This document shows, piece after piece, positions 1 to 33,733 of a DNA stretch of 33,733 bases. The translations under genes were made by a program, and so were the position numbers. The DNA comes from Candidatus Wildermuthbacteria bacterium RIFCSPHIGHO2_02_FULL_45_25 (GTDB lineage: Bacteria > Patescibacteriota > Minisyncoccia > Minisyncoccales > UBA10102): assembly GCA_001823215.1 (NCBI GenBank), contig MHTV01000010.1, positions 1 through 33,733 of the forward strand. The letters are read 5' to 3'. The notes beneath the pieces are model-generated. The model saw only the letters and a program-made list of their open reading frames with translations, was not told the DNA's origin and searched no databases. The first letter of the stretch is position 1. The number at the start of each line of letters is the position of its first letter.

Positions 1-285
1 GAAAGGATTCGGGATTTTCTCAAAAAGATTGGTTCGAACTTCCGCATTGCCGACCGCACTTTGGTTTTGGATTTCAAAAATGCCTTCAAAATAGCGGAAA
101 AATATCATGCCGAGGCGCGAAGCGCCGAGGCAACCTCTTTCAATTTCGCTGAATGTAAAACTTGGCGGAGGGGGAGAGATTCGAACTCTCGATACCTTGC
201 GGTATGCCGCCTTTCCAAGGCGGTGCACTCGGCCGCTATGCGACCCCTCCCTATAATCTCCTCTACCCTACTGGAAATTCTTTAA
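1..285 (+). CDS. C-terminal end of a probable serine site-specific recombinase (partial)
   Basis: The frame is open from the first base, so the gene starts outside the window. The visible part reads ERIRDFLKKIGSNFRIADRT and continues with a short beta-like stretch (LVLDFKNAF). From memory this resembles the extreme C-terminus of the large serine recombinases common in Parcubacteria, but no catalytic domain is visible, so the call rests on resemblance alone. The last third of the frame runs antisense through the tRNA-Ser gene, and its residues there are just the tRNA read backwards. The recombinase therefore ends inside or against the tRNA, as expected for an element integrated at a tRNA gene. 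It could also be a decayed remnant whose original stop was lost. Confidence 0.4.
   Translation, partial: ERIRDFLKKIGSNFRIADRTLVLDFKNAFKIAEKYHAEARSAEATSFNFAECKTWRRGRDSNSRYLAVCRLSKAVHSAAMRPLPIISSTLLEIL
114..126 (-). terminator. Possible terminator after tRNA-Ser
   Basis: A short perfect hairpin (GGCGC-TTC-GCGCC on the minus strand) sits about 35 bases after the tRNA 3' end, within a GCCGAGGC direct repeat. About 11 bases further on comes ATATTTTT. The stem is only 5 bp and the T-run is not adjacent, so this is a weak call. Confidence 0.3.
163..250 (-). tRNA. tRNA-Ser (anticodon GGA)
   Basis: On the minus strand the 7-bp acceptor stem GGAGGGG/CCCCTCC, discriminator G and encoded CCA are all present. 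The anticodon loop reads CTTGGAAA between GCC/GGC-rich arms, giving anticodon GGA. A long variable arm (ATACCGCAAGGTAT) and a TTCGAAT T-loop complete a class II tRNA-Ser of 88 bases. It lies just downstream of the 111-residue hypothetical gene on the same strand. Confidence 0.95.
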
Positions 286-293
286 GTTTTCAA
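265..293 (-). promoter_or_regulatory. Candidate promoter of tRNA-Ser
   Basis: Minus strand: TTGAAA (288-293), 17-base spacer, TAGGGT (265-270). Transcription would start about 7 bases before the mature tRNA 5' end. The -10 box contains the stop codon of the upstream hypothetical gene. The match is moderate. Confidence 0.4.
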
Positions 294-603
294 GAAGCTC
301 AAAAGAGAGAAAACGAGTTACTGCGGGATTCTGATCCCCCATATATTCGGAAGCCATAACATCGCGCAAACGATAGAGATAAGATGCTTTCCCCTTCCAT
401 TGCGTATCATTTAAGCAAGCATCAATCAAAATCAATGCGCGATCATACGCCTCTTTTGCCCATTGTTTTTCTTCTTGGCCATTTTGCAATGCGGCATTTG
501 TAGCGCGTGCCAATTCAGCCGCGATATGTCCAAGTTGTTGGGATCGAGAAAAGTTTTTCCACTTTTTTTCGTCTGGTTTATACATCGAGAGTTTCGTTAT
601 CAT
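268..603 (-). CDS. Helical hypothetical protein, 111 aa
   Basis: A small soluble protein with no signal peptide or membrane segment, predicted to be almost all helix (for example AAELARATNAALQNGQEEKQ, then an AYDRALILIDACL segment). I do not recognise a named family. The layout of an ELARA helix followed by a charged repeat-like helix pair recalls small conserved hypotheticals in Parcubacteria, but this is only an impression. The frame overlaps the end of the DUF5674-like gene by 26 bases from the first ATG. An internal ATG at 585 (residue 7) would cut the overlap to 8 bases and is equally plausible, and neither has a Shine-Dalgarno sequence. It is the last gene of the lemA-htpX operon. Confidence 0.7.
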   Translation of the reverse strand: MITKLSMYKPDEKKWKNFSRSQQLGHIAAELARATNAALQNGQEEKQWAKEAYDRALILIDACLNDTQWKGKASYLYRLRDVMASEYMGDQNPAVTRFLSFELLENLKNFQ

Positions 604-949
604 CTAATAACAAACTACGAATAATGCCTTTCATTCGCTCTTTGATCTGATCATCCTGAACCTCCATATTTCGATGTCCAATGGAAGGTTTCAGGTTTAT
701 GAGCGAAGTAAATACGATCCTTTTTTCGGGCGGATTCCATGGATAAAAATTACATCCCCATACATTTGTGCTTTTATATCCATCTTCCTCGCTTAAAAGT
801 TCGTCCCCTTCCGAATGCCATTCTCCCCCAATTGTGAGAATTTCACGCTCAATATCCACATCAATTTTTACCATATTGCCATAGTTTTCTTTTGTAATCC
901 GAGCAAGATCGGCTGGGGAGATTTTCTCGCGAATAATAGCGGGTTTCAT
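578..949 (-). CDS. DUF5674-like protein, 123 aa
   Basis: A small cytoplasmic protein resembling the DUF5674 family. The family-like features are a helix with KENYGNMVKIDVDIEREILT, a central EWHSEGDELL stretch, a NVWGCNFYPW segment and a SLINLKPSIGHRNMEVQD motif before the C-terminal helix. Its function is unknown. Its ATG overlaps the TGA of the zinc-ribbon gene upstream in the compact ATGA arrangement, which suggests translational coupling. The N-terminus (MKPAIIREKISPADLARI) matches the expected start of the family. The family name is from memory and unsearched. Confidence 0.7.
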   Translation of the reverse strand: MKPAIIREKISPADLARITKENYGNMVKIDVDIEREILTIGGEWHSEGDELLSEEDGYKSTNVWGCNFYPWNPPEKRIVFTSLINLKPSIGHRNMEVQDDQIKERMKGIIRSLLLDDNETLDV

Positions 950-1479
950 AATTTCGGCAAAGACAGGATTGCTTTGGCGATGACCGGATGTTGCGTGGCA
1001 AACTTGTATTTGAGCAGTTTGAGAATCGTGAAAAAATCCAGCAATTCTTCTTTAAGCATTTCGGGCCCCGAAAACACTTCCCATATTTCGGCTAACGCGT
1101 TCTTCGCGTAGTGATGCAAGATTTCATGCTGCTCTTTCTGTTTGAGATATTCGATGATTTCTTTGAACTCTCCCCGGTCTAACCATATCCCCTTGCAGAT
1201 ATTGCACACATCCACTTTCACAACCGAATCTCCATAGCATACTTCATACAAAGGCAAACGGTCTTTGGGACACATTTTTGTGTCGTAATCTACCCGAAAT
1301 TGTTCCGGATGCTTCCATAAATCAATATCCAACCAGCGCAAATCGCGATCTTCAGAATCCTTGGCCCACTGCAATTCGTTTTCTTCAAACCAAAGCCCGT
1401 AGCATCGCGCACAGTAATCAACCTCGACGTTCGCCAATAAAGCTTTTTCAAGCGTTGTATCGCAGGAAGGACAGTTCAT
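946..1479 (-). CDS. Tandem zinc-ribbon (zf-TFIIB type) protein, 177 aa
   Basis: Two zinc-ribbon modules of the zf-TFIIB type are visible. The first starts at the N-terminus (MNCPSCDTTLEKA, then YCARCYGLWFEENEL) and the second lies around residues 70-105 (CPKDRLPLYEV, then VCNICKGIWLDRGEF). Each carries a CxxC pair on both sides plus the conserved G-x-W-x-x-x-x-E/G-E-hinge. The C-terminal third is hydrophobic-helical. The start at 1479 is preferred: it gives the usual family N-terminus and lies 10 bases after the htpX stop. A TTG start at 1530 would overlap htpX by 41 bases. These proteins have no settled function. Position between htpX and DUF5674 suggests a role with membrane proteostasis or nucleic-acid or metal binding. 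Confidence 0.8.
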   Translation of the reverse strand: MNCPSCDTTLEKALLANVEVDYCARCYGLWFEENELQWAKDSEDRDLRWLDIDLWKHPEQFRVDYDTKMCPKDRLPLYEVCYGDSVVKVDVCNICKGIWLDRGEFKEIIEYLKQKEQHEILHHYAKNALAEIWEVFSGPEMLKEELLDFFTILKLLKYKFATQHPVIAKAILSLPKL

Positions 1480-1489
1480 AAAATGAGTA

Positions 1490-2404
1490 TCACATTTGCA
1501 GACCGCGCAATGCTTTAATTCTTTCTTCAACCGGAGGATGCGTCATAAATAATTTATGCAACCAGCTCACGCGTTCTTTTCCCCGAAATGGATTTACGAG
1601 ATACAAATGCGCGGTAGCATCGTTTGCCGAACGCAATTGATGGGGATCTGCCGAAATCTTCTCTAACGCGCGCGCCAATCCTTCAGGATAGCGGGTTAAT
1701 AACGCGCCGGACGCGTCAGCCAACAATTCCCGCTTTCTCGAAATCGCAAGCTTCATAAGGTTTGCGGCAATTGGGGCCAAAATGGCAAACACGATTGCCA
1801 CCGCAAACAGAATCAGTTTCAACCGCGCGTCTCCCCTATCGTTATCCCGATCGTTTCCAAACCCTCCCCAGAAAACCGCACGAAAAAAGAAATTCGCGAG
1901 TAATGCCACCACGCCCACCAACACAACCGCAATCGTAGAAATCAGCATATCTCTGTTTCCAATATGAGAAAGTTCATGAGCAAGCACTCCTTCCAGCTCC
2001 GATCGATCTAAACGCTCGAGAATCCCGGTTGTTACCGCGACTACCGCGTGTTTGGGATCTCGTCCCGTGGCAAAAGCATTCGGTTGCGGGTCATGAATAA
2101 TATACATCTTGGGCAAAGGCAGGCCGGCTGTGATGCAAAGATTTTCCACCAAACGATAGAGTTCGGGATGATCTTCTTTCCGTATATGTTTCGCGCCGGC
2201 TATGGCAACAACAACCTTATCTGAAAACCAATACGATCCCACGCTCATGGCAATTGCAAGAATCACCGCGAATATCAACATCGCGTAGCTTTCCAGCACA
2301 TAACTGAATACCCAACCAGCTGCAACCACAAACAGGAAAAACCCGGTCAGATAGAACCAGGTTTTCCGCACATTCGATTCAGCGTGAGCATACAGATTTG
2401 CCAT
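1490..2404 (-). CDS. htpX: HtpX-like M48 membrane zinc metalloprotease
   Basis: Integral-membrane protease that cleaves misfolded membrane proteins, with its active site facing the cytoplasm. The 304-residue length is typical. Membrane segments lie at about 15-35, 41-60, 156-176 and 196-216. The zinc motif HELSH is at 143-147 and the third ligand is in RKRELLADASGA (Glu226). The QPNAFATGRDP segment at 107-116 is the usual substrate-strand motif of M48B enzymes. It starts 5 bases after the lemA stop, the lemA-htpX pair being common in bacteria. No Shine-Dalgarno sequence is visible. All catalytic residues are present, so it should be active. Confidence 0.95.
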   Translation of the reverse strand: MANLYAHAESNVRKTWFYLTGFFLFVVAAGWVFSYVLESYAMLIFAVILAIAMSVGSYWFSDKVVVAIAGAKHIRKEDHPELYRLVENLCITAGLPLPKMYIIHDPQPNAFATGRDPKHAVVAVTTGILERLDRSELEGVLAHELSHIGNRDMLISTIAVVLVGVVALLANFFFRAVFWGGFGNDRDNDRGDARLKLILFAVAIVFAILAPIAANLMKLAISRKRELLADASGALLTRYPEGLARALEKISADPHQLRSANDATAHLYLVNPFRGKERVSWLHKLFMTHPPVEERIKALRGLQM

Positions 2405-2409
2405 AGCAG

Positions 2410-2976
2410 TTAGAATGCCACCTTGGGGGTTTCGCGTTGCGCTGACTCATCGAGTTCAAAGAATTCCTCTTTCTTGAAGCCAAACATACCTGCGATTATA
2501 TTGGAAGGAAATGACTCAATCTTCGTGTTGAACCCCATGACATTCGTATTATGGAAACGGCGGGCCGCCTGGATTTTATCTTCCGTGTCGCGCAACTCTC
2601 GCTGAAGTTCCAGAAAATTCGCGGACGCTTTCAAATCGGGATAATTTTCTGATACCGCAAATAATGTTTTCAAAGCTCCTGTAAGCATGTTCTCTGCTTG
2701 CGCGCGGTCGGCGTTTCCTTGCGCCCCCATAGCTTTTGTGCGGGCTTCCGTTACTTTTTCAAAAACTCCTTTTTCGTGAGCCGCATATCCTTTTACTGTT
2801 TCAATAAGGTTAGGGATTAAGTCGTAGCGACGCTTTAATTGCACGTCAATATCAGAGAACGCTTCTTTCACGCGATTGCGCAAGATGATGAGACGGTTAT
2901 ACGTCGCGATAACCCATAAGACGGCCAACACGATAAAACCAACGATAATCCAAACCGGTTGAAGAAATTTTTCCAT
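2410..2976 (-). CDS. lemA: LemA family protein
   Basis: A 188-residue LemA protein. It has one N-terminal membrane segment (about 8-25) and then a long helical domain with the family's signature NRLIILRNRVKEAFSDIDVQ, RRYDLIPNLIETVKGYA and ELQRELRDTEDKIQAARRFH. It ends with the expected SFPSNIIAGMFGFKKEEFF segment. Topology should be membrane-anchored with the helical body on one face of the membrane. The role of LemA is not established; it often travels with htpX, as here. It is the first gene of the five-gene minus-strand operon, after a gap of about 120 bases that also holds the groEL terminator. Confidence 0.95.
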   Translation of the reverse strand: MEKFLQPVWIIVGFIVLAVLWVIATYNRLIILRNRVKEAFSDIDVQLKRRYDLIPNLIETVKGYAAHEKGVFEKVTEARTKAMGAQGNADRAQAENMLTGALKTLFAVSENYPDLKASANFLELQRELRDTEDKIQAARRFHNTNVMGFNTKIESFPSNIIAGMFGFKKEEFFELDESAQRETPKVAF

Positions 2977-3049
2977 ACGCTTTCATTAAAAATTTAGTTC
3001 CTTATAAGATTTATACTACCCTATTTGCCTGTCTACCGCAATCATGCAT

Positions 3050-3083
3050 AAGAGAGCCATGGCATGAATGCCGCGGCTCTCTT
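3050..3083 (-). terminator. Long hairpin after groEL
   Basis: A 9-bp perfect outer stem AAGAGAGCC/GGCTCTCTT (3050-3058 with 3075-3083) with an inner GGCA-TGAA-TGCC hairpin. It lies 12 bases after the groEL stop. There is no good T-run on the minus strand (TTATGCATG), so it may act as a weak terminator or mRNA 3'-end stabiliser. Confidence 0.6.
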
Positions 3084-3095
3084 ATTTTAACTCTT

Positions 3096-4754
<1,659 letters not shown>

Positions 4755-5048
4755 TTAGTTTTCCAACACTCCAAGGATATCGTCTTCTTTCGCAATGAGA
4801 TACTCTTTATCTTCCACCTTTACTTCATTGGGTCCGTATTTCGTGAACAACACGATATCCCCTACTTTAACATCCATAGGAACGACCTTTCCATCCTCGG
4901 TTCTTCTGCCAGGCCCCACCGCGACAACCTTGCCTTGCTCCGGGCGTTCTTTCTCCACGGTATCTGGCAAAAGAATACCGGAAGCTGTTTTTTCCTCTTT
5001 CTTGAGAGGTTCGATCACAACGTGATCAGAAAGTGGTTTAATCTTCAT
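4755..5048 (-). CDS. groS: Co-chaperonin GroES
   Basis: The 10-kDa lid of the GroEL chamber, 97 residues. The mobile loop that contacts GroEL is visible as EEKTASGILLPDT (about 18-30), followed by GKVVAVGPGRRTEDG and the C-terminal KYGPNEVKVEDKEYLI strand pair. It is the first gene of the groES-groEL operon, with a leader of about 50 bases carrying the CIRCE operator. No Shine-Dalgarno sequence is seen before the ATG (AATTAACAAAATGAGTT). Confidence 0.98.
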   Translation of the reverse strand: MKIKPLSDHVVIEPLKKEEKTASGILLPDTVEKERPEQGKVVAVGPGRRTEDGKVVPMDVKVGDIVLFTKYGPNEVKVEDKEYLIAKEDDILGVLEN

Positions 5049-5064
5049 AACTCATTTTGTTAAT

Positions 5065-5091
5065 TTAGCAATCGAGACCTTTGAGTGCTAA
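5065..5091 (-). promoter_or_regulatory. CIRCE operator (HrcA-binding site)
   Basis: The inverted repeat TTAGCAATC-N9-GAGTGCTAA differs from the CIRCE consensus (TTAGCACTC-N9-GAGTGCTAA) by one base in one arm. It lies just after the predicted transcription start and 17 bases before the groES start codon. HrcA is the heat-shock repressor that binds CIRCE; no hrcA gene is in this window. Confidence 0.93.
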
Positions 5092-5104
5092 TTTCTTATA
5101 CTCA

Positions 5105-5133
5105 ATTTTATCGAAGTGCCGAAAAAAAGTCAA
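5105..5133 (-). promoter_or_regulatory. groES-groEL promoter
   Basis: Minus strand: TTGACT (5128-5133), 17-base spacer, TAAAAT (5105-5110). The start site would be near 5098, just before CIRCE, so bound HrcA would block the polymerase. Confidence 0.85.
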
Positions 5134-5182
5134 TACTCATCATTCCATGATTCAAAGTAGCAATCTTTTTCCGTAGAACCCA

Positions 5183-5211
5183 TTGACACCAAAGAGCTCT
5201 TCGACTATACT
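5183..5211 (+). promoter_or_regulatory. Promoter of the 116-residue orphan gene
   Basis: TTGACA (5183-5188), 17-base spacer, TATACT (5206-5211). This is a near-consensus housekeeping promoter, divergent from the groES promoter with the two -35 boxes 49 bases apart. Confidence 0.85.
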
Positions 5212-5230
5212 GATGTGCAAATTCAGCCAA

Positions 5231-5262
5231 CAGACGGGCTGTACAACATACGTCTGCTGTAC
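5231..5262 (+). promoter_or_regulatory. Structured leader with two crossing stems
   Basis: CAGACG (5231-5236) can pair with CGTCTG (5251-5256), and GTACA (5241-5245) can pair with TGTAC (5258-5262). The stems cross, so they form either a pseudoknot or two exclusive hairpins. Only one base separates the two right arms, which makes both folding together sterically doubtful. The structure ends 4 bases before the Shine-Dalgarno sequence. Confidence 0.4.
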
Positions 5263-5279
5263 CTTGAGGAGATAACAGT

Positions 5280-5630
5280 ATGAGACCTGCGACGATTCAA
5301 AACTCTACGGGGCAAGAGATCGGTATGTTATACTATATAAATGCCGGGAAGCCTCATAGGCACGCAGGGAATCGCGGGGGGGTTCAGGTCACGGCTCGAT
5401 TGATCTTACATCGTAATAATACGAGGGACTATCGAGAAGTCATCGCGTCGCTCCTTCAAGATCAAGGATGCGAGATCAGCGGAAACGAGGTAGGCATCAC
5501 TATAACAATCTGCGAAGAAACTTGCAGAACCCGTCAAGCAATGTTTTTGTGGATCCAGCGCACAATCCACGCACACATTTCTTTTTACATGGATGCCAAA
5601 ACAAGAGCTTTTGCTCCTTTCGCATCCTAA
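5280..5630 (+). CDS. Orphan protein of unknown function, 116 aa
   Basis: I do not recognise the family. The protein is soluble, with no signal peptide or membrane segment. It is Arg- and His-rich at the N-terminus (GKPHRHAGNRGGVQVTARL), has a central segment RDYREVIASLLQDQGCEI followed by a strand-like VGITITICEETC, and three Cys residues (CEI, CEETC). Evidence that it is real is unusually complete: a near-consensus promoter 70 bases upstream, AGGAG at 5267-5271 spaced 8 bases from the ATG, and a strong hairpin terminator just after the stop. It is one of only two genes here with a convincing Shine-Dalgarno sequence. It sits alone between divergent groES and convergent uvrA, which suggests a later insertion. 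Confidence 0.75.
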   Translation: MRPATIQNSTGQEIGMLYYINAGKPHRHAGNRGGVQVTARLILHRNNTRDYREVIASLLQDQGCEISGNEVGITITICEETCRTRQAMFLWIQRTIHAHISFYMDAKTRAFAPFAS

Positions 5631-5641
5631 ACAATCACATC

Positions 5642-5670
5642 CCCCCGGATTCACATCCGGGGGTTTATGT
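5642..5670 (+). terminator. Terminator after the 116-residue orphan gene
   Basis: A 9-bp perfect stem CCCCCGGAT-TCAC-ATCCGGGGG (5642-5663) is followed by TTTATGTTTT. It begins 12 bases after the orphan stop and lies between two convergent genes. On the uvrA strand there is no T-run, so it mainly serves the plus strand. Confidence 0.85.
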
Positions 5671-5676
5671 TTTACT

Positions 5677-8520
5677 CTATTTCTTCTTGCTATTCCCCAG
5701 CGCCTCCGCCAAAAATTTTCCGGTGTAACTTCTTTTTACCCTTGAGACATCTTTTGGCGTTCCTTCGGCCACAATTTCTCCTCCTTTCTCCCCCCCCTCC
5801 GGGCCCAAGTCAATAATCCAGTCGGCATTGCAAATAAAATCAGTGTTATGCTCGATCGTTACCACCGTATTTCCCTTTGCCACCAATTCTGAAAGCACAT
5901 GCAGAAGTTTGCGCACATCGTCAAAATGCAATCCGGTTGTCGGCTCGTCTAACATATACAACGTTTTGCCGGTCGCCCGTTTGGACAATTCGGTCGCCAG
6001 TTTAATGCGCTGGGCTTCGCCTCCCGACAACGAGGGAGCTGGTTGCCCCAACTCCACATAACTCAAACCGACCTCGTTGAGCGTGCGCAATTTAGATGCA
6101 ATAGCAGGAATCGAAGAAAAAAATTCCAATGACTCTTCAACGGTCATGCCAAGGATGTCCGCGATATTCTTTCCCTTGTATTCAATTTCCAAAACCTCTT
6201 TGTTGTATCTTTTCCCGCCGCATTCTTCGCATTCCACATATACATCAGGCAAGAAGTACATCTCAATTTTTTTCAAACCCTGCCCTTCGCATGATTCGCA
6301 TCGCCCGCCTTTCACGTTAAACGAAAATCTGCCGGGGCCGTATCCTCTTACTCTTGCCTCCTTTGTTTTTACGAATAAATCTCGGATATAAGAGAACGCG
6401 CCTGTGTATGTCGCGGGATTGGATCGTGGTGTACGCCCGATGGGCGACTGATCCACCAATACTACTTTGTCTAAATGCTGAATCCCAGTGATTTCTTTAT
6501 GCTCTCCCGGTTCGTCTTTCGCGCGATAAAATTTCTTGAGCAATGCTTTTGCGAGAATATCGTTCACCAAGGAACTCTTGCCCGAACCCGACACTCCTGT
6601 TACACACACAAACTTTCCCAAAGGAATTTTCACGTCAATATTTTTGAGATTGTGCTCTTTGGCTCCTTTAATCACAAGATTTTTACTGATCTCTTTGTCA
6701 GATGGTTTTTTGGGAGCTTGCACTTTTTTGCGGCCGGAAAGATATTCTCCTGTGAGCGTATTGCTTTTTAAGATTTGCTTTGGCGTGCCGGCAAACATCA
6801 CTTCTCCTCCGTGCTTTCCTGCTCCCGGGCCAATATCAATAATCCAGTCTGCCGCTCGAATGGTTTCAGGGTCATGCTCCACCACAATCACGCTATTCCC
6901 CACGTCGCGCAATTGTTTTAAGGTTTCAATCAGCCGGTGCTGGTCTCGGGCATGCAACCCAATCGAAGGCTCGTCTAAAATATACATCACTCCGGTCAGC
7001 TTTGATCCGATTTGCGTGGCCAGACGAATACGCTGTTCTTCTCCGCCAGAAAGCGTGCCTGCCTTGCGGGCAAGCGTGAGATACTCCAATCCCACATCAA
7101 CCAAAAATTGCATACGGTTTAAGATTTCTTTGGCAATGGGCAATACGATTTTCTTTTGATGATCAGGCAGTTTTTTTTGCAAGTCAACGAAAAACGCAAT
7201 CCCGTTTTCGATGCTCATCCGCACCACATCATCAATGGATTTTCCGTCAATCGTAATCGCAAGCACTTCCGGCCGCAACCGCTTGCCTTTGCACACTTCG
7301 CACTCATGTTCAATCATGTATTGCTCGATTTCTTCTCTAGCGCCTTCGGAGTCTGTTTCCCGGTATCTTCGTTCCAGCCACGGGATTACCCCTTCAAATC
7401 CTTCGCCGCCGCGCAATACCAAATCCAAATCTTCTTGCTTGAGCATCTTTGCCGGCGCGGTGAGAGAAAACTTATGTTTCTTGGCCAGTTCTTCCAATTT
7501 CCACCAGAAAAATCCTTGCCTGCCAATCTTGTGGGAAGCTCTCGCCCACGGGAAAATCGCTCCCTCCGCAATCGAAAGATTGGGATTGGGAATCACCAGA
7601 GCTGGATCCACCTCCAGCTTTTCTCCCAAACCCTGACACGATGCGCACGCGCCAAACGGCGAGTTGAACGAAAAAATCCGCGGCTCCACTTCAGGCAAGT
7701 TAATGCCACATTCCTCGCACGCGAAATGTTCTGAAAACAAAAGTTCTTCTCTCTTTGCCGCTTTGCCCGATGGCAGTTTTCCTTTTGTTGGCTTTGCCAC
7801 TGATACCGCCACCAATCCTTTTCCCAGCTTGGAAGCTGTTTCCAAAGAATCCACCAGACGCGTGCGGTCTATCTCGTCTTCAATCACAAGACGATCCACC
7901 ACCACTTCAATGGTATGTTTCTTTTGGCGATCCAATTGTTGATCCGCAAGTTCTTCAATGCGATGCGCAATGCCGTCAATGCGCACGCGCACAAATCCCC
8001 CTCGCTGAACTTCTTCCAAAATCCCCTGATGCTCGCCTTTCCTGCCCCGAATCACGGGGCCTAAAATCATCAATTCGCTTTCTTTTGGAAGTTTGAGAAT
8101 TTGCTCTGCGATTTGACTGACACTTTGGCGTTTTACTTCTTTGCCGCAATTGGGACAATGAGGCACGCCGATCCGCGCAAACAAAAGACGGAGATAATCA
8201 TAAACCTCCGTAATCGTGCCTACGGTGGAACGCGGGTTATGGGATCCTTTCCTCTGATCAATCGCAATCGCGGGGCTGATGCCTTCAATGCTCTCCACAT
8301 CCGGTTTGTCCATCACGCCCAAAAATTGTCTCGCGTACGCAGATAGACTTTCCACATATCTCCGTTGGCCTTCCGCATACAACGTGTCAAACGCGAGAGA
8401 ACTTTTGCCAGAACCAGAAAGCCCGGTAATCACCACCAGCTTATTCTTGGGAATATCCACATCAACATTTTTTAAATTGTGGACTTTAGCCCCCCGAATT
8501 TTAATAAGATGCTCCGTCAT
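5677..8520 (-). CDS. uvrA: Excinuclease ABC subunit A
   Basis: Damage-recognition ATPase of nucleotide excision repair. It forms the UvrA2-UvrB complex that hands damaged DNA to UvrC. The 947 residues carry two ABC ATPase halves: Walker [10 protein letters not shown] at 33-41 and GVSGSGKSS near 640, signature LSGGEEQR near 490 and LSGGEAQR near 830. Zinc modules are visible as CPNCG, CEECG...CASCQG and CESCEGQG...CEECGGKRY. The first signature has Glu where Ala is usual (GGEAQ). The start is fixed by a promoter whose -10 box ends 8 bases before the ATG. No uvrB is in the window; uvrC is the next repair gene, on the opposite strand. Confidence 0.98.
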
Positions 8521-8528
8521 ACGTCCAT

Positions 8529-8557
8529 AGTGTATCTTGAAATGAAGCTTTTATCAA
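8529..8557 (-). promoter_or_regulatory. uvrA promoter (near-leaderless)
   Basis: Minus strand: TTGATA (8552-8557), 17-base spacer, TACACT (8529-8534). Only 8 bases separate the -10 box from the uvrA ATG at 8520, so the mRNA should begin at or within a base or two of the start codon. Confidence 0.75.
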
Positions 8558-8633
8558 GTACGCTCCTCTTGCAAAATATCTCGTCATGGAGCATGATATA
8601 TGCGTTCACATCTATCTTTGGGAGGAATCCGCA

Positions 8634-8897
8634 ATGGAAATCCATCCGTCCTGCAAAAAATATCTCTGCATTGTGGGAGCCATTATCCTCCTTGCTCTCT
8701 TCGCCGGGCAATTCATACGCAGAATCCTATGGACTCTCTTGCCCACATGGCAAAGTCAAGTTATCGCAGGAGCGCTTGGATTTTTCGCCATCGTAGTTTT
8801 TCTCGTAGTAGTCATCGCACACAATGCCTCCGAACTTTCGCGGGATATTCCTGCTATCCATGACTACCCTCCCCCAGACATCCCGCCGTTCATTTAG
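8634..8897 (+). CDS. Small two-helix membrane protein of unknown function, 87 aa
   Basis: I do not recognise the family. Two hydrophobic segments are clear (CIVGAIILLALFAGQFI at about 12-28 and GALGFFAIVVFLVVVIAH at about 46-63), joined by a short loop with RR and W residues. The tail is Pro-rich (YPPPDIPPFI). The start at 8634 is chosen because GGAGG (8621-8625) lies 8 bases upstream; an in-frame ATG at 8586 would add 16 unlikely residues and lacks such a site. A hairpin terminator about 115 bases after the stop would end the transcript. I find no convincing promoter. It is the second gene in the window with a true Shine-Dalgarno sequence. Confidence 0.65.
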   Translation: MEIHPSCKKYLCIVGAIILLALFAGQFIRRILWTLLPTWQSQVIAGALGFFAIVVFLVVVIAHNASELSRDIPAIHDYPPPDIPPFI

Positions 8898-9012
8898 CAT
8901 GGTCAAAACAATCCTATCGCCATCATTTGCCAGACCAAACGCAAATTTCTTCGGACAGGAAGACTACCTCATCGTCTCTATTGAACCCTGATGTCCCAGC
9001 CCTCTCGTCCAA

Positions 9013-9046
9013 AACCCGACCCACACAAGGTGTCGGGTTTTTTTCT
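9013..9046 (+). terminator. Intrinsic terminator between the small membrane protein and uvrC
   Basis: A 9-bp stem AAACCCGAC/GTCGGGTTT (9013-9021 with 9033-9041) followed directly by a T-run. A terminator here rules out an upstream start for uvrC, even though the uvrC frame stays open back to 8927. The stretch 8898-9012 before it holds no convincing gene. Confidence 0.88.
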
Positions 9047-9136
9047 GCTCCCAAATGCGTTATATTGAGTTTGAGATTAAAGCAGTTTGGGAATATGCGT
9101 ATCCCGCAGATGCGTATATCCCCAAAGTTCAATGCA

Positions 9137-10411
9137 ATGCAATTTTCTTTTCTTGCCAACATGAATACCGCAGATATTCCCCAGACAAGCGGCGTGTACG
9201 CATTTTACAAGGATAGGCAATTCCTTTATATAGGGAAAGCCGTCAACCTGCGAAGTCGCGCGCGCAATCACTTCCAACAACCCACCCCCAAAGACGGGAT
9301 TTTTATTGATTCCATTGATCGAATCGGATACATCGAAACAGATTCTGAAATCGAAGCCCTTCTGTTAGAATCCCTGCTCATCAAACAGCACAAGCCAAAA
9401 TACAACGTAATTTGGAAAGACGACAAGAACTATCTCTTTGTCGCAATCACGAAAGAACCTCTGCCAAGGATTTTTTTCACCCATCAGCCAAACCGAGAAA
9501 GCCCAACGGCATGGTACGCAGGACCCTTCGTGGAAACTCGAGCTATTAAACGCACGCTTCGAGCATTGAGGCGCGTGTTCCCCTACTACATGTACGCAAA
9601 AGCGGCAAAACCCCATGCCAACAAACCATGTCAGTATTGCCAGCTTGGACTTTGCCCCGGGCCAAACCCTGACGCGAAAGAATACCGAAAACAAATTCAA
9701 AAGCTCAAAGCGATTCTCGAAGGAAAAAAACCTCGGGTCTTAGCCCAACTTCAGAAAGAAATGGCCGACGTTTCCCGAAAACAAGATTACGAAAGAGCCG
9801 CCGGACTCCGCGACCAGCTGCGGGATTTGGAAGTCGTGCTCTCTCACGCGAGAGTTCTCCAGCCGGTTCAAGAAAAACAACTCGTCAACTGGCGGGAAAT
9901 TCAAGCATACTTCCAGCAAATTTTTCAAACCTCCCGTCCTCTTTCGCGCGCTGAAGCGTACGACATCTCCAACATTCAAGGAGTTTCGGCAACCGGCTCC
10001 ATGCCCGTCTTTATTGACGGCATTCCCTCCCGAACGCATTATCGAAAATTTAAGGTTCGCATCGCAGGGAAACCTGATGATTTTGCCATGCTCCGCGAAG
10101 TGCTCACCCGCCGCCTCGCGCATGCAGAATGGAAATACCCCGATCTCATGATTATTGACGGAGGCAAAGGCCAGCTCTCTTCCGCAATGAAAGTAATTTC
10201 TCTTTCGCCAAATCCGGAAGCCAAAAACATTCTGCTTTGCTCCATTGCCAAACGACACAACGAACTTTTTCTTCCCGGCAACCCAAATCCCCTTCTCTTA
10301 CAAGATATGCCTGCTTTTGTTTCCAACTTCATCCTTCATATCCGCGACGAAGCTCACCGATTCGCCATCACCTATCACCGCAGTCTGCGCAAAAAATCTC
10401 TCTTGAAATAA
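9137..10411 (+). CDS. uvrC: Short excinuclease ABC subunit C lacking the HhH domain
   Basis: UvrC makes both incisions around a DNA lesion in the UvrB complex. The GIY-YIG nuclease domain that makes the 3' cut is near the N-terminus (TSGVYAFYKDRQFLYIGKAV, about 17-36). The UvrB-binding UVR motif follows (EMADVSRKQDYERAAGLRDQ). The RNase H-like 5' nuclease domain has AYDISNIQG, DGGKGQL and RDEAHRFAI. The protein stops right after this domain (RSLRKKSLLK), without the tandem helix-hairpin-helix region of ordinary UvrC (about 600 residues). The start at 9137 or 9161 fits family alignment; the frame extends to 8927 but that part crosses a terminator. No Shine-Dalgarno sequence or clear promoter was found. 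Confidence 0.93.
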   Translation: MQFSFLANMNTADIPQTSGVYAFYKDRQFLYIGKAVNLRSRARNHFQQPTPKDGIFIDSIDRIGYIETDSEIEALLLESLLIKQHKPKYNVIWKDDKNYLFVAITKEPLPRIFFTHQPNRESPTAWYAGPFVETRAIKRTLRALRRVFPYYMYAKAAKPHANKPCQYCQLGLCPGPNPDAKEYRKQIQKLKAILEGKKPRVLAQLQKEMADVSRKQDYERAAGLRDQLRDLEVVLSHARVLQPVQEKQLVNWREIQAYFQQIFQTSRPLSRAEAYDISNIQGVSATGSMPVFIDGIPSRTHYRKFKVRIAGKPDDFAMLREVLTRRLAHAEWKYPDLMIIDGGKGQLSSAMKVISLSPNPEAKNILLCSIAKRHNELFLPGNPNPLLLQDMPAFVSNFILHIRDEAHRFAITYHRSLRKKSLLK

Positions 10412-10428
10412 ATCTTGTTTTGAAGCGA

Positions 10429-10457
10429 TTGACCACTTTCTCCTCCTAATCTATAAT
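10429..10457 (+). promoter_or_regulatory. Promoter of the holin-like gene and secG
   Basis: TTGACC (10429-10434), 17-base spacer, TATAAT (10452-10457). The ATG follows 11 bases after the -10 box, giving a leader of only about 4-5 bases. Confidence 0.85.
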
Positions 10458-10468
10458 AAAGAATACCC

Positions 10469-10825
10469 ATGTTTCTCTCCCGCATTCTCTTCCATATCAT
10501 AGCTGGTATTGTCGGACTTTGGATCGCAATTCATTTCATTGACGGCGTGAGTTTTAGCGGCCATTTGCAGACCCTCTTGATTATGGGCGCGGTTTTAGGT
10601 ATAATGAATGCGATTTTAAAGCCCATTCTCAACCTGATAACCCTTCCGATACGGCTTCTTACCTTGGGATTATCCGGACTTATTATTAACCTTGTGTTCG
10701 TTTGGGCTCTGGAAATCTTCTTTCCCGAATTTCAGATCAGTGGACTTATTCCCCTTTTCTGGACAACTCTGGTCGTATGGGCGGTGAGTATCCCCATTTC
10801 CCTCTTGATGAGAGGAAAAATATAA
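10469..10825 (+). CDS. Phage-holin-4-2-type membrane protein, 118 aa
   Basis: A four-helix membrane protein of the Phage_holin_4_2 (PF04020) type, widespread in bacteria and not necessarily viral. Hydrophobic segments lie at about 6-25, 33-50, 58-80 and 90-112. The family-like NAILKPILNLITLPIRLLTL segment is at about 47-66 and the protein ends in a short basic tail (LLMRGKI). Its function is not established. It is followed 10 bases later by secG, so the two are probably cotranscribed from the near-leaderless promoter upstream. No Shine-Dalgarno sequence is present. Confidence 0.88.
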   Translation: MFLSRILFHIIAGIVGLWIAIHFIDGVSFSGHLQTLLIMGAVLGIMNAILKPILNLITLPIRLLTLGLSGLIINLVFVWALEIFFPEFQISGLIPLFWTTLVVWAVSIPISLLMRGKI

Positions 10826-10835
10826 GTTTTCTTTT

Positions 10836-11051
10836 ATGAATCAAATCCTTCCTTTCGCACAGGTTATAATCGCTGTTTTTTTAATGGTAGTCGTATTGCT
10901 TCAACAAAGGGGAACTGCTTTAGGTTCATCTTTCGGAAGTGAAGGCGGATTTTATGGCGCGCGCCGCGGAATGCAAAAAAATCTCTACTGGGCTACAATC
11001 GTTTTGGGCGCTATGTTTGTAGCTCTTTCTATCGTTCGTCTTGTCGCATAA
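10836..11051 (+). CDS. secG: Preprotein translocase subunit SecG
   Basis: Small subunit of the SecYEG channel that assists export through the cytoplasmic membrane. At 71 residues it has the expected two membrane segments (about 4-22 and 50-68) around the conserved loop LLQQRGTALGSSFGSEGGFY, which matches SecG from many bacteria. It is second in the transcription unit after the holin-like gene. A TATAAT at 11052-11057, right at the stop, may start the next gene, but I see no matching -35 box. Confidence 0.93.
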   Translation: MNQILPFAQVIIAVFLMVVVLLQQRGTALGSSFGSEGGFYGARRGMQKNLYWATIVLGAMFVALSIVRLVA

Positions 11052-11088
11052 TATAATGTACTATTCGAGCAGTTTGTAATTTTTTTCT

Positions 11089-13125
11089 GTGTTTGATTTT
11101 CGCCGTTTCTTCAAAAGTGTCCCTCTCAATTTTGGTCGTGGAGGAGCAAATAGATCATGGCCTTCATTCAGCCAATGGAAAAAACTCCCACTGATGTTCA
11201 GCTTCAAAGAGCGCGTTATTTTCGCGGCGCTTGTTCTGCTTTGCCTGGGATCGGCTGGAATTCTTTTGCGGGGTTTCTATCTTAGCAATACGGAAATCGC
11301 GGCGGCGCACGGAGGCATTCTTCGAGAAGGAATAGTTGGCAAGCCCCGCTTTCTTAATCCCATATACGCCCGCGTAAACGATGCGGATCGAGATATCTCA
11401 CAGCTTATCTTTTCTGGACTCTACAAACGCGGACAAGACGGAAAACTTCTCCCTGATTTGGCAACAGAGGAACCGATTGTGGAAGAAAACGGCAGAGCAT
11501 ATACCATCAACTTGCGCGAAAATGTCGAATGGCACAATGGACAACCTTTCAGCGCAGATGATATCGTATTCACCATTCATACCATCCAGGACGGAAGTTA
11601 TAACAGTCCGATTCGAGCCGAATGGATCGGCGTTACGATTGAGAAATTAACCGAGCATCAAATCAAATTTCACCTGGCAGACCCGTATGCTCCCTTCCCC
11701 GAACAACTTACCTTAGGAATGCTTCCTTCCCATATATGGAAAGATATTCCTGCGGAAAGCTTCCCTCTTTCTTCGCATAATTTACAGGATGCAGTTGGAA
11801 GCGGAATGTACAAGCTATCCAGCATCTTAAAAAACGACTCGGGAAAAGTGCAAGAAATTCAATTGCGCGCGAACAAAGATTATTATGGAGAAATACCTCT
11901 TATCGAAACGGTATATTTCCGTTTTTTCGACACCCAAGATGATGTAATCAAAGAAGCGAATCGCGGCGGACTTGACACATTTGCAGTGCCGTCGCTTGGA
12001 GCAATCAAAGATTTGCGTAATTCAAATTTTGAAACACAGAACTTTTCTCTTCCCCGATATTTTGCTCTATTCTTCAACTTCGAAGCGCAAGGAGAGCAAT
12101 CGGTGGTTTCAAAACTCCGCGTGCGGCAAGCGCTGCAACTTGCCCTCGACCGGCAAGCGCTGGTAGATACGCTCTTCGGAGAACACGCGTATGTTGCTTC
12201 TTCTCCTCTTCTTCCTCATCTCTTTGAAATTACGCCTGTCTCTGCCGTTCAAACTTCCGACCAACAAAAGGCGCTTGAATTGCTCAAGCAAGAAGGATTT
12301 GTTGCGCAGAATGGCAAAATTGGTAACGTTCCAAGCGCACCCCCAGGGATACAGCAAGATCTCACTCAAGGAGCGCAAGGAGAGCAAGTCCGTTTGCTCC
12401 AGCACTGTCTTGCTCAAGACAAAGAGATTTATCCTGAAGAAGCAGTAACAGGCGCCTTTGATCAGAATACCCTTCGAGCAGTAATCGCCTTTCAAAATAA
12501 ATACGCGAAAGACACACTCGCTCCCATCGGGCTCACTGCCGGCACAGGAAAAGTAGGGCCTTTGACACGCCAGAAGCTGAATGCTTTATGCTTCTCGGTG
12601 ATCGAAATTCAGCCATTGCGCATTACCATCACCACTCTTGACCAGACACCCTTACTGGATACCGCACAGGAACTCAAGCGCCAATGGGAACAATTTGGAA
12701 TTGAGGTTATTGTGGACGCGCAGCCATCAGTTGCCCTCGAACGGGAAATTATTAAACAGCGCAAATATCAAACCTTGCTGTTCGGAGAATTGCTCGGCCT
12801 CATTCCCGATCCCTTTCCTTATTGGCATTCTTCCCAAACCGTAGATCCCGGATTGAATCTTTCCCTTTATGAAAACAGAAAACTTGATACATTATTGGAA
12901 AAAGCAAGGAAAGAAGCGGACCCGGCAACGCGCAAAGAGCTCTATGAGCAGATTCAAACAATTCTTACCGAAGATATTCCCGCCATTGTGCTCTATCAAT
13001 TTGATTATCAGTATATGACCAGCAAAAACATTGGCGGAATAGAGGAGCATTTACTTTCCAATCCCGCCGAACGATTTGGAGGCATGGAGAAATGGTATTT
13101 GAACGTGAGAAGAACGTGGAAATAA
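11089..13125 (+). CDS. Membrane-anchored peptide-binding protein (SBP family 5) with inserted peptidoglycan-binding domain
   Basis: A solute-binding protein of the oligopeptide/nickel (family 5) type, 678 residues from a GTG start. Order: basic cytoplasmic N-terminus, membrane anchor (43-63), lobe I (about 75-415, with FLNPIYARVNDADRDISQLI and VEWHNGQPFSADDIVFT), a PG_binding_1 module (about 422-502, QGEQVRLLQHCL...FDQNTLRAVIAFQ...GLTAGTGKVGPLTRQKL), then lobe II (about 505-665). The module is spliced into the middle of the SBP fold, at the junction after EGFVAQNGK. It should hold the protein at the cell wall. No ABC permease or ATPase gene is nearby, so the transporter partner is unknown. 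M36 is an alternative start but would remove the PSFSQWKKLP segment. Confidence 0.9.
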   Translation: MFDFRRFFKSVPLNFGRGGANRSWPSFSQWKKLPLMFSFKERVIFAALVLLCLGSAGILLRGFYLSNTEIAAAHGGILREGIVGKPRFLNPIYARVNDADRDISQLIFSGLYKRGQDGKLLPDLATEEPIVEENGRAYTINLRENVEWHNGQPFSADDIVFTIHTIQDGSYNSPIRAEWIGVTIEKLTEHQIKFHLADPYAPFPEQLTLGMLPSHIWKDIPAESFPLSSHNLQDAVGSGMYKLSSILKNDSGKVQEIQLRANKDYYGEIPLIETVYFRFFDTQDDVIKEANRGGLDTFAVPSLGAIKDLRNSNFETQNFSLPRYFALFFNFEAQGEQSVVSKLRVRQALQLALDRQALVDTLFGEHAYVASSPLLPHLFEITPVSAVQTSDQQKALELLKQEGFVAQNGKIGNVPSAPPGIQQDLTQGAQGEQVRLLQHCLAQDKEIYPEEAVTGAFDQNTLRAVIAFQNKYAKDTLAPIGLTAGTGKVGPLTRQKLNALCFSVIEIQPLRITITTLDQTPLLDTAQELKRQWEQFGIEVIVDAQPSVALEREIIKQRKYQTLLFGELLGLIPDPFPYWHSSQTVDPGLNLSLYENRKLDTLLEKARKEADPATRKELYEQIQTILTEDIPAIVLYQFDYQYMTSKNIGGIEEHLLSNPAERFGGMEKWYLNVRRTWK

Positions 13126-13163
13126 TATCGAGAATTATTTGATTTCATATTTTGCGTTGAATC

Positions 13164-13250
13164 GCCCAGGTGGTGAAACCGGTAAACACGCTAGCTTCAG
13201 GAGCTAGTGCTCGCAAGGGCTTGGAGGTTCGAGTCCTCTCCTGGGCACCA
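13164..13250 (+). tRNA. tRNA-Leu (anticodon CAG)
   Basis: Acceptor stem GCCCAGG/CCTGGGC, discriminator A and encoded CCA. The anticodon arm CTAGC-TTCAGGA-GCTAG gives anticodon CAG. A long variable arm (TGCTCGCAAGGGCT) and TTCGAGT T-loop make it a class II tRNA of 87 bases. It lies between the peptide-binding protein and RNase J. Confidence 0.96.
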
Positions 13251-13284
13251 TTCATAATAAACTTCATAATTAATCTCTATCAGT

Positions 13285-14970
13285 ATGCCAAAAACTACTG
13301 CGTCAGCAGAAACACTGCGGGTTGTCCCGCTCGGCGGCTTAGGCGAAGTTGGCCGCAACATGATGTATCTGGAATACCACGAAAAGATACTCATCATTGA
13401 CATCGGATTTCGCATGCCCGAAGAAGACATGCCGGGAATTGATTATATCATCCCGAACATTACCGCGCTTAAAAATCGAAGTAAGGATATCGTGGGCGTG
13501 CTTATTACGCACGGACACTATGACCACATAGGAGCAATCCCCTACATTGTGTCGCAATTGGGAAACCCTCCTTTATTTGCCGGAAATCTTGCCAAAGCAA
13601 TTATCCTGCGAAGACAAGAAGATTTCCCCAGCAACGCAAAACTGCGGATTTCCTCGATCGTGGACGGCCAAAAATTCAAGATTGGCCCTTTTGCCATCGA
13701 GCCATTCCGCCAGAATCACAATATTACCGACAACTTCGGCTTTGTCATCGGAACTCCCGTGGGAAATATTGTCCACACATCAGACTTCAAATTTGACGAC
13801 ACTCCGGTAAACGATCCGCCCACAGATTATGAACGGCTCAAGAAAATAGGCCAAAAAAAGATCCTTCTGTTGATGTCAGACTCCACCAATGCCGAAGAGC
13901 CAAATCATTCTCTTTCAGAACAGACTATTATGGATAACCTGGAAGATATCTTCAAAAACGCGCAGGGACGAATTATCACCGCCACATTCGCTTCGCTTAT
14001 CAACCGCATCCAGCAGATTATTACCCTTTCTGAAAAATACAACCGCAAAGTCGCGCTTGAAGGCCACTCCATGAAAATGAACGTAGAGATATGTAAGCAA
14101 TTAGGATATATCAGAGCGAAGCGCGATACGATCTTAAAGACAAAAGAAGTGCTTGCATATCCCGACAACAGAATTGCCATTGCCGGCACGGGAGCTCAAG
14201 GCGAAGAACGTGCGATGCTTATGCGCATTGCAAATGGAGACCACCAGCACATCCGCATTCAAAAGGGAGACACGGTTGTTTTTTCTTCCTCTGTTATCCC
14301 CGGTAACGAACGAAGCGTGCAATTCGTAAAAGACCGCCTGTACAAACAAGGAGCTCATGTCTTCCATTACAAGATGCTCGATATTCATGCTTCCGGACAC
14401 GCAAATAAAGACGAGCTCACGCAAATGCTCGACTTGATGAACCCCAAATTCCTTCTTCCTATTCATGGCCAATTCTCCATGATCATCAATCACGCGAAAC
14501 TTGCTCAAGAATGGGGCATGCCGGAAAAAAATATCATCGTTGCAGAAAACGGCCAGGTTCTCTCGCTCAAGAAAGCTTCCATCGCGATTGAAAAAGAAAC
14601 AGTACCTGCGAACTATATCATGGTGGACGGATTGGGCGTTGGGGACGTGGGAGAAGTAGTACTTCGAGATCGGCAAAATCTTGCCAAAGACGGAATGTTT
14701 GTCATCATCGTGGTGGTAGATCGCCAGACAGGAACGGTAAAAGGATCTCCTGACATTATCTCTCGAGGATTTATCTATCTGCGGGAATCGAAAGATTTGC
14801 TCAAACAAGTGCGCAAGCGAACAGTTGACATCGTAAACAGCTCCGCAGGCCATGGAGGACCGATCAATTGGATTTATGTGCGAGACAATATCAAGAATAA
14901 GGTTTCTGACTTCTTATTCACGAAGACAGAGCGAAGACCTATGGTATTGCCTGTGATTATTGAGGTATAA
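13285..14970 (+). CDS. rnj: Ribonuclease J
   Basis: Metallo-beta-lactamase/beta-CASP ribonuclease that degrades and processes RNA (5'-exo and endo activity). The 561 residues are typical. The metal-binding motif HGHYDH is at 76-81, followed by NHNITDNFGFVI, the beta-CASP signature LLMSDSTNAEEPNHSLSE, and the SSVIPGNER and HASGHANKDEL motifs. The C-terminal domain ends in TERRPMVLPVIIEV. Tyr replaces the more common Glu or Ala at the fourth place of the H-x-H-x-D-H motif, which should not affect metal binding. It follows tRNA-Leu by 34 bases and may share its transcript. No Shine-Dalgarno sequence is visible. Confidence 0.96.
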   Translation: MPKTTASAETLRVVPLGGLGEVGRNMMYLEYHEKILIIDIGFRMPEEDMPGIDYIIPNITALKNRSKDIVGVLITHGHYDHIGAIPYIVSQLGNPPLFAGNLAKAIILRRQEDFPSNAKLRISSIVDGQKFKIGPFAIEPFRQNHNITDNFGFVIGTPVGNIVHTSDFKFDDTPVNDPPTDYERLKKIGQKKILLLMSDSTNAEEPNHSLSEQTIMDNLEDIFKNAQGRIITATFASLINRIQQIITLSEKYNRKVALEGHSMKMNVEICKQLGYIRAKRDTILKTKEVLAYPDNRIAIAGTGAQGEERAMLMRIANGDHQHIRIQKGDTVVFSSSVIPGNERSVQFVKDRLYKQGAHVFHYKMLDIHASGHANKDELTQMLDLMNPKFLLPIHGQFSMIINHAKLAQEWGMPEKNIIVAENGQVLSLKKASIAIEKETVPANYIMVDGLGVGDVGEVVLRDRQNLAKDGMFVIIVVVDRQTGTVKGSPDIISRGFIYLRESKDLLKQVRKRTVDIVNSSAGHGGPINWIYVRDNIKNKVSDFLFTKTERRPMVLPVIIEV

Positions 14971-15092
14971 TAAGAAATTCAAAAGGTAAAGGGCAAAAGG
15001 CAAAACTTCAGTTCAAAAATTAAAAGTTCTCTTCTTATTTTACATTTTGCCTTGCACTTTTGACCTTTGATTTTTGAGCTTTGACTTTTAAC
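14969..15092. repeat. Low-complexity (A)AAAG-GNC inverted-repeat region
   Basis: The left half is made of copies of TCAAAAGG and GGCAAAA, and the right half of the complementary TTTTGACC, TTTTGCC and TTTTTGAGC. Exact inverted pairs include AAGGCAAAA (14997-15005) with TTTTGCCTT (15045-15053) and AATAAGAA (14969-14976) with TTCTTATT (15032-15039). No promoter or gene was recognised inside. Confidence 0.6.
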
Positions 15093-15094
15093 TT

Positions 15095-16081
15095 ATGCGA
15101 ATTTTCAGCGGTATCCAGCCCACCGGACAAATGCATATCGGAAACTACTTGGGAGCCACGCGCAACTGGGTAAATTTGCAAAACGAACACAGCTGTTTGT
15201 ATACCGTTGTGGATTTACACGCGCTTACAACTCTGCAAAACCCCAAGGAATTGCACGACGCTTCCTTTGAGAAAGTAGTGGAGCTTTTAGCAATCGGACT
15301 GGATACTGAACGCTGTGCTTTGTTCATCCAATCCCATGTAAAAGAGCATACCGAGCTTGCGTGGATTTTCAACACGCTCACTCCTGTTGCGGAATTGGAA
15401 CGAATGACTCAATTTAAAGATAAGTCCAAGAAGAATAAGAAGAATATCAACGCGGGACTTCTGACCTATCCCGTGCTCATGGCTGCAGATATTCTTTTAT
15501 ACCAGCCAGATAAAATCCCCGTAGGAAAAGATCAGGTCCAGCACTTGGAACTCACACGTATGATTGCGCGCAAATTCAACCAGCAATTTGGCCACACATT
15601 CAAGGAACCGGAAGTTCTTCTTATTGAGGAAGCGGCAAAAATCATGTCTTTGGAAGACCCAAAGAAAAAAATGTCAAAGTCAGACGGGCCTGCCGCATAT
15701 ATATCACTGTTTGAAGAACCAGAGGCAATCAGGAAAAAAGTTTCCCGAGCCACCACCGATACGGGAAAAGAAATCCGATTTAATCCCGCAAAAAAACCAG
15801 GCATTTCCAACCTTATTACCATCTACTCTCTTTTTGCCGAGGAAAGCGTCCACGATGTCGAAAAGAAATTCGCAGACAAGGGTTATGCCGCTTTCAAAAA
15901 AGCAACCGCAGAGCTTCTTATAGAGAAACTCGAACCTTTCCGTCAAAAGAAACAGGAACTTTTCAAGCGCGAGCTTTATATTCAGGAGATTCTCAAACAA
16001 GGAGCAAAAAGAGCCCGCTCTATTGCCGAAACCACCATGCAAGATGTGCGCTCCAAAATCGGCCTTCTGTTGCCAAATTAG
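15095..16081 (+). CDS. trpS: Tryptophanyl-tRNA synthetase
   Basis: Class I aminoacyl-tRNA synthetase charging tRNA-Trp. 328 residues, normal for the bacterial enzyme. The N-terminal SGIQPTGQMHIGNYLGA carries the HIGH-type motif (HIGN at 14-17), and KMSKS is at 192-196 in EDPKKKMSKSDGPAAY. The Rossmann core has the conserved YPVLMAADILLYQ and VGKDQVQHLELTR segments for Trp and ATP binding. It ends with the usual basic helix RARSIAETTMQDVRSKIGL. The ATG starts the conserved MRIFSGIQPTG and has no Shine-Dalgarno sequence; the 124 bases upstream are the inverted-repeat region. Confidence 0.97.
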   Translation: MRIFSGIQPTGQMHIGNYLGATRNWVNLQNEHSCLYTVVDLHALTTLQNPKELHDASFEKVVELLAIGLDTERCALFIQSHVKEHTELAWIFNTLTPVAELERMTQFKDKSKKNKKNINAGLLTYPVLMAADILLYQPDKIPVGKDQVQHLELTRMIARKFNQQFGHTFKEPEVLLIEEAAKIMSLEDPKKKMSKSDGPAAYISLFEEPEAIRKKVSRATTDTGKEIRFNPAKKPGISNLITIYSLFAEESVHDVEKKFADKGYAAFKKATAELLIEKLEPFRQKKQELFKRELYIQEILKQGAKRARSIAETTMQDVRSKIGLLLPN

Positions 16082-16109
16082 AGATTCACGCTCCTTATGC
16101 AAAGTTCCT

Positions 16110-17591
16110 CTATACCCAGCCAAGTTTGCCAGACAAAGAAGTTACATTCTTGCGATCCAATTTGTCCCCTACTTGAGGAAATTGTTCTAACTCGTCAGCT
16201 AAAATATTTTTGATTTTTAAAACTTCCACTTCGGTTGCGCCTTCCACGCGCACCGTAAGATAGGGCGAAGTATTGGAAGAACGCACCAATCCCCAGCCGG
16301 TTTCGCTTACTTGAAAACGCACACCATCTATAAGTTTTACGCGGTACAATTTCTCCATGCGCATTTTTATTTGTTCCACCACTTCTTTTTTCTCTTCATC
16401 TTCGCAAGGAAGTTTGAGTTCGGGAGTGCGCACGCGTTTGGGAAATCCTTCTATCAAACTTGAGAATGGCCCATCTTGGCGTGAAGCCAATTCTACCGCG
16501 CGCGCGGCGGCGAACAATCCATCGTCAATTTTGAAATAATCTTCGACAAAATAGAAATGCCCCGAAACCTCTCCCGCAAAAATAATATCCTTATCCTTGC
16601 GCAACGCTTCTTTGATCGGAGCGTGTCCAGTGCGATGCATCAATGCTACCCCGCCCCATTGCGGAATCAATTCTTCGAGAAGCTGTGTGCTTTTTACATC
16701 AAACAAAATTTTCTTTCCCGGATTTCGCGACAACGCGTCTTTTGCAAATACTAAAAGCATTAAATCCGCACTGATAAAATTTCCCTGCTCGTCTATAAAC
16801 CCCGCCCGATCGCCATCCGCATCAAAGCCAATCCCCAAATCCGCGTCCGCCTCTTTTACTTTCTCCATTAAATCCTTCATGTTCTGCGGGGCTTCGGGGT
16901 CTGGCGTATGATTGGGAAATAATGCGTCCGGCTTTGTGTACAGCTCCACAACCTCGCATCCAAGCTTACGGAACAAATCCGGAGCAAAAAGCCCCGCGCT
17001 TCCGTTACCCGTATCTATAACGACTTTCAACTTTCGAGCAAGTTTGACATGACTTGTTACATATTGTTCATACGATTCTTTGATATTTATTTCTTCATAC
17101 TTCCCTTCTCCTGTTTCAAAATCTTCTTTCTCGATCATTTCGCGCATCCCCTGCAGTTCTTCTCCGTACAAGGGCCATACGCCTTTTTTCATCAATTTGA
17201 ATCCATTGTAAAAATACACGTTATGACTTCCGGTGATGTTCACTCCTCCGTCAAAATCAAAAAAAGCCACTGCAAAATAAATAATCGGCGTCAAAGCGAC
17301 TCCGGCTGACGCCACATCGCACCCGCTTTTGCGCACACCTTCGATAAACGCGTCTTTTAATTCTTCCGCAAAAGGACGCAACTCATATCCCACCACCACT
17401 TTCTTGCCTCCTTGTCTGCGAATCAATGTTCCATATGCTTGGCCAATGGCAACAGCAACTTCTTCCGTCAGGGTTACGCCAGGAAATTTCCCATACCACT
17501 GCTCGTACTTTGCAACCTCTTCGGGCGGAAATTCACGGCCCGCGATTCCTCGGATATCATATTCTCGGAATACCGTATGTGCGATTTTCAT
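16110..17591 (-). CDS. Phosphomannomutase/phosphoglucomutase
   Basis: Alpha-D-phosphohexomutase that interconverts hexose 6- and 1-phosphates for sugar-nucleotide and surface-glycan synthesis. From 17591 it has 493 residues in four domains: FREYDIRGI at the N-terminus; the phosphoserine loop ITGSHNVYFYNGFK (catalytic Ser122), where Val stands in place of the usual Pro; the metal loop DADGDR (257-262); the sugar-specificity loop GEVSGHFYF; and the C-terminal phosphate-binding RSSNTSPYLTVRVEG. Whether mannose or glucose is the main substrate cannot be told from sequence. The start at 17591 rather than 17606 is set by a promoter whose -10 box ends 6 bases upstream. It is convergent with trpS. 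Confidence 0.95.
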   Translation of the reverse strand: MKIAHTVFREYDIRGIAGREFPPEEVAKYEQWYGKFPGVTLTEEVAVAIGQAYGTLIRRQGGKKVVVGYELRPFAEELKDAFIEGVRKSGCDVASAGVALTPIIYFAVAFFDFDGGVNITGSHNVYFYNGFKLMKKGVWPLYGEELQGMREMIEKEDFETGEGKYEEINIKESYEQYVTSHVKLARKLKVVIDTGNGSAGLFAPDLFRKLGCEVVELYTKPDALFPNHTPDPEAPQNMKDLMEKVKEADADLGIGFDADGDRAGFIDEQGNFISADLMLLVFAKDALSRNPGKKILFDVKSTQLLEELIPQWGGVALMHRTGHAPIKEALRKDKDIIFAGEVSGHFYFVEDYFKIDDGLFAAARAVELASRQDGPFSSLIEGFPKRVRTPELKLPCEDEEKKEVVEQIKMRMEKLYRVKLIDGVRFQVSETGWGLVRSSNTSPYLTVRVEGATEVEVLKIKNILADELEQFPQVGDKLDRKNVTSLSGKLGWV

Positions 17592-17597
17592 AAGCCA

Positions 17598-17626
17598 AGT
17601 ATACACAACTTTTCACCTTTCTCCAA
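17598..17626 (-). promoter_or_regulatory. Phosphomannomutase promoter (leaderless)
   Basis: Minus strand: TTGGAG (17621-17626), 17-base spacer, TATACT (17598-17603), then 6 bases to the ATG at 17591. Transcription should begin at the start codon itself. Confidence 0.65.
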
Positions 17627-17673
17627 GATACTTTTGCGACCACTTGCTGTTTCTAAGCAAACTTGCGCGGTTA

Positions 17674-17702
17674 TTGACCTTCAGACCCAAGAATGCTATA
17701 GT
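17674..17702 (+). promoter_or_regulatory. rpsF-ssb-rpsR promoter (leaderless)
   Basis: TTGACC (17674-17679), 17-base spacer, TATAGT (17697-17702), then 6 bases to the rpsF ATG at 17709. It diverges from the phosphomannomutase promoter about 50 bases away. Confidence 0.85.
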
Positions 17703-17708
17703 AACTCT

Positions 17709-18194
17709 ATGAGAAATTACGACCTCACGCTTATTCTCGCTCCACAATTGCGACAAGAAGAAGCAAATGATAGCGTCCAGAAATTCGTCTCTTTTGCGCA
17801 AGATCAAGGCGCTATTTTAGGGGATCAGAAATTCCTTGGCAAGAAACCCCTTTTGGGCAAGATCGGACGAAATACGGAAGGATATGTCGCCATAAGCGAA
17901 TTTTCCATTTCTCCAGAGAAAATAGAGGGAATCGCCAAGTATATAAAGGAACATGCTGATATTCTCCGCTCTCTGCTGATGATTAAACCAAAACAAAAAG
18001 TTGCGCGGCGCGTGCAATCACTTGGCAAAGGAAAGAAATCACGGCTCAAAACCGATACAAGCGAAGAAACTTCTCAAGTCGCAGAGGGCGCAGTTGAAAC
18101 GAAAGAAACCGCCAGCACTGAAGAAATTGATAAAAAACTGGAGGAATTACTGGGCACCTCTGTTGAGCAAGCTCAAGAGAAACCCGTTCAATAA
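17709..18194 (+). CDS. rpsF: Ribosomal protein S6 with charged C-terminal extension
   Basis: Small-subunit protein bS6, partner of S18 in the ribosome platform. Residues 1-95 hold the S6 ferredoxin-like fold (NYDLTLILAP at the first strand, FLGKKPLLGKIGR, GYVAISEFSI, ILRSLLMIKP). The rest of the 161 residues is a Lys/Arg-rich then Glu/Thr-rich tail, longer than the usual 95-135 residue protein and probably disordered. The frame stays open back to 17412, but the start at 17709 is fixed by the promoter 6 bases upstream and by the family N-terminus. First gene of the rpsF-ssb-rpsR operon. Confidence 0.95.
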   Translation: MRNYDLTLILAPQLRQEEANDSVQKFVSFAQDQGAILGDQKFLGKKPLLGKIGRNTEGYVAISEFSISPEKIEGIAKYIKEHADILRSLLMIKPKQKVARRVQSLGKGKKSRLKTDTSEETSQVAEGAVETKETASTEEIDKKLEELLGTSVEQAQEKPVQ

Positions 18195-18209
18195 ATCCGC
18201 GGCAAGTGA

Positions 18210-18695
<486 letters not shown>

Positions 18696-18718
18696 GTACA
18701 TTCGTATTTATTACACCT

Positions 18719-18916
18719 ATGGAATGTTATTTCTGCAAAAAAAACATACAAGAAGTTGATTTCCGCGAAGTAGTTCTCCTTCGCCGATTTATTTCAGGAC
18801 TAGGAAAAATCCGCAAACAGGAAAGAACCGGCCTGTGCGCAACCCATCAACGCAACATTTCAAAAGCCGTCAAAAGGGCACGGCACGTAGGACTTTTCTC
18901 TTCAACTTCCAAATAA
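18719..18916 (+). CDS. rpsR: Ribosomal protein S18
   Basis: Small-subunit protein bS18 (65 residues), which packs against S6. The N-terminal CYFCKKN and the later CATHQRNISKAVKRARHVGL give a Cys-x-x-Cys plus Cys-x-x-His set, so this is the zinc-binding version. The conserved core DFREVVLLRRFISGLGKI is intact. It ends the operon 10 bases before a strong terminator, and there is no rplI downstream. Confidence 0.96.
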   Translation: MECYFCKKNIQEVDFREVVLLRRFISGLGKIRKQERTGLCATHQRNISKAVKRARHVGLFSSTSK

Positions 18917-18926
18917 TATCAGCAAT

Positions 18927-18959
18927 AACAAAAAATCTGGTTTTACCAGATTTTTTGTT
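18927..18959. terminator. Bidirectional terminator between rpsR and recA
   Basis: A perfect 14-bp stem AACAAAAAATCTGG/CCAGATTTTTTGTT with a TTTTA loop. A-rich on one side and T-rich on the other, it can stop transcription in both directions of the convergent rpsR and recA genes. Confidence 0.92.
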
Positions 18960-18964
18960 TCCTC

Positions 18965-19972
18965 CTATTCACCAATCACCGTCTTTTTGAGAATTTCATC
19001 CCGTATCTTTTGAGCAAGATCGAGGTTTTCTTTCAGAAACGTCTTGGAAGCATCCATGCCCTGTCCTAATTTTGCAGTCTCAAACTGAAGCCAGCTTCCG
19101 GCTTTTGTAACCACCCCTGCTTTCAATCCCGCGTTTAACAAATCTACCATATAGGTAATTCCTTCGTTATAGTAAATATCAAACTCGCACGTTTTGAAAG
19201 GAGCAGCTACTTTATTCTTCACGATTTTTGCCCGTATGCGGGATCCTACGATTTCCTCCCCTTGCTTAATTTGAGCGATCCTTCTCACTTCGATGCGCAC
19301 TGATGCGAAAAATTTCAATGCCATGCCTCCGGGAGTTGTTTCAGGATTTCCAAACATCACTCCTATCTTCATTCGGATTTGATTAAGGAAGATAACTGAT
19401 GTTTTGCTCCGAGCCAAAATACTCGCAAGCTTCCGCAACGCAGAAGACATCAGCCGCGCTTGCAACCCGATTTGAAACTCTCCCATATCTCCCGCCACTT
19501 CATTTTTTGGCACAAGCGCGGCCACCGAATCCACCACAATCACATCTACCTGCCCGGAACGCGCCAGTGTCTCTACGATTTGCAACGCTTGTTCTCCGGA
19601 GTCTGGCTGCGAGATCAATAAGTCCTCGATATTCACGCCAAGGCGCTTGGCGTAATCAGGATCCAAAGCATGTTCGGCGTCAATATAAGCTCCTATTCCG
19701 CCCTGCTTTTGAGCTTCGGCAACAATATGCAATGCCAACGTTGTTTTTCCGGAAGATTCCGGCCCATAGATTTCCACCATTCTTCCCCGAGGAATACCGC
19801 CTACACCCAAACATACGTCAATTGAAGTAGAACCTGTCGGAATTACATCAACATCCACTGGCCGCGCCTCGCTTAATTTCATAATAGCCCCCTCTCCAAA
19901 ACGCTGCTTGATCTCGTCTAACGCTTCTTTGAGATCTCCTATTTCCGCTTTTTCGTGTTTTTTCTTTGCCAT
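18965..19972 (-). CDS. recA: Recombinase RecA
   Basis: ATP-dependent strand-exchange protein of homologous recombination and SOS signalling. From 19972 it has 335 residues, close to the usual 340-350. It shows [10 protein letters not shown], Walker [10 protein letters not shown] (near residue 68), the [11 protein letters not shown] segment, Walker [13 protein letters not shown], the L1 region [20 protein letters not shown]2 [20 protein letters not shown], and a basic C-terminus. The frame extends to 20047, but the promoter -10 box 6 bases before 19972 and the conserved MAKKKHEK start fix this codon. Downstream of ftsK with its own promoter. Confidence 0.98.
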
Positions 19973-19978
19973 AGTTTC

Positions 19979-20008
19979 GTTATACCAGTCTATCTTATGC
20001 GTTGTCAA
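19979..20008 (-). promoter_or_regulatory. recA promoter (leaderless)
   Basis: Minus strand: TTGACA (20003-20008), 18-base spacer, TATAAC (19979-19984), then 6 bases to the ATG at 19972. No LexA-type (SOS) box was recognised here. Confidence 0.8.
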
Positions 20009-20025
20009 AAGAATTGACAAGAACT

Positions 20026-22257
20026 TTACAATTTCGGAGTCTCCCAATCGCCTTCCTCTTTTATCCCCTCAACAGAGTCCGATGTCGCGTTCCCATACAC
20101 TTCTCTTGGCTTTGCCCCATCGGATGGCCCCACAATTCCTTTCTCCTCTAGAATATCCAGTAATCTTGCCGCGCGCGCGTATCCTAATTTCAAACGCCGT
20201 TGCAAAAAAGAAGCCGATGCTTTACGGGTTTCCAGAACAAGACGCTTTGCTTCTTCGTAGAGAGGATCGTCTTCTCCGTCCAAATCAGCGCGGCTCTCCA
20301 AGCTTTCCATGGCAGACTGCCCGGTATTGTTCTCTTCGATCTGCTTGCGATCAAATGATTCATTTTCCTGGGCGATTGTTTCCACAATCTTCTTCACTTC
20401 CTTGTCTGATATATACGCTCCCTGAATACGGCGGGGTTTTTGGAATTCGGACGACACGAATAACATATCCCCTCTCCCCAAAAGTTTTTCCGCGCCTGCC
20501 ATATCCAAAATCGTTCGAGAGTCAATTTGAGAAGCAACTTGAAATGCGACGCGAGAAGTGATATTTGCTTTAATCAAACCGGTAATAACTTCCACAGACG
20601 GTCGCTGCGTTGCCAGCACCAAGTGAATACCCACTGCTCGCGCCATTTGAGCAAGCCGCACAATCATTCCTTCAATCTCCTTTCCCCGAACCGCCATCAA
20701 ATCCGCCAATTCATCCAATACGGCGACAATATAAGGCACTTCTTCCATTTCTTCTCCTTCAGACGATACGCTTATTTTTTTCTGATTCTCCTTTTGCAGC
20801 GCGTGATAACTTCCGATATCGCGCACTCTCACTTCAGAGAATAATTGGAATCTTCGGTCCATTTCTTTCAAAAGCCATTTGAGAGCATTGACGGTGCGCT
20901 GGGTATCCAGGATAACCGGCGTAAGCATGTGTGGCAGATCATTATACACGGGAAACTCCACCCGTTTGGGATCCACCAAAATAAGCCGTAAATTCGAAGG
21001 AGGATTCCGGTAAATCAAACTGATAATAATGTTGTTAAGCCCAATGGTTTTCCCCGATCCGGTAGCTCCAGCTACCAACAAGTGAGGCATTTTCGCCAAG
21101 TCCGCGAAAATAGGAGCTCCTGACACGTCCTTTCCCAACGCAAGAAGCAGAGGAGCCGTGGAGTCCTGAAATTGCTTCGCTTCAAAGAGCTCTCGTATCC
21201 CCACTACCGCTCGTACTTTATTGGGAATTTCCACGCCAACCAATGCTCGGCCGGGAATAGGCGCCTCAATACGAATGGGATGGGCAGCTAATGCCAAAGC
21301 TAAATCATTTTGAAGCGCGGTAATTCGCGAGAGCTTAATGCCTTCTGCGGGTTTGAACGCGTATTGAGCAACGGCCGGACCCACATTGACTTCAGAGACC
21401 TCCACGGGGATATCAAAATTCTGAAGAGTTTTCTTGATAATCGCCGAATACGTTTTTACATCTCCGGCATCTGCCGTAGTGCCTTTCTGGGGATCCAATA
21501 ATTCAATCCCCGGAGCTTTATAATCTCCCATAGAAGCCGCAAATAAAGGTTTTGCTTTGGGAGCGGGCGTTTTCCCTTTCTTCTTTGCTTTTCCTTCTTT
21601 TTCTTCCTCTTCTTCCTCATCTGTCGAACCATCCTTTACTGTAGGAACTGTTTCAACTTCTTCCATGCGCAATTTGGGCTCAAAAATCTTGCGGATTTTT
21701 TCTTGCGTGGCTTGAGCAAATCCTCCTTCTTCCATTTTTTCATGCGGCAAAAGCTGCCAGAGCACCACCCCGCAAACCGCGATTGCGGCTGAAAAAAGCA
21801 CTTCGCTTACCCAAAATCCAAACGCGGAAAACGCCAGCCAAGATAACCCTCCTCCGATGAGACCTGCCGCGTCAAATGCTTGTTTATTCTGAAAACGAAT
21901 CAAGCTTCCCAAGACTCCGCTCATTCCGCTTACGAAAAGTCCGAGCATGGCAAACACAACCCCCATGTTGTACTTCCTCATTCCCCACAATACGAAAGCT
22001 CCCAACAGCAAAATGCCGGGGACCAAAAATCTTACTCTCCCCAAAAGAAACTCTGTCCCTTGAAGAAGAAGATTTCCTGCGGTTCCTGCTTTATCGAAAA
22101 ATGCAAAAACAAAAATAACCGCGACTGCGATAAACAACACGCTCACTGCCATTCTTCGGGCGCGCTCCGGCAAAGCGACAGCAAGCCGATTGAAGACAGA
22201 AAAGAAGGAAAGAACCGGCAATCGAAACCCTCCCGATGTTTTTTTCTTTTTTCCCAC
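20026..22257 (-). CDS. ftsK: DNA translocase FtsK
   Basis: Septum-anchored DNA pump that clears chromosome ends from the closing septum. From the GTG at 22257 it has 743 residues: an N-terminal membrane region with about four helices (up to roughly residue 180), a Lys/Glu-rich linker ([20 protein letters not shown]), and the motor domain. That domain has Walker [14 protein letters not shown] near 399, Walker [11 protein letters not shown] near 515 and [14 protein letters not shown]. The C-terminal gamma winged helix follows ([21 protein letters not shown], near 685-705), then a 30-residue acidic tail. The frame is open to 22341, but the longer form would cross the promoter-like TATAAT, so 22257 is preferred. 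Confidence 0.93.
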
Positions 22258-22287
22258 CGTAGTATAAAAATCACTTATAACGTTGTT

Positions 22288-22296
22288 ATTATAGCA
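22288..22296 (-). promoter_or_regulatory. Extended -10 promoter of ftsK
   Basis: Minus strand: TGCTATAAT (22288-22296) is a perfect extended -10 element with no clear -35. The leader would be about 24 bases to the GTG at 22257. Confidence 0.45.
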
Positions 22297-22354
22297 TACT
22301 ACCTTCAAGGATAAAAAGAACCATGAAATCTTTCTCGCCACAAAGGCAAAAGGC

Positions 22355-22371
22355 GCCCGGCAAAGCCGGGC
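22355..22371 (-). terminator. Hairpin terminator after rpoC
   Basis: GCCCGGC-TTT-GCCGGGC (7-bp GC stem), 24 bases after the rpoC stop, followed by GCCTTTTGCC. The T-run is short. Confidence 0.7.
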
Positions 22372-22395
22372 ACCTCTGTTATTTCAACAGCCAAT

Positions 22396-25300
22396 CTATT
22401 TCTTGAATCCTGTTCCCGCGGGAATAAGTTTTCCGAGAATGACGTTTTCCTTCAATCCGCGCAGCTTATCTTCTTTTCCCTCTAATGCGGCCTGAATCAA
22501 TACACGCGAAGTTTCTTGGAAAGACGCCGCCGACAAAAAGCTTCCCGTTGTTAACGCAATCTTGGAAATTCCCAGAAGCATTGGATTTCCCTCTGCTTTC
22601 TGTTTACCCTGTTTTTCCAAACGATCATTTTCTTCCAGGAAAAGAGTGCGCTCCATCACTTCCCCTTCCGAGAATTTGGAATCCGCGCGATTCTTAATCC
22701 GAACACGAGAAAACATTTGTCGTGTAATCACTTCAATATGTTTATCGTGAATACTCGCTCCCTGGGTAGTATAGATACGCTGAACCTCCTGTACGATATA
22801 TCGTTTAGCTTCATCCTGTCCGCTCGTCCGGAAGACCTCCTCGAGTTCAAGACTTCCCTCGCACAATTGCTGGCCCTTCTGAACAAAGCCGTTGACCTCT
22901 ACCCAAATTGCGCGCTTCGGAGGCATTTGATACTCCACCAGTTCTTCTGCTTTTTCATCTTTCTTTTCCTCTTTTTCATCTTTCTTTTTCTTGCGGGTCG
23001 CCTTTCCCTCTTTTTTAGGAATTTCCGTCCCTTTGGTGGGTTTGATGCGGATAATACCGTCTGGCGTAATTTCCATGACAATCCCTTCCACTTCAGAAAG
23101 AATAGCTTTTCCACCTGGAACACGGCCTTCAAAAATTTCTTCCACGCGCGGCAAACCTTGCGTAATATCCCCTCCTCCAGCCACTCCTCCCGTATGGAAT
23201 GTTCTCATCGTAAGCTGCGTTCCTGGTTCCCCAATGGATTGAGCCGCGATAATTCCCACCGCAGATCCTAATTCGATCATCCGTCCCGCTCCCAAATCCC
23301 AGCCATAGCACATACGACACACTCCGCGCTGGGCTTTGCACGTTAACGGAGAACGGACACGAAATTCCTGAATTTCCGGATCCGCGCCAATCTGCTGTGC
23401 GATTTCCCAGGTAATTTCTCCTCCTTTCTTCACATGCGTACCCAAAGCATCCACGGAAATACGTCCCCCTATTTTCAATACAATGTTTTGGCCGATTTCT
23501 TCAATCTGTTTTTTGGAAAGCAACAGTCCCTTATGATCTTTGCAATCTTCTTCCACGACAAGAATGTCATGAGCCACATCAATGAGACGACGCGTTAAGT
23601 AACCGGCGGTAGAGGTGCGCAAGGCGGTATCTGCCGTTCCCTTACGAGCGCCGTGCGTGGAAATAAAGTATTCCAACACATCAAATCCTTCTTTGAAGGA
23701 GTTTTTGACCGGCAACTCGATGATTCTTCCCGCAGGGTTAATCACCAATCCTTTCATGCCAGACATTTGAATAGGTTGAGACCACGAACCTCTGGACCCC
23801 GAATCAATAATAGAAAATACCGATCCTCCTGCGGGCAATGTTTTGGGAACAAGTTTTTCAACAGTGGATTTTACTCTTTGCCAGACCTCAATAACTTTTG
23901 CTCCTTTTTCCTCGCGAGAGAGCAGTCCATTGCGCCAATGGTTTTCAATAATCGCAATTTCTTTTTCCGCTTCCTGTAAAAGTCCTTTCTTTTCCACAGG
24001 AACCACCAAATCGGTCATCCCCCACGTTGTTCCCGATTTGGTCGCATATTCAAATCCAAGCTCCTTAATGCCATCCAAGAGTTCTTGAGCTTTCTGTTGA
24101 GGATATTTCTTAATAATATCTCCAATCAACGCTCCGATTTTCTTTGAGTTTACCTGCTCATTCACGAAACGATACCCTTCGGGCAACATTCCGTTAAAGA
24201 TAAGGCGGCCCGGAGTCGTTTCCAACATCTCTCCGTTTCTGCGAACGCGCATTCTTTCGCGCAAGCCAACCGCGTTATTCTCGTACGCCATAATTACCTC
24301 TTCCGGAGAGCTGAAATATCTGATTTGCTTTTCATCCGTAGGAGTGCCGTCTTCCCCGGTAAGATAATAACATCCCAACACCATATCTTGCCGCGGAGCC
24401 ACAATCGGGTTTCCCGTGGCAGGTTTTAACAAGTTATTTACTGAAAGCATTAACTCGCGCGCTTCCTTTTGAGCTTCATCAGAAAGCGGCACGTGCACCG
24501 CCATTTGGTCTCCATCGAAGTCCGCGTTGAACGCCTCACAAACCAACGGATGCAATTGAATGGCCTCCCCTTCCACCAACACAGGGAAAAACGCCTGAAT
24601 ACCCAAGCGATGCAAGGTTGGCGCGCGGTTCAACATCACGACTCGGTCTTTTACAACATCTTCAAGAATTGCCCAAACTTCATCGATCTCCTGTTCGATC
24701 AGACGGGAGGCCCCTCTTACATTATACGCAAGTTCCCGCTCTAAAATTCCATTGATCACGAATGGCTTGAACAACTCCAATGCCATGCGTTTTGGCAAAC
24801 CGCACTGGTAAAGTTTCAATGACGGCCCCACCACGATAACCGATCGTCCCGAATAATCCACGCGCTTTCCCAGCAAGTTCTGGCGGAATCTTCCCTGTTT
24901 TCCTTTGAGCATGTCTGCCAAGGATTTCAGCAAGCGGCGGCCGCCCGTAGTGGCATTGGTCATCGTTCCCTTGCGCATACTATTGTCAATCAAGGCGTCC
25001 ACTGCTTCCTGCAACATGCGTTTCTCGTTTCGCACGATTACTTCAGGAGCTCCAATCTCCTGGAGATATTTCAAACGATTATTTCGGTTGATCACGCGCC
25101 GGTATAAATCATTCAAATCCGAAGAAGCGTATCGTCCCCCGTCTAACTGCACCATAGGACGCAAATCGGGAGGCAAGACGGGCAACACCGTAAGGAACAT
25201 GGATTCCGGCCGAATTTTTGCCTCTGCCATGCCGCGAATCATCCGCAAGCGAATAAGAACTTTCTTGCGTTGCTGGGGTGTTACCCCAGCCAATTCTTCC

Positions 25301-25992
25301 TCAAGCTGCGCCATCATTTTTTTCAAATCCACCTCTTCAAATAATTTGCGCAACACCTCTCCTCCAGTGCCCGCTTCAAAAACTTCCCCGTAACGCAATG
25401 ACAAATGCTGATATTCGGTCTCTCCCAAAATACGAAACCGATCTAAACCATTCAACTCCTGGCGCGCGCGATCTCTCGCTTCTTTCAAAGCTTCTTTTTC
25501 TTTGTCTTCTTTCCCTTTGCTTTTTTGTCGCCACTCCTGATCAATTTGTTCAAGAAGATTCTTTCTCGCTTCCTCATCCACCTTGGTTACGATGTACGCG
25601 GCAAAGTAAATAACCCGCTCCAAACTTTGCGCGGGGATATCAAGAACCAAGCCCATTCTCGAAGGCACTCCGCGCAAGAACCAAATATGAGAACATGGAG
25701 CGGCAAGCTTAATATGCCCCATGCGTTCCCGGCGGACAGATGCCTTTGTTACTTCCACTCCGCAGCGATCGCATACCACTCCTTTATAGCGTATCTTCCG
25801 ATATTTACCGCAATAACATTCGTAATCCTTTTCCGGGCCGAAGATACGCTCGTCAAAAAGCCCGTCTTTTTCTGCGCGTTGCGTGCGATAGTTAATAGTT
25901 TCGGGCTTTGTTACTTCTCCATGAGACCACGCAAGAATATCGTCGGGAGAAGCAAGTTTGATGCGAATTGCTTCCAGATCTACAACTCTCAT
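22396..25992 (-). CDS. rpoC: RNA polymerase beta' subunit
   Basis: Largest catalytic subunit of RNA polymerase, holding the active-site magnesium. 1198 residues. Features in order: N-terminal zinc ribbon ([20 protein letters not shown], about 59-78), [13 protein letters not shown], the switch region [18 protein letters not shown], the active-site [15 protein letters not shown] (about 485-500), the second zinc site [11 protein letters not shown] (near 884), and the trigger-loop/bridge-helix core ([19 protein letters not shown]). A Lys/Glu-rich insert of roughly 40 residues lies near 985-1022 ([19 protein letters not shown]). It follows rpoB by 56 bases in the same operon. No Shine-Dalgarno sequence is seen. 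Confidence 0.98.
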
Positions 25993-26048
25993 AGTAATAA
26001 AAATTTAAGAATTAAGATTATGATGCCGAGGAATCAGAGTTTTTCTCT

Positions 26049-29000
26049 CTATTCCTCTTTTTGTTGTTTACCCTTGATTTCGATATTCAAGGCCAAAGAT
26101 CTCAATTCATTCAGTAAAAGATTAAAGGATGCGGGAAGGTTTGGCGTTTGGATCTGTTGCCCCCGCAGAATCGCTTCATACGTAGCGGCTCGACCCGGCA
26201 CATCATCTGATTTAATCGTCAACATCTCCTGCAAGACGTGAGCGGCCCCATACCCTTCCAATGCCCATACCTCCATTTCTCCGAATCTTTGTCCTCCGAA
26301 TTGCGCCTTCCCCCCTAATGGCTGTTGAGTAATTAAAGAGTAAGGTCCAATAGATCTCATGTGAATTTTATCCTCCACCATGTGGATAAGCTTCATCATA
26401 TAGATATATCCCACCGTAACTTTCTGGGGAAAAGAAGTTCCATCGCGTCCATCGTAGAGGGTTACTTTTCCGTCTTCGGGCAAACCTGCTTTGCGAAGTT
26501 CTTCTTTGATATCCTCTTCTGTTGCTCCTGATAATCCTGGCGTCAGCGCGGCATATCCTAATGTGTGCGCCGCCCATCCCAAGTGCGTTTCCAGAATTTG
26601 TCCGATATTCATACGCGAAGCTACTCCCAATGGGTTCAATACCACATCCACCGGAGTTCCATCTTCCATGTGAGGCATATCAGCCAACGGTAACACACGA
26701 GAAATAACTCCCTTGTTTCCGTGACGTCCCGCAAGCTTATCTCCCGGTTGAACGCGGCGCAACTCTGCGATTTCCACATGGATGCGCTTCATTACTCCCG
26801 GTTCCAATTTGTGTCCGGCTTCTCTGGAAAATACGCGCACATTCACCACCCGACCTCTCTTTCCATGAGGCATCAAAAGCGAAGTGTCTTTCACGTCACG
26901 CGCTTTTTCGCCAAAGATCGCCCGGAGCAATCTTTCTTCCGCAGTTAAATCAGCTTCTCCTTTGGGAGAGATTTTTCCAACCAGAATGTCGTTCGGGCCA
27001 ACTTCAGCTCCGATACGCACGATTCCCTCTTCGTCTAAATCTTTCAACTTTTCTTCGCTTACGTTCGGGATATCGGAAGTCGTAACTTCTGGCCCCAACT
27101 TTGTTTCGCGCACATCGCATACAAAATCCTCCAGGTGAATCGAAGTATAGATGTCGTCTCTCGCTACACGCTCTGACAGAATAATAGCATCTTCATAATT
27201 TCCTCCGCGCCAAGGGATAAATGCAACCAACAGGTTGGTTCCCAGCGCAAGACGGCCGTTATCAATTGCTCCGCCGTCTGCGATAACATCCCCTTTCTTT
27301 ACGATTGCTCCCTTTTGCACAATAGGCCGCTGATGGAAACATGTATATTGGTTTGTTCGCACAAAGTTCCGCAAATCATAGCGATGCTCTTTTTTCAAAC
27401 CGGATTTTTGAGGAGTATTTGACTTCATCACAATGTGGCTCGCATCCACTTCCTCTACTACTCCATCCTCTTCCGCCACAATTGCCAATCCGGAGTCTCG
27501 CGCCACGCGCCCCTCCAATCCTGTCCCTACCAACGGGGCCTGCGGACGAAGCAATGGAACTGCTTGCCGTTGCATATTCGATCCCATCAGCGCGCGGTTC
27601 GCATCGTCATTTCTCAAAAATGGGATCAGCCCGGTCGCAATAGAAATAAATTGCTGGGGCGACACATCCACAAAATTCACGCTCTCTCGAGGAGCAACTC
27701 CAGGATCTCCCTTCAAGCGGGCTTCCACGCGCTCATCTAAGATATTTCCCTTCTCGTCAATGCGGATTCCCGCCTGCGCGATTACATACTGCTCTTCCTC
27801 GTAGGCGGTTAAATATTCAACTTCTTTGCTCACGCGTCCGTTTTCAATTTTAAAATAAGGGGTTTCTAAAAATCCATAAGAGTTTACCCGAGCGTAAGAA
27901 GCCAAATGTCCTACCAGTCCGATATTCGGACCCTCCGGAGTTTCAATAGGACAAATTCTTCCGTAATGGCTTGGCTGCACGTCGCGGACTTCAAATCCCG
28001 CGCGCTCTCTGGTCAATCCTCCCGGGCCCGTGGCAGATACTCGGCGCTTATGTTCAAGCTCGGCCAATGGATTTTCGTTATCCATAAATTGCGTGATTTG
28101 CGAAGACGTAAAAAATTCTTTTACCACGGCCATCACTGGACGAGGGTTAATAAGCTGGCCCGGGGTAATAGTCGAAGGATCCAGCGTGGTCATGCGGTCT
28201 TTCACGATACGTTCCATGCGCATAAATCCAATTCGCATGCGGTTCTGGAGAAATTCCACGAATGTGCGCACGCGCCGGTTGCCCAAATGGTCAATTTGAT
28301 CTGGTTCCGCTCCCGGTTTATTATTCAATCGAATGACTTCCTTTAATACCTCAACCACATCTTCAAGTTTCAAGATTCGGTCTTCAAAAGACATATCCAC
28401 CCCTTCGTTGATTTTGGAAAATTTATCTTTCAATCCCGGAAGCCGCTGAAGAGTTTTCCACCGTCCTACGCGAGAAAGGTCATACCGCTCGAAGTTGAAA
28501 AACATATTATCAATGAGCTCGCGCGCTGTTTCTGGCGTTACATAATCTCCGGGACGCAGGCGGCGGTAAATTTCAACCAATCCTTCTCCTTGATTCTTAC
28601 TTGTGTCTTTGCGAAGCGTTTCTTCGATAAATGACACGTCTCCCGTATCCACATCGCGAAAAAGTTCCCGAATTTGCTCATCTGATTCAACGCCAAAAGC
28701 CCGTAACAATGTTGTTGCCGCGGCTTTTCTCTTGCGATCAATGCGAACCGCAATAAATCCGGATGATTCCGTTTCAAATTCCAGCCATGCTCCGCGGTTT
28801 GGAATAATTTTTGCTCCGAAAATCTTTCTTCCTTGCGGAGCTTGCGCGGTAAAAAATGCTCCCGGCGAACGAATAAGCTGGGAAATAGCTACGCGTTCCA
28901 CTCCATTGAGCACGAATGTTCCTCGCTCGGTCATTAATGGAAAATCGCAAAGATAGACTTCCTGCTCCTTTGCTTCCTTGGTTTTCAAGTTTACAAGACG

Positions 29001-29276
29001 AGTTTTCACACGCAAAGGCGCTTCAAACGAGTCGTCATTGCGCTTTGCCTCCATTTCGGTCGCGTAATTGGGTTCTCCGAGTTTATAATCTAAAAACCAC
29101 AACTCAAACTCTTTCTTCGTATAATCTCGAATCGGCGAAATCTCTTTAAACAGCTCTTTTAAATATTTATCCCAAAATTCCTCCCAGCATCGCATCTCCA
29201 AATCAAGGAGATATGGCAATTCGAGAGAGAGTTTGGACTTATCAAAACTCTTAAGGGGAAGAGATGAAGAAGTCAT
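26049..29276 (-). CDS. rpoB: RNA polymerase beta subunit
   Basis: Second large RNA polymerase subunit, forming the rifampicin-binding pocket and part of the DNA channel. 1075 residues, clearly shorter than the 1342 of E. coli but usual where the lineage-specific inserts are absent. The rifampicin region SSQITQFMDNENPLAELEHK is near residues 388-407, followed by RRVSATGPGGLTRERAGFEV. Also present are RICPIETPEGPNIGLVGHLA, the GDKLAGRHGNKGVIS motif, and the C-terminal GGKAQFGGQRFGEMEVWALE. Thr416 stands where E. coli has Leu533. A leader of about 165 bases lies between its promoter and the ATG. Confidence 0.98.
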   Translation of the reverse strand: MTSSSLPLKSFDKSKLSLELPYLLDLEMRCWEEFWDKYLKELFKEISPIRDYTKKEFELWFLDYKLGEPNYATEMEAKRNDDSFEAPLRVKTRLVNLKTKEAKEQEVYLCDFPLMTERGTFVLNGVERVAISQLIRSPGAFFTAQAPQGRKIFGAKIIPNRGAWLEFETESSGFIAVRIDRKRKAAATTLLRAFGVESDEQIRELFRDVDTGDVSFIEETLRKDTSKNQGEGLVEIYRRLRPGDYVTPETARELIDNMFFNFERYDLSRVGRWKTLQRLPGLKDKFSKINEGVDMSFEDRILKLEDVVEVLKEVIRLNNKPGAEPDQIDHLGNRRVRTFVEFLQNRMRIGFMRMERIVKDRMTTLDPSTITPGQLINPRPVMAVVKEFFTSSQITQFMDNENPLAELEHKRRVSATGPGGLTRERAGFEVRDVQPSHYGRICPIETPEGPNIGLVGHLASYARVNSYGFLETPYFKIENGRVSKEVEYLTAYEEEQYVIAQAGIRIDEKGNILDERVEARLKGDPGVAPRESVNFVDVSPQQFISIATGLIPFLRNDDANRALMGSNMQRQAVPLLRPQAPLVGTGLEGRVARDSGLAIVAEEDGVVEEVDASHIVMKSNTPQKSGLKKEHRYDLRNFVRTNQYTCFHQRPIVQKGAIVKKGDVIADGGAIDNGRLALGTNLLVAFIPWRGGNYEDAIILSERVARDDIYTSIHLEDFVCDVRETKLGPEVTTSDIPNVSEEKLKDLDEEGIVRIGAEVGPNDILVGKISPKGEADLTAEERLLRAIFGEKARDVKDTSLLMPHGKRGRVVNVRVFSREAGHKLEPGVMKRIHVEIAELRRVQPGDKLAGRHGNKGVISRVLPLADMPHMEDGTPVDVVLNPLGVASRMNIGQILETHLGWAAHTLGYAALTPGLSGATEEDIKEELRKAGLPEDGKVTLYDGRDGTSFPQKVTVGYIYMMKLIHMVEDKIHMRSIGPYSLITQQPLGGKAQFGGQRFGEMEVWALEGYGAAHVLQEMLTIKSDDVPGRAATYEAILRGQQIQTPNLPASFNLLLNELRSLALNIEIKGKQQKEE

Positions 29277-29446
29277 ACAAACAAAAGGACCCTTCTGGGG
29301 ACGAAAGGTTACCTGTCAAGAGATACTTATTATTGAAATTCTGGGCAAATCAACGTTGATTATAGAAATGTTCTCCTTGCATAGAGATACGCAGGGAGAT
29401 ACAATCATACCATCTTCAAAATAGAACGCGCAAGGGCGTTGTTCCT

Positions 29447-29474
29447 ATCCTAGCGCATCCCAAAAAATTGTCAA
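29447..29474 (-). promoter_or_regulatory. rpoB-rpoC promoter
   Basis: Minus strand: TTGACA (29469-29474), 16-base spacer, TAGGAT (29447-29452). The start near 29440 leaves a leader of about 165 bases (29277-29440) without any gene. The leader holds one possible weak hairpin (ACCTTT...AAGGGT) and nothing else I can name. Confidence 0.65.
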
Positions 29475-29483
29475 TACATACCA

Positions 29484-29584
29484 TTTAGAGAACGTTAGAG
29501 CGCGACTGGCGCAAGCCCCTCGCCGCGAGGTGATAAGGGGAGCGCCAGGAATTTTTCAGCAGAAACATATCCGTGTTCTCTAAA
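29484..29584. ncRNA. Strongly base-paired element, candidate structured RNA or palindromic mobile remnant
   Basis: A 10-bp perfect outer stem TTTAGAGAAC (29484-29493) / GTTCTCTAAA (29575-29584) encloses a 7-bp stem CTGGCGC (29506-29512) / GCGCCAG (29542-29548). Inside this is a 5-bp stem CCCCT (29516-29520) / AGGGG (29536-29540), with an alternative hairpin CCTCG-CCG-CGAGG (29518-29530). No reading frame fits. It ends 10 bases before the rpoB -35 box. I do not recognise it as a known RNA family, and no T-run follows on either strand. Confidence 0.5.
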
Positions 29585-29644
29585 CCTTGTATTTTACTGG
29601 TTTCATAATTCAAAGCATTGCTTATCACATGCCATTGCTTGTTT

Positions 29645-30715
29645 CTATATAGCGCTTTGCCGCCGGCGCAAGAAGAAAAGCGCTCCCCCCCCGATAATCG
29701 CCGCAAGAATCGGCAGACTGATGAATCCTAACATCATGGGAGACGGCAATTGGAATCCCTCCAACAAAACACGTGCACTCTTGGCCGGAGTTGGAGAGGG
29801 TGAAGGCGAGGATACAGGTTCCCCCGCAATTGGCTGAAGCTCATTGCCACTGGCTTTCTTCCCTGCGGAATCCGTACTCAAAGGAGCGATATAGTAAGAT
29901 ATTCCTTTTCCTACGCCGGGCACAACGATTTCATGTGTGGTTGTCAATCCTCCGTCAATCACTATAAAATCATAATCTCCGGGGGCAACGCCGTATTGTA
30001 CCCATGAGTCAGCTTCTCTATTGGTTTCCCATGTTACTTTTATCTGGTCATCTGCAATCCACAGGGCAGAAGTATTGATCACCAATAAAGCACCCTCGTT
30101 TTTTGGTGTCGGAGTCGCTGAAGCAGAAACTGTTGGTGTCCTGGTAGGAGTTGGAGTTGATGCAATCGGAGTAGTCGAAGTCGGCCGCGGCGCGCTTGTT
30201 GCAGACGGAGAAGGCACAGGAATCGGGGTTTGAAGATCATATACTCCCTTGCCCGAAGCCCCGAGGTTCCATATATTCTGGTTATCTGAATTCCGAAGCA
30301 CTGCGGAATCCGCATTAAACACAATGGTTGCCGTACCTGTTGCCTTGACGCGAAAAGTTACTGCCGCAATCTCTTGGATTCCGGAGAATCCTGGAGATGG
30401 TTCCCCGCCGGAAATCTGAATAAGCCCGTTTCTTACTTCTTTCTCCGCGAATAAAGTCATCACTGACCTGGACGTGTCCACTCCGGTTGCTTCCAACTGA
30501 TCTTGCGGATATGAAAGGTATGCAGCCACCGCATTCACTTGCTCTCCCCCTGTATTCACCATAATTTTCATCTGGAACGTTTGCCCCGGATTGAATACGG
30601 CATTACCCGGTGTTACATACAACATCGCGCTTTGCGCGCGCGCGATAGAAACAATTCCACATGACCACACGCACGCGCTCAATAAGACAAGGATTCCGAA
30701 AGAAAGAAAACGCAT
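29645..30715 (-). CDS. Membrane-anchored cohesin-domain surface protein
   Basis: Secreted protein of 356 residues. A signal peptide ends near residue 27 (ARAQS). A cohesin-type beta-sandwich covers about 30-165 (LYVTPGNAVFNPGQTFQMKI, AAYLSYPQDQLEATGVDTSR, AAVTFRVKATGTATI). A Pro/Thr/Ser linker (165-204) leads to a second beta domain of Fn3/phosphatase-N type (about 208-298, IKVTWETNREADSWVQYG). A Pro/Ser linker, one transmembrane helix (329-349) and FLRRRQ complete the protein. This leaves the cohesin outside and anchored. It is the third cohesin gene in the run, 68 bases after the dockerin-bearing one. A possible promoter TTGGGT-N17-TATAAC is 15 bases before the ATG. Its partner is unknown. 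Confidence 0.85.
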   Translation of the reverse strand: MRFLSFGILVLLSACVWSCGIVSIARAQSAMLYVTPGNAVFNPGQTFQMKIMVNTGGEQVNAVAAYLSYPQDQLEATGVDTSRSVMTLFAEKEVRNGLIQISGGEPSPGFSGIQEIAAVTFRVKATGTATIVFNADSAVLRNSDNQNIWNLGASGKGVYDLQTPIPVPSPSATSAPRPTSTTPIASTPTPTRTPTVSASATPTPKNEGALLVINTSALWIADDQIKVTWETNREADSWVQYGVAPGDYDFIVIDGGLTTTHEIVVPGVGKGISYYIAPLSTDSAGKKASGNELQPIAGEPVSSPSPSPTPAKSARVLLEGFQLPSPMMLGFISLPILAAIIGGGALFFLRRRQSAI

Positions 30716-30783
30716 ACAATAATTACATAAGTTATATATCTCATTGTATCACAACCCAAGAACCTACGACAATTGTGAATTTC

Positions 30784-32745
30784 TCAAAGCTTTGTCCAAT
30801 GGCTCAACATGATGCTAAAATCAAGAATCGAAATTTTTGCATCGCCATTCAGATCGCATGTCGAGACATCCTGTTTCCACCTAGACAAGAGCATGCTTAA
30901 ATCGAACACATTTACTTTCCCATCATTGTTGCAATCGCCGCTCACCGATCCTCCTCCCCCTGGATTTGGAGTTGCCGTTGGCGTAGGCGCGGGAATATAA
31001 TCTCCTCCTCCCCCTCCTCCGCCGCCTCCCCCTCCTCCGACGGAGGAAGAAGATACATCTTGTCCAGACGAAGCATCCACATTGAATTCAATTGGATAAT
31101 CGCTCGCATTTGAATTGCCAGCCGCATCCTTGCACCGAATATAAAAATGGTAGCTATTGCCAGAACTTACCGCAACATCGGCGCGATGCAAAGTGGATCC
31201 TGTAACGGAGAATGCCCGCGACATAGAATCATACGAAACATCCGAACTTTCAGAATAACGACATGAAGCGTTTTCATCGGTTATAATTTCAAGAGAAGCG
31301 TCAGTCGAAGAACCAGACAGAGTACCCGAAGGGCTTCCACTGGAACGCGAAGGAGCAATCGTATCGAGCGACGGAGTTGGCGTGGGCGTTGCGGTCGGAG
31401 TAGATGTTGGTGTTGGAGTAGGCGTTGGACTATCTGTAGGCCCAGGCGTACCTGTTGGTGTGGGTGTCGCAGTCGGGGTCGGCGTGGGTGTAGGAGTAGG
31501 AGTTGGCGTAGGTGTCGGAGCCAAAGCAATGGAAAAATCAATCGGAAAATCACTTCCGTTTTTGTTGTCGAGCGCATCTGCGCATCGCACAAAATATGAA
31601 TATGAATTCCCTTCAGACAGTCCGGTTATCTGAATTGAATGCAACGCTGTTCCGCTCCCGGAAAACGTATTTGTCATCGCGTCATAGCCTGTTCCCGCGC
31701 TTTCCGAATACTTGCATGTGGCCACTTCATCGGTCGTCAAAGAAAGTGTCGAGGAACTCGTGCCTGCCGACAACGTGCCCGATGGAGATCCACCGGAGCG
31801 CGAAGGAGCGATGCTGTCTAGCACAATATTGTCTGACACGATTATGGTGTTTTGGTTTGCGCTATTGTCCCGGCATTCATAATTGACAAATTTTGTCCCG
31901 TTTCCGCTCGTTAACGTCCATGCCTTGCTCGCGGCAAACGGCTCAAATGTTTCCGTGTCAAACACGCCATCATTCGAGTATCTTACATCTTTCACACCGC
32001 TTGCGTCCGTACAGCTAAGCGTGAGTGTAACCGAAGCGCTTGTCGCGGTCGAAGCCCCTCCATTGATACTGATTGAAGCCGCGGGAGCAGTTATGTCAGG
32101 AACAAAAAGCGTATAACTTCCCGCGCAATTCGCATGATTTGTCTTTGCGCATCCGCCCGAGGGCAAAGCATCCGTATCATCCCCGCGCAACGCAAGCACA
32201 TTGGCAGTGTCGTACGTCACTTGAGCTATCCCAGCGGCTTTGACCTGAAATGTAATAACCGCCGCCAACGGACTGCTGCCACCCGTGCCCTGATTGCCAG
32301 GCGCGGGCTCTGCCTGCTGAAGTTGAATTCTTCCCGTTGTGTTATCGAAACTTTTCTCAATCGCATTGTAGTCAAAAACGCTCGAAGATGTATCAATGCT
32401 GATAACCGACAGCAAGGCGGGATCAAAATTAAGATACGCTTTCAATGAAGTAATATTGACCGTTGAAGGAACATACAAACTCACCATCAACGTGCTTCCC
32501 ACAGCGACATCCCCGATTCCCGGTTCCAGAAAAAATTCCGCAGAATTTGCTCCCGGCGCTACCGCCGCAGTTAAGAATTGGGGCGAAACTCGAAACGTAG
32601 CCGCAAAATAATTCAAACGAGCCAAGAATGAATCTCCGAGTATCCATCCGGAAGCAATCGCGCCTGCCGCAACAACGGCAACAACAAGCGCATCGAATTT
32701 ACATAGTCGAACATTCATAGGATTTCTTGGAATTATATTCGTCAC
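30784..32745 (-). CDS. Scaffoldin-like protein with cohesin, Ig-like repeats and dockerin
   Basis: 653 residues from a GTG; an ATG at 32718 (residue 10) is an equally good start. Order: N-terminal hydrophobic segment (19-38), cohesin (about 68-215, LKAYLNFDPALLSVISIDTS), Ig-like domain (217-310), first DTIAPSRS-type repeat (310-408), Thr-Pro linker (409-459), second repeat (461-558), poly-Gly (570-581), Pro-rich linker, and a C-terminal type I dockerin (about 602-650). The dockerin has two calcium loops: DCNNDGKVNVFD and DLNGDAKISILD, each followed by an LS(M/I)-LLS-W helix. Cohesin and dockerin in one chain allow chain-to-chain assembly. It starts 11 bases after the previous cohesin gene. 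Confidence 0.88.
   Translation of the reverse strand: MTNIIPRNPMNVRLCKFDALVVAVVAAGAIASGWILGDSFLARLNYFAATFRVSPQFLTAAVAPGANSAEFFLEPGIGDVAVGSTLMVSLYVPSTVNITSLKAYLNFDPALLSVISIDTSSSVFDYNAIEKSFDNTTGRIQLQQAEPAPGNQGTGGSSPLAAVITFQVKAAGIAQVTYDTANVLALRGDDTDALPSGGCAKTNHANCAGSYTLFVPDITAPAASISINGGASTATSASVTLTLSCTDASGVKDVRYSNDGVFDTETFEPFAASKAWTLTSGNGTKFVNYECRDNSANQNTIIVSDNIVLDSIAPSRSGGSPSGTLSAGTSSSTLSLTTDEVATCKYSESAGTGYDAMTNTFSGSGTALHSIQITGLSEGNSYSYFVRCADALDNKNGSDFPIDFSIALAPTPTPTPTPTPTPTPTATPTPTGTPGPTDSPTPTPTPTSTPTATPTPTPSLDTIAPSRSSGSPSGTLSGSSTDASLEIITDENASCRYSESSDVSYDSMSRAFSVTGSTLHRADVAVSSGNSYHFYIRCKDAAGNSNASDYPIEFNVDASSGQDVSSSSVGGGGGGGGGGGGDYIPAPTPTATPNPGGGGSVSGDCNNDGKVNVFDLSMLLSRWKQDVSTCDLNGDAKISILDFSIMLSHWTKL
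31003..31038 (-). repeat. Poly-glycine tract in the scaffoldin-like gene
   Basis: Twelve consecutive Gly codons (residues 570-581) just before the dockerin, acting as a flexible hinge. Confidence 0.9.
31369..31521 (-). repeat. Thr-Pro tandem repeat in the scaffoldin-like gene
   Basis: About 150 bases of degenerate hexamer ACNCCN units encode the PT-rich linker at residues 409-459. Such tracts vary in copy number easily. Confidence 0.9.
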
Positions 32746-32756
32746 TCAATCTGCCC

Positions 32757-33584
32757 TCACAAACCAAGTTGCGCGATATATGCTCTTGTTCCTGATCCAA
32801 AATATCCCGTTCCTTTCATCAGCCCAAGCGGATACAGAATTGCGCCTGCATACGCTTCTTGAAAACGAACCACGGCGGCCGATGTTAACAATCCGAAGTA
32901 ATCTGTTTCATTCCCGGGAGAACCCGCGCCCGCGCCCGCCACCAGAAATCCTTGAGAATTCAAAAATTGCTGAAGAGCTTCCACGTCAGCTCCCATGTTT
33001 CCTATCTGAAGATTGCGAGTAAACGATGAGAAACCGCCCGGTGTTTCCCCGTCTGTAATTGCAATTGTTGTTTGGACATTTCCATTGGAAAGCACATTTT
33101 CATCGGTTGCATTTAAGACAATTGATCCCGGGGCCATTGAAACCGCGGCTGTTCCCGGACGAACCGTACGGAAGGTAATTTTTGCAACCCGAACCTTGTC
33201 TCCTGAAATTCCAGGCAAGGGCGCTGAACCCTGGAGATTAATCCTTGCCAAAGAACCGGACTCTTTCACATGAGTGGTATCCCACCAATAAGGAAACTCG
33301 CTTGAAACAGTATCAATGCCAGCTACCGACAGCATCGTTGGATCATACGTCAAAGATGTTTGGAATGAGGTAACTGGCATACCCGTATTCAGCAGGAAAT
33401 CCACCGCCACAAGCTGATTCATTTTTCCTGACACCGATTGAGGCACGAGAGAAAACATCGCGCTTCCATTATTCCCGCGCGTAGACATCATGCCAGGGGC
33501 GTATGTTTGCGCCGCAGCCACAACAGGAATGCCGGCGACTGTCAGAGCCAAACTGCTGAATATTGCGATTATTTTTTTCTTCAT
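32757..33584 (-). CDS. Secreted cohesin-domain protein with peptidoglycan-binding domain
   Basis: 275 residues. The signal peptide has KKK, a hydrophobic core and a cleavage site near VAAAQ (residue 26). A cohesin-like domain covers about 41-175 (FSLVPQSVSGKMNQLVAVDF, SLTYDPTMLSVAGIDTVSSE, AKITFRTVRPGTAAVSM). A PG_binding_1 module follows at about 188-273 (LQIGNMGADVEALQQFLNSQ, AAVVRFQEAYA, GLMKGTGYFGSGTRAYI), ending the protein. The module has the same pattern as the one inserted in the peptide-binding protein at 11089-13125. This suggests a cohesin held at the cell wall. It is 64 bases after the stop of the dockerin gene upstream; no Shine-Dalgarno sequence is present. It lacks a membrane helix. 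Confidence 0.85.
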   Translation of the reverse strand: MKKKIIAIFSSLALTVAGIPVVAAAQTYAPGMMSTRGNNGSAMFSLVPQSVSGKMNQLVAVDFLLNTGMPVTSFQTSLTYDPTMLSVAGIDTVSSEFPYWWDTTHVKESGSLARINLQGSAPLPGISGDKVRVAKITFRTVRPGTAAVSMAPGSIVLNATDENVLSNGNVQTTIAITDGETPGGFSSFTRNLQIGNMGADVEALQQFLNSQGFLVAGAGAGSPGNETDYFGLLTSAAVVRFQEAYAGAILYPLGLMKGTGYFGSGTRAYIAQLGL

Positions 33585-33648
33585 AGAAACTTCGTTTTTA
33601 TTTCTTATAATACGCGCATCTTCCGATATTTCGCATCCTCCCGCCTAT

Positions 33649-33733
33649 CTACCTCGACCAGTTCGCCATCATCTTGTTCACATCATAGATGTCAACCTTG
33701 CTGTCCGGCAGTCCTCCTGGGCCGTTGACATCT
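33649..33733 (-). CDS. C-terminal end of a dockerin protein (partial)
   Basis: The minus-strand frame entering from the window edge reads DVNGPGGLPDSKVDIYDVNK then MMANWSR and a TAG stop. This is the second half of a type I dockerin: calcium loop D-x-N-x-D-x-K-x-D-x-x-D, then the hydrophobic helix VNKMMANW. Five residues (PGGLP) are inserted in the loop between Gly4 and Asp5, which is unusual. It is the gene before the three cohesin genes, on the same strand, so the operon continues outside the window. Only 27 residues are visible, so nothing can be said of its main domain. Confidence 0.7.
   Translation of the reverse strand, partial: DVNGPGGLPDSKVDIYDVNKMMANWSR

Follow-up and report, generated by a model that had tools for sequence, protein, structure and literature searches.

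A conserved cohesin and dockerin gene cluster upstream of rpoB in a Candidatus Wildermuthbacteria genome, probably a miniature surface rack for dockerin-bearing predicted wall-degrading enzymes

Cohesins and dockerins in Patescibacteria have been reported earlier, in passing, as far as the available parts of two papers go. In excerpts of the first, both module families are mentioned in Microgenomates for Candidatus Shapirobacterales, with a citation to Candidatus Roizmanbacterium (PMC9123182). The second counts a dockerin protein, SEML1_0315, as one of the essential surface proteins in a cultivated patescibacterium and speculates that host glycans may be adhered to or degraded (PMC10633639). 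The locus described here shares the module families and the phylum with these systems, but where the available text of those papers concerns presence, expression or essentiality, the present analysis concerns operon structure, anchors and cargo. A search of open-licence papers retrieved none that combines cohesin, dockerin and Parcubacteria, and those parts of the searched papers that were available describe neither the operon nor the exchange of anchors nor the enzyme cargo.

The organism, an ultrasmall, genome-reduced bacterium, has a few conserved surface proteins that consist of cellulosome-type modules. The cluster encoding them probably serves as a miniature rack at the surface for dockerin-bearing predicted wall-degrading enzymes; in close relatives, predicted peptidoglycan- or polysaccharide-active enzymes bear the matching dockerin. 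This bears on how ultrasmall Patescibacteria attach to and feed on other cells, and offers a concrete, testable surface set of three differently anchored cohesins with defined putative dockerin partners.

Modules and anchors of the cluster

The window, which is the whole stretch of 33,733 nucleotides analysed, corresponds to the entire contig C10 of an 868-kb genome (G000, 97% complete). Compared by rpoB with named genomes, it comes closest to Candidatus Wildermuthbacteria and similar Parcubacteria; NCBI assigns Wildermuthbacteria to Parcubacteria within the Patescibacteria group. Three minus-strand genes lie complete upstream of rpoB, and of a fourth only the last 27 codons are present (Table 1), as it is truncated by the contig end at base 33733. 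The genes are separated by about 65, 12 and 69 bases, with about 370 bases to rpoB, and the remaining window genes scanned (chaperonin, uvrA, uvrC, ftsK, RNase J, M48, LemA and others) are ordinary. The open reading frame coordinates of the initial annotation were verified, and its central observation, that neighbouring minus-strand genes carry cohesin or dockerin modules with differing anchors, was confirmed by Pfam, family profile, fold and hydropathy.

Table 1. Features of the cohesin and dockerin cluster and its conserved neighbour (coordinates in the window; aa, amino acids of the encoded protein)
Feature	Coordinates	Strand	Evidence
Truncated gene, 3' end: second half of X-dockerin cassette, 27 aa + stop	33649..33732	minus	sequence, relatives
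Cohesin + C-terminal PG_binding_1, peptidoglycan-anchored cohesin (group C)	32757..33584	minus	Pfam, leave-one-out HMM, AF2, Foldseek
Cohesin domain C, aa 46-158	33111..33449	minus	leave-one-out HMM, local HMM, AF2, Foldseek
Peptidoglycan-binding domain	32769..33026	minus	Pfam PF01471, local HMM
Adaptor: cohesin + Ig-like/Pro-Thr linkers + C-terminal dockerin, N-terminal hydrophobic helix	30784..32745	minus	Pfam
Cohesin domain B, aa 73-186	32188..32529	minus	local family HMM, 80 bits
Dockerin, aa 603-651, two canonical calcium-loop repeats, GDCNNDGKVNVFDLSMLLSRW / CDLNGDAKISILDFSIMLSHW	30793..30939	minus	Pfam, relatives' dockerins
Cohesin protein with N-terminal signal/TM and C-terminal TM helix (group A)	29645..30715	minus	Pfam PF00963, orthologs
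Cohesin domain A, aa 34-141	30293..30616	minus	local family HMM, 102 bits
C-terminal TM helix, aa ~323-341, then short positively charged tail	29693..29749	minus	hydropathy scan, sequence
rpoB, conserved downstream neighbour of the cluster in G009, G013 and G023 (same family) and G030 and G042 (family f3)	26049..29276	minus	

The Pfam cut-offs applied were 24.1 bits for cohesin (PF00963), 22.9 bits for dockerin (PF00404) and 23 bits for PG_binding_1 (PF01471). Two cohesins and one dockerin of the cluster lie above them, and the whole genome has two cohesins over the Pfam cut-off and three in all. The membrane-anchored protein reaches 27.1 bits in Pfam and 29.6 bits in the cohesin match within its own genome, and in a maximum-likelihood tree it groups with those of the relatives G009, G013, G023 and G026 (orthologs L021_3454, L022_9148, L023_3571 and L075_10136; support 100/99).

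The middle protein has both a cohesin (25.7 bits) and a dockerin (31.8 bits), the latter of type I with a duplicated calcium-binding loop-helix, and its grouping in the tree is unsupported, unlike groups A and C. It had been read as a bridging chain, and the combination of the two modules stands; with its N-terminal hydrophobic helix, the protein may itself be anchored in the membrane and not be a free bridge.

The peptidoglycan-binding protein is the weakest of the three cohesins and the one on which the beta-sandwich fold was checked. Its PG_binding_1 domain is clear (36.6 bits), while its cohesin reaches only 15.8 bits in Pfam, under the cut-off. A profile of relatives trained without this protein nevertheless finds the cohesin at 60 bits (E=2.4e-16), and gives no matches to shuffled proteins. 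The AF2 model has the cohesin at a pLDDT of about 96, and a Foldseek search with it returned cohesins as 50 of the 50 PDB matches listed, non-cellulosomal ones included, so that the fold is that of cohesins and not of some unrelated beta-sandwich. In a profile search against the PDB, 12 of the 14 matches were cohesin or scaffoldin chains. The shuffle controls, the leave-one-out profile and the fold rule out chance domain calls.

In the tree, the peptidoglycan-binding protein joins the short cohesins of G009, G013, G022 and G023 (94/92), all of which have a C-terminal TM helix. As it ends in a peptidoglycan-binding domain and its relatives in a TM helix, the anchor has been exchanged: one cohesin has held its place, and a peptidoglycan-binding domain has replaced the membrane helix. 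In G030, a genome of another family, the gene directly before rpoB likewise encodes a cohesin with such a domain.

The fragment at the contig edge ends in DVNGPGGLPDSKVDIYDVNKMMANWSR followed by the stop codon, which corresponds to the second dockerin repeat with a loop insertion, the only repeat visible. It has 60% identity (E 5e-4) to the end of an enzyme of G009, and 21 of its 27 residues are identical to the end of the dockerin-enzyme cassettes of G023. The dockerin tail noted in the initial annotation is thus a real gene end, although only half a dockerin. The continuation of the gene was sought in the same assembly and not found.

Conservation of the gene pair and its predicted cargo

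Cohesins are detected by Pfam in 7 of the 25 genomes of the window's family and in 82 of 287 genomes sampled across the phylum. Beside rpoB, G013, G023 and G009 have the same gene order of short cohesin, cohesin with dockerin, cohesin with TM helix and rpoB, with a dockerin enzyme and a pseudopilin-like gene between the first two in G009. Among 230 genomes of the order, cohesins occur in 64, dockerins in 84 and both in 44 (odds ratio 6.9, p=7e-10), counts that overstate independence because the loci are related by descent. At 51 of the 65 cohesin loci examined in the order, the gene immediately upstream is a dockerin gene on the same strand, usually less than 100 bases away; with a few dockerin genes among the several hundred genes of a genome, such adjacency would be expected by chance at well under 1%. 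The dockerin and cohesin genes have clearly been kept together. This upstream adjacency, together with three orthologous cohesins in relatives, backs the idea of a cohesin-dockerin surface assembly put forward initially.

In close relatives the matching dockerin is found on large predicted enzymes of 1,500-2,050 residues, with M23-like peptidase, chitin-deacetylase-like and GH-A-clan glycosidase domains. The one in G009 (2053 residues) is encoded inside the cluster and matches chitin deacetylase 5z34 (E 7e-6) and a GH51 arabinofuranosidase (E 1e-4), as well as a GH79 N-terminal domain (GH79n) and malectin. In G023 a different contig from that of the cluster encodes two proteins of this kind, one of 1501 and one of at least 1715 residues. 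A joint profile of the glycosidase parts of these enzymes leads to GH44/GH79 structures (3e-10), and one of their N-terminal parts to M23 peptidases (2e-6), with HxxxD and HxH invariant.

An X-dockerin cassette of about 165 aa is common to five proteins with different N-termini, namely the G009 enzyme, the two G023 enzymes, a protein at a contig edge in G013 and, in the window's own genome, a protein of 966 residues encoded on contig C38. A docking system would be expected to show just this combination of one common dockerin with varied functional parts. In the C38 protein no enzyme domain was recognised, its N-terminal part matching DUF7483 alone.

The initial annotation had remarked that no glycosidase is visible and had preferred attachment or an S-layer-like coat to degradation. 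The absence is explained by the dockerin gene being cut by the contig end, and with matching dockerins of relatives on M23-like, deacetylase-like and glycosidase proteins the argument is not supported. The truncated gene of the window may itself encode such an enzyme.

Proposed docking of enzymes and alternative readings

Our preferred reading, held with modest confidence, is that the genes of the locus specify a small surface apparatus of the patescibacterium in which cohesins dock dockerin proteins, and that its cargo in this family consists at least partly of large predicted wall or polymer enzymes. The group A cohesin would be a fixed socket in the membrane and the group C cohesin a fixed socket on peptidoglycan, and the middle protein would serve as an adaptor which, having both cohesin and dockerin, could lengthen the assembly or cross-link its members. 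The cargo plugging into the cohesins would be the dockerin protein of the adjacent upstream gene, of which only the end is present here, together with dockerin proteins encoded at other sites of the genome, so that large secreted multi-domain predicted enzymes would be held at the cell surface to act on cell-wall or extracellular polymers. We infer that these cohesins bind these dockerins; the predicted cargo enzymes would be catalytically active, and their target could be a host cell or dead biomass. Against enzyme docking stand the cut cargo gene of the window, with its catalytic part unseen, the C38 protein as the genome's other X-dockerin protein, and the association counts, inflated by shared ancestry.

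Outside the window's family the picture is different, and it is here that a rather unlikely but substantial alternative arises, in which the pair is a non-enzymatic tether anchoring a surface filament or layer, such as a Pam-like pilus or part of a type IV pilus, for host attachment. The operon of these other families in the order usually consists of a Pam-pilin-like gene, a WxLIP/DUF916-like gene, a small Big_6 dockerin protein and then 1-5 cohesin-TM genes; the dockerin proteins there are mostly small and non-enzymatic, which also counts against enzyme cargo. A Pam pilin match lies within 12 kb of a cohesin in 13 of the 24 genomes with such a match, most matches being under the curated cut-off, and in G026 the orthologous cluster follows type-IV-pilus-like genes (identified by eye). 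The closest relatives, however, carry their dockerins on predicted enzymes, the Pam pilin profile (NF058581) gave no match in the window's genome, for which Pam pilus membership was therefore rejected, and Pam operons that lack cohesins exist (G203, G224). Outside this family the same cohesin-dockerin pair may be a pilus tether.

It is tempting to generalise, though we regard this as tentative, that Patescibacteria share a general surface docking platform with lineage-specific cargo, Pam-like pili in some lineages and multi-domain wall-degrading enzymes in the Wildermuthbacteria group. If true, ultrasmall epibionts would have a modular device to hold and digest hosts or dead biomass.

A third reading, which we consider improbable, accepts the cohesin and dockerin folds without mutual binding, the modules making other contacts instead (glycans, self-assembly or calcium-stabilised stalks). 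The distances of neighbouring dockerins and cohesins do correlate (r=0.73, p=0.0002), but common descent would give the same correlation. A natural fusion in the relative G092 (L086), where two neighbouring genes are read through, was folded by AF2 as one dockerin-cohesin chain; both domains are confident, and Foldseek of the model again gave cohesins, but the pTM is 0.61 and the docking not confident, which weighs against the docking of cargo as well. The fusion is a weak test of docking, since its two domains are separated by a hydrophobic signal segment. The tight and repeated gene order of dockerin then cohesin, the co-occurrence of the two across genomes, the canonical duplicated calcium loops of the dockerin and the nearest folds, which among the PDB matches listed are cohesins solved with dockerins, argue for binding.

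A genuine cellulosome degrading plant polymers is very improbable: relatives do have dockerin-bearing proteins with GH51/GH79-like and deacetylase domains, and the cohesins and dockerins of Candidatus Shapirobacterales are read as a cellulosome in the available part of PMC9123182, but a multi-cohesin scaffoldin is absent from the cluster, no cellulose-binding module is found by Pfam in its three complete proteins, the genome has so few cohesins, and the M23 and deacetylase domains suggest walls, not cellulose, as the substrate.

Comparison with known systems

The Pam pilus system of CPR (NF058581, NF058579) resembles the present one in that Pam-pilin-like genes share dockerin/cohesin operons in other families, and differs in the two respects given above, the lack of a pilin match here and the occurrence of its operons without cohesins. 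NF058580, tried as a Pam neighbour family, proved to be a lipase and unrelated, and a description of the Pam pilus was not found in the open-licence papers searched.

With the clostridial cellulosomes (CipA, SdbA, OlpA) the locus has in common the cohesin fold, the calcium loops of the type I dockerin, membrane- or wall-anchored cohesins, an adaptor with cohesin and dockerin and, in relatives (G009 and G023), dockerin-tagged multi-domain enzymes that are predicted to act on polysaccharides. It differs in having one cohesin on each chain, so that the term scaffoldin, which strictly taken means many cohesins per chain and had at first been used in the form 'scaffoldin-like', does not fit; in having very few components and no CBM3 seen; in being anchored by a TM helix or PG_binding_1, not by SLH or sortase; and in an enzyme set of relatives that looks wall-directed. 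The arrangement is in the strict sense not a cellulosome.

It also resembles the non-cellulosomal cohesins of Archaeoglobus fulgidus (2xdh) and Clostridium perfringens (2vo8, 2jh2), which are likewise isolated cohesins outside cellulosomes, and 2xdh and 2vo8 are among the top listed structure matches of the group C model. As in those cases, the modules here belong to secreted or surface proteins and not to a cellulosome; unlike them, they form an operon conserved across many genomes, with several anchors and a series of X-dockerin cargo proteins.

Dockerin proteins in the window's genome and its relatives

Two more dockerin-like proteins are encoded on contig C30 of the window's genome, one of which carries a strong internal dockerin (46.5 bits) together with Kre9-like domains; a transposase-like gene was noted nearby by eye. 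In relatives, very large secreted single-chain proteins combine M23-like, chitin-deacetylase-like and GH-A-clan glycosidase domains and end in the X-dockerin (a C-terminal cassette of about 165 aa), the chitin-deacetylase-like part not being seen in the 1501-aa protein among them. Some genomes of the order (G129-G134 and others) encode some proteins that bear two or three dockerins each, and Pfam gave zero cohesin matches in these genomes.

Pilus-like genes beside cohesins

The cohesin-dockerin cluster of the relative G009 contains a type IV pseudopilin-like gene (GFTLFELLIVVVIIG). By eye, type-IV-pilus-like genes (PilB, PilC, pseudopilins, PilM) in G026 are followed by the orthologous cohesin cluster and then by LemA- and M48-like genes. 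Other families of the order keep an operon of Pam-pilin-like gene(s), a WxLIP/DUF916-like protein, a dockerin protein and 1-5 cohesin-TM proteins; the Pam operons of L226 and L227 are cohesin-free.

Loci carrying dockerin, cohesin or pilus-like genes
Feature	Genome	Position
Dockerin-like protein	G000:C30	L019:3975-6248
Dockerin-like protein	G000:C30	L019:7980-12065
Putative M23-like/deacetylase-like/GH-A-clan protein with X-dockerin	G023:C2 (two proteins)	L196:5329-15000
Putative M23-like/deacetylase-like/GH-A-clan protein with X-dockerin	G009	L023:7091-13252
Type IV pseudopilin-like gene	G009	L023:6480-7064
Type-IV-pilus-like genes, cohesin cluster, LemA- and M48-like genes	G026	L075:784-13084
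Pam-pilin-like/dockerin/cohesin-TM operons (L226 and L227: Pam operons without cohesins)		L225-L232, e.g. L230:1-7955, L231:7012-13056, L232:7624-17591
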